A DNA stretch of 64,000 bases from Synechococcus sp. WH 8016 (GTDB lineage Bacteria > Cyanobacteriota > Cyanobacteriia > PCC-6307 > Cyanobiaceae), in contig NZ_AGIK01000002.1 in NCBI RefSeq assembly GCF_000230675.1, forward strand, positions 1 to 64,000, in the 5' to 3' direction. Below, piece after piece: positions 1 through 64,000 of the stretch. The notes beneath the pieces were generated by a model. The model was given only the letters and a program-made list of their open reading frames with translations, was not told where the DNA came from and made no database searches. A program made the translations under genes and the position numbers. Numbering within the stretch: position 1 is the stretch's first letter; every line of letters starts with the position of its first letter.

Positions 1-908
1 TTGATATCGACGGCATTCGCGAGCCTGTCGCTGGCTCCTTGCTTTATGGCAACAACATCATCTCTGGTGCTGTTGTTCCTTCCAGCAACGCCATTGGCTT
101 GCACTTCTATCCCATCTGGGATGCTGCCTCACTCGACGAGTGGCTCTACAACGGCGGCACCTACCAGCTGGTTGTTTTCCACTTCCTGATCGGCATCTCC
201 GCCTACATGGGACGTCAGTGGGAACTTTCCTACCGCTTGGGCATGCGCCCTTGGATCTGTGTTGCATACAGCGCTCCGCTGTCTGCAGCCATGGCAGTTT
301 TCCTGGTCTACCCCTTCGGTCAGGGTTCGTTCTCTGATGGCATGCCCCTGGGCATCTCTGGAACCTTCAACTTCATGTTGGTGTTCCAGGCTGAGCACAA
401 CATCCTGATGCACCCCTTCCACATGCTTGGTGTGGCTGGTGTCTTCGGTGGTTCACTGTTCTCCGCCATGCACGGCTCACTGGTGACCTCTTCCTTGGTT
501 CGTGAAACAACCGAGACCGAGTCCCAGAACTACGGCTACAAGTTCGGCCAAGAAGAAGAGACCTACAACATCGTTGCAGCTCACGGCTATTTCGGTCGCT
601 TGATCTTCCAATACGCCTCCTTCAACAACAGCCGTAGCCTTCACTTCTTCCTGGGTGCTTGGCCTGTTGTCGGTATTTGGTTCACGTCCATGGGTGTTTC
701 AACCATGGCCTTCAACCTGAACGGCTTCAATTTCAACCAGTCCATCCTTGATAGTCAGGGCCGCGTCCTGAACACCTGGGCCGACATGGTGAACCGTGCT
801 GGTCTCGGCATGGAAGTGATGCACGAGCGCAACGCTCATAACTTCCCCCTCGACCTGGCAGCTGCTGAGTCCACACCTGTGGCTCTCCAAGCACCTGCAA
901 TCGGTTGA
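1..908 (+). CDS. psbA: Photosystem II D1 protein, 5'-truncated by the window edge
   Basis: This is the D1 reaction-centre core subunit of photosystem II in the thylakoid membrane; it binds P680, TyrZ, the Mn cluster and QB. The reading frame is open from base 3, and about the first 55 codons lie outside the window. Anchoring on [11 protein letters not shown] (Glu189, His198) places TyrZ Tyr161 in VYPFGQG, Asp170 in FSDG and Ser264 in FQYASF. Residue 130 is Gln (GRQWELSYR), the state of the D1:1 form rather than the high-light Glu130 form. The tail after DLA (Ala344) is the CtpA-cleaved extension. A strong terminator follows. Marine Synechococcus carry several psbA copies, so this is one of them. 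Confidence 0.98.
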
Positions 909-946
909 TCTGGAACCCCTTAAAAGTTCAGATCAACTGAACTAGA

Positions 947-977
947 AAGCCCCCTCCCAAAAGGAGGGGGCTTTTTT
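947..977 (+). terminator. Rho-independent terminator of psbA
   Basis: A perfect 11-bp stem (947-957 pairing with 963-973) closes a five-base loop and ends in a run of T. It lies 38 bp after the psbA stop codon and 36 bp before the end of the convergent gene at 1014, so it may also limit read-through from that side. Confidence 0.9.
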
Positions 978-1013
978 GTGCCTTCCCATCCCTAAACAAC
1001 AAACAAAGACGCC

Positions 1014-1499
1014 TCAATGCGAGCGGCAAATGTGGCCGTCATTCCAGCTCCAAACCCATGGGATAGACGCTTGTGCCTGACGGAGGTCTTCACGAGCCTC
1101 CAAACTCACAGGAATGAACTCAGTTTTGAAATCAAATTCGGGATCACGCAGCGATTGGTTCAACACCATGCTCCCGGTTTCACCGGACGTTGAGCGGTGA
1201 TAAGTGCCAACCGGTATCTGAAGCGCACCCATCTCCCGGGTCAAATGAATGACGTGATGGGACTGGTCCCAAGCAGGATTCAAGAGGATGAAGGTGCGTT
1301 GTCCATCGAGCACCAAGTTGTGATCCACCTGATGCTGATGGACGTAGTACTGCTCAAATCCATTGGCATCGGGTGGTGACGTGGCCGCACCCCGGTGGAC
1401 CACAACATCTGTTCCGTTGGTTCCAGGCACACCGGCATCAAAAAAGGTGACAGACGGTGTTTCACGAAAGACGTGAATCGGGATGAATTGGAGTCTCAT
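1014..1499 (-). CDS. Cupin-like conserved hypothetical protein
   Basis: A 161-residue soluble protein without signal peptide or membrane segment. It is rich in His and beta-strand-like stretches; YYVHQHQVDHNLVLDGQRTF and the PVGTYHRS turn resemble a single-domain cupin or epimerase-like barrel, with HQH and a later His as possible metal ligands. This is inferred from pattern only; no enzymatic role can be assigned. It is convergent with psbA across the terminator and lies 36 bp downstream of the OsmC gene on the same strand, so the two may be co-transcribed. Confidence 0.7.
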   Translation of the reverse strand: MRLQFIPIHVFRETPSVTFFDAGVPGTNGTDVVVHRGAATSPPDANGFEQYYVHQHQVDHNLVLDGQRTFILLNPAWDQSHHVIHLTREMGALQIPVGTYHRSTSGETGSMVLNQSLRDPEFDFKTEFIPVSLEAREDLRQAQASIPWVWSWNDGHICRSH

Positions 1500-1535
1500 C
1501 GAACCCTCCTCGCCTCGTTGGCGTTGCTAAATCAA

Positions 1536-1958
1536 CTAATCGGCCGTGGGACTGGCATCGCTCCAGATCAAATCAATTGTCATTGAAGAGTCGAGATTTC
1601 GTTTCACGGGGCAATCATTTGCGACGCGCTTCAACAAGGCCTTCTGTTCCTGACTCAGGGAGACAGGAAGAGTGATCTGCGCTTCAAGCCTTTGAATGCG
1701 CCGTGGTCCCTCGCTTGTCATTGTTTTTTCAACGATCACTGAGGCGTCGGCGAGGTCCCAGCCGCGGCGCCGTGCAGTGATCCCCATGATCGTCAAAAGG
1801 CACGTTCCAAGGGCTGTCGCCAGCAGGTCCGTTGGCGAAAAGCTTTCGCCAAGACCATCATGATCAGTGGGTGCATCGGTGTTCAAGACGGACCCTGACG
1901 GTCCGTGCTGAGCGGTGCAGTGCAAATCACCGGTGTATCGACATTGAATCGCTGTCAT
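1536..1958 (-). CDS. OsmC/Ohr family peroxiredoxin-like protein
   Basis: A 140-residue protein of the OsmC/Ohr family, which reduces organic hydroperoxides with a cysteine pair. The two expected cysteines are present, one in the central helix (ALGTCLLTIMG) and one near the C-terminus (NDCPVKRNL), as is the SPTDLLATALG lead-in. Length is normal. It is cytosolic by the absence of a signal. The sequence does not separate OsmC from YhfA-type subfamilies with confidence. The cupin-like gene follows on the same strand. Confidence 0.88.
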   Translation of the reverse strand: MTAIQCRYTGDLHCTAQHGPSGSVLNTDAPTDHDGLGESFSPTDLLATALGTCLLTIMGITARRRGWDLADASVIVEKTMTSEGPRRIQRLEAQITLPVSLSQEQKALLKRVANDCPVKRNLDSSMTIDLIWSDASPTAD

Positions 1959-2047
1959 CAGTCCTTGATCATTCCTCTGATCAAGTCTGCTCCCGATTTG
2001 GGGAGAGATTCATTCGGTCTTTGAGGAAACGTGGGAAGTGTTCAGGA

Positions 2048-2857
2048 TCAGCACGATTCATTGAGAACGTACTGAAAAACCGCCTGAGCCCAGCCCTGAG
2101 CATGGCAAGCCGGCGCCAACTGATAGCGGCCTTGAGCGATGGCGTCAGCAAAGACCGGATGGGGACCATTCGAACCAGGCACCACAACGGAAAGATCACC
2201 CGCTTCAAGGAGGGGCTCGTCGTTGGGTGAGTCCCCCAGGGCAAGCACCCGCACGGGAGAGCCACCCCTGTGCTGCTTCAAAACCTCAAGGGCTCGACCC
2301 TTGCTGACCTCTGCGCCGAGCAGATGACTCATGCGATTGCCCTGAACAACTGCAAAACCAAGCCGGTTGGCAAGGTCTGGCAACCGTTGCCGCGCAGAGG
2401 CAGAAGGAGGCACAAATGGCAAACTCCAACGCCTCGTGCAAGCCAACTGCAGCGCTTCGCCCTGCAAACCAAGCAGGTCGAATGCCTCCTGATCTGAGAG
2501 TGCATCGATGGGTTGCAACGGCTCACTGAGCAACTCGGCAAGCTCACGCAAGACCGGACGAAGCTCAGCAATAGGGCATCCCAGCGCCAGCTCCCATGAC
2601 TCGCCATCGCTCGTTTCCCCATGAACGGCCCCTCCGTTTTCAACGATGAATGGGTCCTTCAAACCAGCTGCAGACCTAAAACTTTTCACCTCCTCAGCCG
2701 TTTTGCTCGTACACGGAATCACGGGAATTCCCTGCAGCTGCAAGCCACGAATGGCCTCCCGTGCCGGCGCCCAGTTGTAGGCATGGTCCATCAAGGTCCC
2801 ATCGAGATCGGTGACGACCCACCAGGGAGTGGAAGACAGAGCCTCTGTTTTATTCAT
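2048..2857 (-). CDS. gpgP: Glucosyl-3-phosphoglycerate phosphatase (MPGP-type HAD hydrolase)
   Basis: A HAD-superfamily phosphatase of the mannosyl-3-phosphoglycerate phosphatase type. Visible motifs are motif I DLDGTL with the nucleophile Asp, the CTSKT motif II, and ALGDSPNDEPLL for Mg binding. Next to a GpgS-type synthase it most likely removes phosphate from glucosyl-3-phosphoglycerate to give glucosylglycerate, a compatible solute. The ATG at 2857 overlaps the stop of the upstream GH13 gene as ATGA, which supports this start over an ATG four codons earlier. The substrate (glucosyl or mannosyl) is inferred from the neighbour, not from the sequence. Confidence 0.88.
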   Translation of the reverse strand: MNKTEALSSTPWWVVTDLDGTLMDHAYNWAPAREAIRGLQLQGIPVIPCTSKTAEEVKSFRSAAGLKDPFIVENGGAVHGETSDGESWELALGCPIAELRPVLRELAELLSEPLQPIDALSDQEAFDLLGLQGEALQLACTRRWSLPFVPPSASARQRLPDLANRLGFAVVQGNRMSHLLGAEVSKGRALEVLKQHRGGSPVRVLALGDSPNDEPLLEAGDLSVVVPGSNGPHPVFADAIAQGRYQLAPACHAQGWAQAVFQYVLNESC

Positions 2858-4620
2858 CGAATCAACCAATGCACTGCAAACGGCTCAAGATCGAGAGCCG
2901 TTTGGCCCACAACGAGAGAGTGCCCATTCAAGACGTCATGCCAAACAGACCCTGGAGACTCGGCAAGCATGCTCAAAGGGAAGCTAAGGCGAACATCACT
3001 GAAATTGTGAATCGCAAACAGCATGCTTGCCCCTTCTCCCCTCTGCAGAATCACCACATCCGAGCGGCCTTCACTCAGGACCTTCATCGGGGCAAAGGGA
3101 TCTAACGCCGCCTGCCCACGACGGACCGCCATCGCTTGTTGCAACGTTGCCACCACCTGATTGGTATCGCTTTCGGGATCAGCCAACAAACGCTCTAGAC
3201 GGTCGCGTTGAAACTGAGGCCGGTTGAGATCACGGCGATGACCGCTGAGACGAAAGCGAGCGTTGTCATTGGGGGTTGCCAGTAAGGCCGGCAGGTAGAA
3301 CGCAGGCACGCCGGGAACGGTCAGCAGCAGCAACTGCGTCAACAAAAAACGTGCTCGTTGATGGTGCGATGGATCCCGTCCTGGAGCCGCCATGGCACTC
3401 CACCAGCTGATGTTGATTTCATAGGGAACCTCCAGCCCATCGGCCAATCGCCGGTGACTCACCAAACCACCCCGCTGCTCGCAGTGCTTCAACAACTGGA
3501 GCAATCGATCCGATTCCATCAATCCTTCGAGGGGCCGCAAACCAATCCCGTCATGACAGGCCGTGAAGTTGAGCAGGCCTGTCCCCTCAGGGAGCTGGGG
3601 CCAACGCGCCAGCCAGGCATTCAGCAGATCCGCACGACGACTGAGACAGGCCTCGAGGACAAGGGGGGGGAAGGGAAAGTTGTAGGCGAGGTGCGCTTCA
3701 GCGCCAGTGGTCAGATAAGAGAGATTTTCCTGCTCGGGAACATTCGTTTCCGTCACCACCACCCCCTGCGGACATCGCGATTCCAAGAGAAGGCGCAACA
3801 CTTCAACCAAGCGGTGGGCCTGAGGCTGATGGATGCAATCCGTAAAAGGCTGTTTCCAAACAAACCCCACAGCATCCAGGCGCAACCATTGGACGCCATA
3901 ACGGCAGAAGAGATCGAGCAGCCGTGTGAATCCAAGCAACACTTCAGGCTCTCGCCAGTTCACATCCACTTGATCGGGCCCAAACGTGGTCCAGACCGTT
4001 TGTGGACCACGATCTGTCGCCAGCGTGGTGAATAGAGCCGAACTACGGGGGCGCACCACGTTGTCCCAACAAGGGTTGGGAGCCGCCGCCAACACACATC
4101 GCGCTCCAGGTTGTTCTCCCTTCAAAAAAGCCCGAACCCAGGGGTGGGACGCGGAAATGTGATTGAGAACCAAATCAGCCATCAACTGGCGACCTTCAGC
4201 CAACGCGGCCAGGTCATTCCAATCACCGAAGCGTTGGTCGATCTGCTCATGACTGGCAACGGCAAAGCCTCCATCACTGGTGGCGCACAAGAAGGGCAGC
4301 ACGTGCACAACCGATGAGAGTCCTTGGAAATGGCGATGCAGAAGCGCCTGTAAACAACGGAGCCCTGGCTGGTCATCGGCAATCACCGAATCGGCATAGG
4401 TAATCAACACACAACTCGAGGAATCCCAACGCGCGTCCGTAGCCGCTCCATCCGCAATCCCAGCATCCACCGCCTCTGAAACGGGAATCGCTGAGGCGGA
4501 CCGCTCGGAATGCAGCAATTGCGACGACAAGCGATTGAGATCCTCCGAAGAATGGTGTTCATAGAGCTCCGTCAGAAGCGATGGCAACCACTCATGCGCC
4601 ATTAACTGCTTCGACACCAT
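2854..4620 (-). CDS. GH13 sucrose-phosphorylase-like enzyme, candidate glucosylglycerate phosphorylase
   Basis: A GH13 enzyme of the sucrose phosphorylase subgroup. The four GH13 regions are visible in order: DLVLNH, LRLDAVGFVWK with the nucleophile Asp, VVTETNVPE with the acid/base Glu, and NFTACHDGIGL. Some relatives phosphorolyse glucosylglycerate, and its position in a gpgS/gpgP locus suggests reversible breakdown of that solute; sucrose as substrate remains possible. The start at 4620 is a choice: ATGs at 4674 and 4599 are in frame, but 4674 would leave only 10 bp to the divergent gpgS. The stop overlaps gpgP by 4 nt, so the two are translationally coupled. Confidence 0.85.
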   Translation of the reverse strand: MVSKQLMAHEWLPSLLTELYEHHSSEDLNRLSSQLLHSERSASAIPVSEAVDAGIADGAATDARWDSSSCVLITYADSVIADDQPGLRCLQALLHRHFQGLSSVVHVLPFLCATSDGGFAVASHEQIDQRFGDWNDLAALAEGRQLMADLVLNHISASHPWVRAFLKGEQPGARCVLAAAPNPCWDNVVRPRSSALFTTLATDRGPQTVWTTFGPDQVDVNWREPEVLLGFTRLLDLFCRYGVQWLRLDAVGFVWKQPFTDCIHQPQAHRLVEVLRLLLESRCPQGVVVTETNVPEQENLSYLTTGAEAHLAYNFPFPPLVLEACLSRRADLLNAWLARWPQLPEGTGLLNFTACHDGIGLRPLEGLMESDRLLQLLKHCEQRGGLVSHRRLADGLEVPYEINISWWSAMAAPGRDPSHHQRARFLLTQLLLLTVPGVPAFYLPALLATPNDNARFRLSGHRRDLNRPQFQRDRLERLLADPESDTNQVVATLQQAMAVRRGQAALDPFAPMKVLSEGRSDVVILQRGEGASMLFAIHNFSDVRLSFPLSMLAESPGSVWHDVLNGHSLVVGQTALDLEPFAVHWLIR

Positions 4621-4684
4621 GCCTTTGCCAAGTGCAACAGGTATGGAACAGAGCTCCGCAAATTGTTGTCGCATTGATCACCGC

Positions 4685-5965
4685 ATGGATTTTCAGCAGG
4701 GATTAATCGCCACGATTCATGATTACGGACTCGGGAAGCTGGATCGCTCAGACCTTCAACGCCAGCTGAGACAACGCCCCACGTCCTTGCTGATCCCGTG
4801 CCTCATGGAGGAATTCAGCCGTCCTGCGCTCAGGCTCATCCGTGAGGTTCTTTCGGAGCTAAGCGGACTACAGGAACTCGTGATCGCCTTATCCGCGGAG
4901 ACCAGCGAGGATGTTGCCGCAGCGGAAGCTTTCTTTGCTGACATGCCATTTCCTGTGCGCGTCCACTGGACGAATGGCCCTGCCGTTGCCGAATTACTGC
5001 AGTCACTGCAGACCCTTGGCCTCAATGTGACCGGACCACCTGGGAAAGGCTGGGCTGTATGGCAGGGGCTTGGTGTGGCATGCAGAAACGCTGAGATTGT
5101 TGGACTCTTCGATGCCGACATCCGCACCTTTTCTCCGGCCTACCCAGAACGGATGCTGCGACCGTTGCTAGATCCCTCGCTCGGTGTGGCCTATGTGAAA
5201 GCGTTTTACAGCCGCCTTTCTCTCGAGACCCAATCGCTCCATGGACGAGCGACACGCCTGTTTGTCGGTCCACTCCTCACCAGCCTGGAGCAGATCTTTG
5301 GCCCCATGCCGTATCTGCGTTATCTCCAATCATTTCGCTACCCCTTAGCCGGCGAATTCGCGTTCACAAGGGATCTCGCTATGAATTTGCGCATTCCTTC
5401 CGACTGGGGACTCGAGATCGGCTTGCTTTCAGAGGTGTATCGCCATGTGGCGCCTCGACGCATCGCCCAAGTGGATCTCGGACTGTTTGATCACAAGCAC
5501 AAAACCCTCGGCAATACTCCCTCAGAGGGCTTGCAGCGCATGGCCGGTGAGATTTTTGCCACGGTGCTTCGTGGACTGATGGAGCATGAAGGTCGGATGT
5601 TGTCACCAGACCAGATCCCCACACTCGAAGTGCTGTTCCGGCGCGTAGGCGAAGACCGTGTCCAGCAGTTTGGATTGGATTCAGCCATCAATCGTCTTCC
5701 TTACAACCGACACAGCGAGGAGCTTGCTGTCCAGAGCTTCGCAACCTTGTTACGTCCAAAAGTTGAGGAGTTGATGGCAGCACCTGTGGCCCATCAGCTA
5801 CCGAGCTGGTCGAGGTTGCTGTGCTGCACGGAACGGTTGCAAGCCGACCTCGCCGAAGCAGGCCAGCAACGAACCCTTCCTGCAGCTGCTAGTAGAACGG
5901 CACGACGTCATCACCATCGCCCCCTGATCGCCTGCCCACCAAGACGTCCTGCAGCAGCAGCCTGA
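4685..5965 (+). CDS. gpgS: Glucosyl-3-phosphoglycerate synthase, with a probable 3' frameshift
   Basis: A GT-A/GT81-type glycosyltransferase that joins NDP-glucose and 3-phosphoglycerate, the first step to glucosylglycerate. The N-terminus MDFQQGLIATIHDYGLG is typical of cyanobacterial GpgS, which fixes the start at 4685. Family features seen are LLIPCLMEE, the nucleotide-binding PGKGWAVWQGL and the metal-binding FDADIRTF. The last ~35 residues (rich in Ala, Arg and His) look out of frame: the +1 frame from about 5865 reads SNEPFLQLLVERHDVITIAP and stops at 5925-5927. A one-base insertion or assembly error between about 5840 and 5865 is likely. It is divergent from the GH13-gpgP pair. Confidence 0.9.
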   Translation: MDFQQGLIATIHDYGLGKLDRSDLQRQLRQRPTSLLIPCLMEEFSRPALRLIREVLSELSGLQELVIALSAETSEDVAAAEAFFADMPFPVRVHWTNGPAVAELLQSLQTLGLNVTGPPGKGWAVWQGLGVACRNAEIVGLFDADIRTFSPAYPERMLRPLLDPSLGVAYVKAFYSRLSLETQSLHGRATRLFVGPLLTSLEQIFGPMPYLRYLQSFRYPLAGEFAFTRDLAMNLRIPSDWGLEIGLLSEVYRHVAPRRIAQVDLGLFDHKHKTLGNTPSEGLQRMAGEIFATVLRGLMEHEGRMLSPDQIPTLEVLFRRVGEDRVQQFGLDSAINRLPYNRHSEELAVQSFATLLRPKVEELMAAPVAHQLPSWSRLLCCTERLQADLAEAGQQRTLPAAASRTARRHHHRPLIACPPRRPAAAA

Positions 5966-5996
5966 ATCCAACGTCTGCGCTTCAAGCGTCTGCGCT

Positions 5997-6977
5997 TCAG
6001 CCGATCATCCCCGTTGTCCAGTAGCGAATGCGGGCAGGATGGCGATTGAGGTAGTCCTCGACCGCCTCGGCTGCTGATCGCTCATTGGCCATGAGCAGCA
6101 AATCAGACAGTTCACGATCAGGAATCTGAAAACGCGATAGGAAGGCGGCCAGGTCTGAATGGTCGCGATCCAAGCCCTGTCGGCCCAAAGCATGAATCCA
6201 CTCCACACCACCAAACACGAGCTGAGGGTCTTCCAAAAAGCGGAGCTTGTAGCGAGCAAACATCCAATGGGGAGTCCAACTCGTGACCATCACCCAACGA
6301 CGCTCACGGATCGCCTTATCAAGAACCGCCGTCATGGCGGCGCTGCTGGAGGCAACCAAACGCATGTCAGTCAAGTTGTAATCAAGCAGTGCTCGCTCAG
6401 AGGCCTGATTCAGGCCTGAACCAGGATCAATGCCTTGAACGGTGTTTTGGAAACGCGCTGCCACTTCAGGATTTCGCAAATCAGTGATCGAGCGAACCTC
6501 CGCAGCATCCACATAATCAGGGACCACCCAACCAAGACGGCCGGAATACATCGAGCCGAAATCAAGCACCCGGTCGCGCACGCGAGTCCAATAGTCCTTG
6601 TGCGTTAACGGCAACCAGGCCATCAACATCAGGTCGAGATCTCCTCGCGCTACAGAGGCGTATTGAATGCCGATGTCGGCCATGACCCGTTCCACGGGAA
6701 GGTTGTAAGCCTGTTGAATCACTCGCTGAGCGATCAAGCTCATCACTTCCGCATCAGCCCATGGAGACCATCCCAAGCGCAACGGGCCCGTGGCACTCGA
6801 TGGAGAGGTCCCAGGGCCCGCTTGTGAAACCAAGCCTTGTTGCTTGGAGGACGTGGTGGATGCTGTCGAGTCGGCCTGGCGCTGCCAGCTCAAGCGCACC
6901 TGACTGGAGAGGGAAGCCGCCGCTAAACCAAGGCCGGACAGCAACACAGCACGTCGGCGCCAAAGGGGAGCGGTCAT
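5997..6977 (-). CDS. proX: Glycine betaine ABC transporter, substrate-binding protein
   Basis: A ProX/OpuAC-type periplasmic binding protein. A basic N-terminus (RRRAVLLSGLGLAAASL) forms a signal or anchor, followed by a Ser/Thr/Gly linker and the OpuAC domain from LGWSPWADAEV onward. Trp residues for caging quaternary amines are plentiful (SWTPHWMFARY, MAWLPLTHKDYW). The ATG at 6977 overlaps the proW stop as ATGA and is preferred over one four codons upstream. It is the last gene of the proV-proW-proX operon. Substrate identity is supported by the glycine betaine synthesis genes beyond proV. Confidence 0.92.
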   Translation of the reverse strand: MTAPLWRRRAVLLSGLGLAAASLSSQVRLSWQRQADSTASTTSSKQQGLVSQAGPGTSPSSATGPLRLGWSPWADAEVMSLIAQRVIQQAYNLPVERVMADIGIQYASVARGDLDLMLMAWLPLTHKDYWTRVRDRVLDFGSMYSGRLGWVVPDYVDAAEVRSITDLRNPEVAARFQNTVQGIDPGSGLNQASERALLDYNLTDMRLVASSSAAMTAVLDKAIRERRWVMVTSWTPHWMFARYKLRFLEDPQLVFGGVEWIHALGRQGLDRDHSDLAAFLSRFQIPDRELSDLLLMANERSAAEAVEDYLNRHPARIRYWTTGMIG

Positions 6978-7897
6978 GGTGTTCTCCATAGCGAGCGCCA
7001 GCGGCGGGAGCGCGCTTCCACCGTTCTCTCACCCTCCAGCATCAAGCTCTGACTGAGTCGATCGAGGATGACCGCAAGAATCACAACCGCTATCCCACCC
7101 TCAAAACCAAGGCCCACATCCAGTTGCTGAATCCCGCGCAGCACGACGTCGCCGAGGCCACCACCACCAATCATTGAGGCAATCACCACCATCGACAAAG
7201 CCAACATGATCGTTTGATTGACCCCACTCATCACCGTGGGCAACGCACTTGGCATCTGCACCTTCCAGAGCAATTGCAACTCACTGCAGCCAAAGGCACG
7301 CCCAGCCTCCATCAGATCAAAGGGGACCTGACGAAGTCCGAGATGGGTAAGACGGACCACAGGAGGCATCGCAAAGACCAAGGTGGCGATGATCGCCGGA
7401 ACAGCGCCTGTGCTGAACAACATCACTGCTGGAATCAGGTAAACAAAAGCAGGCATGGTCTGCATCAGGTCTAAGCAAGGCCGAAGCAGCCGCCAAACCC
7501 ATGGCAAACGAGCTGACAACACCCCCATCGGCAGACCCAGCAGCAAGGCCAGGAATGACGCCGCCAACACGAGAGCAAGGGTGGAGATCATCGGATCCCA
7601 AAGGCCCATCGCCAGGACCAAGTTCAAACCGAGCAGTGCGAACAACGCAAATCCACCGCTCACTCGCCAGAGGCCAAGACCAGCCACGATCAGGGCAAAA
7701 CTCCAGGGTGAGGGTGCTCGGAGCACTTGCTCAATCCAGACAGCAAGCGCCAGGACTCCAGCATTGACGACGTCGAAGAGGCTTTGTGCGTGGGTGAGCA
7801 ACCACAGCACCGCATCATCAACAGCTAAGCCGATGGCGCCAGCTTGATGCACGGCAGCCAAAGAGGGAAGAAAGCCAAACGTCCAGGAATGAAGCAT
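6974..7897 (-). CDS. proW: Glycine betaine ABC transporter, permease
   Basis: An integral membrane permease of the ProW/OpuAB type with several hydrophobic helices and the cytoplasmic EAA-type loop DLMEAGRAFGCSELQLLWKV that contacts the ATPase. The start at 7897 (MLHSWTFGF) overlaps the proV stop as ATGA; the frame is open upstream, but a longer start would run into proV. The C-terminus overlaps proX by 4 nt. Together with proV and proX it should import glycine betaine or proline betaine across the inner membrane under salt stress. Confidence 0.92.
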   Translation of the reverse strand: MLHSWTFGFLPSLAAVHQAGAIGLAVDDAVLWLLTHAQSLFDVVNAGVLALAVWIEQVLRAPSPWSFALIVAGLGLWRVSGGFALFALLGLNLVLAMGLWDPMISTLALVLAASFLALLLGLPMGVLSARLPWVWRLLRPCLDLMQTMPAFVYLIPAVMLFSTGAVPAIIATLVFAMPPVVRLTHLGLRQVPFDLMEAGRAFGCSELQLLWKVQMPSALPTVMSGVNQTIMLALSMVVIASMIGGGGLGDVVLRGIQQLDVGLGFEGGIAVVILAVILDRLSQSLMLEGERTVEARSRRWRSLWRTP

Positions 7898-9036
7898 CAA
7901 AGGTTGACCTCCAGAGATTGCAACAGCTGACGGGGAGTAATCACACCCAAAAAGCAACCTTCCCCATCAAGAACCGGCGGTGGGTACGGAAGGGTCGCTA
8001 CGGGCGAGATGGCCTCACGAACCCGCATCCCGGCGCGCAGGGTTACCAGCTGATCGGCCCCGATCCAATCCTCAGAACCGATGCGCACACCTAGCAACTG
8101 CTGCCGCCCATCAATGACATACAGCGGATCGCCCATCGACGGATCCAGCGCAGGGAGATCGTCCACAGCGTGAACGACCAGGCAACGTGGCGGAGACGCA
8201 ATGGCAGCAACGTCCAAAACCGCTGCGGTATCGATATCGCGGAAGAAATGACGAACGGCCTCGCTCGCGGGATCACGGAGCAGGGACTGAGCTGTTCCGG
8301 ATTGGAGCACTTGACCGTCCTGCATCAGGGCAATCCGATCGCCCAGACGGATTGCCTCATCCAGGTCATGGGAAATAAAAACGATGGTGCGTTGGCGCTC
8401 AGCCTGCAACTGCAAAAGCAACTCCTGCATATCGCTGCGAATCAAGGGGTCAAGCGCTGAGAAGGCCTCATCCATCAGCAAGATCGGTGGATCGAGTGCC
8501 AGGGCGCGCGCCAAACCAACCCGCTGCTGCATCCCCCCAGACAGCTGATGCGGGTGTTTACGACATTCATCTCCGAGGCCGACGCGCTCCAGAGCTTTCA
8601 GCGCGAGATCCCTGCGCTGTTTCAGGGGCACACCGGCCACCTCAAGACCGAAAGCGGCGTTATCGATCACGGTTCGATGCGGAAAGAGCGCAAAGGACTG
8701 AAACACCATCCCCATCTGCTCACGGCGAAGCTTGTTGAGCTCCATGGGGTTCAACAAAGACAGCTGCCGCCCCTGAACACTCACCTCACCTGAACAGGGC
8801 TTGATCAAACCATTGAGAAGGCGCAACAAGGTGGATTTTCCCGACCCTGAGAGGCCCATCACAACAAAGATTTCCCCCGCTTGGATCTCTAATGAGACAT
8901 CACGAACAGCTGCACGAAGACCTGCTTGCTGATACAAATCAATCGGATCTATTCCAGAACGCAGTTGCTTGATCGCTAAATCTGCAGATCCTCCGTATAT
9001 CTTCCAAAGAGAATCGAGACAGATTTCCGAACTCAT
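7897..9036 (-). CDS. proV: Glycine betaine ABC transporter, ATP-binding subunit
   Basis: An ABC ATPase of the ProV/OpuAA class: Walker A GLSGSGKST, signature LSGGMQQRVGLARAL, Walker B ILLMDEAFSALD and H-loop ISHDLDEA. The segment before Walker A and the C-terminal region after about residue 260, with repeated valine-rich strands, match the ProV layout of core plus CBS-like regulatory domain. This is the first gene of the operon and is divergent from the methyltransferase pair at 9312. The 275-bp gap between them should carry the control region for both. Confidence 0.94.
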   Translation of the reverse strand: MSSEICLDSLWKIYGGSADLAIKQLRSGIDPIDLYQQAGLRAAVRDVSLEIQAGEIFVVMGLSGSGKSTLLRLLNGLIKPCSGEVSVQGRQLSLLNPMELNKLRREQMGMVFQSFALFPHRTVIDNAAFGLEVAGVPLKQRRDLALKALERVGLGDECRKHPHQLSGGMQQRVGLARALALDPPILLMDEAFSALDPLIRSDMQELLLQLQAERQRTIVFISHDLDEAIRLGDRIALMQDGQVLQSGTAQSLLRDPASEAVRHFFRDIDTAAVLDVAAIASPPRCLVVHAVDDLPALDPSMGDPLYVIDGRQQLLGVRIGSEDWIGADQLVTLRAGMRVREAISPVATLPYPPPVLDGEGCFLGVITPRQLLQSLEVNL

Positions 9037-9311
9037 ATCGGATCCGTCCCAACATTAAGTACTAAAACTTAGCCACCACAAAGGCATCTCAAAGCATTCC
9101 TTCACGAAAACGACAGAAAGCAGAATCCACCGCTTGCTGACACAAGTCAAAAAGGTGGATTTTGCTGACATTTTCGATCACGAGCGTTAGCGTTAAAAAA
9201 CGATCTATCAAACAGCCACCCAAAATTCGGACGCTTTTGGAGTGAGCCTGCATCTGTCAATGCGCTGATAACAGATCTTCGAAATTCCAGTTCCTTAACA
9301 AGAAGACATCT
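9037..9311. promoter_or_regulatory. Divergent control region between betaine uptake and betaine synthesis
   Basis: This 275-bp gap separates proV from the glycine betaine synthesis genes. It holds an inverted repeat (9124-9131 AATCCACC and 9154-9161 GGTGGATT) and a direct repeat TTGCTGACA at 9134-9142 and 9162-9170. No coding potential is seen. The repeats could be an operator or a weak hairpin; the function as a shared osmostress promoter region is inference from layout. Confidence 0.45.
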
Positions 9312-10154
9312 ATGTCATCGTTCACGAACCCCTCTGCCATTGAACAGAGTGATGCCCAACGGTTCGGAGATTCACCCGAACGGGTTCGTGAAACCGATCA
9401 CTATGAGCAGGAATATATTGAACAATTTGTTGACCGATGGGATCGATTAATTGACTGGGAGGCGCGCGAAAAAGCAGAGGGAGATTTCTTTATCAAGCTA
9501 TTGCATCAGCACGGAGCCAAATCCGTCCTTGATGTCGCAACTGGAACAGGATTTCACTCTGTTCGCTTATTACGAGAAGGATTTGATGTTGTCAGTGTGG
9601 ACGGAAGTCCAAACATGCTGGCGCGTGCATTTAAGAATGCCCGTGAACGCGACTTATTAATGCGCACCGTGCATGCCGACTGGCGCTTCCTCAACCGCGA
9701 TGTGCATGGTGTTTTCGATGCGGTGATCTGCTTAGGCAATTCCTTCACCCACCTGTTCAGAGAGCAAGATCGACGCAAAGCTTTGGCGGAGTACTACGCC
9801 GTGCTGAAACATAACGGCGTACTGATTTTGGATCACAGAAATTACGATCGCTTGCTGGAAGGAAACTCCAAAAGTGGCAAAAGCAATGTGTACTGCGGCA
9901 AAGATGTTGAGGTTGGGCCTGAGCATGTCGACGACGGCCTCGCTCGCTTTCGCTACGCCTTCAGCGACGGGAGTACCTATCACTTAAATATGTTCCCTTT
10001 GCGTCATGGCTACGTGAGGCGCCTGATGCGTGAAGTGGGATTTCAACGAATCAATACCTTTGGCGACTACCAACAGGGCCATGACGATCCTGACTTCTAT
10101 GTGCATGTTGCGGAAAAGGAATACCGCTTTGACACCGACATGACTGCGATTTAA
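9312..10154 (+). CDS. Glycine/sarcosine N-methyltransferase (betaine synthesis, first steps)
   Basis: A SAM-dependent class I methyltransferase of 280 residues. The SAM motif is VLDVATGTGFHSVRLL, followed by VVSVDGSPNMLARA. The N-terminal DHYEQEYIEQFVDRWDRLIDW and C-terminal VHVAEKEYRFD match glycine sarcosine methyltransferase (GSMT), which makes sarcosine and dimethylglycine from glycine. The next gene 3 bp on encodes the matching SDMT, giving the three-step route to glycine betaine known from marine Synechococcus and halophiles. Located opposite the betaine importer. Confidence 0.9.
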   Translation: MSSFTNPSAIEQSDAQRFGDSPERVRETDHYEQEYIEQFVDRWDRLIDWEAREKAEGDFFIKLLHQHGAKSVLDVATGTGFHSVRLLREGFDVVSVDGSPNMLARAFKNARERDLLMRTVHADWRFLNRDVHGVFDAVICLGNSFTHLFREQDRRKALAEYYAVLKHNGVLILDHRNYDRLLEGNSKSGKSNVYCGKDVEVGPEHVDDGLARFRYAFSDGSTYHLNMFPLRHGYVRRLMREVGFQRINTFGDYQQGHDDPDFYVHVAEKEYRFDTDMTAI

Positions 10155-10157
10155 CGC

Positions 10158-11018
10158 ATGACCAACTCTGCCTTTTCAACGGCTGCTTCCACTGCAGCCG
10201 GTTATTACGACAGCAACGATGCCGACCGCTTTTACGCCGAAATTTGGGGCGGAGAAGATATTCATATCGGCCTTTACAACGCGGTGAATGAACCCATTGC
10301 CAGCGCGAGTCGTCGCACGGTGGAAGCACTGGCAGCACTGATCCAAGCGCCGCAAACAGATAGCCCTAAGGAGAGCTCTTGCGTTGTGGACCTTGGCTCG
10401 GGCTACGGCGGAGCCGCTCGCCACCTATGCCAAAACCCCCTGGTGAAGGTAGAAGCCATCAATATCTCTGCCGTTGAGAACACGCGTCATCGTGAACTCA
10501 ATCGTGCAGCTGGCTTGGACCGTCAGATCCAGGTGCACGACGCTTCTTTTGAGGCCGTCCCTCTGGAGGATGCCTGCGCCGATGTGGTTTGGAGCCAGGA
10601 TGCCATCCTCCACTCGGGCGATCGCCAACAGGTGATGAAGGAGGCCGCAAGGCTGCTCAAGCCCGGTGGCGTGATGGTGATGACAGATCCGATGGCCAGC
10701 GACGGAGTTCCGTCTTCATCACTCTCCGCCATCCTGGAACGGATTCATCTCTCCGATCTGGGATCTCCGGAGCGATACAAAGACTGGGCGAACAACGCTG
10801 GGCTCCAACGCGATATTTGGGATGACCGCACCCCCATGCTGATCTGTCACTACAGCCGTGTTCGAGACGAGCTCCAACGGCGCCAGGACGAGTTGAAACT
10901 GAGCATTAGCCCCAACTATCTCGCAAAAATGGACGCGGGTCTGCAGCATTGGGTTGAGGGAGGCAATGCCGGAAGGCTCTGCTGGGGCCTGATGCGCTAT
11001 CGCAAACCAGAAGAATGA
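10158..11018 (+). CDS. Sarcosine/dimethylglycine N-methyltransferase (betaine synthesis, final steps)
   Basis: A SAM-dependent methyltransferase of 286 residues: N-terminal YYDSNDADRFYAEIWGGEDI, SAM motif VVDLGSGYGGAARHL and the downstream VVWSQDAILHS and LLKPGGVMVMTDPM motifs, all typical of SDMT. It methylates sarcosine and dimethylglycine to glycine betaine. It lies 3 bp behind GSMT, so the two form one operon. The stop overlaps the start of the next small cupin gene, which may be co-transcribed. Confidence 0.92.
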   Translation: MTNSAFSTAASTAAGYYDSNDADRFYAEIWGGEDIHIGLYNAVNEPIASASRRTVEALAALIQAPQTDSPKESSCVVDLGSGYGGAARHLCQNPLVKVEAINISAVENTRHRELNRAAGLDRQIQVHDASFEAVPLEDACADVVWSQDAILHSGDRQQVMKEAARLLKPGGVMVMTDPMASDGVPSSSLSAILERIHLSDLGSPERYKDWANNAGLQRDIWDDRTPMLICHYSRVRDELQRRQDELKLSISPNYLAKMDAGLQHWVEGGNAGRLCWGLMRYRKPEE

Positions 11019-11500
11019 TGGCCATGAACAAACGCAACCCATCGGAAGTCGTAGAGAAGCTGGTGGAGGAATGGACACTGCAACCCCATCCAGAAGGTGG
11101 CTGGTATCGCGAGCTGCATCGCAGCTCTCTGCCGGTGGTTCGATCGGATCAGCAGCAACGCTGTGCCATCAGCACAATCTTGTATCTCTTGGATGCGGGA
11201 TCGCTCAGTCGCTGGCACAGGGTGAGCCATGCCGATGAGGTTTGGACGCACCTACAAGGAGCACCTCTGAGTCTGTGGTGCCTCAAGCCGGAGGCCGATC
11301 AGGCCACTCGAGAGGTGTTGTCGATGCACAACCCTGTCCAAGTGATTCCTGCGGATCACTGGCAGGCCGCCAAGGCCGAAGGCCCCTACAGCCTGGTGAG
11401 TTGCTGTGTTGGGCCGGGATTCAGCTTTGAAGATTTCACCATGCTCAGAGATCTTCCAGAAAGCGAACGCCCAGCTGCGGCGCTTGCTGAGCTGATCTGA
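11015..11500 (+). CDS. Cupin family protein (DUF985)
   Basis: A 161-residue cupin of the DUF985 type: LQPHPEGGWYRELHRS near the N-terminus, TILYLLDAGSLSRWHRV, DEVWTHLQG and the C-terminal CCVGPGFSFEDF motif are diagnostic. No reaction is established for the family. The first ATG overlaps the SDMT stop as ATGA; an ATG three codons later is an alternative. Just after the coding end a 10-base element (GCTGATCTGA) is tandemly duplicated, including the stop codon. Confidence 0.85.
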   Translation: MMAMNKRNPSEVVEKLVEEWTLQPHPEGGWYRELHRSSLPVVRSDQQQRCAISTILYLLDAGSLSRWHRVSHADEVWTHLQGAPLSLWCLKPEADQATREVLSMHNPVQVIPADHWQAAKAEGPYSLVSCCVGPGFSFEDFTMLRDLPESERPAAALAELI

Positions 11501-11591
11501 GCTGATCTGAGCTCTCCGCAGAGCTCAGCAGAACTCATAAGAGCTCAACAGTGAACCCGACTCATTACGCTCATCCCAACAGGGAGACAGC

Positions 11592-12680
11592 ATGGGTAGC
11601 AGCTTCGGGAAACTGTTTCGCATCAGCACCTTTGGGGAATCTCACGGTGGAGGCGTGGGCGTGATCGTGGATGGCTGCCCGCCCAGGCTGGAATTAGACC
11701 TGGAAGCCATTCAGGCAGACCTCGACCGCAGACGACCGGGTCAAAGCCGGATCACCACCCCCAGAAAAGAAGCCGATCAAGTGGAGATTCTCAGCGGCTT
11801 GCTCGATGGGGTGACCCTGGGCACACCGATCGCGATGGTGGTGCGCAACAAGGACCAACGCCCTCAGGACTACAAAGACATGGAAGTGGCCTTTCGCCCC
11901 TCCCATGCCGATGCCACATACCAGGCGAAGTACGGCATCCAGGCCCGCAGCGGCGGCGGCAGGGCTTCCGCGCGGGAAACGATTGGACGCGTTGCGGCAG
12001 GGGCTATCGCCAGGCAACTTCTCAGAAAAGCCAATGGCACCGAAGTCATCGCATGGGTGAAGCGCATCCACGACCTCGAAGCAAGCGTGGATCCCAGCGC
12101 CGTTACACCTGAGCAAGTGGAAAGCAACATCGTGCGCTGCCCTGATGCAGCGATGGCAGAACAGATGATCCAACGCATTGAAGCGATCGGCCAGGAGGGA
12201 GATTCCTGCGGCGGGGTGATTGAGTGCGTGGTGAGGCATGCGAGCACAGGGCTGGGGATGCCCGTGTTCGACAAGCTGGAAGCTGACCTGGCCAAAGCCG
12301 TGATGTCACTGCCCGCCACCAAGGGCTTTGAAATCGGATCGGGCTTTGCCGGCACGCTCCTCAAGGGCAGTGCCCACAACGATGCCTTCCTACCCACAGA
12401 AGATGGAAGCCTCCATACGGCCACCAACTATTCCGGAGGCATTCAGGGAGGGATCAGCAATGGGGAACCGATTGTGATCCGCGTGGCCTTCAAGCCGACG
12501 GCCACCATCCGCAAGGAGCAACAGACGATCAACGCGGCAGGGGAGGCCACCACGCTCTCAGCGAAAGGACGCCACGACCCTTGCGTCTTGCCAAGAGCCG
12601 TTCCGATGGTGGAAGCCATGGTGTCCTTGGTGCTTGCCGATCACCTGCTCAGACAGCAAGGGCAGTGCAGCCTTTGGTGA
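11592..12680 (+). CDS. aroC: Chorismate synthase
   Basis: Chorismate synthase performs the last common step of aromatic amino acid synthesis, removing phosphate from EPSP with reduced FMN. The 362-residue protein is full length and carries [14 protein letters not shown] at the N-terminus and [16 protein letters not shown] in the middle, plus the C-terminal [19 protein letters not shown] signature. A clear GGGAG ribosome site precedes the ATG. It is convergent with the Ala/Lys-rich protein that ends 14 bp further on. Confidence 0.97.
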
Positions 12681-12694
12681 TCGGCCCCCCAGCT

Positions 12695-13303
12695 TCAGCT
12701 TCTGGCCGGTGACTGGATCCCATTGCTGCTCGCCAACTGTGCGGCCGCTTTGGCCATGCGACCCGCCGTGGAACGAGCAGACGTGGACTCAGCACTCGAC
12801 TTACGGGCACGGCGCGCCTTACGAGGTTTGCCAACGGACGCCAAGGAGGTGGTAGACGTTTCCGATGTCTTGGCCACCCGAGCTTTCGCCACCCGCGTGG
12901 ACGTTGAGCCTCGCTTGGTTTTAGTTGAGGTCGTTGTACGGGCAGCAGCAGGCTTATCAGCCTTGGCAGCTTTGCTCGTTTTCGCTGTTTTGCTCGCTTG
13001 ACGCGGTTTGGAGACTTGGCGGTTGCGATGACTCAACACCATCACCCATTCCTCATCCGTTAGGGATGCGGGCTTGCTTCCGTGCGCCGTAGCCAGCTTG
13101 GCCGCCTTCTCAATGTCTTCGATCAAATTGACCCAAGAGGTGGCAAAGCGTTTGTCGGACTGAGACCGCGCGCCACTCTCAACCAACGTCTCAACAACGC
13201 CAGCTGCCGTGACTTTTTTACGGCGACGATTGAAGATCTCTTTCTGCAATTGCGCGATCAGAGCATCCGCCTTGTCGCTCAGCTTGATGGATAACTGAGA
13301 CAT
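12695..13303 (-). CDS. Conserved hypothetical protein with basic Ala/Ser/Lys/Thr-rich tail
   Basis: A 202-residue protein with two parts. The first ~100 residues look folded (SIKLSDKADALIAQLQKEI, then a segment ending DEEWVMVLSHRNRQ). The second half is low complexity, made of Lys, Arg, Ala, Ser and Thr with repeated TSKAAK/ARVAKT-like patterns, resembling histone H1-type tails. That suggests binding to nucleic acid, but this is inference. No known domain was recognised. It has its own upstream gap and is convergent with aroC. Confidence 0.7.
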   Translation of the reverse strand: MSQLSIKLSDKADALIAQLQKEIFNRRRKKVTAAGVVETLVESGARSQSDKRFATSWVNLIEDIEKAAKLATAHGSKPASLTDEEWVMVLSHRNRQVSKPRQASKTAKTSKAAKADKPAAARTTTSTKTKRGSTSTRVAKARVAKTSETSTTSLASVGKPRKARRARKSSAESTSARSTAGRMAKAAAQLASSNGIQSPARS

Positions 13304-13342
13304 CCGAAATCAAATCACTATCCCATCTGTAGCAGACAAGAC

Positions 13343-13993
13343 TCACATCAACCAATCGCGTAGTTCGGCGATGGCGTCCGTTGTGCTCAAGACGGCACGA
13401 CCGAGAGCAATCGCGTCGTAACCAGCCGATAGCCACGGATCCAAATCGGCCACGCTCAACCCACCGGCGGCAATCATGAAGGGGAGATCTCCCATCGGCG
13501 CCGAAATCTGCCTGTAGTAATCGAGGCCCAGCACCACCGCTGGAAACAGTTTCACCACATGGCAACCAAGAACCCATGCCTGCCGAATTTCGGTTGGCGT
13601 CATCACACCAGGGACGAGACAACATTGGTGTTGATGAGCCATCGAGACCAGGCCCTGATCCAACAGTGGAGACATGGCATAGGGAAGATCGAGATCGATC
13701 ACGGCCTGGAGCCCCCGTTGAGACGTCACAGACGCCACTCCCAGCTGAAGGGTGGGATGGCGAAGACGAATCGCCTCAATCAGGGCACTCCAGCGAGCGT
13801 GATCCACCCAGGCAATTTCGATGTGCTGGACACCAAGATCGACCAACTGATCCAGGCGTTGACACAACAATGACTGCAAAAACGGCCCAAGGAGATCACT
13901 CTCCCTGGGCCGCAAAACAATGATCAGTGGCTGGCGGCGCAGAGAGGCCATCAACCACTGCTGACGATCAGACGTACTCAGCAATTCGCACAT
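13343..13993 (-). CDS. eda: KDPG/KHG aldolase (Entner-Doudoroff)
   Basis: A class I aldolase of 216 residues that splits 2-keto-3-deoxy-6-phosphogluconate. The Schiff-base lysine is in [10 protein letters not shown], the catalytic glutamate in VQHIEIAW, and the phosphate site in [12 protein letters not shown] and AIALGRAVL. The start at 13993 keeps the family's N-terminal [18 protein letters not shown] and overlaps ftsH by 26 bp; an internal ATG at 13951 would avoid the overlap. It follows ftsH on the same strand. Confidence 0.87.
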
Positions 13994-15821
13994 CGCGTCG
14001 GATCAAGAGATCCTGAAGTTCCTGGGAATCAACAGTTTCGCTTTCAACGAGCATTTCAGCGAGTTCATCCAGAACGGAACGGTTGTCGTTCAGCACCTTG
14101 GTGGCACGGTGATAAGCCGCATCAACAAGATCAGACACCTCGGAATCAATCGTGGCTGCGGTGTCTTCTGAGAAATCTCGCTCAGCAGCGATGTCACGCC
14201 CCAAGAACATGCCTCCTTGGGCACGGCCAAGCGCTACGGGGCCAAGCTTGTCGCTCATTCCAAAGCGAGTCACCATCTGCCTGGCCACTGAAGCCACCTG
14301 CTGGAGATCGTTGGAGGCACCCGTTGTGACCTCGTCTTCTCCGTAGACGATCTCTTCTGCAACCCGACCGCCTAACGCCACAGCCATTTGGTTCTGCAGA
14401 TAGGTGCGTGAATAAAGGCCAGATTCCATCCGCTCTTCGCTGGGCGTGAAGAAGGTCAAACCACCCGCATTGCCGCGGGGAATGATCGAAATCTTCTGGA
14501 CGGCGTCGTAATCAGGCATCAGTGCACCCACCAGGGCGTGACCGGCCTCGTGATAAGCCACAAGACGCTTGCGTCGCTCGCTCATCACCCGATCTTTCTT
14601 CTCGGGGCCCACCATGATCCGCTCGATGGCATCACTGATCTCGTCGTTGCTCACCTCTGTGAGTTGGCGACGGGCAGCCAGGATGGCCGCCTCATTCAAA
14701 AGGTTGGCCAGGTCGGCACCGGTGTACCCAGGGGTCCGGCGAGCCACCTTATCGAGGTCCACATCCTTCGACAGGGTTTTGCTGCGGGCGTGAACTCCAA
14801 GAATTTGAAGACGACCGGCGTAATCAGGACGATCAACCGTGACCTGACGGTCGAAACGGCCTGGACGCATCAAGGCTGAATCCAAGACGTCAGGGCGGTT
14901 GGTGGCCGCAATGATGATGATGCCGGTATTGCCTTCAAAACCATCCATTTCGGTGAGGAGCTGGTTCAGGGTTTGCTCGCGCTCGTCGTTACCGCCGCCA
15001 AGGCCGGCACCACGCTGACGGCCTACAGCATCGATCTCATCGATGAACACGATGCAGGGTGCATTCTTTTTGGCCTGTTCAAACAGGTCACGAACGCGGC
15101 TGGCACCCACACCGACGAACATCTCAACGAATTCAGAACCTGAAATCGAGAAGAAGGGCACTCCTGCTTCGCCAGCTACCGCTTTGGCAAGCAGCGTTTT
15201 ACCTGTACCGGGAGGACCAACAAGCAAGCAGCCCTTGGGGATTTTCGCGCCTACGGCGGTAAAGCGATCGGGATTCTTGAGGAAATCAACCACCTCGGTG
15301 AGCTCAAGCTTGGCGCCTTCAATTCCGGCCACATCCCCAAAGGTGATTTGGGTGGTGGGCTCCATTTGAACGCGGGCCTTGCTCTTGCCGAAATTCATGG
15401 CTTGGTTGCCACCGCCACCGCCACCGCCCTGAGCACGGCGGAAGAGGAAGAAAAGACCTCCGAGAAGCAACAACGGAAAGATCAAGCTGGTCGCCGCTTG
15501 CTGCCAGGCGCCTGGCTGGCGAGATGGCTGCACAGCAATGTCAACGTTGTGGTCCGTCAACATCTTCAACAGATCCTTGTCTGGAGCGAGGTTGACCTCC
15601 GCACGACGGCCATCGGTCTCAACGATCTGAGCGGTTCCACGATCAGGGGAAAGCAAAACCCTGCTGACCTGATCCTCCTGAACAGACTCAACAAAATCGC
15701 TGTACCGCAGCGTGCGAGCTGCCGTTGCAGGGTCGGGACGGTCAAGGAACGCCGTACCCACAACGATCACTACCACTACGAGCAGGACGTAAAGCCCCAC
15801 ATTGCGCCAACGCTTGTTCAA
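13968..15821 (-). CDS. ftsH: ATP-dependent zinc metalloprotease FtsH
   Basis: Membrane-bound AAA+ protease of 617 residues. It shows an N-terminal membrane helix ([17 protein letters not shown]), a lumenal region, a second helix before a Gly-rich linker (QGGGGGGG), Walker A GPPGTGKT, Walker [12 protein letters not shown], the second region of homology ending RPGRFDRQV, and the zinc site HEAGHAL. Length is near that of FtsH2 (Slr0228), the isoform that removes damaged D1 during PSII repair; assignment to that isoform is inferred. psbO and sat lie upstream. Confidence 0.97.
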
Positions 15822-15866
15822 GGTTCTTCGCCTCTGATGAAGGAATGTTAATAGAAATCGAAAAAA

Positions 15867-17036
15867 TCAGGAGGCCCGAAGGACCTCAACCACGCTGCGG
15901 AACGCAAACCACTCCGGGATCTCCTCGCCACTGCGCAGCATCTTGCGGAATTGGGTGCCGCTGAGCTTTTTGACATGCAAACCGCGGGCCTCCGCATGTT
16001 CCGCAGTGACATACCCCTCTTCGTCGGTGAAAACGAGATTCAAGGAGGGCACGGTCTCCATCGTCAGTTCAGGAGCACACTCTTTGGCGAAATTCTGCGC
16101 GTCATAGGGACCGTAAAAATCATCCCCAGAAAGAGAGGACTTACATCCAGCCATATCCCGGCCAATGATGAAGTGCGTGCAGCCGTAGTTCCGGCGAATA
16201 ATCATGTGCTGCAGGGCTTCGCGCGGACCTGCCATGTGCATCGCATACGGCAGATAGGCCCAACGAATGCGTGCGTTGTCTACTTCTGCTGCCAGACGTT
16301 CGTAGGTCTGAAAGCGAACGGAACCAGGAATGTCGTCCTGCTGGGTGGGCCCACAGGTGGGGTGCACCAACACGACAGCGTTCTCACTGACATTTTGAGC
16401 GTGCAGGGCCCGGGTGAAGAGCTCGTAGTGGGCGCGATGAATGGGATTTCGGCACTGGAATGCCACCACGTCTTCGCCGTCAGGGAGACCGGCGCGCACC
16501 TCAGCAGGCGTCTTGCAAGGGAAAACCCGCTCCGGAAGCTGCAAGCCCTGAATCAAGCCACCGAGGTAGTACCGACGGCGCTCTGTGGCAATCATGCGCA
16601 CCGCCGGATGCTCTAGCGAGGTGGTTCCGTAACAACCTTTGGCCTCAACAACCTTGTCGGGTTCCCACTTATCGCTAACGGTGAGAACAGCGAGGTCCTG
16701 ACCTTTGTATGTCAACAAGACCTTGTCTCCAACCGCCACGTCCTCACGGTCGGTATCCATCACGATCGGCAAGCCAAACAGGTAGCCAGATGTGGTGCGG
16801 TGCCCGGCCACCACGGAGTCGTAGTCGGCCTGATGCATGAATCCTCGCTCTGGAGAGAATCCACCCACCACAAGCAGCTCAACATCACAGGCATTGCGAT
16901 CGGAACATTCAATGCTTGTGGTGGCAGAGGCCTTCAGCGCGGCATGCTCCGTGGCAGACACCATCAAATCCACCAAGGTGCCTCCGTAAGGAGCAATCAC
17001 CCCGGAGCGCTGGGAGGAAGAGGAACTGGCAGTCAT
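15867..17036 (-). CDS. sat: Sulfate adenylyltransferase (ATP sulfurylase)
   Basis: A single-domain ATP sulfurylase of 389 residues that makes adenylyl sulfate from sulfate and ATP, the first step of sulfate assimilation. Motifs seen: FQCRNPIHRAHYEL (the HxxH pair), VHPTCGPTQQDDIPG and HFIIGRDMAGC. No APS kinase domain is attached. It is 45 bp upstream of ftsH on the same strand and separated from psbO by a strong terminator, so it probably has its own promoter near 17040-17085. Confidence 0.96.
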   Translation of the reverse strand: MTASSSSSQRSGVIAPYGGTLVDLMVSATEHAALKASATTSIECSDRNACDVELLVVGGFSPERGFMHQADYDSVVAGHRTTSGYLFGLPIVMDTDREDVAVGDKVLLTYKGQDLAVLTVSDKWEPDKVVEAKGCYGTTSLEHPAVRMIATERRRYYLGGLIQGLQLPERVFPCKTPAEVRAGLPDGEDVVAFQCRNPIHRAHYELFTRALHAQNVSENAVVLVHPTCGPTQQDDIPGSVRFQTYERLAAEVDNARIRWAYLPYAMHMAGPREALQHMIIRRNYGCTHFIIGRDMAGCKSSLSGDDFYGPYDAQNFAKECAPELTMETVPSLNLVFTDEEGYVTAEHAEARGLHVKKLSGTQFRKMLRSGEEIPEWFAFRSVVEVLRAS

Positions 17037-17082
17037 CGGCGATTCGTGTCTGGATCAGGGATGGCGAGATTCTCCCAGAAGA

Positions 17083-17114
17083 CAGAAAAAAAGGAGGGCC
17101 TCAGCCCTCCTTTT
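17083..17114 (-). terminator. Rho-independent terminator of psbO
   Basis: On the minus strand an 11-bp stem (17104-17114 with 17089-17099) encloses a four-base loop and runs into a T tract. It begins 26 bp after the psbO stop and separates psbO from the sat gene on the same strand. Confidence 0.88.
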
Positions 17115-17139
17115 GCATCAATGCGTCTGAACAGAAGGA

Positions 17140-17961
17140 TCAAGCCTCCTCAAGACGACCGAAGACCTCTCCGCTGATCTTCACGTCAACGATCTCTCTG
17201 CCACCCATATCGGAGTCAGAGGGTTGGATCGCTGTAAACACACCGCCGAACTCACCCGTGTCGGGGTCCACCTTGGTGATTGAGAAGCTCATGATGCCAG
17301 TGCCATCGATGTAGCGCTTGACGTTTTCGCTTTCAAGCTCCTCATAGTCACCACCCAATGCCATCAAGCCCTGGGGATAGTCCACACCAGTGGTTAACGC
17401 ACGACCCTTGGGATCGATGAAGTTACTGGTGCGGTAGCTAGGTGTGCGGTAGGTGCCGTTGAAGTCGGTACTGGTGGTGAGTGCAGAACCTTCAGCGGTG
17501 GCTTGAAGGTTTTTGCTTGAGAAGGTGAAGGGGAATTCCTCACCACCAGGAACCAAGACGGTGATCGGCTGGAAATCGATCCCTCCTTTTTCGCTGAAGC
17601 TCAGGCCGTCCTCACCAACGATGAGATCACCAAAGACTTCATCCAAGCTTGAGGTGTAGCGGGTGAGGATTTTGCCCTCAACGAATTGGGCTTCTTGACG
17701 CTTATTGGCTGGTTCGCCTTTCACGAAGACCTGGGAGGGATGCATGCAGATCCCACGCAGTTCGTAAGCAGAGCCAGCCGTCAGGCTGATGGAGCCACGG
17801 GCGGAGTCAGGCAGGCTGGGGCAGTCGTTGGCCTTGCCCGTATTGCGGATGTCGTCATAGGTGACGTTGGATCGGTCTATGGCCTCAGCACCACCACTGC
17901 AGGCGGTTACAACAAAGAGACAGAGGGCTAGCACCATGGCCAGCAGGGGACGGATGCGCAT
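17140..17961 (-). CDS. psbO: Photosystem II manganese-stabilising protein PsbO
   Basis: The 33-kDa extrinsic lumenal subunit that stabilises the oxygen-evolving Mn cluster. It starts with a signal peptide (LLAMVLALCLFVVTAC) followed by the mature start region IDRSNVTYDDIRNTG. The two conserved cysteines of the disulfide are in NDCPSLP and RGICMHPS, and the family motifs DFQPITVLVPGGEEFPFTFS and GKANDCP are present. At 273 residues the length is usual. It is monocistronic, with its own terminator. Confidence 0.97.
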   Translation of the reverse strand: MRIRPLLAMVLALCLFVVTACSGGAEAIDRSNVTYDDIRNTGKANDCPSLPDSARGSISLTAGSAYELRGICMHPSQVFVKGEPANKRQEAQFVEGKILTRYTSSLDEVFGDLIVGEDGLSFSEKGGIDFQPITVLVPGGEEFPFTFSSKNLQATAEGSALTTSTDFNGTYRTPSYRTSNFIDPKGRALTTGVDYPQGLMALGGDYEELESENVKRYIDGTGIMSFSITKVDPDTGEFGGVFTAIQPSDSDMGGREIVDVKISGEVFGRLEEA

Positions 17962-18147
17962 AGAAGAAGACTGATTAGCCGGACGAGGACGGTATCCACC
18001 GATTTTTCGATCTTACAAGGCGAAAACGTGCGTTCCGGCAAGCCTTTTGCAGCTCTCAACAAGCCTTCGCGTTGCAGGCCTCAAAGGAGGCGTCTCGAAA
18101 CCGATCAACGGCGCCATTAAACAGTGACAGAGGCGACTCTCAGAGAA

Positions 18148-19458
18148 TTACCCGTTTGAGACATCGCCCGGCGAATCAAGGGCATCCAGGCCAGGCAGTT
18201 GCGTGAAAATCTCATCCAGCAAGCGATTGGCGAGCTCGAGCTTGCATTGGGGCAAGCACTGCTCTTGGCTGCCATCGCGTCTGAGCAACCAGCCACCATT
18301 GAGGTGAGAGCCAAACCCTTGATGGGGCTGATCAATGGGGTTGGCAAACAACAGGTCGCATTGTTTGGCAAGAAGTTTTTGACGTGCGCGTTCCAGAAGC
18401 GAATCAGCCTGCCCACTGAGAGCCGCAAATCCCAACAGCACTTGACCAGGGGGGCGGCGCTCAGCCAAACCGGCCAACAGATCGGGGACAGGCTCCATCT
18501 CGACCCCAAGAACACTGGCCAAGGCAGCCTTCGCCGGTTTGTGAGGCAGCGCTCCACCACGACGACGCAGATCGGCCACCGCCGCCGCCATCGCCACCGC
18601 ATCCACACCCGGTTGCAGATCAGTGAGTGCGCACTCCATCGCTTGCGCCGACTCCACAGGGTGGCAAGACAAGCCTTCAATCCAGGCGTCTGGCACCTGA
18701 AGGGGGCCGTGAATCAAGTCAACCCTGGCGCCCCGCCACCGGGCAGCTTGAGCGATCATCACGCCCATGCGCCCGCTGCTGCGGTTGCTCATGATCCGGG
18801 CAGGATCCAGAGCTTCCACCGTTGGGCCAGCGGTCACCAGGAGCGAGCGACCACTCCAATCACGCGCCAACGTCCTTTTCTCGCTCCCCCGCTGAAGCGC
18901 ATGGAGAACCGCCAATTGAATCAAAGCGGGATCGGCCATTCGCCCCTCTCCGATTCGATCACAAGCCAACAAACCAGGCTCCGGTCCGAGACAGAGCACC
19001 CGTTCATCCCGTTGCAAAAGCTCCCAATTGCGCCGGACTGCAGGGTTGCCCCACATCCCTGTATTCATGGCTGAGGCTGCCACCACAGGCCGTTCGCAGG
19101 CCAACAACAAGGAGGCCAGCAATCCATCACCAAGCCCCTGAGTCCAGCGGGCCAAACTTGTGGCGCTTAAGGGAGCCACCACCACTAGATCCGCCCATTC
19201 CGCGAGCTCCACATGCAACGGCCGAGGTTGCGATGGCGCCCACTGGTCCTGATCTTGCAAACAGGGGTGACGACTCAGGCTTGCGAGTGCCACAGGGCTG
19301 ACAAGGCGTGAGGCGCTTGGGGTAATAACGCAACGCACCTCGGCCCCCGCCTTCACCAAGGCACTCACGAGAAGAGGCGTCTTCACCGCAGCGATGCTTC
19401 CCGATGCGGCGACAAGGAGGCGACGCCCCTCCAGAGGCCGTGGGGCCTCAATCTTCAT
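18148..19458 (-). CDS. coaBC: Bifunctional phosphopantothenoylcysteine decarboxylase/synthetase
   Basis: Makes 4'-phosphopantetheine for coenzyme A. The N-terminal CoaC flavoprotein domain shows VAASGSIAAVKTP and the PASANT-like SAMNTGMWGNPAV. The C-terminal CoaB domain shows VTAGPTVEALDPARIMSN with SSGRMG, and a late Lys-rich helix. The start is placed at MKIEAPRPLEGRR (19458), 11 bp into the preceding DUF2555 gene; an ATG at 19476 would overlap more. The domain order and length (about 436 residues) are normal. Confidence 0.93.
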   Translation of the reverse strand: MKIEAPRPLEGRRLLVAASGSIAAVKTPLLVSALVKAGAEVRCVITPSASRLVSPVALASLSRHPCLQDQDQWAPSQPRPLHVELAEWADLVVVAPLSATSLARWTQGLGDGLLASLLLACERPVVAASAMNTGMWGNPAVRRNWELLQRDERVLCLGPEPGLLACDRIGEGRMADPALIQLAVLHALQRGSEKRTLARDWSGRSLLVTAGPTVEALDPARIMSNRSSGRMGVMIAQAARWRGARVDLIHGPLQVPDAWIEGLSCHPVESAQAMECALTDLQPGVDAVAMAAAVADLRRRGGALPHKPAKAALASVLGVEMEPVPDLLAGLAERRPPGQVLLGFAALSGQADSLLERARQKLLAKQCDLLFANPIDQPHQGFGSHLNGGWLLRRDGSQEQCLPQCKLELANRLLDEIFTQLPGLDALDSPGDVSNG

Positions 19459-19651
19459 CGAATGGTTCCTGATCAACTAAGTGAACGTATGGCCCGGTGA
19501 GCTCCGGCCGGTGGATCGCCAAGGCACGCAACAGATGCCAATCACTCAAGCCATCAAAAGGAGTGGGGTAATCGTCGTCTTCCAGGCGCTGCGCGAGCAA
19601 AGCCACCTTGTCGTCATCAAACGCGTCCAGAGATTCCGGCGTGATCGGCAT
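19448..19651 (-). CDS. DUF2555 family small acidic protein
   Basis: A small acidic protein, 67 residues from the ATG at 19651 (an ATG at 19678 would add nine). The pattern DKVALLAQRLEDDDY, TPFDGLSDWHLLRALA and HRPELTGPYVHL matches the cyanobacterial DUF2555 family, for which no function is established. It overlaps coaBC by 11 bp and is probably co-transcribed with it. Confidence 0.8.
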   Translation of the reverse strand: MPITPESLDAFDDDKVALLAQRLEDDDYPTPFDGLSDWHLLRALAIHRPELTGPYVHLVDQEPFDED

Positions 19652-19723
19652 GCTGGTTCCCTGAAGCGAAGACCCCATTCTGCCTCGGGCAAGCGTTAGA
19701 GCTGACGCTAAGTTTCGAGCGAC

Positions 19724-19796
19724 GGGGTCTTAGCTCAGTTGGTAGAGCGCTGCGATCGCACCGCAGAGGTCAGGGGTTCGAATCCCCTAGTCTCCA
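19724..19796 (+). tRNA. tRNA-Ala(CGC)
   Basis: A 73-nt cloverleaf: acceptor GGGGTCT/AGTCTCC, D arm GCTC...GAGC, anticodon stem CTGCG/CGCAG with loop ATCGCAC giving anticodon CGC, and T arm AGGGG TTCGAAT CCCCT. The G3-U70 pair, the alanine identity element, is present. Position 5-68 is a U-U mismatch in the acceptor stem. CCA is not encoded. It reads GCG codons. Confidence 0.95.
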
Positions 19797-20298
19797 TCGT
19801 CAAGAAAAAGCTTCATGTTCAGCTTTAAGCAAAAAGAATGAGCTCTTTTAGATCAACTTTGCGCGCCATAAAACAATCACAGGAATAGCTTCAAAACGAA
19901 GACTTTTCGCCTCACCAGCTTTCACTTGCAAAGACTGGTCATGTCACTTTAAAGACAACCCTTGATGGCCAGAAACAACAACAATCAAAACAAGAGTGTT
20001 ATACAAGCCCTTTAACATCCCCTTGGCGAAAGCAAATCTTGAGAGCAAAGCTTGAAAGCAAAGAGACGCTCGGGCACAGGAGGGCTTGACTCAAACGCTG
20101 GAAACGAATACGTGCCGATGCATTGGCGAGACGACAACGCCCCAGCCGCTGTAGCGAAAGAAACAACCCAGAACTCACGTTCCTTTTAGACAGAACGATC
20201 TTTGCCTTTCAAGGGTGCAGTACTCAGAACAGTATTGAGCTCAAGAGTGATCCATCCAAGATCAAAAAGCTTCAAAGGATTCATCAATCAATCAGAAC
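19797..20298. other. AT-rich intergenic stretch without recognised gene
   Basis: About 500 bp between tRNA-Ala and the 2OG-oxygenase gene. It has a short stem (AAAGCT...AGCTTT near 19807-19826) without a following T run. One open frame at 20123-20434 overlaps the next gene and has no family likeness, so it was not called. A small RNA or the oxygenase promoter could lie here, but nothing specific is visible. Confidence 0.5.
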
Positions 20299-20994
20299 AT
20301 GGACGTCATTGACCTCTTTCCACGCTCCATTGTGCAAGGGGAAGTTGACCAAAAACTCCTTCATCACGTGCATCTCCATTGTGAGGATGTTCTGCTCAAT
20401 CCAGGATCAAATCCTGATGCTTCAACGCGCCTAGCTGGACAGCTCAGCAAACAGCTACAACTGAATTTCACCCAACCGGCCATTCGAGAACTTTGTGAAT
20501 CCGTCCTCCTCGAAGGCTGCGAGCGTTGGATCCGGCACGTGATTGACCAGCAACCGCCTCAAGGGCGCGGCCCATGGGTGCCAGGTCGCTACCAACTCAA
20601 ACTGATTGACATCTGGCTGAATTGCCAAATGGAGGGCGATTACAACCCCATGCACACCCATGGAGGAAGTTTTTCGGGAGTTGTCTTTTTAAAAGTCCCC
20701 CCACAGATCAACGGAAGCAGTTTTGACGGGCAACTGTGTTTTCACGGTCCGGAGGACTATCACCTTCAATCATTCCGCACAGGAATGGCGAAGTATGTGC
20801 TTCCCAAACCGGGCGACTTTTATATTTTTCCAGCATGGCAACCGCATTCCGTCATGCCCTTCCGAGGCACAGGAGAACGCTGGTCTCTCGCCTTTAACGT
20901 CGTTGCTCAGCCCATTTCCTCGCATCCACAGCCCCCCGACCAGAATCCCAACATTTCTCTTTCGAGTCAGCGACCAAGAGCGAGAGGCTTCTGA
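20299..20994 (+). CDS. 2OG-Fe(II) oxygenase family protein
   Basis: A 231-residue protein with the double-stranded beta-helix iron site of putative 2-oxoglutarate oxygenases: first ligands in NPMHTHGGSFSGVVFL, distal His in FPAWQPHSVMPF, and the 2OG-binding Arg in GERWSLAFNV. Many such genes are known from marine cyanobacteria and their phages, with unknown substrates. The C-terminal ~25 residues are Pro/Ser/Gln-rich and probably disordered. It follows a 500-bp gap and has no obvious operon partner. Confidence 0.82.
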   Translation: MDVIDLFPRSIVQGEVDQKLLHHVHLHCEDVLLNPGSNPDASTRLAGQLSKQLQLNFTQPAIRELCESVLLEGCERWIRHVIDQQPPQGRGPWVPGRYQLKLIDIWLNCQMEGDYNPMHTHGGSFSGVVFLKVPPQINGSSFDGQLCFHGPEDYHLQSFRTGMAKYVLPKPGDFYIFPAWQPHSVMPFRGTGERWSLAFNVVAQPISSHPQPPDQNPNISLSSQRPRARGF

Positions 20995-21149
20995 CGGACA
21001 GCCTCTCAGAAAATTGCCTTACGATTCACTCCAGTTTCAGGGTCAGCCATGCCAAGGACAGCCATGGCCTGGGGCCTTGACATGCATCCATTCATCGTGA
21101 GGGCTTTAGGCGTACAGGACGTCCAGCCCTCTGCGCTGGAGTCTTGCTG

Positions 21150-21296
21150 ATGTTCCCGACAAGCACTCAATTCACAAGACATTTGCCCCTGTTTGCAGGC
21201 CTTTTTGTTCTTGTTTTGGCCTCGACGCTAGCCAGACCCAGTGCCTTGATCACCTATGGCCTGATCGCGCTGGCTGGTGGGCTGGGCCGTCGCTGA
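21150..21296 (+). CDS. Small single-helix membrane protein (hypothetical)
   Basis: A 48-residue open frame with one hydrophobic helix (LPLFAGLFVLVLASTLA) and a second weaker stretch (ALITYGLIALAGGLG), ending GRR. Its ATG overlaps the stop of a 33-codon frame (21049-21150) as TGATG. No family was recognised. Its membrane-protein character and the lack of other use for this stretch support it, but it is short enough to be chance. Confidence 0.4.
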   Translation: MFPTSTQFTRHLPLFAGLFVLVLASTLARPSALITYGLIALAGGLGRR

Positions 21297-21349
21297 CGCC
21301 AGTCGGAACGCCCATGCGGTAAAAGGGATGTGAGCTGAGCCTATAAACG

Positions 21350-21550
21350 ATGTCGCAATCCAAACGAGAACAGGTGGTTAGCCACCTGCGCTATATCCGC
21401 CAAGAGCTGCGCGAAATGCATCAAGGCGTGATGGAAGACGGACTCCTCCCTGAAGCCGGAGAGGTAAGAGGGGTCATGGCCCAGATGGAGGCCTTGCTTG
21501 AGCTACTGGAGGGCAAATCATCTCGCAAAGCGAAAGCAGATTCCGACTGA
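21350..21550 (+). CDS. Conserved small helical protein (hypothetical)
   Basis: A 66-residue charged, helical protein (REQVVSHLRYIRQELREMHQ, then VMAQMEALLELLEGK) with a Lys-rich tail. It resembles small conserved proteins of marine picocyanobacteria; no function is known. It has no signal or membrane segment. Confidence 0.6.
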   Translation: MSQSKREQVVSHLRYIRQELREMHQGVMEDGLLPEAGEVRGVMAQMEALLELLEGKSSRKAKADSD

Positions 21551-21709
21551 ATGCGGTCCTGCTGGGTGGCCAACTTGAAGCAAATCTTGATTCAACAGGA
21601 AATGCTCAAAAACCAGCAATTGATACAGGAAACTAATAAATATCGAGTATTTTCGGTGTTGGCAGGTTGCCGGCCGGGTGATGGGGATCAATTGGTGGCA
21701 CACCTGTGA
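21551..21709 (+). CDS. Possible small ORF directly after the 66-residue protein
   Basis: A 52-codon open frame whose ATG follows the previous stop codon without any gap. The protein starts MRSCWVANLKQILIQQEML and has a Gln-rich helix-like middle (KNQQLIQETNKY). Nothing identifies it. The direct abutment suggests coupling, but chance is a real option. Confidence 0.25.
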   Translation: MRSCWVANLKQILIQQEMLKNQQLIQETNKYRVFSVLAGCRPGDGDQLVAHL

Positions 21710-21734
21710 TAACGAGGCTTGAGGGGTTCCTTTC

Positions 21735-22076
21735 ATGACCGCTCGACTGCAAAAGACTCGACTTCAAATCAGTTTCGGAGAAGCCACTTCAAGGCTTGAT
21801 CGGTGGGCTGAAAATCCATGGCGGCGAGCATCGTTGATGTTGATCGCTCTTGGTGCCAGTTTTGCCTTAGGTAACAGCATTGGAGCCATTGCTGGTGCTT
21901 TGGCCTTGATGGATCCAGTGGCCGCTCTCATCACTGTGGCGATCTGGGAGCTCATGGTCCGAACCAGACGGCATTGGGCGCGAGATCAACAAAAACATCT
22001 GGGACGTGATTTGTTGGATATGGCACGCATTGGCTTGCTGTACGGCCTTTTATTGGAAGGATTCAAGTTGCTTTAA
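21735..22076 (+). CDS. Ycf20-like protein (DUF565)
   Basis: A 113-residue membrane protein with two to three hydrophobic helices. The NPWRRASLMLIALGASFALG block followed by a helix-rich centre and the C-terminal DMARIGLLYGLLLEGFKLL match the DUF565/Ycf20 family. In green algae and plants Ycf20-like proteins affect non-photochemical quenching; the cyanobacterial role is not established. It precedes the NDH-2 gene on the same strand by 70 bp. Confidence 0.85.
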   Translation: MTARLQKTRLQISFGEATSRLDRWAENPWRRASLMLIALGASFALGNSIGAIAGALALMDPVAALITVAIWELMVRTRRHWARDQQKHLGRDLLDMARIGLLYGLLLEGFKLL

Positions 22077-22146
22077 AGAACGTACAAATCCAGACAATTT
22101 TGATGGGCATTCATAGCCTGACTTTAGTTCTGCTGTTGGGTGGACC

Positions 22147-23661
22147 ATGGCTGCTGAGCATTTCTTCCTCGAGCTCGAACCACCAGAAGAACGTCTTCGC
22201 AACGCCCCTCATGTGGTGATCGTGGGAGGAGGCTTTGCTGGAGTTCGCGCCTGCAAAGCACTTGCCCAGGCAGAGGTGCGCATCACCTTGATCGACAAGC
22301 GCAATTTCAACCTGTTCCAGCCGCTTCTCTATCAAGTGGCAACGGGGCTCGTCGCTCCCGGAGATGTGGCAACACCCCTACGACAGCTCGTTGGCAAGCA
22401 GCGCAATGTTCAGGTCCTGCTCGGGGAAGTGAAGGGATTAGATGCCAAGAAGCGACAAATCAATTTCAGCGAAAAGGTCATCAGCTACGACCATTTAGTG
22501 CTGGCATCGGGCTCAGGCAGCACCTATTTCGGCCATGAAGAATGGCGCACCTTTGCGCCACCGATGAAAATTCTTGAGCATGCCCAGGAGATTCGTCGTC
22601 GCTTGCTGATGGCCATGGAGCAGGCAGAGCAAACACCTGATCCAGCGGCGCGCAAATTTCTTCAAACCGTGGTGATTGTGGGAGGGGGCCCTACGGGGTG
22701 CGAAATGGCAGGTGCCACCTCCGAATTAATGCGCAATGCCATGCGCCGTGAGTTCAAACAGCTCGATCCTGATGATTCAAGAATTATCGTGATCGACCCG
22801 GGCGATCGCTTGCTGAGGGCGATGCCTGAGTCGCTATCGGCCTCTGCCCAAAAGACACTGGAATCTCTTGGGGTAGAAACCCTCTTCAAAGGGCGGGTTC
22901 AGAGCATGCAGCCGGGAGAGGTCAGCGTTGGCACTCCAGATGGCGAGCAAACGATCCAAGCGGCAACCGTGATTTGGACGGCCGGGGTGCGCCCGTCTCA
23001 CCTTGGCAAGACCCTTGCAGCCTCGATCGATTGTGCATTGGATCGTGGTGGTCGGGTCATCGTTCAACCCGACTTCAGCGTGAAAGACCATCCAGAGATT
23101 CGGGTCGTGGGCGATCTCTGCAGCTACAAACACACCTCCACGGGCAATCCTCTACCGGGCATGGCCGGACCAGCAACGCAAGCTGGGGGCTTCGTCGGCA
23201 AGGACATCGCAGCGATCATCGGTGGACGCCAGCGCCCGAACTTCAAATGGTTTGATTTCGGCAGCATGGCTGTGCTGGATCGTGTTGCGGCCGTTGCTGA
23301 TCTGCGCGGCTTCAAATTCAGCGGGAGCCCAGGTTGGGCGGTTTGGGCAGCCGCACACCTGGCTTTCATGCCCGATCGAGAAAATCGCTGGTCCTTGCTG
23401 ATCAAGTGGATGTTTGCGGTTCTGTCACAGCAACGTTCATCGATGCTGCTCACAGGCATGCCATGTCAGCACATCGGTCTCGACTCTGCAGACGCACCGT
23501 TCCCAATGAACAGCGGCAGTGGCCCCTCGATTGCCGCTCCAGATGCGGCACTGAAAGCAGCCATGGATTACTACTCCAAGTCCGTGTCTGGTGTGCGTGT
23601 TCAGGATGGCGAAGCAGCCCGCGATGAATCCGCCACAGGATCAGACGCCGCCATCAAATAA
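22147..23661 (+). CDS. Type-2 NAD(P)H dehydrogenase
   Basis: A 504-residue two-dinucleotide-fold flavoprotein. The FAD motif is [17 protein letters not shown] near residue 25, the NAD(P)H motif [15 protein letters not shown] near residue 175, and the C-terminal flavin contact is RVVGDLC. NDH-2 enzymes oxidise NAD(P)H and reduce quinone without pumping protons; the C-terminal amphipathic region ([12 protein letters not shown]) would attach it to the membrane. The 3' end overlaps pyrB on the opposite strand by 61 bp. Confidence 0.92.
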
Positions 23662-24650
23662 AGCAGCGCCATCCTGATCGGGATTCCATTGCGAACTTGA
23701 TCCTCCACCAAGCAGATCGAGCGGTCATCCAAGAGGGCACCGCTCATTTCAACCCCACGATTCACAGGGCCTGGATGCAGCACAGGGCCTGAAAAAGAGC
23801 AGCGTCGCAACCGCTCATGGGTGAGCCCATAGTCACGGTGATAGCGATCCAGATCCGTGAGCAGATGATCGGTCATGCGTTCTTGTTGTAAACGCAACGT
23901 CATCACAGCGTCCGCACCCGACAAGCATTCATCCAGGTTGCGGCTGATCTGCAGCCTTCCACGCTGAGGGACAGGATCAACCGCTTGCCCAGGCGGAGGA
24001 GCATGCAAGAAGTCTGCGAAGGCATCGGGCACAAGACTGGGCGGCCCGCACAGCACCACATCCGCGCCGCAGGCACTGAGAGCCCAGAGGTTGGAGCGCG
24101 CTACGCGCGAATGCAACACATCGCCAACAATCCCAATGCGCTTGCCCTGCAAGGCCTCGGGTTGAGGGCGATGGGGATCGAAATGGTGCGCGAGCGTATA
24201 GAGGTCGAGCAAACCCTGGCTGGGGTGACTGTGCTGACCATCCCCCCCATTCAGCACAACGGTGCGCTCGCCGGCTTGATCCAACTCATGGGCCAGCTGG
24301 GCGGGGACATCCGTGCAGCGATGACGGATCACCAGCACATCCGCCCCCATCGCGACATAGGTGCGCGCTGTATCGAGCAGGGATTCGCCTTTGCTCAGAG
24401 AGCTGCTCGACGGGGAAAAACTCTGCACATCAGCAGACAAGCGCTTAGCGGCCAGCTCAAAGCTGCTGCGCGTACGCGTGCTGGGCTCAAAAAACAAGGT
24501 GGCCACCAATCGGCCCTGCAACGCCGGGAGTTTGCGAGCGCCCGTCACCGGCATCGAGCGAAAACGATGGGCAAGCTCGAGCACGGTGGCGTAGTCGTCT
24601 CGCGAGAACGCCGCCAAATCGAGCACATGCCGGTGCGACCACCCACTCAT
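23601..24650 (-). CDS. pyrB: Aspartate carbamoyltransferase, catalytic subunit
   Basis: Catalyses the second step of pyrimidine synthesis, carbamoyl phosphate plus aspartate to carbamoyl aspartate. Motifs: [19 protein letters not shown] (carbamoyl phosphate binding), [23 protein letters not shown] and [11 protein letters not shown] (aspartate binding). The start at 24650 overlaps the glycosylase stop as ATGA and is preferred over an ATG at 24659. The tail after ALLYLM runs about 15 residues longer than the usual end and overlaps the convergent NDH-2 gene. Confidence 0.96.
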
Positions 24651-25216
24651 CGCTGCCACTCCAGCGGTGGAATGAACGCCTGGTTCAAAGCAGGCATCCG
24701 ATCACCTTTGGCACGCCGGCTCACGCTGCGGGAGGCCCGCTTGTACCAACGCCAGGGCAAGTCCTGGGCCTGAGAGATTCCGATCCGCGTGGTGGTCACA
24801 AGCTCAAGGCTGTTGAGAACGGAGGGCCTTGGGGCCAACCACAGTTCATTCTCGCCACAGGCGGAGCTGTTGTCATGAACGCGGCTGATTTCAAAACGAC
24901 GGGACAGCAAACCAGGCCCCGCCGCAACCCGTTCAGGCTCGCCAGGCATGGCAACAGCACGAAGCAACACACCATTGGCCCAATCACTGCGATCCGTCAC
25001 CACATTCACGCAGTGGTGGATGCCATAGCTCACATACACATAAAACCGCCCTGGCTCGCCAAACAGGGTTTCGTTTTGCGGTGAGCGGCGGAGATAGCCG
25101 TGGCAGGCAGGCTCATCCTGGGAATACGCCTCCGTCTCCACAATCACGCCCCACAGCAACTCCCCAGAAAGTTGGCGTTTCACTAATAAACAGCCAATCA
25201 ACTCAGGTCCCACCAC
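24647..25216 (-). CDS. 3-methyladenine DNA glycosylase (MPG/AAG family), 5' end uncertain
   Basis: A base-excision glycosylase that removes alkylated purines. [52 protein letters not shown] and [12 protein letters not shown] are typical. The annotated start is a GTG at 25214-25216. The frame continues upstream and encodes [12 protein letters not shown], a conserved N-terminal part of this family, yet no ATG, GTG or TTG precedes it before a stop at 25313-25315. A non-standard start or a mutation may apply. Coupled to pyrB by a 4-nt overlap. Confidence 0.82.
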
Positions 25217-25375
25217 CTCGGCAGGACGGCAGAAGAAGGATTTGGGTAGAGCTGGGAAATCCTTGGAGATGGGCTGGGTGGCTATGGGCGTGGCTGGAGC
25301 AACAACCTTTCTTCACCTAAGTCTGACAACGCTGCTTGAATAAGAGACAATTGAATGATCTACATTCTTTCCCTG

Positions 25376-25624
25376 ATGTCAGAAGAGCAACTCCAAGCGT
25401 TCCTTGAAAAGGTTCAAGGCGACACCAGCCTTCAGGAGAAACTCAAAGCAGCTGCTGATGCCAATGCTGTTACTGCGATTGCAAAAGAAGCAGGTTTCAT
25501 TATTTCTGCTGATGATCTAACTAAGGCTCAATCCGAACTTTCAGAACGAGAGCTGGAAGGCGTAGCTGGAGGGAACAAGAATGAGCTGATTACTGGGTGG
25601 CTATGCGACTGGGGCTGGGGCTAA
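25376..25624 (+). CDS. Lanthipeptide precursor (Nif11-type leader, prochlorosin-like)
   Basis: An 82-residue peptide (an upstream in-frame ATG at 25355 would add seven). The first 66 residues are a Nif11-type leader (MSEEQLQAFLEKVQ, then KEAGFIISADDL and ELEGVAGG), closely like ProcA leaders, ending in a double-Gly site for a C39 peptidase. The 16-residue core is NKNELITGWLCDWGWG. It has one Thr and one Cys and no Ser, so at most one methyllanthionine ring (Thr7 to Cys11) can form, leaving a Trp-rich tail. A LanM and C39 exporter are encoded 1.3 to 12 kb away. Confidence 0.9.
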   Translation: MSEEQLQAFLEKVQGDTSLQEKLKAAADANAVTAIAKEAGFIISADDLTKAQSELSERELEGVAGGNKNELITGWLCDWGWG

Positions 25625-25639
25625 TCGGAATCTGATCAG

Positions 25640-25671
25640 AGTAAATGTTCACTTAAGTAAATGTTCACTTG
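25640..25671 (+). repeat. Tandem 16-bp direct repeat after the precursor gene
   Basis: AGTAAATGTTCACTT occurs twice end to end (25640-25655 and 25656-25671, differing in the last base). It lies between the precursor stop and the terminator, so it is in the 3' untranslated region. It may reflect slipped replication. Confidence 0.85.
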
Positions 25672-25682
25672 TTAGCACACTC

Positions 25683-25710
25683 AAACCCCCTGCCGCCGTA
25701 GGGGTTTTTT
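25683..25710 (+). terminator. Rho-independent terminator of the precursor gene
   Basis: A stem of AAACCCC (25683-25689) and GGGGTTT (25701-25707) with an 11-base loop, followed by T residues. It would end transcription of the precursor before the opposite-strand transposase, so the peptide is transcribed separately from the exporter operon. The rest of the gap up to 25890 is AT-rich with no other feature seen. Confidence 0.8.
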
Positions 25711-25890
25711 ATTTCTTCAATCAACACCATAAACCCTTAAATCAGCCTTTGATACCTGGCACCATTACAAAGTAGAAAGTTGCCTTGATGACTTATTTGG
25801 AAGGAACTAATCAGAAATAGTTATACATATTCACAACGAATCTACCCTTGACTTAATTTACTCTAAAAGTATTTATATTCCCTAGATTAA

Positions 25891-26676
25891 TCACCACAGC
25901 TTGAAGATTTGATCACCATCACGAATGCCATTGGCTCGTCTAAATCTCACCGCAAACTGATGCCACTCCTCTGGTATTTGATTGAGCCGAATATCAAATG
26001 CAAAGGGTAACTTCTGCTGTCCTGGTGAGACCCGGCTCTTCCTGCTTTGACTGCTTCTACCTTTTTCAACCAGCCGTTTCAGCATCCGTGAGCCCCAGTG
26101 GCACTTGGGAGCACCTTTGGCGTGATGACAATACTTCTGGCAGAAACGCTCATAACGCTTGGAGCATCCCTCCAATGTTGGCGCCAGTTGCAGGAAACTT
26201 GGGTGCCATTCGCTGATGCCATCACTCGCCAATCTGTCGTAGTGCCCATAGTTGGAATAGGGGTCATAAAACCCTTTTCTTATTCCTGCTGCCTTTGGAT
26301 TGGCGTGGATATACCGCAAGGTGTTGAGCACTCGCCTGTGGTCTTTAGGCGCAATGGCAGTGGCGTAATACCTGGCTTCCCAAAAGTGCCCGCAACGACC
26401 ACTCAGGCGGTTGAGTGCCATTGCTGAATACCAGCCAAACCAGTGCATCAGCTTTGGCAGTTGGCGTGCATCATCAGGTTTGATAAGCAGGTGCAGGTGA
26501 TTTGCCATCAAACAAACGGCATACAACCTGTGGGGCACCTTGCCTTGTGCCTTGGCGAGCACTGCTAAAAGCACATCACGCCTCAATCCCTTAGCAATCA
26601 AAAACTGACGGCTGTTGCATCTGAGCGTGATGTGAAAGGAATGTCCTAGAGGAAGCCGACGAGATGATCGACCCAT
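25891..26676 (-). mobile_element. RAYT/IS200-like tyrosine transposase (Y1_Tnp)
   Basis: A 261-residue HUH-type transposase. The metal motif is CLMANHLHLLIKP (His-x-His), and RYIHANPKAAGI plus the Tyr-rich FWEARYYATAI region match REP-associated tyrosine transposases. The protein looks intact. No clear inverted terminal repeats or target duplications were found beside it, which fits RAYT genes that act on short palindromes elsewhere. It sits on the opposite strand between the precursor gene and the exporter operon. Confidence 0.85.
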
Positions 26677-26889
26677 TCAATAAACGACCAGGTTCGCTGA
26701 TTATCACTATCAACTTGCACTTAAATCATGATCTAGGCTCATCCAAATCAAAACCAGATAAGGGATCACAGACTCACCAAACATAAAACCAAACAATTCG
26801 CTTAAAAATAGGCTATGTAGCATCAGAAGCCCTTTACAAATCAAAAAACCAGCTTAAGATCGTAAGAATGAGCACCTGAGGAGAGAACA
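26677..26889 (+). promoter_or_regulatory. Upstream region of the export operon, with ribosome site
   Basis: A 213-bp AT-rich gap between the transposase and the TolC gene. A strong ribosome site AGGAG (26879-26883) lies 6 nt before the ATA at 26890. A three-codon frame (ATG at 26868, stop at 26874-26879 area) overlaps this site. No confident -35/-10 pair could be picked. The promoter of the whole TolC-HlyD-ABC operon should be here. Confidence 0.45.
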
Positions 26890-28446
26890 ATAAGACTTTT
26901 TGCTCGAACCTCAGCTCTTGCAAGCCTGCTGGCATTGGTCGTGCTGCCAACAAAATCGGTAGAACTAAAGACAGGTGATAATAACAAAACAACAAGAGAA
27001 CCAATTAGTAATCTTGTTCAAAAGATTCCAGAAACTGACTCAGATCAACTCGTCAGCAGGCTGGAAAGACTACAAGACAACACAAAAAACAACAGTATTG
27101 CCATTAATATTGAAGAGGCGATTGCACTTGGAGTAAAAAACAATCCAGACTTAGAAGTTGCTTTTAGAGACATACAAGCTCTTGAATGGCAACTCATCGC
27201 AGCAAAGAGAAGATGGTTCCCTAAGCTTAGTCTCAACGGTGGACAACCATTCACAGGGTATCGATGGGAGACATTTGTAGAAAACAACTATGCCGAAAAG
27301 AGGGACCTCTCGACCACCCAAACCACATCAGAAACTTACAGTACACAGGCAAGGGCAACTGTCAGCTGGGACTTTCTTGATCTCAGCAGACAAGCAGACA
27401 TCAATGCAGCAGAAGATAAATTAAGAAGGCAAAAACTATTATTCAACGTAAGCGCAAGAAATCTAATTTTAAGAATCCAACAAGATTATTATGCCATTCA
27501 AAGCAGCGCTCAACTAATAGAAAGCTTTAAGGCAATCTATGCCATCAACAGGCAACAATTAAATATTCAAAAAGCAAGACAAGCGATTGGAATGTCAACA
27601 ATACTTGACGTAGCGCAAACAGAATCCCAACTCTTCTCTCAGCTCAATCAACTTGTAGGCTATACGCAAAGTTACAACATACAAGCTGGAAGACTGGCTC
27701 AAAGCCTTGCACTTCCACCTGGAAAACTTGCAATTCCAAACAAGGAAGCTGCTCCTCAAGGGATATGGACACAAGATTTAAATCAGACCATTGATGAAGC
27801 ACTGAAACAACGCGAAGAAGTACTTGCAAGCATTGCAGCAGCAGAAGCTGCAGAATGGGAGGGGATTGCAGCACTTAGGAAATACCTACCAGTCTTTTCG
27901 ATTCAAGCAGATGGCAATCTAGATCTCACCAATCGATTTCAAACTACACTCATCACAGAACAACCACGAACAAATCGAATTAATGATAGAGAAAGATGGT
28001 CAGGAGCCATTGGCATTGGTTTTCGATGGAATGCATTCGATGGAGGAATTAGTGCAGCAAATGCACAATCACAATTCGCCCAGAGCCGCAAATTCCTCGC
28101 TGAAGCAAGCTTATCAAAATTAGAAATCACCCAGCAGGTTCAATCAAGTTATAGTCAAATGGAAACCGCACGGATAGGGATCAAAAGCGCGGAGCAGGCC
28201 TATCGCAGTGCGGAAATCGCCCAAGAAGCAGCAAGAGCACGATTGGATGTGGGCGTAGGAGATATTTTTAGCGTTGTACAAGCGATTGGTCTTCTTTCTA
28301 GTGCAGCAGTACAAAAATCACAATCTACTCTGAACTACAACAACTCGATTGCTGAACTTTATCGTTATTCGGCAAATTGGCCTTTAGATAGCTATAAAGA
28401 TGTGGAGTTAAGAGTCAAAACAAATAACCAAACAACCAAGCCATGA
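26890..28446 (+). CDS. TolC family outer membrane efflux protein (lanthipeptide export)
   Basis: An outer membrane channel of the TolC family, about 518 residues. It carries a signal peptide (RLFARTSALASLLALVVL) and two repeats with long helices such as ALEWQLIAAKRRWFPKL and ILDVAQTESQLFSQL. The only ATG/GTG/TTG in frame (TTG at 26935) would cut the signal peptide; reading from the ATA at 26890, which has AGGAG 6 nt upstream, restores a complete one. The stop overlaps hlyD as ATGA. With HlyD and the ABC proteins it completes an envelope-spanning type I exporter. Confidence 0.87.
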   Translation: MRLFARTSALASLLALVVLPTKSVELKTGDNNKTTREPISNLVQKIPETDSDQLVSRLERLQDNTKNNSIAINIEEAIALGVKNNPDLEVAFRDIQALEWQLIAAKRRWFPKLSLNGGQPFTGYRWETFVENNYAEKRDLSTTQTTSETYSTQARATVSWDFLDLSRQADINAAEDKLRRQKLLFNVSARNLILRIQQDYYAIQSSAQLIESFKAIYAINRQQLNIQKARQAIGMSTILDVAQTESQLFSQLNQLVGYTQSYNIQAGRLAQSLALPPGKLAIPNKEAAPQGIWTQDLNQTIDEALKQREEVLASIAAAEAAEWEGIAALRKYLPVFSIQADGNLDLTNRFQTTLITEQPRTNRINDRERWSGAIGIGFRWNAFDGGISAANAQSQFAQSRKFLAEASLSKLEITQQVQSSYSQMETARIGIKSAEQAYRSAEIAQEAARARLDVGVGDIFSVVQAIGLLSSAAVQKSQSTLNYNNSIAELYRYSANWPLDSYKDVELRVKTNNQTTKP

Positions 28447-29849
28447 GCCAACTTTTCAACGATCGAGCCCTGAAACAACGCCACAGAAGTGGGGATCGAA
28501 ACGGACCGGTAACTTTACTCACTCCGCCATTGCGAGCAACGCTCGGATTGGGTGCGCTTATCGCATTAGCGGGTGGAGTATGGGCAACGTTCGCCAGAAT
28601 TCCTGTGAGTGTACAAGGAAGTGGTGTCTTGCTACCGGTCAGTACAATCAACGCGAGCTTAAGTGGAACCAATGGAAGCGCAGTTTACATGTTTAACAAA
28701 CCACAAAAAGAGTGGCATAAAAAAGCTCGATATTTTGCAACTTCCCCAGACAAAGTTACAAATGAAGAGCTCCTTAAGCTGGCAAAGTCTATCTATGAAG
28801 AGAGTTACAACACCGTATCTTTAGCGTCAGGAAGCAGTGCATCTGAAATTTTCGCTCGCAATCTCAAAGAAACCTTTACTGGACTAAAAGTGCCAAAAGG
28901 GCAGCTCATGATGTGGATTCAGTCATCAGGTGAGCTGGAGCGACTGAGCAGCACCATTGAAGATGTAGAACGAGCCATAGCAACAAATAAAGCTCAAAGA
29001 GAAAATATCGAGCGCAAACAAATCATCTTAGGAAAGGAGCTAAAGAGCAGATCCTCCTATCTACAAAGCATGAATGACTTAGCAAAAAAGGGGTTTGTCA
29101 ATATGCAGAGCATCTTGCAAGAGCAGTCACAGGTTGACAACGTAAAGTCGCAGATACTCAACAACAATGATCAGCTAATTGAAATTATAAATAAGCTTGC
29201 AGAGTCATACTCTTCATTGCGAGGTCAAACAGCAAAGCTTATCAACAAACAATTAATCTATGCTGGACAAGATCTCTACATCTCAAGCATTATTCCGAAT
29301 AATGGAGAGGGGGTTGGAGAAGGGGATGTACTGATGCAACTGAGCAACAATCAACTTGATCAACCAGTCATGGTTCCAGTTTTTCTGAGTAGCAAGGAAA
29401 TGGCACAGGTCTTTCCAGGAATGCAAGCACTAGCAACACCGTCGGGATACAAGCGTTCAGAAGTGGGGGGGATACGCGGAAAAGTTGTATCGATGGCCAA
29501 ATTACCTAGCGGACTTCAAGAAGTGAAAGCACGCACTGGCGTGAAAGCCCTAGCCCAATCCATTGTGTCTGAGGAACCTGTACCGACACTGGCTGTCGTA
29601 GCGCTCGAACAAAGTGATCAAAGCCCGATCAATGGTGGAGGCTATCGATGGAGTTCCGATTCAGACCTTCCCTATCCCCCAACACCGGGCGATTCATTGA
29701 GTGTAGAAATTACAACAAGAAAAGTAGCTCCAATCTCCTTGGTCATTCCTGCAATTCGCAGCTTTTTTGGAATTACCCCACCTGAAGCACCAAAAGGAGC
29801 GGCTAAGCAAGGAAGCCGCGCTGAAACCGATCAAAGTGATAATCGATGA
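28443..29849 (+). CDS. HlyD family secretion adaptor (NHLM-type)
   Basis: A 468-residue membrane fusion protein. One N-terminal membrane helix (LGLGALIALAGGVWATFA) is followed by a first barrel strand (VSVQGSGVLLPVSTINAS), a long coiled coil (about residues 155-270, from SSTIEDVERAIATN), and a return barrel with DVLMQLSNNQLDQP. This matches secretion proteins of NHLM-type bacteriocin export systems. It bridges the ABC exporter and the TolC-like channel. Overlaps of 4 nt on both sides mark it as part of one translationally coupled operon. Confidence 0.9.
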   Translation: MSQLFNDRALKQRHRSGDRNGPVTLLTPPLRATLGLGALIALAGGVWATFARIPVSVQGSGVLLPVSTINASLSGTNGSAVYMFNKPQKEWHKKARYFATSPDKVTNEELLKLAKSIYEESYNTVSLASGSSASEIFARNLKETFTGLKVPKGQLMMWIQSSGELERLSSTIEDVERAIATNKAQRENIERKQIILGKELKSRSSYLQSMNDLAKKGFVNMQSILQEQSQVDNVKSQILNNNDQLIEIINKLAESYSSLRGQTAKLINKQLIYAGQDLYISSIIPNNGEGVGEGDVLMQLSNNQLDQPVMVPVFLSSKEMAQVFPGMQALATPSGYKRSEVGGIRGKVVSMAKLPSGLQEVKARTGVKALAQSIVSEEPVPTLAVVALEQSDQSPINGGGYRWSSDSDLPYPPTPGDSLSVEITTRKVAPISLVIPAIRSFFGITPPEAPKGAAKQGSRAETDQSDNR

Positions 29850-32056
29850 ATAAAACATTGCAACGCAAACGCGTGAAAGCACGAACACGCTTGCAATACG
29901 AAGCCGCCGAATGCGGAGCGGCCTCACTCGCCACAATCCTTGATTATTTCGGAAAAATTGTTGAGCTAAGCGAGTTGCGAGCAGCCTGCGGCGTGAACAG
30001 GGATGGGTCCAATGCAAAACAGGTTTTGCTAGGTGCACGTCAATACAAACTCAAGACTCGTGCCTATCGCTGTTCTGGTGATCAGCTCCAGGCAGAGGGC
30101 CGCTTCCCATGTGTTGTGTTTTGGGGGTTTAATCATTTCCTCGTTGTAGAAGGCTTTGAAGGAAACCATGCCTATTTGAGTGACCCGGCACAAGGACGGG
30201 TGCGCGTACTAATGGAGGAGTTTCTCGACAGTTTTACAGGGGTCGTCCTTGAATTCGAACCAGGGCCAGAATTCATTGCAGAAGGGAAGCAACCAACCCT
30301 GGTATGGAGTCTCATCCGTACACTTTTGCCATATCAGTCATCCTTATTTCAACTCCTGGTTGTTTCAACAGGGCAAGCAATTTTAACGCTACTAGTAGCT
30401 GGATTAACCTCCACATTCATTGACAGTTTTCTACAAAATCAACGTCTTTATTTTGGAATACCAATCATCTGGCTTCTACTCTTAAGCATTATTGGATGGC
30501 TTACCTTATTAGGAATCCAGTTCGTAATCCTAAGACGAATGGAACTATTGCTTTCAAAAAGACTAACGGCAGATCTATTCAGAAAATTATTTCAAGTATC
30601 ATTCGACTTCTATCAAACCCGTTTCCAAGGCGAAATCGCGAGCAGGTTACTACTTGGAATGGAAACAACTCAAGTTTTAGTGGCAAGGCTTGTACGTTTC
30701 ATGAGCTCGATATGGATTGCATCACTCGTTCTGATTTTTGCATTTGCAATCTCCCATTGGTTAGCACTCCTGGTGCTCACGATCATGGCTGGCAATTTAG
30801 GGTTGAACTGGTGGCTTACAGATCAACGTTATGACGCCAATCGAAAGTTAGCCATTGAAGAAGGAAAAGCTCAAGGAAAGGGACTACAAGGTATCAACAA
30901 CATTGAATCCCTGAAAGCCTCTGGTCTGGAATTTGACTTCCTAAGCCAATGGCAAGGCAGTTTTGGGAATGTAGTTATCCAAAATCAACAATTAGGAGCG
31001 CAAATGGCTTTATCTACTATCACCGCTAGTGGTAGTAGCTTCCTCCTTAATGCTCTCATTATCGCAGCAGGCGGATTTCTAATCATTGCAGGAAAGATAT
31101 CGCTAGGCACACTTGTAGCTTTCCAGTTCCTGCAAGGTCAAATCACAGCACCTATTTCGACCCTGCCTCAAATCAATTCAGCCATCCAAAGGCTTATTGG
31201 AGACTTGGGGAGATTAGAAGATCTACGCAAAAACAACAACGATCCATTAGTACGAAGCTTTAAACTTCTTGATGAAAGCAATACAAAACATCAAAAAGTC
31301 TCAACAAAACTCGCAGGGAATATTGAACTAAAAAATCTCAATTTTGGATTCACTCCAACTGCAGAACCATTCATTAAGAATCTGAATTTATCGATACCAG
31401 CAGGCTCTCAGTTATCCATTGTTGGAAGTAGTGGGTCCGGAAAAACAACCTTAATTAGAATCCTAGCTGGACTGTATACAGCATCTTCCGGTGAGCTTTT
31501 ATTTGACCATCAAGCCTGGGAAGAGCATGGCGACCAAACGATGCGGAGTAGCTTGGCTTACGTTCCCCAGCAGGTGTTTATCTTTAACGCAAGTATTGAA
31601 GACAATATTACACTTTGGAATCCGAAATATAGATTGAGTGAACTTGAAGTCGCAGCAAAAGATTCTGAGATTCTTTCAACAATTAGCAATCATCCAGAAG
31701 CCTTTCAACGACAGCTCAAAGACAATGGCAAAGATTTGAGTGGCGGAGAGCGCCAACGAATAGAGATTTGCCGAGCACTTTTGCGTCAACCGAGCATTCT
31801 TCTATTTGATGAGGCAACAAGCGCATTGGATAACGCTACTCAGTCCAAAGTGCTTGATACTCTCAAGGCAAAGGCAATTACGGTTGTCAATGTGTCGCAC
31901 CGACTTGACGCTGCTTTAAGAAGTGACGCTGTATTAGTAATGCAAAATGGTGATGCTATCGAATACGGCCCTCCAGCCAAATTGATGTCAAATAAATCTG
32001 CTTTTTATGATTTAGTCCAATCTGAGAAAGCTGAATCGATAGGGATGAAATCATGA
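29846..32056 (+). CDS. Peptidase-containing ABC exporter (C39 domain)
   Basis: A bifunctional transporter of 736 residues. The N-terminal C39 peptidase carries the catalytic Cys23 in YEAAECGAASLATIL, Gln17, His97 in FNHFLVVEGF and Asp113 in LSDPAQGR. Five or six membrane helices follow, then an ABC domain with Walker A GSSGSGKTT, signature LSGGERQRIE and Walker B ILLFDEATSALD. It should cut double-Gly leaders such as the one at 25376 and export the core. It is the key processing enzyme of this cluster. Confidence 0.95.
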   Translation: MNKTLQRKRVKARTRLQYEAAECGAASLATILDYFGKIVELSELRAACGVNRDGSNAKQVLLGARQYKLKTRAYRCSGDQLQAEGRFPCVVFWGFNHFLVVEGFEGNHAYLSDPAQGRVRVLMEEFLDSFTGVVLEFEPGPEFIAEGKQPTLVWSLIRTLLPYQSSLFQLLVVSTGQAILTLLVAGLTSTFIDSFLQNQRLYFGIPIIWLLLLSIIGWLTLLGIQFVILRRMELLLSKRLTADLFRKLFQVSFDFYQTRFQGEIASRLLLGMETTQVLVARLVRFMSSIWIASLVLIFAFAISHWLALLVLTIMAGNLGLNWWLTDQRYDANRKLAIEEGKAQGKGLQGINNIESLKASGLEFDFLSQWQGSFGNVVIQNQQLGAQMALSTITASGSSFLLNALIIAAGGFLIIAGKISLGTLVAFQFLQGQITAPISTLPQINSAIQRLIGDLGRLEDLRKNNNDPLVRSFKLLDESNTKHQKVSTKLAGNIELKNLNFGFTPTAEPFIKNLNLSIPAGSQLSIVGSSGSGKTTLIRILAGLYTASSGELLFDHQAWEEHGDQTMRSSLAYVPQQVFIFNASIEDNITLWNPKYRLSELEVAAKDSEILSTISNHPEAFQRQLKDNGKDLSGGERQRIEICRALLRQPSILLFDEATSALDNATQSKVLDTLKAKAITVVNVSHRLDAALRSDAVLVMQNGDAIEYGPPAKLMSNKSAFYDLVQSEKAESIGMKS

Positions 32057-34224
32057 CCATAAAAGAATCTAGACAGGCTCTTTCAGCGGCACAAAACCTA
32101 GAAGAAGAATTACTTTTTAGTCTTCCTCCAGACGATGATCATCACCCTGAGATGCGCTTGATTGGGTTTTGTCTTCATAAGCTAGGACGTCGAGATCAAA
32201 AGATTGAGCCTTTGGTAGGAGCCAGCATTGTTGAATTGCTTGACTACAACGATATTCATCATCGATCGGTAATCGCTCCCCGTGATTTGAGCACACGCCA
32301 CTGGGATCTTGATCCTACAAATGACAGCGAATTCCCATTGATGATTGTGTTTGACGAAAGCAATCAAGAACCCCTAGCTCTCTATCGAGCCAACGGCGAA
32401 AATTGGCTTTATAGCGGTCACCAACAAAAACATATTCTCGCCACTGAATTAACCGGTCTAACAGATAATGCATATGAAATATACCCCTCATTACCTACAC
32501 TCGTAAAAGGACCTCTTTCGGTTTTAAGCTTTGCTTTTTTATCAGAATTTGGTCCCATATCAGCTCTTCTTGCAGCGTCTGGAGTCGTGATGTTGTTTAA
32601 CCTCTCCATCCCGATCTTAACCAACACACTAGTCAGCAAAGTACTGCCCCAAAATGACCAACAATTGCTAGTAGAGGGAGTCAGCGTCGTCGTCCTCATC
32701 GTGATTGGTTCCGTCACAACATCTTTTCTTCAAAACTTGATGATGCTTAGGCTTGAAAGTGTAGCCGATTTAAGGTTGCAATCAGCCGTTTGGGACCGGC
32801 TCATGCGTTTGCCGATGAGTTTTATTAGCCAATATTCAACAGGAGATCTATCATCTAGAGTCAATTCTATTAGCCAGCTTCGCCAACTCTTGGGAAGTGG
32901 AGTGTTGACAACACTTTTGTCAACCCTGTTTTCGCTAAGCTACTTCGTGCTGATGTTTATCTACGACAAGCAATTGGCATTATGGGCCTCAGCCTTTACT
33001 TTAACAGCTGTTATATGCCTTCTAGGGATTACATGGAAATCTATTCAATTACAATTACCATTGCTCGAAAGTGGTGCTGAGATCACCAACTTCTCATTAC
33101 AATCCGTGATGGGCATGCCACAAATTCGTAGCGCTGGGGCAGAACCTTTCCTCCTTTTGCGCTGGATGCGTGAGATTAATCGCTATGCCCTAATCCAATT
33201 GCGCAACAACATCTACAACGATGCCATTGAGCAATATGGAACAGTCGTGTCTCCCCTCTCATCGCTGTTCCTTTTTTCAGTGGTTGCCTATCGAATCCTC
33301 ACAAGCCCAGATCAGGCCAATGCGAATCAAATTATTGTTGCTTTTATATCGTTCAATGCAGCATTTACCAGCTTCAATAGTGCTGTGACCAATGCGGTGA
33401 ATTTGATTGCGAATACCGCTGGACGCGCCGCTGTGCTTTGGAAGAGAGCAGAACCCGTGATGTATGCCGATGTTGAGCAAGGATACCAATCAAGTGCACT
33501 CCATCATCACTTACATGGAGAATTTAAGCTGCAACACATCACCTTTGAATTTCCTGGAAGCTCTGAACCCCTCTTTAAGGATCTTTGCTTCAAAGTTCCT
33601 GCTGGAGCGCATACGGCGATTACTGGGCCAAGTGGCTGTGGGAAGACCACTTTAGTGCGCATGCTTCTGGGTTTCACGATCCCTCAGGCTGGAGAGATTC
33701 TGATTGATGGAATTCCTCTCGGACAACTTTCCATCCGCTCTTATCGCAGACAAATGGGAGTGGTGATGCAAACAGCAAGGCTCAATTCAGGCTCAATTTA
33801 TGACATCATCTGCGGTGGAATTCAACGCGACGAAAGCGCAATCTGGGATGCTCTCGAAAAAGCTGCCGTCGCAGATGAAGTAAAAGCGATGCCCATGCAG
33901 TTAGAAACTCTTCTTAGTGATTCAGGCGGAAACATCTCAGGAGGGCAAGTGCAACGCATTGCTATAGCCAGAGCATTGATTACCAATCCAAAAGTTCTTA
34001 TCATGGATGAGGCCACCAGCGCTCTCGACAACAAAGCGCAACAGCACATCACAGAAACAATCAATAACCTCGGCATCACCCGAATCAGCGTTGCCCACCG
34101 CCTATCAACCATTCAAAATGCTGATCAAATCGTGATTCTTGAGAAAGGCCAATCAACCGAATCAGGCAGCTGGGATTCTCTCAAAAATCATGGCTATTTA
34201 AAACGGATGCTCGCCAGTCATTGA
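32053..34224 (+). CDS. ABC exporter half-transporter without active peptidase (NHLM-type)
   Basis: A 723-residue ABC protein. Its N-terminal ~150 residues lack the Cys and His of C39 and instead resemble the extra domain of the second NHLM ABC protein. A six-helix core (LSFAFLSEFGPISALLAASG onward) and ABC domain follow, with Walker A TGPSGCGKTTL, signature ISGGQVQRIAIAR and Walker B VLIMDEATSALD. It probably pairs with the preceding C39 transporter. The stop overlaps lanM on the other strand by 7 nt. Confidence 0.92.
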   Translation: MTIKESRQALSAAQNLEEELLFSLPPDDDHHPEMRLIGFCLHKLGRRDQKIEPLVGASIVELLDYNDIHHRSVIAPRDLSTRHWDLDPTNDSEFPLMIVFDESNQEPLALYRANGENWLYSGHQQKHILATELTGLTDNAYEIYPSLPTLVKGPLSVLSFAFLSEFGPISALLAASGVVMLFNLSIPILTNTLVSKVLPQNDQQLLVEGVSVVVLIVIGSVTTSFLQNLMMLRLESVADLRLQSAVWDRLMRLPMSFISQYSTGDLSSRVNSISQLRQLLGSGVLTTLLSTLFSLSYFVLMFIYDKQLALWASAFTLTAVICLLGITWKSIQLQLPLLESGAEITNFSLQSVMGMPQIRSAGAEPFLLLRWMREINRYALIQLRNNIYNDAIEQYGTVVSPLSSLFLFSVVAYRILTSPDQANANQIIVAFISFNAAFTSFNSAVTNAVNLIANTAGRAAVLWKRAEPVMYADVEQGYQSSALHHHLHGEFKLQHITFEFPGSSEPLFKDLCFKVPAGAHTAITGPSGCGKTTLVRMLLGFTIPQAGEILIDGIPLGQLSIRSYRRQMGVVMQTARLNSGSIYDIICGGIQRDESAIWDALEKAAVADEVKAMPMQLETLLSDSGGNISGGQVQRIAIARALITNPKVLIMDEATSALDNKAQQHITETINNLGITRISVAHRLSTIQNADQIVILEKGQSTESGSWDSLKNHGYLKRMLASH

Positions 34225-37200
34225 TGAGGAAACAATCCAGCACTCATCAAGCCCCAAAGCATCCTTTGGGATGATGGATTATTCATGATGGCCAAGCCCA
34301 TTCCACTCAGACCAGTCATTAATCCAGGAAGGAACAGAGAGCCTTCCTGAGTTTGAAAACATCGCAAATCCAGCTTTCCACCGCTGCACCGATCGAGCAC
34401 CGAAGCACGATAACGATTGGCTTTCAGTGCAGCCAGCGAACACGTTTCTACGTCCGTGCACCAAGGACCACTAACCACAGCTTCCAACACAGCCATGAGG
34501 CCGAGGCCTCCGCAACAGAGATGATCCATCCTCGGCTCAGGCTGAGCCGAGATGGTTTGGATGGCGATCTTGATTTCCTCCTCACACTGTTGATCCCAAA
34601 GATCAGTCCCCCACAGGCAGGCCCTGCCAAGAGCGATCCCTGGAGCGCCATGACACCACGCCACCATGAAAGAGGGCTGAGCATCAGCGGCCTTTAATGG
34701 ATCACGAAAGTCAGGCCAATTGCCCTGATCGGCCTGAAAGAAACTGCGCTCATAGGCCAAAGCCGCTTCCGCTCCCCGCCGAAAACGCTCCTCACCTGTT
34801 GCAACATGCAGGCGAGCAAGAGCCGCTGCATAACCGGCTGTTCCATGGGAGAAGCCAAGCAGGCCTTGGGTGTCTCGACCCGACAGCCAACAGCCCTGCT
34901 CTTGTTGCCTCTCCAGCAAATGATCACCGGCGGTCATGGCCAAGCGCAGAGCACCCTCAGACTTTTGAGCCAATAAAGAGCCAATCAACCCCGCACTCCC
35001 ACCAATCACATCCAATTGCTGATCGGCCGCGATGAAACGCGGGAGCGCAGCATCCACCAACACATCCACCCATGCACGCCTACCAAGTTGCTGCAATCCA
35101 AGCAAGATCCCGCCACATCCACTGATTCCTAGCGACTGATCTCTCCACCAGCGCAGACGTGAATCGCCTGATTGCTGGCTCATCAATGGTTCCATTCCAA
35201 TCAAAATGGAACTGGACAACGCATCACCAATCGCAGGGGAGATGTCCTGCTGACGCAGACACGTCTCCAAGCACGCAATTCCGATCGATCCGCCATACAG
35301 CGACAAGCCCACCGGCCCAAACGAGAAATTTTCCCCATCCGCGCCTAAATCCATCCCAAGCCACTCCACCTGGCCATTGGAATCACGAATCGCCATCTGA
35401 GCCAAGCGATTGAAGATCGCAACAGCGACCTCATTAGTCCGATCAGAAGCAGTCTCATGATTGATTGAACCATCAACCTCTGAAGATGACGATTTCTGGA
35501 CTTCAGCCTCAGATTCAAGCAAGACTCTTGCAGAAGAGGAACCCGCAATTAACTCCATCTGGAATTCAATTTCTTCAGGGGAGAGCTGCACCAAACGTTC
35601 ATGGGCAGAGGCCAAGCCACTCGTCTCCAAAAAGCCAGGAAGCTGCCAGTCAGCTTCATCAAGATCCAGAGCATCACCATCAATTGGATGCGTAAAGAAG
35701 GGAATGTCCAATTGCCTCATCTGCTCCAGCTCAGCAGCAAAAACTGGCCAGTGATGAGGTCGCGATTCTGCAAGCAAAAAACTGCGCGCCAGCTGCTCCA
35801 ACTTCAAAGCCTGTGCCAAGGGAGAACGCAAGGCTTCTGGCTCAAGCTGTTGGCGTTGGATCGCAAAATAAACCCGGGTCGCTCGCAACACAATCCGGCG
35901 AGGCAATCCGATAAACAACGACAAAACCCCACCTGGCTGAAGCCAGGCATCACGCACAGAGATGAGCTCATCACATTGCACTTTAAATCCTTTTTGGAAT
36001 CGAGAAAGATAGTGGTCAAATACATTTTTTGAACCTATTCCCACTGGCAAACTTGTTGGCATTTCAGCATCCGCATTGATGCGTCCAGGCATCATCCCAT
36101 CGCTATTAAGGCCAAGCCATCCAGGCATCTTTGCCTTTTTATGCTTCGGAGGCGTCACACCAAAAGCACTGATATCAACGGCTATTTTGTGTCCTCCAAG
36201 AAACATCCATTGAGGCAAAAGCCCCGATCGCAACACGGAACGCTGGAAGCGCTTCTGCAACCCCGATGGTGTGATCAGGTCAAGCTGTGAAGATGCATCA
36301 TTCACATAATCAAGAACATCTGCCTCCAACAAGGTCTCGGTATCAATCAAGAGCATCTGATCTCCGCAGGCGATCAGATTTTCATGATGACAATCCGTAC
36401 AGCCAAGAGCATGAAGAACAGCCGTCAATCGTCCAGAATTAAAATAAAACTGTTCCAACTCTTTCTCATCGACACAAATCCGATGCGACACATATTCCAT
36501 ATAGCCATAACCTTGGCCACAATGAATCTCCAGCAATCTCAACGGAGCCAAATCACTGCGCTGATTGAGATCCAACAAAACCCGCTGATAAGCAGCATCA
36601 ACCCCCATATCTTTCGGCTTATACACAACTTTTAGAGCTGAAGTTTCATCAGCCTCCAATCCAAAACTCAAAATCGCTACGGCACGACCGCCGCGATGTG
36701 GATCACTCAATCCTTGCTTAATTCCGTCCAAACACAGATGGGCTGGAATCCCAAATTTGGACTCAAGATCCAAACGATCCGAACTCACTCGCTCAAGCAT
36801 GTCTACCGATGCTTGCAACCAGAGCTCAATCACCGTGCCCACGAATCGGCCTAGCTCAGGAAACTCGAGCAGCAACAACTGCAAGCCATCGCGGCGATGA
36901 CGTTGCACAAACGCCTCGTAATGCTCACGCACAGGAGGACCAGAGCCATCACCGGCAGCACCCAGGTGAGCGAGGAGCATCGTGCCTGGCGTGCGCTCAG
37001 AAGAAAAGCAAGACCACAACACCTGCTCACCGATAGAGCACAAACGCTGCATCAAGCCATCGGCCAGCTGCGACAACGCTGCCGGTGCAATCCGTCGATC
37101 ACGCACGCTGGAACCGATCTCTTCTTGCAGCCAGGCAATGGCAGGCGCATGCAAGGGCTGCCAAAGGTCCAAAAAAGGAAGCTGATCGTCTTCGGAAGAG

Positions 37201-37433
37201 ACGGGCAGCAATGGCAAATCCCATGCCTCTTTCAGCAACTCAGAGACGAGAGCCAGCCTGTTCTGCCAATCCGAGCTCCCTTGTTGATTCTCCGTACCGT
37301 CCGACTTCAACCACGTTTCAAATTCCCCTTCTGACAGACCATCCCAGGACAAACGCCGCGCAAACTTGTGAGGCTCATCCGGCGCCACCGCCGCTTGCCA
37401 GAGAGAAACCCAGGACTGAGCAGATTGACCCAT
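34218..37433 (-). CDS. lanM: Type 2 lanthipeptide synthetase LanM (ProcM-like, CCG type)
   Basis: A ~1,071-residue bifunctional enzyme (1,088 from a TTG at 37484, which has GAGAGG upstream; numbers here use that form). The N-terminal dehydratase shows ALKVVYKPKDMGVD and CTDCHHENLIA with LLIDTETLLE, kinase-like phosphorylation sites for Ser/Thr. The C-terminal cyclase has GFSHGTAGYAAAL, WCHG (Cys944) and CCGG (Cys990, Cys991). Three cysteine zinc ligands with spacing 46/47 match ProcM Cys924, Cys970, Cys971, the promiscuous CCG-type synthetases. It installs the (methyl)lanthionine in Nif11-leader peptides. Confidence 0.96.
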   Translation of the reverse strand: MGQSAQSWVSLWQAAVAPDEPHKFARRLSWDGLSEGEFETWLKSDGTENQQGSSDWQNRLALVSELLKEAWDLPLLPVSSEDDQLPFLDLWQPLHAPAIAWLQEEIGSSVRDRRIAPAALSQLADGLMQRLCSIGEQVLWSCFSSERTPGTMLLAHLGAAGDGSGPPVREHYEAFVQRHRRDGLQLLLLEFPELGRFVGTVIELWLQASVDMLERVSSDRLDLESKFGIPAHLCLDGIKQGLSDPHRGGRAVAILSFGLEADETSALKVVYKPKDMGVDAAYQRVLLDLNQRSDLAPLRLLEIHCGQGYGYMEYVSHRICVDEKELEQFYFNSGRLTAVLHALGCTDCHHENLIACGDQMLLIDTETLLEADVLDYVNDASSQLDLITPSGLQKRFQRSVLRSGLLPQWMFLGGHKIAVDISAFGVTPPKHKKAKMPGWLGLNSDGMMPGRINADAEMPTSLPVGIGSKNVFDHYLSRFQKGFKVQCDELISVRDAWLQPGGVLSLFIGLPRRIVLRATRVYFAIQRQQLEPEALRSPLAQALKLEQLARSFLLAESRPHHWPVFAAELEQMRQLDIPFFTHPIDGDALDLDEADWQLPGFLETSGLASAHERLVQLSPEEIEFQMELIAGSSSARVLLESEAEVQKSSSSEVDGSINHETASDRTNEVAVAIFNRLAQMAIRDSNGQVEWLGMDLGADGENFSFGPVGLSLYGGSIGIACLETCLRQQDISPAIGDALSSSILIGMEPLMSQQSGDSRLRWWRDQSLGISGCGGILLGLQQLGRRAWVDVLVDAALPRFIAADQQLDVIGGSAGLIGSLLAQKSEGALRLAMTAGDHLLERQQEQGCWLSGRDTQGLLGFSHGTAGYAAALARLHVATGEERFRRGAEAALAYERSFFQADQGNWPDFRDPLKAADAQPSFMVAWCHGAPGIALGRACLWGTDLWDQQCEEEIKIAIQTISAQPEPRMDHLCCGGLGLMAVLEAVVSGPWCTDVETCSLAALKANRYRASVLDRCSGGKLDLRCFQTQEGSLFLPGLMTGLSGMGLAIMNNPSSQRMLWGLMSAGLFPHQ

Positions 37434-37545
37434 GGGGAGAGAGCACTCAGCACAATCCAGTGTGCTCAAGACAAGCCAATCCAACCGCGCCCTCTCAGCT
37501 GACGCATCAACACAAACCGATGATCAAACTATTAGGACGCCAACG

Positions 37546-38313
37546 ATGAACGACGACCCCATGTCGACATCAGCCACAACCACCACACGCCAAATCCAAG
37601 CCCGGCGCGACATGGTGTTTCTTGTGCTGGCCGGACTCTTCCTCGGCACCCTGGGGATGCTAAACATCCTTGGCCTGACACGATTTCTAGCGCTCGGCAA
37701 GATTGGATCTTGGCCCATCGTGGTGGCCATTGGCGCCCTCCCCTATCCGGTCACCTTTTTATGCACCGATCTGATTAGTGAGCTTTGGGGTGAGGAGCGA
37801 GCCACTCAGCTGGTGTGGGTCGGTCTTTTGCTGAATGGATGGGTGGTCTTAATTCTGTGGCTGGGAGGCCTCCTGCCAGGCCTCAACGGCGCTCCAGAAT
37901 CCACATTTTTTGAAATTCAACGCCTGGCCTTTGGGTCGATCGGTGCCTCGATGGCGGCTTACCTCACGGCCCAATTTGTGGATGTTCGTTTGTTCCACTT
38001 TTGGAAACAACGCACCAATGGCAAAGCCCTCTGGCTCCGCAACAACGGCTCCACCTTGGTGAGCCAATTGGTGGACACCAGTGCCGTGGTGTTGATCAGC
38101 CATTACGCCGCCCATGTGTTGCCCATCCGCGCCGGAGAAGCGGTGCTTCCTCAGCTGGGAGCTTTCATCGCCAGCGGCTATTTGTTCAAAGCCCTCGCCG
38201 CTTTTGCTGACACCCTTCCCTTCATCTGGCTCACCGCCTGGTTACGCGATTGGCTTGATGTTCCGGGAGACGGAAAGGAGATCATTCCCATGAGATCGGC
38301 GCGACTCCGGTGA
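37546..38313 (+). CDS. Queuosine precursor transporter (YhhQ/VUT family)
   Basis: A 255-residue membrane protein with about six helices (from VFLVLAGLFLGTLGMLNILG). The pattern YPVTFLCTDLISELWGEERA and NNGSTLVSQLVDTSAVV is typical of the YhhQ/VUT family, thought to import queuosine precursors such as preQ0. ATG at 37546 is taken as start; another ATG five codons later is possible. It is divergent from lanM with about 110 bp between starts. Confidence 0.88.
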   Translation: MNDDPMSTSATTTTRQIQARRDMVFLVLAGLFLGTLGMLNILGLTRFLALGKIGSWPIVVAIGALPYPVTFLCTDLISELWGEERATQLVWVGLLLNGWVVLILWLGGLLPGLNGAPESTFFEIQRLAFGSIGASMAAYLTAQFVDVRLFHFWKQRTNGKALWLRNNGSTLVSQLVDTSAVVLISHYAAHVLPIRAGEAVLPQLGAFIASGYLFKALAAFADTLPFIWLTAWLRDWLDVPGDGKEIIPMRSARLR

Positions 38314-38380
38314 CGATCAGCGCACCAATGAAGCTCAGTGCGCAAGTCCTTGGCATGATTAAAGAACTGACCTTCTAACC

Positions 38381-38524
38381 ATGGACGCCGCCCTCTCTGG
38401 CTTCAATCTCGGGACCGTCTTGGTCTTTGGCAGCGGACTGTTCGTGATTGCCACCTTCTACTTCGGGACCAGAGGCGGCTACTACAACACCGACAAGTAC
38501 GACGGCAACGGCACAGCGCACTAA
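38381..38524 (+). CDS. Small single-helix protein, possibly NDH-1 subunit NdhP
   Basis: A 47-residue protein with one membrane helix (LGTVLVFGSGLFVIATFYFG) and a soluble C-terminal tail TRGGYYNTDKYDGNGTAH. That tail resembles what I recall of NdhP, a small subunit of the cyanobacterial NDH-1 complex involved in cyclic electron flow. The match is from memory of the family and should be verified. It lies between the transporter at 37546 and the creatininase-like gene. Confidence 0.65.
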   Translation: MDAALSGFNLGTVLVFGSGLFVIATFYFGTRGGYYNTDKYDGNGTAH

Positions 38525-38565
38525 GGCGCGAGCTGAGCGATCATCAAGCCACTGATCGAGATGGC

Positions 38566-39354
38566 ATGAACGCCACCCTGCCTGGCCCTGCGGCCAACAC
38601 CGAAGCCATTCGTTTGGCTCTTCAGAGTTGGCCAGACGTTGAGGCCTATTTGAAAGGCTGCAAAGGAATCATTATTCCGCTTGGCTCCACAGAACAGCAT
38701 GGACCCACAGGTGCGATAGGGACTGATGCGCTCACAGCAGAAGCTGTAGCGCTTGAGCTTGGTCGTCGCAGCGGAGTGCTTGTCACTCCTGCTCAGGCCT
38801 ATGGGATGGCCGAACACCATCTCGGCTTTGCGGGCACGATGAGTCTTCAACCAGCCACCCTGATGGCGGTGATGCATGACCTTGTGTTGTCCTTAGCCAT
38901 CCATGGATTCGAGCGAATCTTTGTGGTGAATGGCCATGGAGGCAACATGGCCACAACCAAAGCAGCCTTTGCCCAGGCCTATGGAACGGCCGCCAGCCGA
39001 GGACTTCCGGTGGCTTCCAAACTGCGCTGCAGACTTTCCAACTGGTTTATGGCAGGGCCTGTGATGCGCCAAGCCCGAGAGCTGTATGGCGATCGTGAAG
39101 GCCAACATGCCACCCCCAGTGAAATCGCCGTCACCCTTCATCTTCACGACAGCTTGATCACCAAGCAACGGCCCTTACCGGAACCCGCCCCATGCGGAGC
39201 CATTCACGGCCCAGCCGATTTTCGGCGACGTTATCCCGATGGCCGCATGGGCTCTGACCCCTATCTCGCGAAACCAGAACATGGAGCAGAGTTGCTGACC
39301 ACGGCGGTTTCGGCACTGCGCGAAGATCTTGAAACCTTTCTCTCCGCTGCATGA
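38566..39354 (+). CDS. Creatininase family protein
   Basis: A 262-residue metalloenzyme of the creatininase family. The metal sites are visible in [20 protein letters not shown] and VVNGHGGNM, with Glu in a later helix (EGQHATPSE). In cyanobacteria the family may act on amide or lactam substrates; true creatinine is unlikely. The stop overlaps the gatC start as ATGA, so it is coupled to gatC. No signal peptide. Confidence 0.9.
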
Positions 39355-39644
39355 GCAAGATCACCGCCGACGACGTTCGCAAGGTGGCCAAACTTGCCCG
39401 CCTTGACCTACCTGAAGACACCATCGCCACCTATACGGGGCAGCTGGAACGGATTCTCGATTACGTGGATCAACTTCAAGCGGTGGATACCGAAGGGGTT
39501 CAACCCACGACACGCGCTGTAGAAGTGGTGAACGCAACACGTGAAGACACCGTTGTGGTCACAGATGTGCGCCAAGAGCTGCTCGATCAGGCCCCCCAGC
39601 GCGAAGGAGACTTCTTCCGCGTGCCCAAGATCCTCGCCGACTAA
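39351..39644 (+). CDS. gatC: Asp-tRNA(Asn)/Glu-tRNA(Gln) amidotransferase subunit C
   Basis: The 97-residue stabilising subunit of GatCAB, which amidates misacylated Glu-tRNA(Gln) and Asp-tRNA(Asn). It has the family sequence [20 protein letters not shown] and [18 protein letters not shown], with VREDTVVV-like middle region and the C-terminal FFRVPKILA. Length and start are standard, and it overlaps the creatininase-like gene by 4 nt. Confidence 0.95.
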
Positions 39645-39689
39645 ACAGCACAAGCCACAACAGCATGAGCGGCACGCTCACGTTACGAG

Positions 39690-40709
39690 CTAGAAACGCA
39701 TGCGTGCCGGAGTGACGGCTGTGCGCCGCAACAGCGAAAGCCAAGCTCGCTTCAAGCGCCTGCTGGGCAAAAGCTTGGCGACCGGCCGCATCTTGCTTCC
39801 CCGCGGCTTGTGGCTGCGCACGCCGATCAAGATGTCGTAGAAGAAATTGACGACATCAGACCGCGTTTCAAAGATTCCTAGCCTTTGCGGAGAATCCTTT
39901 GCATCAAGAAGGGGCTTTGTTGCCTCGTAAGCAGGCTTGTATTCAAACCAGGGAATAGAAGGCCAAAGATGATGCACTAAATGATAATTCTGGCCCATAA
40001 TTAGCCAATTCATCGTACGTCCCGGGTACACACGAGCGTTCTGCCAACGATTCCGCGACAGGAAGGGGCGATGGGGCAAATAGTCGAAAAACAAACCGAG
40101 CGTGACTCCCACCATGAGCGCGGGAGCAAACCAACAATTGAAAATAAAAGGCAGAAAGTCGAACCGAATTGCTGCGGCAATGATCGTAAAGAAGATGGCG
40201 CGCTCAAATCCCCACTGCATCAACTCCCAACGCTTCCAGAGCTTTCGCTGAAAGAAGAAAAACTCGTGATAGAAAAATCTGGGAGCGATTAACCAGAGAG
40301 GGCCAAACGTACTCACAATGTGATCAGGATCATGCTTGGGATCATTCACATGTGAGTGATGTTGTAGATGCACCCGTGTAAACACAGGAAAACTGAATCC
40401 CAATAGCAAGGCTGAGCCGTGCCCCATCAATTGGTTCACCCAAGGAACAGGATGAGCCGCGTTATGACAGGCATCGTGCACGACGGTGCCCTCCAAATGG
40501 AGCGCTAAAAATCCGCCAATCAGCAGCAGAGGCAACGGCCAACCACCCACAAACCAACCCCAAGTCGTCAAAGCTGCCAAGCCGTACCCGCCCAAGAACA
40601 GTCCAACGGTGGGGTTCCATGCAGACGGTGGATCGACAAACTCCTTAGGCACTGACCGAAGTCGGGGCGTCGATCCCGAGCTCTCCGGTTGTGCGAGTGC
40701 CTGAGTCAT
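39690..40709 (-). CDS. crtR: Beta-carotene hydroxylase CrtR
   Basis: A 339-residue membrane di-iron hydroxylase that makes zeaxanthin from beta-carotene. The three histidine boxes are HDACHNAAH, HLQHHSH and HLVHH, with two hydrophobic segments between (LTTWGWFVGGWPLPLLLIGG and NCWFAPALMVGVTLG). Zeaxanthin is the main carotenoid of marine Synechococcus. It is monocistronic, with gatC convergent and tRNA-Leu upstream. Confidence 0.95.
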   Translation of the reverse strand: MTQALAQPESSGSTPRLRSVPKEFVDPPSAWNPTVGLFLGGYGLAALTTWGWFVGGWPLPLLLIGGFLALHLEGTVVHDACHNAAHPVPWVNQLMGHGSALLLGFSFPVFTRVHLQHHSHVNDPKHDPDHIVSTFGPLWLIAPRFFYHEFFFFQRKLWKRWELMQWGFERAIFFTIIAAAIRFDFLPFIFNCWFAPALMVGVTLGLFFDYLPHRPFLSRNRWQNARVYPGRTMNWLIMGQNYHLVHHLWPSIPWFEYKPAYEATKPLLDAKDSPQRLGIFETRSDVVNFFYDILIGVRSHKPRGSKMRPVAKLLPSRRLKRAWLSLLRRTAVTPARMRF

Positions 40710-40764
40710 CGAAAAATTCCTGTGTTGCCTGCTGCTACAAGCGACACCAATCTAGGAAAAGGAA

Positions 40765-40846
40765 TGCCCACCGCGAGACTTGAACTCGCACAACCGAAGT
40801 CACTGGTACCTAAAACCAGCGCGTCTACCAATTCCGCCAGATGGGC
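40765..40846 (-). tRNA. tRNA-Leu(TAG)
   Basis: An 82-nt type-II tRNA on the minus strand. Acceptor GCCCATC, D arm with GGTAGAC, anticodon stem CTGGT/ACCAG with loop TTTAGGT giving anticodon TAG, long variable arm, and T arm GCGAG TTCAAGT CTCGC. The discriminator is A, as required for leucine. CCA is not encoded. Confidence 0.95.
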
Positions 40847-40904
40847 AGAAGCGAATCCTAAACATCGACCCAGAATGAGGACAACGTCGTCCCCACATCC
40901 ATCG

Positions 40905-41678
40905 ATGCTGGCCACTCTTACTGGAGATCTCTGTTTGCTGGCGGGGCTCGCCGTTCTGCTGCTGCCACTGCTCGCCACGGAACTCAGTCGTCCCCGCGAT
41001 GGCGCCTGGGGAGCCATCATTCTTCTGCTAGGCCTGGTCCTCGTGACCAGCAGTGATCGACTACGAGGCGCTCCCATGCTGGGAGTGGCTTGCGCTGGCT
41101 TGCTCATCAGCCGCCTCGGAGCGGAAGTCGGTCAGGCCCGCTGGCAACAACTCAGTGATGAGGAACGACAAAGACTTGGCTCCCGGGAACGCTGGACCAC
41201 CAGCCTGCAACAACTCACCACCGTCTTGGCCAGTCTTGGGAGCGCAACGGCAGACACGCTCAAAAGCCTGAAACCTGCCGCAAAAACTGGAACCAACAAA
41301 CGCTGGGTCCGCCCTGATGAGTCATCCACAGGGGCAGACCTAGACGCCCCTGCCGGTGGCGAGATCAAGGAAACAACGAGAACGGCTGACAAAAAGGAAG
41401 CCAAAAACAACGACGACAGCAGTGGCAACGACGACAGCAGTGGCAATGGCGACAGCCGTGGCGATGGCGACAGCAACGCCGCCGTCACACCGGAAGCACA
41501 AGTCACCACGCCAAAACGCCCGAAGCGCTGGGTCCGTCCAGACAGCCCAGAACCATCCCTGGAAGCTCAGGAGGCGCCTTCACCGTCCAACAGCGATGAA
41601 TCCCCAGATGAAGCACCAGATGAAGCCCTGAACGAAACCAGCGCTGAGGCAAGCACGGATCGCACCGACGAAGACTGA
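40905..41678 (+). CDS. Ycf66-like membrane protein with acidic tail
   Basis: A 257-residue protein. The N-terminal ~85 residues have two to three hydrophobic helices with [20 protein letters not shown], resembling the Ycf66 N-terminal domain. The rest is soluble and low complexity: Asp/Ser/Gly/Asn runs ([16 protein letters not shown]) and Glu/Asp/Ser-rich tail. The motif KRWVRPD occurs twice. The start at 40905 is used because an upstream extension would run through tRNA-Leu. Function unknown. Confidence 0.72.
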
Positions 41679-41703
41679 TAATTCTCTTTGCTACAGCGCC
41701 AAC

Positions 41704-44610
41704 GTGACCCAGCAGACAGGCCAGGACGCTGATAAGCGCCCGTCATACAAAGACACCCTCAACCTGCTGGAGACGGGCTTTGGAATGCGTGCCAATGCCA
41801 TCCACCGCGAACCGGAACTTCAAGCCTTCTGGAAAGACAAAGGCATCGACCTGGAGTTGGGACGCAACAATCCCGGCCCGATGTTCACCCTGCATGACGG
41901 CCCGCCCTATGCCAACGGCGCCCTGCACATGGGCCACGCCTTAAACAAGGTGCTCAAGGACATCATCAACAAGCACCGTCTGATGCAGGGCCGGAAGGTG
42001 CGTTTTGTGCCTGGCTGGGACTGTCATGGTCTCCCAATTGAGCTCAAAGTGCTCCAGGCCATGAGCCAGGAGCAGCGTCAAGCGCTCACCCCGATCAAGT
42101 TGCGCAAAAAGGCTGCGGCCTACGCCCACAAGCAAGTTGCCGGCCAAATGGCCGGCTTTAAGCGCTGGGGCATCTGGGCCGACTGGGAAAACCCCTATCT
42201 CACGCTGCAAAAGGACTACGAAGCCGCTCAGATCGACGTCTTTGGGACGATGGCGCTGAAGGGCCACATCTACCGAGGGCTCAAACCCGTGCACTGGAGC
42301 CCCAGCTCACGCACAGCCCTGGCAGAAGCCGAACTCGAATATCCCGACGGACACACCAGTCCCAGCGTCTACGTGGGCTTTCCTGTGGTGGATCTCCCCG
42401 AAGGCCTACGCAGCAAACTCAACGAGCAGGGTTTGGACTTACCCGCACAGAGCAACGCCCTAAGTGAGGGCCTACAGGTGGCGATCTGGACCACCACCCC
42501 CTGGACCCTGCCCGCCAACCTGGCGGTGTCGGTCAACGAACGCCTCGACTATTGCCTGGCAGATGACGGCAAAGGGCGGTTTCTGATCGTGGCAGCTGAA
42601 CTCTGCGACGCCATCGCCTCCAAGCTTGAACGCCCGCTTCAAGCCAAAGCCACCGTGAAGGGGGCCGATCTTGCTGGCATCACCTACAGCCACCCCCTAC
42701 TCGAGCGCCGCAGCGCCATCGTTGTTGGTGGGGAATACATCACCACGGAATCGGGGACGGGTTTGGTGCACACGGCCCCAGGCCATGGCGTCGATGACTT
42801 CAACACCGGGCGCAAGCATGGCCTACCCGTGCTCTGCCCAGTAGATGAAGCTGGAACCCTCACCGCAGAAGCTGGCCGATTCGAAGGCTTGAACGTCCTC
42901 AAGGATGCCAATGCCGTGATCATCACGGCGCTCGAGGACTGCGGTTCCCTGCTTCTGCAAGAGGACTACAGCCATCGCTATCCCTACGACTGGCGCACGA
43001 AAAAGCCCACGATCTTCAGGGCCACTGAGCAGTGGTTTGCCTCCGTGGAGGGCTTCCGCACGGAGGCACTAACCGCCATTGATGGCGTGCAATGGCTACC
43101 CGCATCGGGCCGAAACAGAATTGAGTCGATGGTCTCCGAAAGGGGCGACTGGTGCATCTCGCGGCAGCGCACATGGGGTGTTCCTATTCCGGTGTTTTAT
43201 CAGCGTGAAACCGGCGAAGTGCTGCTCAATGCCGAGTCCATCGCCCATGTCAAAGCGCTGATCGCAGAACACGGCGCCGACATTTGGTGGGAAAAAGACG
43301 AGGTTGATCTCCTACCTCCCAGCCACAGCGCAGAAGCGCATCTCTGGCGTAAAGGCACCGACACCATGGATGTGTGGTTCGATTCCGGCTCCAGCTGGGC
43401 CTCTGTATCGAGCCAACGCGACGGTCTCAGCTACCCCGCCGATCTCTACTTAGAAGGTTCAGACCAGCATCGCGGCTGGTTCCAGTCCTCGTTGTTGACG
43501 TCGGTGGCCGTGAACGGCACGGCCCCCTATCGAACCGTGCTCACCCATGGCTTTGCCTTGGATGAAAAAGGCCGAAAGATGAGCAAATCCCTCGGCAATG
43601 TGGTGGACCCGATGGTGATCATCGAGGGCGGTAAAAATCAAAAACAAGAACCCGCCTATGGCGCTGACGTGCTCCGCCTATGGGTGAGTTCTGTGGATTA
43701 TTCAGCCGACGTGCCGATCGGTGCAGGCATCCTGCGGCAGCTCTCAGACGTCTATCGAAAAGTGCGCAACACCTCGCGCTATCTGCTCGGCAACCTGCAC
43801 GATTTCGTCCCCAGCCGTGATGCGATCGCCATCCGTGAGTTGCCCTTGCTCGATCGCTGGATGTTGCAGCGCACAGCGACCGTGCTCGACCAGATCAGTG
43901 AAGCGTTTGAACGCTATGAGTTCTTCCGCTTCTTCCAACTTCTGCAGAACTTCTGCGTTGCCGATTTATCGAACTTTTATCTCGACATCGCCAAAGACAG
44001 GCTGTACGTCAGCGCCCCCACCGACAAGCGTCGCCGCAGCTGCCAAACCGTGATGGCGCTGATCATTGAGCGCCTGGCCGCGGCCATCGCCCCGGTGCTT
44101 TGCCACATGGCGGAAGACATCTGGCAGAACATCCCCTATCCAACAGAAACCGAGTCGGTGTTTCTGAGCGGCTGGCCCACGGTGCCGGAGGAGTGGCGCG
44201 ATGACAGCCTGCAAGCCCCCATGCAGGAGCTGCGCGAACTGCGTGCCGCGGTGAACAAGGTGCTGGAGGAATGCCGAAGCAAACGCATGCTGGGAGCCTC
44301 GCTGGAAGCGGCCGTTCGCCTCGAAGCGCGCACCCCCGCACTTCAAGACGCCCTTCACTGGCTGCAAAGCAAGGGCGATCAAGAGGTGGATGGCCTGCGC
44401 GATTGGCTGCTCGTCTCCCAGCTGCAGATTGGAGGCGAGCCCTGGGCCGAATTGCTGGCCAGTGATGACAACGAACTCGCCGTGATCGAAGTGGCCCTGT
44501 CTCGAGGCGAGAAGTGTGAGCGCTGTTGGCACTATGAAAGCGACATCGGTCAGCACAGTGCTCACCCCAGCCTCTGCGGTCGCTGCGTTTCCGTGCTGGA
44601 ACGGCGCTAA
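41704..44610 (+). CDS. ileS: Isoleucine-tRNA ligase
   Basis: A class I aminoacyl-tRNA synthetase of 968 residues, starting at a GTG. The signature HIGH-type motif is [11 protein letters not shown] and the KMSKS motif is [15 protein letters not shown]. The editing domain ([20 protein letters not shown]) and the C-terminal zinc site (CERCWHYE and LCGRC) are present. Length is normal. It charges isoleucine and edits valine. Its 3' end abuts the convergent gene at 44614. Confidence 0.97.
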
Positions 44611-44613
44611 GCG

Positions 44614-44925
44614 TCAGATCCAGCGGTCTGCTTCGATCAATTGCTCAGGAGGAAGGGGGCCGATCAGGCGCTCCTCCTGTTGAGGGTTGAGTGGACCGCG
44701 CAGCAATTCAGCGGTTTCGACGCTCGCCCCCTCGGGAAGCACGGTGCGGTCCGGATCAAAATCCGTGGGATGGGTGGTGCAACTGCTGAAGCCCCGAAAA
44801 ATCAACACTTCCAGAGCTTCTTCCGCACGTTCAGCGGATTGCACCGTTCCGCGCAGTCGCACGACGCGATCGGGACGATCACGACTGATCGCTTCAAGGG
44901 CCGGCAACAACGGATCAGAACTCAC
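44614..44925 (-). CDS. Conserved hypothetical protein (cyanobacterial)
   Basis: A 103-residue soluble protein. LPALEAISRDRPDRVVRLRG, EEALEVLIFRGFSSCTTHPT and a final LPPEQLIEADRWI suggest a small fold seen in cyanobacterial proteins of unknown function (DUF7734-like). Start is taken as GTG at 44925, 11 nt inside the end of the upstream gene; a longer open frame to 44985 would overlap that gene more. Convergent with ileS, 3 bp away. Confidence 0.7.
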   Translation of the reverse strand: MSSDPLLPALEAISRDRPDRVVRLRGTVQSAERAEEALEVLIFRGFSSCTTHPTDFDPDRTVLPEGASVETAELLRGPLNPQQEERLIGPLPPEQLIEADRWI

Positions 44926-45550
44926 CAGCCACCCGCCCCTGACGCGGCAGGCGCACGAGGAGCCACTGGAGAAGCCCCACCACATACGCCACTAAGGCCA
45001 CATAGCCGATGAATGCGGCAACCGCCTCACTCCACTGCCCCCCAAAAACGAAGTCGAACAAACGCTCCGCTACGCGATGCAAACCCTGGGGACCTTCCAA
45101 CCAAGCCAGGCACTCAGCACCACGCAGTTGATCCGCACAGCGCAATGCGGTGGCCGACATCCCCGCCGCGAGCAAGGCGAATCCAGTGAGGGCCCAGCGC
45201 CAGATACGAACGGTGAGGGGGAGGGCACTCCCCGGGGCGCTGTCGGCGAGTTCTTCATTGAGATCCACCCAAAACCACACCGAAACCGCCATCAGCACGG
45301 GTGCGATGAAGGCCATCACGTAGCCGATCGGACGCCGATCGGTGAGCAGCAACACGCTGATGGGCAACAGGCTTGCCACCTTCCAATACAGACCCAGCAA
45401 GCGCACCATCGCTGGCTCACGCCGCACCCCTGCCCAGATCAGCAGAACGAGCGGAACACCGAGGGCAAACGTTGCCCCTAAGCGATAGGTCAGCCAAACC
45501 AAACTGCGGTAAGGGAGATCGGGCACCAGGGAGGTTCGAGTTGGAGCCAT
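44915..45550 (-). CDS. DUF3177 family membrane protein
   Basis: A membrane protein of 211 residues with about five helices (LVWLTYRLGATFALGVPLVL, VASLLPISVLLL, GYVMAFIAPVLMAVSVWFW, WALTGFALLAAGMSA and FIGYVALVAYVVGLLQWLL). The pattern LTYRLGATFAL and YWKVASLLPISVLLL matches cyanobacterial DUF3177, of unknown function. The frame is open to 45709 but the ATG at 45550 (MAPTRTSL) is favoured since it clears the divergent gene at 45597. Confidence 0.82.
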   Translation of the reverse strand: MAPTRTSLVPDLPYRSLVWLTYRLGATFALGVPLVLLIWAGVRREPAMVRLLGLYWKVASLLPISVLLLTDRRPIGYVMAFIAPVLMAVSVWFWVDLNEELADSAPGSALPLTVRIWRWALTGFALLAAGMSATALRCADQLRGAECLAWLEGPQGLHRVAERLFDFVFGGQWSEAVAAFIGYVALVAYVVGLLQWLLVRLPRQGRVAGEF

Positions 45551-45596
45551 TATCGATGCCATCGACCTAGCCCTCGAGATTGGTAGGGTCCAACAC

Positions 45597-46853
45597 ATGG
45601 TTCCGTTCAACCCCCTCGATTGGTTCCGAGGCTCCGGAACCCAGGCCAAGTGCCGAACAGCACTCAGTGGCTGTGCCTCTTTGGAAGAGGCAACGAAAGA
45701 TGTCACCAATCAACTCGGCTCGGAAAAAGGCGACTTAGCCCTCGTGTTTGTTTCCAGCCATTTCGCAAGCGATCTGCCGCGGTTGCTTCCGCTTTTAAGC
45801 CAAAGACTCCAGGCCGAACACTGGATCGGCTTCGTGGGGGGCGGCGTTGTGGGAACCGATAGTGCCGGACGGTCGCAAGAACTAGAGCAGACCACGGCCC
45901 TAAGCGTGACCCTGCTGAATCTCCCCGGGGCTCAGCTGAAGCCGTTTCAGCTCGACACCGGGGCACTCCCGGATCTTGATGGACCGGTTCAAAACTGGCA
46001 GGACTGGGTCAGCGTGGATCCAGCCGACAGCCGCTCCCTGCTGCTGTTCATCGATCCCAGTTGTGGAGCGATCAACGACCTGATCAGCGGCCTGGATTAC
46101 GCCTACCCCAACGCAGCGATCATTGGAGGAATTGCGGCCCCCCACAACGCCAGTCATGGCTCGCTGCTCCTCGATGGTCAGATCATCAATGGTGCCGCTG
46201 GGGTGAGCATCGGCGGGGACTGGGTTCTTGATCCAGTTGTGGCCCAGGGCTGCCGCCCGATTGGTCCCGTGTTTGCGATCGAACAAGCCCAACGCAACGT
46301 TCTGCTGGAACTCAGCGATGGCGATCGTCGCGACACGCCTGTGGCCTGTTTGCAACGCGTGCTGGCCGATCTCAATGCAGAGGACAGAGAGCTGGTGCAG
46401 CACTCTCTCTTCCTTGGCGTGGAGCGTCGCAATCTGATGCAGGAGTGCCCCAGCGATTTCCTGGTCCGCAACCTCATCGGCGTTGACCCACGCAATGGTG
46501 CCGTCGCCGTGGCTGAGCGGGTCCGACCAGGCCAGCACGTGCAATTCCAGCTCCGAGAAGCGCAATCATCAAGGCTGGAAGCTCGCCAGCTGCTGGAGGC
46601 CAGCCAAGACCGTTGCCCATTGCCACCACTTTGTGGTCTGCTATTTGCCTGCCTTGGTCGAGGGAGCGGGTTGTTTGGAGAGGCCAACGGAGATATTTCG
46701 ATCGCCCGCGACGTGCTCCCCGATCTTCCAATCGCCGGTGCGTTTTGCAATGGCGAGATCGGTCCCTTAAGCAACACCACCTACCTGCATGGGTACACCG
46801 CTTGCTGGGGCTTGCTCCGCCATGCACCTCTTGTCGCCTCACCTGAGGACTGA
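45597..46853 (+). CDS. FIST domain protein
   Basis: A 418-residue protein with a FIST_N domain ([30 protein letters not shown] and [16 protein letters not shown]) and a FIST_C domain (VFLGV-like [22 protein letters not shown] and the end [11 protein letters not shown]). FIST domains are proposed small-ligand sensors, often of amino acids. No histidine kinase or output domain is attached. Its stop overlaps trmB by 1 nt, so they may form an operon. Confidence 0.87.
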
Positions 46854-47566
46854 TGCGCCAGCACGTCAATCCGCTCAGCCGCTTCTTTCAATTGCCGCTG
46901 GAACTACCGGCACCGCAGGAGCTGTTCGAGAATCCCAACCTGCCGATTCATCTCGATATTGGCTGCGCTCGAGGCTTCTTTTTGTTGGAGCTTGCGGCGC
47001 TGCAACCCGAGCGAAACCATCTCGGAGTGGAGATCCGCCGGCCCCTGGTGCAAGCCGCCCAACGCGATCGCGACCGTAAGGAGCAGCACAACCTGCATTT
47101 TTTATTTTGCAATGCCAATATCAGCCTCGAGGCTTGGATGGCAGCGCTGCCACCAGACCAGTTGCAGCTGGTAAGCATTCAGTTTCCAGATCCCTGGTTT
47201 AAACAGCGCCATCGCAAGCGCCGCGTGCTGCAGCCCGCCCTGTTGCTGGCCATCGCCTCAGCGCTCCATCCCGGGCGACACCTGTTTTTGCAAAGTGATG
47301 TGTTGGCTGTGATCGAACCGATGGTGGCCCTGGTGGAACTCTCCAACGGCTTTGCCCGCCCTAAAGACGATCCACAACCATGGCGAACGAGCAACCCACT
47401 GCCCGTGGCAACGGAACGGGAGCGCTACGTCCAGGAGCAAGGACAACCCACCTATCGCGTGCTGTTTGAGCGCACGGACGCCGCCCTTCCCGCCTTGAGA
47501 GATCTGGAGATGGCTTGGCAACAGGTTGATAATTCCAAAGCCGCTGCACCCACACCTCATGGATGA
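46853..47566 (+). CDS. trmB: tRNA (guanine-N7-)-methyltransferase
   Basis: Methylates G46 in the tRNA variable loop. The SAM motif is [17 protein letters not shown], and the substrate motif [17 protein letters not shown] is diagnostic for TrmB. A full-length 237-residue protein. Its 3' end overlaps the next gene by 8 nt and the start overlaps the FIST gene, which suggests a FIST-trmB-IctB-like-BadF run. Confidence 0.95.
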
Positions 47567-48878
47567 GGCTCAGGCCCCACCACCTCTGTTGCTGCGCTGG
47601 CAAGGACTCCTGCCCGCTAGTGATCAGCAGCGCCGTCGCCTGAGCTGGTTGGCAAGCATCCTGCTGATGGTTCTCCTCGCTGGACTTCCCTTCCTCACCC
47701 GAACGGGGCTGGGATTGGTGGTCCTCGCCTGCGGAGCGCTGTGGATCCTTTGGGCCAGCGTGAGCCAACCGCAGCGCATCGGTGCCATCAGCGCCTGGGT
47801 GCTCCTGTTCCTAGGCATCGCCGTGCTCGCCACGGGCTTCTCTCCTGTTCCGGTTGCTGCAGCGAAAGGCTTGATCAAGCTGCTCAGCTACCTCGGCGTG
47901 TACGCCCTGATGAGACAGCTGCTGGCCGAGCGTCCCGAGTGGTGGGACCGACTCGTCGCCGCCCTGCTCGGCGGCGAAGTGCTCACCAGTGTGATGGCTC
48001 TACGCCAGCTCTACGGACCCACCGAGGAGCTGGCTCGCTGGGCCGACCCCAACTCCGTAACAGCGGGCACGATCAGGATCTACGGCCCCCTAGGCAACCC
48101 CAATCTGCTGGCGGGATACCTGGTTCCCATCCTGCCGTTGGCACTCATTGCCTTGATCCGCTGGCGGGGCTGGGGAGCACGCTGCTACGCCGCTGTGGCC
48201 CTGGGGTTGGGAGCAGCAGCCACCTTGTTCACCTACAGCCGCGGTGGCTGGCTAGGCATGCTCGCGGCCCTCGGCGTGCTGGTGCTGCTGCTCGTGTTGC
48301 GTGCCATCCGCAGCTGGCCAACCCTGTGGCGACGTCTCGTCCCCATCGCCCTGCTTGTGCTGGCTGGTTTGAGCTTGGCTATCGCCGTCACGCAGGTGGA
48401 GCCCGTCCGCACGCGGGTCGCCAGCCTGCTGGCTGGACGAGGCGATAGCTCCAACAACTTCCGCATCAACGTGTGGTTGGCCGCAATCGAGATGATTCAA
48501 GACCGCCCCTGGCTGGGCATCGGGCCAGGCAACGCCGCATTCAATGCCATTTACCCCCTGTACCAACAGCCCAAGTTCAATGCCCTCAGCGCCTATTCCG
48601 TCCCCCTGGAACTCCTTGTTGAAACGGGCATTCCAGGCCTGATCGCCGCTCTTGGATTGGCTGGAGCCAGCGTTCGCAACGGCCTCAAGGCTTTGCGCTC
48701 AACGTCTGCTCTGGCGTTGCCCTGGCTGGGATGCCTTGCCGCGATCGCCGGGCTGCTCATCCAAGGCGCCACGGACACCATTTTCTTCCGGCCAGAAGTG
48801 CAAATCATCGGTTGGTTTTGCCTGGCAACCCTGAGTCAGGTCGGCCAGACCACCAAGACCGCCCAGGCCAACCGATGA
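47559..48878 (+). CDS. O-antigen ligase-like membrane protein (IctB/Wzy_C family)
   Basis: A membrane protein of about 439 residues with 10 or so helices ([19 protein letters not shown] onward). The Wzy_C loop shows [17 protein letters not shown] and [34 protein letters not shown], with conserved Arg/His-like residues. Cyanobacterial IctB proteins belong here; they were proposed to aid inorganic carbon accumulation but the family chemistry is that of O-antigen ligases. Start at 47559 overlaps trmB. The stop overlaps the BadF-type gene as ATGA. Confidence 0.87.
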
Positions 48879-49807
48879 GGGATGCCCTGATTTTGGCTGG
48901 TTTCGATGCTGGCCAAACCCATTGCCGCTGCAAGCTGAGCCGATGGCACAACGGGCACTGGCAAGCCCTTGGAGAAGGCAAGGGCAGTGGCGTGAGCCAC
49001 CTCCAGGCCAGCGGAGGCGAAACACGGTTCCTGGAGGCCATTCGCAGCAGCCTGCAGGCCGCCAATCCCAGCGGCTGGAAGATCGCCGCTGCTGCCGTTG
49101 GTGCCAGCGGCGTGGAGCAGGGCACAGCGCTTCAGGACCTTGCCAGAGAGCTCTTAGCCAGCGGTCTCGAGCTACCAAAAGAGCACTGCATCGCCACTGG
49201 CGACGAACGCACCGCCCTGCGGGGAGCCTTTCCAAGCGATGCCGGCATCGTGCTGATCAGCGGCACCGGAATGATCGTGGTTGGACGCAACGACAGCGGC
49301 CTTGAAAAGCGTTGTGGCGGATGGGGATGGCAACTGGATGGAGCAGGGGCTGCCTTTGATCTCGGCCATCAAGGGCTGCAGCTCAGCCTGCGCATGGCTG
49401 ATGGCAGACTCCCGGACGGACCACTGCGCAACCAGTTGTGGCAAGTGCTGGGGTGCCGCACAGCGGCAGAGATCAAGGCCTTCGTTGTGCAGCCCGATTA
49501 CCAACCAGCCCAGCTGGCCCAATTGGCCCCGATCGTCTCCGCCGCCGCAGAGGCGGGCCATGCGGAGGCCGCGGCCATTGTCGAGCGCTCCGGCGCTGCG
49601 CTTGCCGAAGCCGTTCAAGCCGTGGCTTCATCCCTGGGGCTGACCCGACCAGTGCTCTGCGCCAGGGGCGGAGCACTGCTGAATCTCGCGCCTCTTCAGC
49701 AGGCCGTGGATGCGTCCTTACGCCAGCGTCAGCTGGAGGCGCACTGGGACGACCGGAGTGGAGACGCCTGCGATGGAGCGCTCACCCTGGCGCTAGAAAG
49801 CTGCTGA
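48875..49807 (+). CDS. BadF/BadG/BcrA/BcrD ATPase family protein (N-acetylglucosamine kinase-like)
   Basis: A 310-residue ASKHA-fold kinase. The phosphate-1 loop is ILAGFDAGQTHCRCK, the phosphate-2/adenosine part includes IVLISGTGMIVVGRN, and GWGWQLDGAGAAFDLG matches glucosamine or N-acetylglucosamine kinases of this family. The start at 48875 overlaps the previous stop by ATGA. Next to glmM it may act in amino sugar metabolism, but the exact substrate is inferred. Confidence 0.85.
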   Translation: MRDALILAGFDAGQTHCRCKLSRWHNGHWQALGEGKGSGVSHLQASGGETRFLEAIRSSLQAANPSGWKIAAAAVGASGVEQGTALQDLARELLASGLELPKEHCIATGDERTALRGAFPSDAGIVLISGTGMIVVGRNDSGLEKRCGGWGWQLDGAGAAFDLGHQGLQLSLRMADGRLPDGPLRNQLWQVLGCRTAAEIKAFVVQPDYQPAQLAQLAPIVSAAAEAGHAEAAAIVERSGAALAEAVQAVASSLGLTRPVLCARGGALLNLAPLQQAVDASLRQRQLEAHWDDRSGDACDGALTLALESC

Positions 49808-49835
49808 TCGAGAAGCAATGATCAAGACGTCCTGA

Positions 49836-51227
49836 TCAAGCAGCATTGAGATGCTGATCTGCTGCGGCAGCTAAGCGGGAGGTCCAGTGATCGACCACCG
49901 CTTGATCGGCAGCCTCAACCATCACGCGCAGCAGGGGTTCTGTCCCACTCGCCCGCACCAGGACGCGACCGTCTTCCGCCATCGAAGCCTCCGCCTCTTG
50001 AACCAAGGAATAGAGCGGAGCACAGTCCTCCCAACCCTTTCGGCGCTCACGATTCTCGACGCGCACATTCACCAGTTTCTGGGGATAGGCCTGAAAGCTC
50101 TGATCCACCCACTCGGCCAAAGAAAGCTGTTGAGCATGGCAAAGGCTTGCCAGCTGCAGAGCGGTCAAAACACCATCACCGGCCAACCCATTCACGGAAG
50201 ACAGGATGTGACCTGATTGCTCGCCGCCGAGGGCTGCCCCCGTACGGACCATCTCGGCATGCACATGCTGGTCTCCCACCGGTGTCCGGTCCAACAGGCC
50301 ACCACGCGCTTGCCAAGCCCGCTCAAAACCCAAATTCGACATCACCGTGGCCACCAAGCGCTGATCCGGAAGTTGTTCCTTCGCCTGCAAGACCGACCCC
50401 CAGAGGTAGAGGACGTGGTCACCATCCACCACACGTCCTTGGCCATCAATCGCCAACATGCGATCGGCATCGCCATCAAAGCCAAAGCCCATGGCGGCCC
50501 CCTTTTCGATCACCGCTCGGCGCAGAGGCTCCAGGTGGGTGGAACCACAATTCACATTGATCTTGGTGCCATCCGGATCACCGTGCAACACCGTGAGATC
50601 GGCGCCGAGGGCAGAAAACACCTCTGCACCACAGGCTGTTGCCGATCCCCAGCAGAGATCCAGCACGATCGGAACACCATCGAGTCGATGCGGCCCAACG
50701 CTGGACAACAAGCTGGCGCGGTAGTCGTCGAGAAGTTCAGGGCGATGACGGGCCACTCCGGATGCCGCTAACGCGATCCCAGAACCGTCTCCACTACAAA
50801 GACCGGCTTCAATCGCCTGCTGACGCTCAGGGGACAACTTGCTGCCAGTGGCGCCAAACACCTTGATCCCGTTGTCTTCCGGAGGGTTGTGGCTCGCCGA
50901 AACCATCAAGCCACCGGCGGCTGAGTAACGGCGAATCAAACCGGGCACAGCCGGCGTGGGGCATAGTCCCAAGGTCCACACCTGTCGGCCAGATGCCATG
51001 AGGCCAGCGCTGAGTGCGGCGACCAACATGCTGCCGCTGCTGCGCGAATCCATGCCAATCAGCACAGGTCCCTCTGCCTGAAGCACCCGTCCACACCAGT
51101 ACCCCACCTGAAGGGCCAAAGCCGGGGTGAGCATGGTGTCGACCCGACCACGCAAGCCGTCCGTCCCAAAGCTGATCTGCGATGGCTTCGGGAGTTGCCC
51201 CAAAGGATGGGTGGCAGCTTCAGCCAT
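49836..51227 (-). CDS. glmM: Phosphoglucosamine mutase
   Basis: Converts glucosamine-6-P to glucosamine-1-P for peptidoglycan and LPS precursors. It has FGTDGLRGRVDTMLTP near the N-terminus, the phosphoserine loop GGLMVSASHNPPEDNGIKVF, the metal site FDGDADR, and the sugar-binding GGEQSGH, with the C-terminal VRASGTEPLLRVM. Length of 463 is typical. It is convergent with the kinase-like gene at 48875. Confidence 0.95.
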   Translation of the reverse strand: MAEAATHPLGQLPKPSQISFGTDGLRGRVDTMLTPALALQVGYWCGRVLQAEGPVLIGMDSRSSGSMLVAALSAGLMASGRQVWTLGLCPTPAVPGLIRRYSAAGGLMVSASHNPPEDNGIKVFGATGSKLSPERQQAIEAGLCSGDGSGIALAASGVARHRPELLDDYRASLLSSVGPHRLDGVPIVLDLCWGSATACGAEVFSALGADLTVLHGDPDGTKINVNCGSTHLEPLRRAVIEKGAAMGFGFDGDADRMLAIDGQGRVVDGDHVLYLWGSVLQAKEQLPDQRLVATVMSNLGFERAWQARGGLLDRTPVGDQHVHAEMVRTGAALGGEQSGHILSSVNGLAGDGVLTALQLASLCHAQQLSLAEWVDQSFQAYPQKLVNVRVENRERRKGWEDCAPLYSLVQEAEASMAEDGRVLVRASGTEPLLRVMVEAADQAVVDHWTSRLAAAADQHLNAA

Positions 51228-51270
51228 GACAACTCAATTCTGAACGCAATCTTAAGCGGGGCCGCTGGTT

Positions 51271-51474
51271 CTAAAGCCAACGACGCGGGGCCAGCAACAG
51301 GGCTGCCACCTCCAACAACGCCCACGCCATCAGTCCTGCCACAAGCCAGCCAGGCACGAACTGGAGGGGCCAAAGCCAACGCAATCCCCACAGCAGCAAA
51401 GCCAAGCCACAGGCGATCGCACAGCGCCGGCGTTGCTCGCTCCCTGGACGCCGCGGCCCTTGCCCCTTTGCCAT
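51271..51474 (-). CDS. Small two-helix membrane protein (hypothetical)
   Basis: A 67-residue protein with a basic N-terminus (KGQGPRRPGSEQRRR) and two hydrophobic helices (CAIACGLALLLWGL and WLVAGLMAWALLEVAALLL). It lies between glmM and the divergent transglycosylase gene, 43 bp upstream of glmM on the same strand. No family was recognised. Confidence 0.55.
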   Translation of the reverse strand: MAKGQGPRRPGSEQRRRCAIACGLALLLWGLRWLWPLQFVPGWLVAGLMAWALLEVAALLLAPRRWL

Positions 51475-51478
51475 CTCA

Positions 51479-53590
51479 ATGCCGTGCGCTGGGAACAGAA
51501 TGCCATCAGTTTCCGGCCGAGTCTTGACCGTTCAACACTCCCGTGGCCTTCTGCTTCTGGCTGGAACTCCACTCCTCACCGTTGCGATCGTCCTCGGCGG
51601 ACAGACGGTCTTGCGCCGCCTGCACACTCCACTCACACCATCGCTTTCGAGCGCTGATCTCTGGACCCGTTATCGCTGGTCGCTCAATCCCAGCGAGCGG
51701 AGGGAAGCCGCTCTCTTGCTCGCAGCACGCAGCCCCGATTCAGCGGAGAGATCCCAGCGCTTGCTGGCCAATCAAGGCTGGGGCAACGATCCCCTGGCGG
51801 CCGTCACGCTGAAACAGCAGGCGTTAATTGCAGCCAAATTCGGGCGCACTGCAGAGACACAGCAACGCTGGCAGGACTTGCTCCAACGCTTCCCCCAAAG
51901 TGCCGCCAGTGCCGATGCCCGCTATCACCTCGGGCAAGCCAACCCAGCGCTCCACACAGAGCTTTTTCAACAACACCCCGGCCATCCGGCCGCCTTGGCA
52001 GCAGCAGCAGAAACCAACAAGGATTCCCCCAAGCAAACGATCGCCGCCTTGCATCTAGCCCGCTGGGGTGCCCGCTGGCCAGGAGCTGCCAGTCAGATCA
52101 GGGAAGCCTGCAACAGGATCAGCGGCGCTGGCTTGAAGCAAACCGATCGACTCACACTTGCGCAAGGGCTCGCGTCCCTTGGAGATAGCCGTGCTGCGGA
52201 AGCCTGCCTCCAGGGCACACCCACCACTCCAGCCAGCGCCTTGGCCATTGGTCGGGTCCTGCTCCGAGGGAACGCTGAACAGCAAGCGCGTGGAAAGCAG
52301 CAATTGCTCGAGCTCGCCATCAACCACCCAGACGATCCGGAAGCCCTCGAGGCCGCAGCGTTGCTCAGCGAACCGCTGAGACCCGACCCGGCACTATTGG
52401 ATGCCCTGCCGAAAGCCTTGCAACAACGCTCCGCTGATGTTGCAGCAGCCCGGGTGCGCCTTGCTGACGCAACGAACGGTGACGCGTCTAACGGTGACCT
52501 AGCGAATGCCATGGCCGTTCTGAGGCGCTGGCCCACCAGCCCAGCCGCCTGGCAACTGCAGTGGGACCTGGCTCGCGAGGCCCTGTTGAAAGACCAATGG
52601 GAGCGTGCAGAAGCACTCCTGAACGCCATCCCGAGCGCAGATCTTCCTGAACCTTTAGCCGCAAGGCAGCAGTTCTGGCTGGGGCTCACCTTGTCGAAGC
52701 AAAACCAACCAGCGCAAGCCAAACAAATCTGGAAGCGATTGGTCAAAACCCATCCGAGGAGTTATTACACCTGGCGCGCCGAGGTGAGATTGGGACGGGG
52801 AGACCTGCCAGATCTTGATCAAGCCTCCACCGCTCGCTCGGCAGATCTCAGCGATGCGTTTCAAGCGCACTGGGAGCCATTGAAAAGTGGCGATCCATTC
52901 GTTGATCGTCTCTGGCGCCTCGGCCAAACCCAGGAAGCCTGGGAAACCTGGCGGAATCAACAGCCCCCATCCGATCAGCCATCCAATCCAAGCCAAAAGC
53001 TTGTGGAAGGTCGCCTTCGAGTGGCCGTGGGGGACGCATGGACAGGCCTGAGTCGCCTTTGGCGCGCCAGTTTGAGACTGGTCAATCAAACCTGCGAGGA
53101 GCGTCAGCTCCTGCACCGCAGCCAGCATCCCCGTCTGCTCTCGGAGGTGTTTGACACCGCCTCCCAACAGGAGGCGGTGCGATCTGAACTGCTCATGGCG
53201 ATCGCCAAGCAGGAATCCCGCTTCTCCCCAAGCGTGAGCTCACCCGTCGGAGCGATTGGATTGCTGCAGCTGATGCCTGCCACGGCGGAAGAACTGGCTG
53301 GCGATTCCCTTAGCCAGGAGCAGCTACGCGAGCCAACACGCAATGCAAAGCTCGGAGCGCGTTACCTCCGTCAATTGCTGGGGCAATGGCAGGGCAACAT
53401 TGTGCTGGCCGTTGCCAGCTACAACGCTGGGCCCGGCGCCGCCAGTCGGTGGGTGACCCCCGATCTGAAGCAAGATCCAGAGTTATGGGTGGAGCGCATC
53501 CCCTACCCAGAAACGCGTCTTTACACCAAAAAAGTCCTAGGAAATCTCTGGGCCTATCTCGGATCAGGTAGCGACCACTGCGACAGCTGA
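51479..53590 (+). CDS. Lytic murein transglycosylase (Slt70-like)
   Basis: A 703-residue peptidoglycan lytic transglycosylase. A signal or anchor helix (GLLLLAGTPLLTVAIVLGG) leads, followed by a long helical repeat domain (Ala/Gln/Leu-rich, many TPR-like turns), and the C-terminal SLT domain. The catalytic Glu is in AIAKQESRFSPSVSS, followed by GAIGLLQLMPATAEELA and VASYNAGPGAASRW. It remodels the cell wall in the periplasm. The ATG at 51500 is an alternative start. Tail overlaps the convergent gene by 27 bp. Confidence 0.92.
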   Translation: MPCAGNRMPSVSGRVLTVQHSRGLLLLAGTPLLTVAIVLGGQTVLRRLHTPLTPSLSSADLWTRYRWSLNPSERREAALLLAARSPDSAERSQRLLANQGWGNDPLAAVTLKQQALIAAKFGRTAETQQRWQDLLQRFPQSAASADARYHLGQANPALHTELFQQHPGHPAALAAAAETNKDSPKQTIAALHLARWGARWPGAASQIREACNRISGAGLKQTDRLTLAQGLASLGDSRAAEACLQGTPTTPASALAIGRVLLRGNAEQQARGKQQLLELAINHPDDPEALEAAALLSEPLRPDPALLDALPKALQQRSADVAAARVRLADATNGDASNGDLANAMAVLRRWPTSPAAWQLQWDLAREALLKDQWERAEALLNAIPSADLPEPLAARQQFWLGLTLSKQNQPAQAKQIWKRLVKTHPRSYYTWRAEVRLGRGDLPDLDQASTARSADLSDAFQAHWEPLKSGDPFVDRLWRLGQTQEAWETWRNQQPPSDQPSNPSQKLVEGRLRVAVGDAWTGLSRLWRASLRLVNQTCEERQLLHRSQHPRLLSEVFDTASQQEAVRSELLMAIAKQESRFSPSVSSPVGAIGLLQLMPATAEELAGDSLSQEQLREPTRNAKLGARYLRQLLGQWQGNIVLAVASYNAGPGAASRWVTPDLKQDPELWVERIPYPETRLYTKKVLGNLWAYLGSGSDHCDS

Positions 53591-54067
53591 AGCCAGCGGG
53601 TTCGGCAAATCCTGACCTAACCAAATGCCCACCAGCACCACCGCCGCCAACCAAAAAGCCATGACTTGAGGCGGAGGCACCACCTTGATCCGGGTGAGGT
53701 CCAACCGGGCCAGCAAGGTGGCAGACGCCAAGATCAGCACATCGGAAAGCAGGCTCAGACTGAGCAAATAAAGGCCCACCATGATCACAAGCAGGAGGGT
53801 CGCGATCAGGCTGAGCACGCGGCTGGAGGCCATCAGCATCGACAGCTGACGCAGGAGAAGATCTGGCATCGTGCAGATCAGCACAATCACGAGCGATTGC
53901 AACACCTCCACCGTCCAGAACAAGCTGGGCGGCACTTTCTGCAGAGCAATCAAATGCTCGCTCTCAATCGACCAGTGATGACCAAGAAAAATGGCCACAC
54001 CAAACAGCACAAGCAGCAGGGGAGCCCGCAGTGGCAGTGAGAGAAAACGAAAAAGAGACATCAGCAT
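53564..54067 (-). CDS. Hypothetical multi-pass membrane protein
   Basis: A 167-residue protein with about four hydrophobic helices (APLLLVLFGVAIFLG, VEVLQSLVIVLICTM, VLSLIATLLLVIMVGLYLLS and VMAFWLAAVVLVGIWLG). No motif or family was recognised. It overlaps the transglycosylase tail by 27 bp on the other strand. Confidence 0.65.
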   Translation of the reverse strand: MLMSLFRFLSLPLRAPLLLVLFGVAIFLGHHWSIESEHLIALQKVPPSLFWTVEVLQSLVIVLICTMPDLLLRQLSMLMASSRVLSLIATLLLVIMVGLYLLSLSLLSDVLILASATLLARLDLTRIKVVPPPQVMAFWLAAVVLVGIWLGQDLPNPLASAVAVVAT

Positions 54068-54207
54068 GCAGCCAACGGTCGACTGATGAAATCAGCTGGA
54101 AATGAAATCAGCGAGAAAGCTGATCACAACAACGGTATTGGCTTTCAGACGCTAGCAACAGCGCACCCATCAGCCTGCCAAAGTGAAGGCACACCACTCT
54201 TCCCGGC

Positions 54208-54753
54208 ATGACCGGCAGTTCCGCCCCCGCCACCTTGAGCCCCTTGCAAAAGGGGTTGCTGCTCATCACGGCACTGGTCCTCGCCGCTGGATTATTTCTG
54301 CTGCGCAATGGTCTCAACCAGGAAGCCCCTCTCGACCAGCTAGCCAGGCAATCCCTCGATCCGGAGATCGCTCTCAACAACTCTCGGCCCACCGTGCTGG
54401 AGTTTTACGCCGATTGGTGTGAGGCCTGCCAAGCGATGGCGCCAGCGATGCTTCAGACGGAACAAAAACACGCCGATCAGTTGGATGTGGTTTTGGTGAA
54501 TATCGATAATCCACGCTGGCTCGATTTGATCAACCTGTATGACGTCACAGGGATTCCACAGCTCAATTTATTTTCAGCCGACGCTGTGATGCGCGGCCGT
54601 TCGCTTGGGGCGCGAACAGCAGACGAGTTGGAAGCATTGGCGGTTGCCTTGATCGACAATTCGCCGTTGCCTGCGCTGGCTGGCGTTGGTTCCACCAGCA
54701 GCGTGCCCCCTGCGGAGACGGTTTCAAGCCCAGGCCCCCGCAGCCACAGCTAG
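54208..54753 (+). CDS. txlA: Membrane-anchored thioredoxin-like protein (TxlA/HCF164 type)
   Basis: A 181-residue protein with an N-terminal membrane anchor (GLLLITALVLAAGLFLL) and a thioredoxin domain whose active site is WCEAC in FYADWCEACQAM. The cis-Pro is in VTGIPQLNLF. TxlA/HCF164-type proteins reduce apocytochromes on the lumenal side of thylakoids. The Pro/Ser tail is likely flexible. It lies 7 bp before thyX. Confidence 0.88.
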   Translation: MTGSSAPATLSPLQKGLLLITALVLAAGLFLLRNGLNQEAPLDQLARQSLDPEIALNNSRPTVLEFYADWCEACQAMAPAMLQTEQKHADQLDVVLVNIDNPRWLDLINLYDVTGIPQLNLFSADAVMRGRSLGARTADELEALAVALIDNSPLPALAGVGSTSSVPPAETVSSPGPRSHS

Positions 54754-54760
54754 ACAAAGC

Positions 54761-55513
54761 ATGAACAGTTCATCGCAGACGACCCCCATGGACTCTCGTT
54801 TTCGAGTTGACCTGATCGCCGCAACCCCGAATCCGCAACAGTGCGTGTACGTGGGAATGCACCAGGACTACAGCGAGGGCTTTGTGGCAGCCGATCGCGC
54901 GCAATGGCCCGATGAAACCAAAGCTGGCGAAATTTGCGTCAAACGCCTCCTGGCTGGAGAGCGGGGCCATTACGGACCGATGGAGCATGCCCAGATTGTG
55001 CTGAACGTGGGCTGGTTTCCCCATTCCGTGATGCAACAGGCACGAACGCACCGGGTGGGCGTCAGTTTTGATGTTCAATCCATGCGTTACACAGGCGATC
55101 GCATCTGCAGGGCTGCCCTCGGAGAACTCGATCTCGAAGAAGTGTTTTATTTGCGCCCCGTCGGCGAGTACAGCGACCGAAAAGGCAAAAAATATCTCTA
55201 CAGCGAAGCTGAGCGGCAAAAAGATTTAAACCACTGCAAAATCAGTGCCGCTCGCTATCAGGAATTGCTTCAGGCTGGGTTTGCGGAAGAACATGCCCGC
55301 GGCATCCTCCCCTTCGATTACCGGCAACATTTTGTGGTGAGCTTTACGCTCAGGGCCTTCCTGCATTTCATGGACCTACGCGCCAAGCTTGATGCCCAGC
55401 AAGAAATCCGCGAACTCTGCGATTTGATGTGGCCCCATCTCAAAGCTTGGACGCCGGAATTTGCCGATTGGTACGAAAAAACAAGACTGCATAAAGCCAG
55501 GCTTGCTCCCTAA
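54761..55513 (+). CDS. thyX: FAD-dependent thymidylate synthase
   Basis: Makes dTMP from dUMP with FAD and methylene-THF. The ThyX motif (RHRxxSxNxxSxRY type) appears as RTHRVGVSFDVQSMRYTG, and the FAD region YGPMEHAQIVLNV is present. The start at 54761 (MNSSSQTTPMDSRF) is chosen since the frame open further upstream overlaps txlA; an ATG ten codons on is possible. dcd, which supplies dUMP through dCTP deamination, is convergent 11 bp away. Confidence 0.96.
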   Translation: MNSSSQTTPMDSRFRVDLIAATPNPQQCVYVGMHQDYSEGFVAADRAQWPDETKAGEICVKRLLAGERGHYGPMEHAQIVLNVGWFPHSVMQQARTHRVGVSFDVQSMRYTGDRICRAALGELDLEEVFYLRPVGEYSDRKGKKYLYSEAERQKDLNHCKISAARYQELLQAGFAEEHARGILPFDYRQHFVVSFTLRAFLHFMDLRAKLDAQQEIRELCDLMWPHLKAWTPEFADWYEKTRLHKARLAP

Positions 55514-55524
55514 CAACCATTCAT

Positions 55525-56118
55525 TCAGACCTTGGCCAGCGTTACCCGCTCTGGCTGATGCTGATATTTCCCTTGCCGGTCGCTATAGGTGGTTTCACAA
55601 GGATCACCCTCGAAAAACAACAACTGACAGATCCCTTCATTGGCATAAATCCGACAATCAGCGCCAGAACTATTACTAAACTCCAAGGTGAGATGTCCCT
55701 CCCATCCAGCCTCAGCCGGAGTTGTATTCACAATGATGCCTAAACGGGCATACGTACTCTTACCAAGGCAAATCACCGTGATATTGGGTGGCACGCGCAT
55801 TTTTTCAAGGGCCACACCCAAGCCATACGAATGGGCTGGAAGGATGAAATAGTCGCCATCCTCATCATGATGAAGAGGCGTTGATTCAAGGTTGTCAGGG
55901 TTGAATCGCTTGGGATTCATGATCGTGCCTGGGACGTGGCGAAAGATCAAAAACTCCTTTGGCGAGAGCCTTAGGTCGTAGCCGTAGGACGAGCAGCCAA
56001 AACTCAGGACCGGACCTTGGCGTTGATCCGGATCCAAGTGGCGTACCAATCCATTTTGAAAAGGTTCAAGCATGCCTGCATCTGCTTGATCCGTAATCCA
56101 GCGATCGTTCTTCAGCAT
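55525..56118 (-). CDS. dcd: dCTP deaminase
   Basis: A 197-residue enzyme converting dCTP to dUTP, which feeds dUMP to ThyX next door. Motifs: MLKNDRWITDQADAGMLEPF, LHLSPKEFLIFRHVPGTI region, HSYGLGVALEKMRVP, and GKSTYARLGIIVNTTPAEAGWEGHLTLE. Its start overlaps the upstream adenosyltransferase-like gene by 1 nt (TAATG), so both form an operon. Confidence 0.96.
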   Translation of the reverse strand: MLKNDRWITDQADAGMLEPFQNGLVRHLDPDQRQGPVLSFGCSSYGYDLRLSPKEFLIFRHVPGTIMNPKRFNPDNLESTPLHHDEDGDYFILPAHSYGLGVALEKMRVPPNITVICLGKSTYARLGIIVNTTPAEAGWEGHLTLEFSNSSGADCRIYANEGICQLLFFEGDPCETTYSDRQGKYQHQPERVTLAKV

Positions 56119-56726
56119 TAAAAACCTCGACGCAATTCCGTCACTTGATCAGCCATCTCCATCATCTCTGCAGGGATCGCGGGCCCCGTCACAATCACAT
56201 CCATGGCGGATGGCCGTTGCTCCAACACCGACAAGACATCCTCATGACTCAGATAGCCCAGCTCGATTGCCAAGCCAATCTCATCCAACACGAGTTGATC
56301 CAACGTGCCTTCTAAAAGATGGGTTTTGCAGATCTGCCAAACCGCCTGAACCGCCTCTTTGACCTCGTCATCGCGGCTATCAGCAGCATCTGAGAGACAT
56401 TCCGTCACGGAAGGGCGCAACCATCTCAGCCGATCGCAGAGGGTGAGGCTGCTTTGAGGGCCTTGGCCCACTCCACCCTTAAGAAACTGAGCAATTAAGA
56501 CATGGCTCCCCAGGCCTGCCGTGCGCAGCGCCTGGCTCAGAACACCAGAAAAACTCCCCCGAAAGGAGGCGGTATGCACCTGAAGCTGACCTTCCGGAGC
56601 CACCAAATGCAGCGGTGGACGAACCTCCACGGAGGGGAGTCGCCTGAGTCCTGCTTGCTCGAGAGTCCTGTGGTCAACAGTCCGCGACTCACGGGAATGA
56701 TGGGTAGGGCTGAGGCTGACGGTCAT
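56118..56726 (-). CDS. Cob(I)alamin adenosyltransferase-like P-loop protein
   Basis: A 202-residue protein of the CobA/BtuR type, which adenosylates corrinoids. VLIAQFLKGGVGQGPQSS, LDQLVLDEIGLAIELGYL and DVIVTGPAIPAEMMEMADQVTE are family-like. The place of the ATP P-loop (GNGKGKTT in CobA) reads HTASFRGSFSGVLSQALRTAG, which has no GK[ST], a variant I recall in cyanobacterial relatives. The start is the ATG at 56726. Its ATP-binding mode and even its activity are uncertain. Confidence 0.78.
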   Translation of the reverse strand: MTVSLSPTHHSRESRTVDHRTLEQAGLRRLPSVEVRPPLHLVAPEGQLQVHTASFRGSFSGVLSQALRTAGLGSHVLIAQFLKGGVGQGPQSSLTLCDRLRWLRPSVTECLSDAADSRDDEVKEAVQAVWQICKTHLLEGTLDQLVLDEIGLAIELGYLSHEDVLSVLEQRPSAMDVIVTGPAIPAEMMEMADQVTELRRGF

Positions 56727-56860
56727 CACATTCGCCGATGTCCGGCAAATCCGGATGTGGATGAATCTAGCGGTGAAAGTCCAAGACACAAGTGTTTTGA
56801 CACCATCCATGGTGTGCCTAGCCACCTGGCAGGCTCAAAGCATCTCCGCACCGTGGGCTC

Positions 56861-57586
56861 ATGACTGGCACCTCTCGCAATGACGGACGTCAGCCGGGCG
56901 AGCTTCGCCCCTTCTCGATCAGCTGGGATCCGATGGGATTTGCCCTGAGTTCAGTGATCATCCACAGCGGACGCACCGCCGTTCTTTGCAGCGTTTGTCA
57001 TCAAGAAGGCGTGCCTCGCTGGCGCAAAGATCAAGGCCAGGGGTGGCTCAGTGCCGAATACCGACTCCTGCCTGGATCCACTCCAGAGCGACAGAACCGT
57101 GAACTCCTCAAACTGAGCGGACGCACCCAGGAGATTCAGCGTCTGATTGGCCGCAGCCTGCGCGCAGCCATCGACATGCAGGCTCTCGGCGAAAACACGT
57201 TGAAAATCGATTGTGATGTGATTCAGGCGGACGCGGGCACCCGCACCGCCGCGATCAGCGGATCTTGGGTCGCCCTTCAGCGGGCCTGTGAGCGACTGGT
57301 TCAACAAGGGGTCCTCACCAGCAACCCTGTCCAATCCCAGGTGGCAGCCGTCTCCGTGGGTGTGATTCACAATCGCCCCCTGCTCGATCTCGACTACAGC
57401 GAAGACAGCCAAGCCGATGTGGATCTCAATGTCGTGATGAACGGAGAGGGGCATCTGCTGGAGCTGCAGGGAACGGCGGAAGGCGCTCCCTTTAGTCGTC
57501 ACCAGCTCAATGACCTACTGGACCTTGCCGAGCCTGGGCTCAAGCAAATCATGCAGGATCAGAATTCGGCTCTTTCCACTAGGTGA
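56861..57586 (+). CDS. rph: Ribonuclease PH
   Basis: A phosphorolytic 3'-to-5' exoribonuclease that trims tRNA 3' ends. 241 residues with [41 protein letters not shown] with TPERQNREL, and [24 protein letters not shown] plus [17 protein letters not shown]. Full length. It is divergent from the adenosyltransferase-like gene and precedes ntcA, 77 bp away, on the same strand. Confidence 0.95.
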
Positions 57587-57663
57587 AAATGCGGGGTTTC
57601 GTGTTCCTTGCTACATGAACAGGGGGTGCTGATCCATAACATCCCAATACACGAGTAGAAACC

Positions 57664-58398
57664 ATGGCCGAAGTCAGCCGCGGCTTCAGCCGATACGCCC
57701 CTCCCACCATCCGCCCGGTGGGCTCGAATTTCGGAACTCCCACGGCTCCAGCCACCCGCACCCTTCAAGATGTCATTCGTGGTCTCGATGGTGCTAATAC
57801 CGAGATGGTGGAGCGCGGGAAAACCATCTTTTTCCCCGGCGACCCCGCTGAAAAGGTTTATCTGATTCGTCGAGGTGCCGTCCGCCTCTCCAGGGTTTAT
57901 GAATCCGGCGAGGAAATCACTGTTGCCCTGTTGCGAGAAAACAGTTTGTTTGGCGTTCTGTCGTTGCTGACAGGTCACCGCTCCGATCGCTTTTATCACT
58001 CAATCGCTTTCACAAGGGTGGAGATGGTGACGGCTCCAGCCACATCCGTGCGGCAGGCCATTGAAGACGACACCAGTGTGGGATTGCTGTTGTTGCAGGG
58101 GCTGTCCAGCAGGATTCTCCAGACTGAAACGATGATCGAAACCCTCACCCATCGAGACATGTCATCTCGGCTGGTGAGCTTTCTGCTGGTGCTTTGTCGA
58201 GATTTCGGTGTGCCTGGTCAACGGGGGATCACCATCGATTTACGCCTTTCTCACCAAGCCATTGCCGAGGCGATCGGGTCCACACGCGTCACGATCACGC
58301 GTCTCCTGGGGGACCTCAAGTCATCGAGCCTTGTCGATATCGATCGCAAAAAGATCACTGTTCTCGATCCAATCGCTCTCGCCAAGCGGTTCAGCTGA
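57664..58398 (+). CDS. ntcA: Global nitrogen regulator NtcA
   Basis: A CRP/FNR-type transcription factor sensing 2-oxoglutarate. The cNMP-like fold shows [20 protein letters not shown], and the C-terminal helix-turn-helix is [21 protein letters not shown]. At 244 residues it has an N-terminal extension (to about residue 30) relative to freshwater forms, as is usual in marine Synechococcus. No TGTA-N8-TACA box was seen in the 77 bp upstream. Confidence 0.96.
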
Positions 58399-58449
58399 CC
58401 ATGCAGGTGAAGATGGAGCTCCCATCCGAACTCTGATCCTTCATTTTCC

Positions 58450-59580
58450 GTGACCGGCTGGTTTCTACTTCTCGCCCTGCTTGTGCTTGGAGGCGTGCTC
58501 TCAACCCTGGGGGACCGCCTTGGCTCTCGCGTGGGGAAAGCTCGGCTGAGCTTGCTTGGACTGCGTCCCAAGCGCACAGCCGTGGTGATCACGGTGTTGA
58601 CCGGCAGTCTAATTAGTGCGCTTTCCCTTGGACTCCTGCTCTTGGTCAGTCGGCAACTCAGGGTCGGGCTGTTTGAACTGAATGCTCTCGAAGCCAAATT
58701 AAGGAGCAGTCGCGCCGATCTCAAAACCAGCAAAAGCGCTCAGGAGCAAGCTAGCAAGGAGCTCACAACGGCCCAAGAACGCGCGGCAGAACTGCGTCGC
58801 ACCCTCAAGCCCCTCCAGGAACAAACCCGATCCTTGGAAGCGGAGCGACAGCGCTTGAGCCAAGACGTAGATGCCAAAGATATCGAGATCCAACGCACCG
58901 AACAGGAACTCTCTGCCGTGCGCACGCAAATTCGCGATGGCGAGAAAGAACTCAATCAACTGGAAGACACGCTCCTCGCGCTGCGGCGCGGCAACGTCGC
59001 CATCAGCAGCGGGCAGCCGCTTGCCACCGTGACCCTGAAACTCGAACGCCCCGATCAGGCAAAAACGGTGATCGATCAGTTGCTCCGAGACGCCAATCTT
59101 CAGGCCTATCAACAGGTCCTGCCTGGCCAACCGGCAAAGCGTCAGATCCTGCTGGTTCCGAGGCCTGACATCAAGCGCTTGGAACAAACGATTCGCAAAC
59201 CTGGCACCTGGGTTGTGAACATCCGTTCAGCCGCCAATGTGCTGCTGGGCGAAACCGTTGTCTACGCCTTCCCTGAAGTGCTTCCCAATGTCACGGTGAC
59301 CAGGGAGGGTGAGGTCTTGGCACGCACCACCCTGGCGAGCAATGAACGCGACCCTGAAGCCGTACGCAATCGGCTGAACCTTCTCCTCGCCTCCACATTG
59401 GCCGAGGTGCAAAGACGCGGTTCTCTCAGCAAGGGATTGCAGTTTGATGGCAATGCCATCAATGCGCTTGGCCAAGAGCTGATCGACCGCAACGGAGGAC
59501 TCGCGGGGCTGGAAGCGGTGGCGTTACGCCGCAGCGAAACAGCAGATCCCATCGCCATCCAGCTGCGTCTCAGCCGATGA
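58450..59580 (+). CDS. DUF3084 family membrane-anchored coiled-coil protein
   Basis: A 376-residue protein of the DUF3084 family. Two N-terminal helices (WFLLLALLVLGGVLSTLG and AVVITVLTGSLISALSLGLLLLV), a coiled coil (about residues 75-180, ALEAKLRSSRADLKTSK), and a C-terminal soluble domain starting near ISSGQPLATVTLKLERP. Function unknown. The start is a GTG at 58450; no other in-frame start fits the first helix. The 3' end overlaps the YqgF-like gene by 4 nt. Confidence 0.9.
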   Translation: MTGWFLLLALLVLGGVLSTLGDRLGSRVGKARLSLLGLRPKRTAVVITVLTGSLISALSLGLLLLVSRQLRVGLFELNALEAKLRSSRADLKTSKSAQEQASKELTTAQERAAELRRTLKPLQEQTRSLEAERQRLSQDVDAKDIEIQRTEQELSAVRTQIRDGEKELNQLEDTLLALRRGNVAISSGQPLATVTLKLERPDQAKTVIDQLLRDANLQAYQQVLPGQPAKRQILLVPRPDIKRLEQTIRKPGTWVVNIRSAANVLLGETVVYAFPEVLPNVTVTREGEVLARTTLASNERDPEAVRNRLNLLLASTLAEVQRRGSLSKGLQFDGNAINALGQELIDRNGGLAGLEAVALRRSETADPIAIQLRLSR

Positions 59581-60029
59581 CTCGCGTTGTCGCCATGGAT
59601 CCTGGCCGAAGCAAATGCGGATTGCTCCTCGCAGACACCGCCACGAACACCGTGCTTCAAGGGATGGTGACCCCCAGCGCTCAAGTCCTTGATCAGCTTC
59701 GCGTCTGGATGGCGGACGCTCAGGGGGACACCGCCCAGATTGCTGAACTGGTGATCGGGGATGGCACCAGCAGCATGATCTGGCAACAACAACTGCCTGC
59801 AAGCCTGCCGATCCGCGTCGTCGACGAAACGGGAACCACCCTTCGAGCCAGAGAGCGTTACTGGCAGTTATGGCCGGCACGGGGCTGGAAACGCTTGCTT
59901 CCCAAAGGCCTACGCATCCCATCGGGCGATCTTGATGCCATCGCCGCGCTCGTCATCCTCGAGGACTATCTCGATCGACCATTGCAATGGCCGGGTCCCG
60001 ATCCCCTCAGAACCGGGCTCTCACGGTGA
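59577..60029 (+). CDS. RNase H-fold YqgF/RuvC-like protein
   Basis: A 150-residue protein with the RNase H-like start TRVVAMDPGRSKCGLLLAD, a central ELVIGDGTSSM strand and the acid-bearing SGDLDAIAALVILEDYLDRP near the end, as in YqgF/RuvX and RuvC-like resolvases. It is somewhat diverged from RuvX; cyanobacteria carry it as a separate family. Overlaps DUF3084 by ATGA. Confidence 0.82.
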   Translation: MTRVVAMDPGRSKCGLLLADTATNTVLQGMVTPSAQVLDQLRVWMADAQGDTAQIAELVIGDGTSSMIWQQQLPASLPIRVVDETGTTLRARERYWQLWPARGWKRLLPKGLRIPSGDLDAIAALVILEDYLDRPLQWPGPDPLRTGLSR

Positions 60030-60267
60030 AGGTGTAGTCCCCTCCCGGTTCCAGGTCATAGTCAGATTTCACAAGAAAGCGAAGCAGCGCGTCTTGAATC
60101 AACGCGCGCCCCAAGGACGGCTCCACACTCAACTCGCCACGATCAAAAAACCAGCTGAACTGCCAATTGAAGCCTCCGGCCTGGACGTCTCCCTCCAAAC
60201 ATTGATCTGCAAAACTCTGGCGTTGAACCCGTAAGTGGGCGGTGGTAACGGGGAGCGCTGCCATCAC
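60007..60267 (-). CDS. DUF3146 family protein
   Basis: An 86-residue protein matching DUF3146: LPVTTAHLRVQRQSFADQ, QAGGFNWQFSWFFDRGELSVEP and LIQDALLRFLVKSDYDLEPGGDYTF. It is found in cyanobacteria and its function is unknown. It overlaps the YqgF-like tail by 23 bp on the opposite strand and pth by 4 nt on the same strand, so it follows pth in an operon. Confidence 0.86.
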   Translation of the reverse strand: MMAALPVTTAHLRVQRQSFADQCLEGDVQAGGFNWQFSWFFDRGELSVEPSLGRALIQDALLRFLVKSDYDLEPGGDYTFTVRARF

Positions 60268-60887
60268 GCCTCAGGGTTGGTGGGAGCCAACTGAAGCCCA
60301 TTGATGTGATTGCCGGCGAGGTCGAGACCTTGCCGCTGAATCCGCTCCAAACCATCGACCACCTCCACCAGCACCTTGTCGAGCAGGGGCTCCTCCTCAC
60401 GACTGAAACTTCCCAGGACGTGCGACACCGTTCGCGCCTTGCGCTCACTGGGATTTTGCCCGGGTGCACCGATGCCTATCCGCAGACGCGCAAAATCCTG
60501 GGTGCCGAGATGCTGGATGGTGCTTTTCAGGCCGTTGTGGCCACCAGCAGAGCCGCGGGCGCGTAAACGCAAACGACCAAGCGGCAGATCCATATCGTCC
60601 ACGAGCACCAATAGCTGATGGAGCTCAAACCCGAACCAATCGAGCGCAGCCCGAATCGAGCGGCCGCTGTCGTTCATGAACGTTTGGGGCATCAACAAGC
60701 GCAATCGCCGCTCTCCCGAGCCCAGATCAGCAAGCTGACCTTGGAGCTTGGGCGTCGAACGAAAAGCACCACCCTCGCGAGAGACCAGCCGCTCCAAGGC
60801 CATGAAGCCCACGTTATGACGGGTGTTGGCATAACGATTGCCTGGATTCCCCAACCCCACCACCAAGCGGAGATCACCGCGATTCAT
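60264..60887 (-). CDS. pth: Peptidyl-tRNA hydrolase
   Basis: Recycles peptidyl-tRNA. Motifs: VVGLGNPGNRYANTRHNVGF (catalytic His), LMPQTFMNDSGRSI, LVLVDDMDLPLGRLRLR (catalytic Asp) and GSAGGHNGLKSTIQHLGT. The start MNRGDLRLVVGLGNPG at 60887 leaves 4 bp to tatA; the frame is open to 60929, which would overlap tatA. Confidence 0.95.
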   Translation of the reverse strand: MNRGDLRLVVGLGNPGNRYANTRHNVGFMALERLVSREGGAFRSTPKLQGQLADLGSGERRLRLLMPQTFMNDSGRSIRAALDWFGFELHQLLVLVDDMDLPLGRLRLRARGSAGGHNGLKSTIQHLGTQDFARLRIGIGAPGQNPSERKARTVSHVLGSFSREEEPLLDKVLVEVVDGLERIQRQGLDLAGNHINGLQLAPTNPEA

Positions 60888-60891
60888 CAAA

Positions 60892-61188
60892 TCAATCGGA
60901 GGGGGGTGTCGGCTCTGATTTTGGCGCAACCGCAGGCGTAACAGCGGCCTCTACGGATGCCTCTAAAACTGTTGCCTGATCAACCGCTTTCGCCTGATCT
61001 GCCACAGGTTCAGGGTCGGCCATGGCCTTATTAATTTCGCGCTCAAACTCTTTGGAGGCCGATTGAAAACCCTTCAAAGTTTTTCCCAAGGTGCGACCGA
61101 ACTCGGGAAGCCGTTTAGGGCCAAACACCAAAAGAGCGACCGCCGCGATGACGGCCATCTCTGGCAGGCCAATGCCGAAAACATTCAT
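60892..61188 (-). CDS. tatA: Twin-arginine translocase subunit TatA/TatB-like
   Basis: A 98-residue Tat protein. The short N-terminal helix (GLPEMAVIAAVALLVF), the hinge FGPKRLPEFGRTLGK and amphipathic helix are typical for TatA, followed by an acidic Ala/Val/Pro tail. It forms the pore for folded proteins in thylakoid and plasma membrane. It is between psbH and pth on the same strand, with 9 and 4 bp gaps. Confidence 0.92.
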   Translation of the reverse strand: MNVFGIGLPEMAVIAAVALLVFGPKRLPEFGRTLGKTLKGFQSASKEFEREINKAMADPEPVADQAKAVDQATVLEASVEAAVTPAVAPKSEPTPPSD

Positions 61189-61197
61189 TCGCTGAGA

Positions 61198-61404
61198 TCA
61201 GCCGAGGCCCAAGCCGTTCCAGTTGACATTGATTCCTTCGAGGATCAGCGACTTGTTGTACAGCTGGAGAATGATCAGCAAGAACACAAGGAAGAGGGCC
61301 ATAAAGATGCCCATCACTGGTGTTGTTCCCCAACCAGGGACAACCTTGCCGTATTCCGAATTAAGGGGGCGGAGCAAATCTCCCAGACGGGTGCGTTGAG
61401 CCAT
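61198..61404 (-). CDS. psbH: Photosystem II protein PsbH
   Basis: A 68-residue PSII phosphoprotein-type subunit with one membrane helix ([21 protein letters not shown]) after the conserved [20 protein letters not shown], and ending [15 protein letters not shown]. The ATG at 61404 is the family start; the frame is open further upstream but that part has no homology. Divergent from psbN, the classical arrangement. Confidence 0.97.
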
Positions 61405-61490
61405 GGCAGCGCTGAAGTCTCGGGTGGAATTAAGTCTCGATACTGTAGGGGCTACGACCCGTAAAGGCGTCGATCCTGTGGAGAGTTGTG

Positions 61491-61631
61491 ATGGAAAGTT
61501 CGTCCCCGGCCATGTCAGTGGCGATTGCGGTGCTGGCGGCCCTGCTTGGGTTAACAGGGTTGGGGGTCTACACCGCCTTTGGACCGCCATCCAAAAACCT
61601 CGACGATCCGTTTGATGATCACGAGGATTGA
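61491..61631 (+). CDS. psbN: Photosystem II biogenesis protein PsbN
   Basis: A 46-residue one-helix protein ([20 protein letters not shown] then [20 protein letters not shown]), typical of PsbN, which aids PSII assembly. It is divergent from psbH with 86 bp between starts and its end overlaps the convergent alpha-mannosidase gene by 13 bp. Confidence 0.95.
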
Positions 61632-64000
61632 ACGCGCTCCAAAACCAAGCTGATGAGCTGACCAGGTTGAACTTCCCAGACCGTCTTTCGCTCGTTCAAC
61701 TCGACGCCGCTCAGCGTCCAATCGCTCCCCGGCAACCATCGCTGGCGCGCTGGACCGGCATTGAGCAACTCAATTTCAACGGCCTGATCGCTGAGTCCGT
61801 CACCCTGGGCTGATCGCACTGAAATCGGCACCAGACCGATGGGCAAAGCGGGAAGCCCTTGCCAGCGATGATCCAGCGCAACAGGACCCAGCCAACCCGG
61901 CTCCCTAAATCGGATCGCTGCCTGGGGCACACCACTGCGGTTCCAACCGAGCACCGCTGGCATCAAGGCCAAGCGGTGCCGATGCCATCCGTGATCCGCA
62001 GAGGGATCCGGCCAGGTTGGACCTCGAAGCAGCGACACCCCTAAATGGTGATCGCTGGCATCGACCCCCTGGGGGCCATCCAGCAAGACAGCCATCCCAC
62101 CCCCAGGAGCCTCCGCTTCAGCGGCCAGCCATGAAATCACAGGCAATTCCCAACGCTCCTTTTCAAAGGAAGTGCACGCTTGTGCTGGTCGCTCGATCAC
62201 TCCACCACTCGTATCGGCCGCCCAACGCACCGCAGGCCTCTTCAACGGCACTTCCAATCTCAGCAATTCATGGGTCTGCTGCCATTGGACACTGAGCTGG
62301 GCCTCGAGCCAGGGGGAATCGGCTTGCAGCATGAGGTCCAAGCGCACCTTGCTCAGCCCAGCCATCGTGCGCAGCACCATTCGGGCGGTGAGAGGGCCCG
62401 ACTCCACCAATTCTGCCGACCAGCGTTCGGCCATCGGCAGCGCATGTTGGCGGTAATCAGCGGCAAGATCCCAAGCATCCCAAAACTCCCCTCGATCGGA
62501 AAAGCGCCGCAATCGCAGGGGTTTGCTGAGCTGTGGCACCCCCTTGCCGTCAAGCAGCTGAACCAGCCCATGGACGCCGACATCTGCCGTCACCAGACCG
62601 TTGCTCAACCTCCACAGTCCCGACGACACCACCTCCACGCTCACCGGATGACGAACGGGCAAGACAGAGCCCAAAGGCTCACGGCTGCGCTGCAGAGGGA
62701 GCGCGCAAACGCCCTCACTACAGGGCAGTTGCACCCAAACACCGCCTGAAGGCGCCACCTGCCCAGGAAGACTCTGCCCACCACTGGACCAATGCCCCTT
62801 GGGTAGGCGCAGCAACGGTGACCAATGCGCCAAGGGCTGCAAGCCGCACCAAGTCCAACGAGAGCGATGGGGATCGGAATCCAACACCTCCTGATGGGAC
62901 GTAAGCAGATGGCCTAAAAGCTGGTCTCGACAGCGCACCGCACGCCGGCGAGCATCACACCAGATCGGTTCAGCCTGCTCAAACACCTCGGGGATCGAGG
63001 TGCCAGGAAGGATGTCATGAAATTGTTGGAACAACAGAGGGCGCCAATCGCTGTCCTGGGCGTGGTTGGGCACAAGCTGATCAGCCCGAGTCCCAAGCAG
63101 CGCGGCAGCCAGTTCAGCCTCACGAAGAAGCCTTTCCAGGCTGCGGTTGTGCCGTTTCTGATCAGGCCGACTGGTCGCGCAACCCCGATGCAGCTCGAGA
63201 TAAAGCTCATCCCGCCAGACCGGCAAGCTGGAGCGGCAAGGCTCCAAGTGATCGAGGTAGGCGCGCAGCGTTCCAGGCTGCTGGGTCACTGCCTGCGGCT
63301 GGCCCTCCCAAAGCCTGAGCTGTTCCAGCATCTCGGCAGTGGGACCGCCACCGTGATCTCCAACACCCGGGAGCCAAATCGCCTGCTCCACCCCAGTCGC
63401 AGCTTGAAAAGCGCGCTGCTCTTTTGCGATCGCGACAGGATCAGCATCGGTGCCAATCGCTGGCAGCATCAGCGCTAAAACCTCAGCGCCTCCGCGGCTG
63501 CGCCAGCGAAACAAACGGTGGGGGAAGCGGTTGGTGGCATTCCAAGCCAGCTTGTGCGTGCAGAACCAGCGCACTCCACTGGCAACCGCGACGGCGGGAA
63601 GTCCGGCAGCGAACCCAAAGCTGTCAGGCAACCAAGCCAACTCATGCCGCCATTCCGGGAAACGCCTCTGGCTGTCCTCCTGTCCAAGCGTGAACTGACG
63701 CGAGAGCGATGCCGTACTCACCAACACACAATCGGTTTCGACCCAAGGGCCATTGATCGGCTCCCAACGGCCTTCACGACTGGCCTGCTGAATGCGTGCA
63801 TGCAAGGCGGGCCGATGGCGTTCCACCCAGGCATACAGAGCCGGGGTGGAGTGGGCAAAGTGCAGCTCCGGGTAACGCTCCATCAGATCGAGGGCCGAGC
63901 AAAAGGTGCGTTCCGCCGCTTGCCAGGTGTCAGCCACGGGCCAAAGCCAGGCAAGGTCGAGATGGGCGTGGCCCAGCCAATGCACCACACCCACGGGCTT
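61619..64000 (-). CDS. GH38 alpha-mannosidase, 5' end beyond the window
   Basis: A glycoside hydrolase family 38 protein, about 794 residues inside the window. [20 protein letters not shown] (metal site), the [13 protein letters not shown] substrate loop with the nucleophile Asp in [12 protein letters not shown], and the His-containing [18 protein letters not shown] are present. The reading frame stays open to the right edge (VVHWL preceded by KPVG), so the N-terminal part, usually some 200 residues in related enzymes, is missing. It hydrolyses alpha-mannosides, substrate unknown. The 3' end overlaps psbN. Confidence 0.9.

What the first reader, a model, noticed from the sequence alone, without database searches (positions are those of the whole stretch)
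25376..37433. Prochlorosin-like lanthipeptide cluster with a complete dedicated export operon
A Nif11-type leader peptide, a C39-peptidase ABC exporter, a second NHLM-type ABC protein, HlyD, a TolC-family channel and a CCG-type LanM sit within 12 kb. In described marine picocyanobacterial systems precursor genes are often scattered around the genome away from the synthetase; here a precursor, the synthetase and a full TolC-HlyD-ABC line lie together. The TolC-hlyD-ABC-ABC genes are joined by 4-nt overlaps, which points to one export unit.
Basis: partly seen in the sequence, partly recalled or inferred. Interest (0 to 1): 0.9.

Follow-up and report, generated by a model that had tools for sequence, protein, structure and literature searches.

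The report
Lanthipeptide cluster fed by integrating element
A marine cyanobacterium carries an intact but ordinary set of genes for making and exporting a ring-shaped peptide, and the gene for the peptide itself appears to be cargo of a small DNA element that integrates into the neighbouring DNA-repair gene, which would help to explain how such peptide genes multiply.

Summary
In detail: Nif11 precursor, TolC, HlyD, C39 ABC exporter, second ABC protein and a CCG-type LanM lie at 25376-37433, with 4-nt overlaps inside the export operon. As a system this is a known kind (prochlorosin-type class II lanthipeptide locus with NHLM-like exporter). Of 20 family genomes with both LanM and this exporter, 13 have them adjacent, 2 apart, 5 on different contigs. 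It is not one operon: the precursor is a separate unit and LanM is convergent. TolC lacks a normal in-frame start.

The surprise is next door. The precursor lies beside mpg (methylpurine-DNA glycosylase). A small contig of the same genome (C10) joins the window exactly at a 20-bp core inside mpg and carries the end of a second precursor, a RAYT transposase, a Rep-like gene and a tyrosine integrase. Relatives hold such integrase elements between full-length mpg and a displaced mpg 5' fragment that ends at the same base. One (G253) is complete: 4134 bp between 20-bp direct repeats, precursor as cargo. Truncated mpg 5' ends sit 154-171 bp from 14 other precursors, but 113 of 132 precursors have none. 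I conclude that an mpg-targeting integrative element delivers and multiplies these precursors (inferred; excision not shown).

The parts
23601..24659 (-). pyrB-like gene (name by recall), left border of the mpg-yhhQ chromosomal slot
   Evidence: same order NDH2-pyrB-mpg in relatives
24650..25216 (-). mpg, methylpurine-DNA glycosylase, integration target of the element
   Evidence: Pfam PF02245 E 1.6e-44; truncated copies in relatives
25005..25024 (-). 20-bp att core GGCATCCACCACTGCGTGAA inside mpg
   Evidence: homology to contig C10 ends exactly at 25005
25005..25563 (.). segment whose two ends are shared with the two ends of contig C10 (141 and 110 nt exact); implied repeated or collapsed segment
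25376..25624 (+). Nif11-leader lanthipeptide precursor; core NKNELITGWLCDWGWG (25574-25621) after AGG
25686..25710 (+). terminator-like hairpin plus T run after the precursor
   Evidence: by eye
25891..26676 (-). RAYT/IS200-like Y1 transposase; a homologue is part of the element in C10 and G253
26890..28446 (+). TolC-family outer membrane channel; signal peptide in frame only from ATA 26890 (TTG 26935 called by the ORF listing)
28443..29849 (+). HlyD-type adaptor (TIGR03794 best hit, under cut-off)
29846..32056 (+). C39 peptidase ABC exporter (TIGR03796 best hit, under cut-off), triad intact
32053..34224 (+). second ABC permease/ATPase (TIGR03797 best hit, under cut-off)
34218..37433 (-). LanM lanthionine synthetase, CCG type; ATG at 37433, TTG at 37484 also possible
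37546..38313 (+). yhhQ-like gene (queuosine precursor transporter), right border of the slot; start uncertain (ORF opens at 37432)

Best explanation
Two layers. (1) Biosynthesis: the LanM dehydrates Thr and closes a methyllanthionine ring with Cys in the core (TGWLC), the C39 ABC protein removes the leader at the double glycine and, with HlyD, TolC and the second ABC protein, exports the peptide; this follows from family membership and intact motifs and was not measured. (2) Supply of precursors: the precursor gene is cargo of a small integrative element of about 4.1-4.2 kb. A tyrosine recombinase inserts the circular element into a 20-bp core in mpg. The element brings its own mpg 5' end, so mpg stays whole, and the old mpg 5' end with the old precursor beside it is pushed to the far side of the element. 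Repeated integration and later deletions leave arrays and scars: truncated mpg 5' ends upstream of precursors and RAYT 3' remnants downstream. Shown: fixed breakpoint, direct repeats, integrase next to it, unoccupied mpg-yhhQ junctions, partly mosaic mpg. Inferred: circular intermediate, active excision, roles of Rep and RAYT, order of events.
For: Contig C10 (3913 bp, same genome) ends in exact matches to window 25005-25145 and 25454-25563 and carries RAYT (one stop), two small ORFs, a Rep-like protein and an integrase (PF00589, E 1.9e-16). G253 has the whole element: mpg-precursor-RAYT-orfY-orfX-rep-int-mpg', int 93% and rep 89% identical to C10, 4134 bp between two copies of the 20-bp core. 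Of 33 core sites in the fetched loci, 17 are in full-length mpg (one per genome), 12 stop being mpg exactly at the core edge (7 followed by GCGAGCC), 4 run on. 9 of 14 fetched int genes of 60% identity or more lie at mpg. Unoccupied mpg-yhhQ junctions in G295 and G193. Of 25 mpg N-terminal ends in the first set of fetched loci, 19 have a divergent precursor 154-171 bp away, 14 of them truncated mpg; genome-wide in 12 genomes, 11 of 14 truncated mpg hits do. In some pairs the two parts of mpg disagree: G029 and G071 (same genus) share 92.3% of the 3' part but at most 85.8% of the normally better conserved 5' part.
Against: 113 of 132 precursors called have no mpg end directly upstream, so most copies spread otherwise or lost the trace. 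Five of the 14 int genes are not at mpg in the DNA I hold (G254, G134 twice, G081, G105, the last a contig end); three further int matches of 60% or more, all partial (G249, G247, G339), were not fetched. Gene content is loose: among the 9 elements at mpg only 3 have RAYT and 5 have rep, and precursors were not found in G126, G134, G171 or G260. RAYT copies occur without LanM (G075, six copies). C10 could be an excised circle, a tandem copy or a population variant; read coverage is not available. The C10 and window transposase regions are only 87% identical while the shared ends are nearly identical, which may mean gene conversion. Many loci were fetched because they held int or precursors, which biases counts. 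In the mosaic test other pairs (G271/G289, G126/G171) agree in both parts; it was ungapped and has no null model.
Confidence: 0.78

Rival explanations
1. Precursors multiply by plain tandem duplication and illegitimate recombination at the mpg-precursor-rayT locus; mpg and RAYT remnants are passengers and the integrase is a coincidental visitor.
For: Junctions where a RAYT 3' fragment runs directly into an mpg 5' fragment at varying positions (my reading: about RAYT aa177|mpg -332, aa182|-228, aa195|-226, aa230|-261) look like tandem-duplication joints or later deletions.
Against: 12 fragments stop at the same base of the core, in genomes of several genera; 11 of these 12 have an integrase or its remnant beside them (not G193), and some carry no lanthipeptide precursor. 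Most of those loci were, however, fetched because of their integrase.
Confidence: 0.13
2. [quoted passage not shown] title only seen).
For: A RAYT 3' end lies 150-350 bp after a precursor in 25 of 37 cases in fetched loci; transposases of this kind near prochlorosins are mentioned in PMC10783134 section 8.
Against: Element ends are at the mpg core, not at RAYT ends; the integrase elements exist without RAYT (6 of 9 at mpg) and, in G126, with RAYT but no precursor. RAYT may still act within the precursor-bearing elements, all of which I saw with RAYT or its remnant (C10, G253; decayed G169, G271).
Confidence: 0.12
3. The pathway in this strain is decaying: few intact precursors, a TolC gene without a normal start, so the cluster may be weakly or not expressed.
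For: One complete precursor plus one continuing on C10, two degraded copies; ATA or internal TTG start of TolC. Relatives have up to 30 leader matches (G071).
Against: The catalytic and ATPase motifs checked are intact and the long frames are open; a plausible ribosome-binding GAGGAG precedes the ATA (by eye).
Confidence: 0.2

Closest known systems
Prochlorosins/synechococsins (ProcA or SyncA with ProcM or SyncM), PMC10783134
   Same: Nif11 leader with double glycine, Cys-containing variable core, CCG LanM, type I export genes near LanM
   Different: Short 16-residue core with one Thr and one Cys; very few precursors in this genome; precursor tied to an mpg element
NHLP/N11P export triad TIGR03794/03796/03797 (Haft 2010, PMC2887384)
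   Same: Same three components beside a Nif11 precursor
   Different: Scores are best hits but below the equivalog cut-offs; a TolC gene is added in the same operon
LahT150 C39 protease (PMC6363468; PDB 6mpz)
   Same: Aligned over residues 5-142, E 1.7e-44, same catalytic triad; the paper reports that LahT150 cleaves five ProcM-modified ProcA peptides
   Different: From Lachnospiraceae bacterium C6A11; the protein here is a full exporter of a type I system
dusA-targeting genomic islands (PMC4482086, start of abstract only)
   Same: Integrase element integrating inside the 5' part of a conserved protein gene
   Different: Target is mpg, size about 4 kb, cargo a lanthipeptide precursor, Rep-like and RAYT genes
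Tycheposons of Prochlorococcus (recalled; only showed that one held paper contains the word)
   Same: Integrative elements of picocyanobacteria with tyrosine recombinase and variable cargo (recalled)
   Different: Recalled to use tRNA sites; here the site is mpg. Relationship not tested

Membership tests
Prochlorosin-type class II lanthipeptide locus | Nif11 leader ending in double glycine, core with Cys and Ser/Thr | tested here: met
   TIGR03798 87.4 bits over 32.3; GVAGG-NKNELITGWLCDWGWG
Prochlorosin-type class II lanthipeptide locus | LanM with CCG zinc motif | tested here: met
   TIGR03897 732.1 bits over 304; CHG at 927, CCG at 973
Prochlorosin-type class II lanthipeptide locus | Several divergent precursors for one LanM | tested here: inconclusive
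   One intact, one split between C10 and the window, two degraded
Prochlorosin-type class II lanthipeptide locus | Dehydration and thioether ring formation | not testable with these tools
   needs mass spectrometry
NHLM export system (TIGR03794/6/7 equivalogs) | Scores above curated cut-offs | tested here: not met
   84.5 of 156.2, 658.5 of 853.3, 547.6 of 709.4; works like it, not a formal member
Site-specific integrative element | Tyrosine recombinase next to one att site | tested here: met
   PF00589; int beside the displaced mpg fragment in C10, G253, G360, G126, G134 (two), G171, G141, G260
Site-specific integrative element | Direct repeats at both ends and unoccupied target in relatives | tested here: met
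   20-bp repeats 4134 bp apart in G253; mpg next to yhhQ in G295 and G193
Site-specific integrative element | Excision and circular form | not testable with these tools
   needs PCR or reads; the C10 end joins are compatible
RAYT (NF047646) | Score above curated cut-off | tested here: not met
   61.1 of 80; Y1_Tnp Pfam hit 50.1 over 23
HUH-type Rep | HxH and Tyr motifs, similarity to a Rep family | tested here: inconclusive
   Invariant H99-T-H101 and Y156 in six sequences; phrog_3584 replication initiation, E 3.8e-4; no Pfam hit
Tycheposon | tRNA att site and characteristic gene set | not tested
   definition only recalled

The most novel reading that the evidence does not exclude
A family of small integrative elements specific for the mpg gene, with an integrase, often a Rep-like gene, and a cargo place next to the mpg 5' end, is the vehicle that delivers and multiplies lanthipeptide precursor genes in marine picocyanobacteria; each integration adds a new precursor and leaves the old one tagged with an mpg stub, so the precursor repertoire grows like a cassette array.
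Probability: 0.5. Interest if true: 0.8.

Novelty: new variant of a known kind. Interest (0 to 1): 0.6.

Why it matters
Marine picocyanobacteria hold dozens of prochlorosin precursors for one enzyme (PMC10783134), and how these genes arise, move and diversify is open. If precursors are cargo of an mpg-specific element, their gain becomes a definable event with a known site, testable by PCR across the mpg core and by an integrase assay. It could also account for part of the reported association with TnpA-REP transposases, since the precursor-bearing elements seen here carry one, and it gives a genomic tag, the mpg stub, for tracing precursor history. The biosynthetic cluster itself is ordinary.

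Tried and rejected
Rejected: the idea that LanM-exporter co-location is special. Rejected as sole cause: RAYT-driven mobility (RAYT occurs without LanM, 6 of 9 mpg elements lack it, element ends are elsewhere). A first reading of the mpg scars as tandem-duplication joints was replaced when breakpoints proved identical; variable RAYT|mpg joints remain and are read as later deletions or duplications.

Rep had no match in the phage and plasmid collections; int only weak phage matches, best listed 27%, and none confirmed in viral contigs. In one search the TolC query was in the wrong frame (31 stops); its TolC rows are disregarded and were redone. Literature: searches listed no paper that I recognised as linking mpg or an integrase to lanthipeptide precursors; they return ranked, capped lists of an open-licence library. 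The most relevant preprint (Laurenceau et al.) and a PNAS paper on prochlorosin evolution that I recalled (Cubillos-Ruiz et al. 2017) are not held, so priority cannot be settled. Papers seen: PMC10783134 outline, sections 4 (part 1 of 3), 8, 12, reference list part 2 and passages; PMC2887384, PMC6363468 and PMC7522525 passages; PMC4482086 start of abstract in a listing.

One search was a submission that did not fit the form.
Full report
Observation. The window holds, left to right, mpg (24650-25216, minus), the Nif11 precursor (25376-25624, plus), a RAYT-like transposase gene (25891-26676, minus), TolC, HlyD, C39 ABC and second ABC genes (26890-34224, plus, three ATGA overlaps), LanM (34218-37433, minus) and yhhQ. 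The motifs checked are intact; the C39 triad aligns to LahT150. The export genes look like one unit; the precursor and LanM are not part of it. The TolC frame has an in-frame stop upstream, and its signal peptide can be made only from ATA 26890; the close relative L011 (MAG TMED88) has an in-frame ATG.

Is the arrangement special? Of 400 family genomes 25 have a LanM above the cut-off and 32 have this exporter at E 1e-150 or better; 20 have both. I fetched 20 loci from 18 genomes, chosen mostly because LanM and exporter lay near each other. Of the 20, 13 have them adjacent (seven convergent, window included; six co-directional), two have them far apart (G071, G186), and five have them on different contigs of draft assemblies, which decides nothing. 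In G071 a LanM 3' stub stays at the exporter and in G029 an ABC2 3' stub stays at LanM, traces of a former union. The literature already describes such neighbourhoods (PMC2887384 passages; PMC10783134 section 4). So the cluster is an ordinary member.

Precursors. The genome has 13 Nif11 matches. Only three resemble the window leader at E 1e-9: the window gene, C10 and a degraded copy at C1:553,679; a DNA match at C1:366,053 is a broken remnant. The other Nif11 proteins show no double glycine followed by a Cys-containing core. Contig C10 starts inside a nearly identical leader and holds a second RAYT. Its precursor end consists of 66-nt repeats of the leader end and would read ...GVVGG-TVMLTKAQSELSEVLGVC if the leader is that of the window.

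The element. C10 ends in an exact match to window 25005-25145, inside mpg, and starts with an exact match to 25454-25563. Between lie RAYT (one stop), two ORFs of about 50 aa, a 180-aa Rep-like protein and a 357-aa tyrosine recombinase. The same set, 88-94% identical for int, rep and the two ORFs, lies in G253 between a full-length mpg with a precursor and a truncated mpg (RAYT). A family-wide search with the integrase (30 of 400 genomes at E 1e-20) and 17 further loci showed int beside a truncated mpg 5' end, with full-length mpg at the other side, in G253, G360, G126, G134 (two in tandem), G171, G141 and G260; with C10 that is 9 of the 14 fetched int genes of 60% identity or more. Of these 9, five have rep and three have RAYT (C10, G253, G126). 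All of them except G141 leave mpg at the same base after GGCATYCACCACTGCGTSAA; G141 runs on by about 16 nt. Among 33 core sites 17 are in full-length mpg, 12 stop exactly at the core, 4 run on; two of the 12 (G081, G271) have degenerate cores and G081 is not at mpg. In G253 the repeats are 4134 bp apart; here the implied length is 4221 bp. The unoccupied junction, mpg next to yhhQ, is seen in G295 and G193. Cargo differs: a precursor in G253 and here, and in a decayed copy in G271; an inverse-autotransporter-like ORF (weak, below cut-off) in G126; an 881-aa TPR protein in G260; transposase-like and other ORFs in G171 by eye. No Nif11 precursor was found in the element loci of G126, G134, G171 and G260, and these genomes have no LanM match.

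Scars. With the window mpg as query, 12 genomes gave 25 hits, 11 full-length and 14 truncated; 11 of the 14 have a divergent precursor 154-171 bp away, the exceptions being G253:2,479,896, the C10 copy and a weak hit in G295. In the first set of fetched loci, at a laxer threshold, 19 of 25 mpg N-termini have one, 14 of them truncated and five full-length. 132 precursors were called in those loci (146 leader matches genome-wide), so 113 have no mpg end directly upstream. RAYT 3' ends lie 150-350 bp after a precursor in 25 of 37 cases. As a control, 25 other genomes were searched: truncated mpg hits occur in 4 (G260, G289, G141, G271); among the 17 without LanM, two of which gave no mpg hit at all, only G260 has one, and it holds the element with other cargo. 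mpg is mosaic in some pairs: G029 and G071, of one genus, share 92.3% in the 3' part but at most 85.8% in the 5' part, where G071 is closest to G271 (93.2%); other pairs agree in both parts (ungapped comparison, no null model).

Mechanism. The simplest account is site-specific integration of a small circular element into mpg, with restoration of mpg by the element's own 5' end and displacement of the former 5' end and its precursor. Repetition builds tandem precursors beside mpg; deletions or duplications create RAYT|mpg joints. How precursors without a scar reached their places is not explained. Whether C10 is integrated in tandem, an excised circle or a variant in the culture cannot be told without reads.

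Novelty. The chemistry and exporter are known kinds. Association of lanthipeptide genes with TnpA-REP transposases is in the title of a preprint that I could not read. I saw no mention of mpg, an att site or an integrase as vehicle in the listings named under Tried and rejected, but the two most relevant papers are not held. I therefore rate it a new variant of a known kind: a protein-gene-targeting integrative element with a lanthipeptide precursor as cargo.

Noticed in passing
L110 (own contig C10) 1-243: Second precursor end built from 66-nt tandem repeats of the leader end (two exact copies and a partial one), giving two GVVGG motifs in a row; a possible route to new cores.
   Followed up: partly
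window 26868-26935: TolC lacks an in-frame ATG; signal peptide starts at ATA 26890 after GAGGAG, while an out-of-frame ATG at 26868 meets TGA as its fourth codon.
   Followed up: partly
L077 4494-4631 and L090 7577-7825: Reciprocal 3' stubs of LanM (G071) and ABC2 (G029) where the two units have been separated.
   Followed up: no
G075, six places: Six intact RAYT copies, 88-90% identical to the window one, in a genome without LanM: RAYT may be independently mobile.
   Followed up: no
L190 (G081) near 9546: Element with int, rep, orfX, orfY and RAYT at a degenerate core (GGGATACACCACTGCGAGAA) outside mpg: possible secondary site.
   Followed up: no
G000 C1:23603 and C1:876273: Nif11 proteins ending in PGEYN and PGEYPHRY, resembling the conserved GEYH/N group F of PMC10783134, apparently not lanthipeptide precursors.
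   Followed up: no
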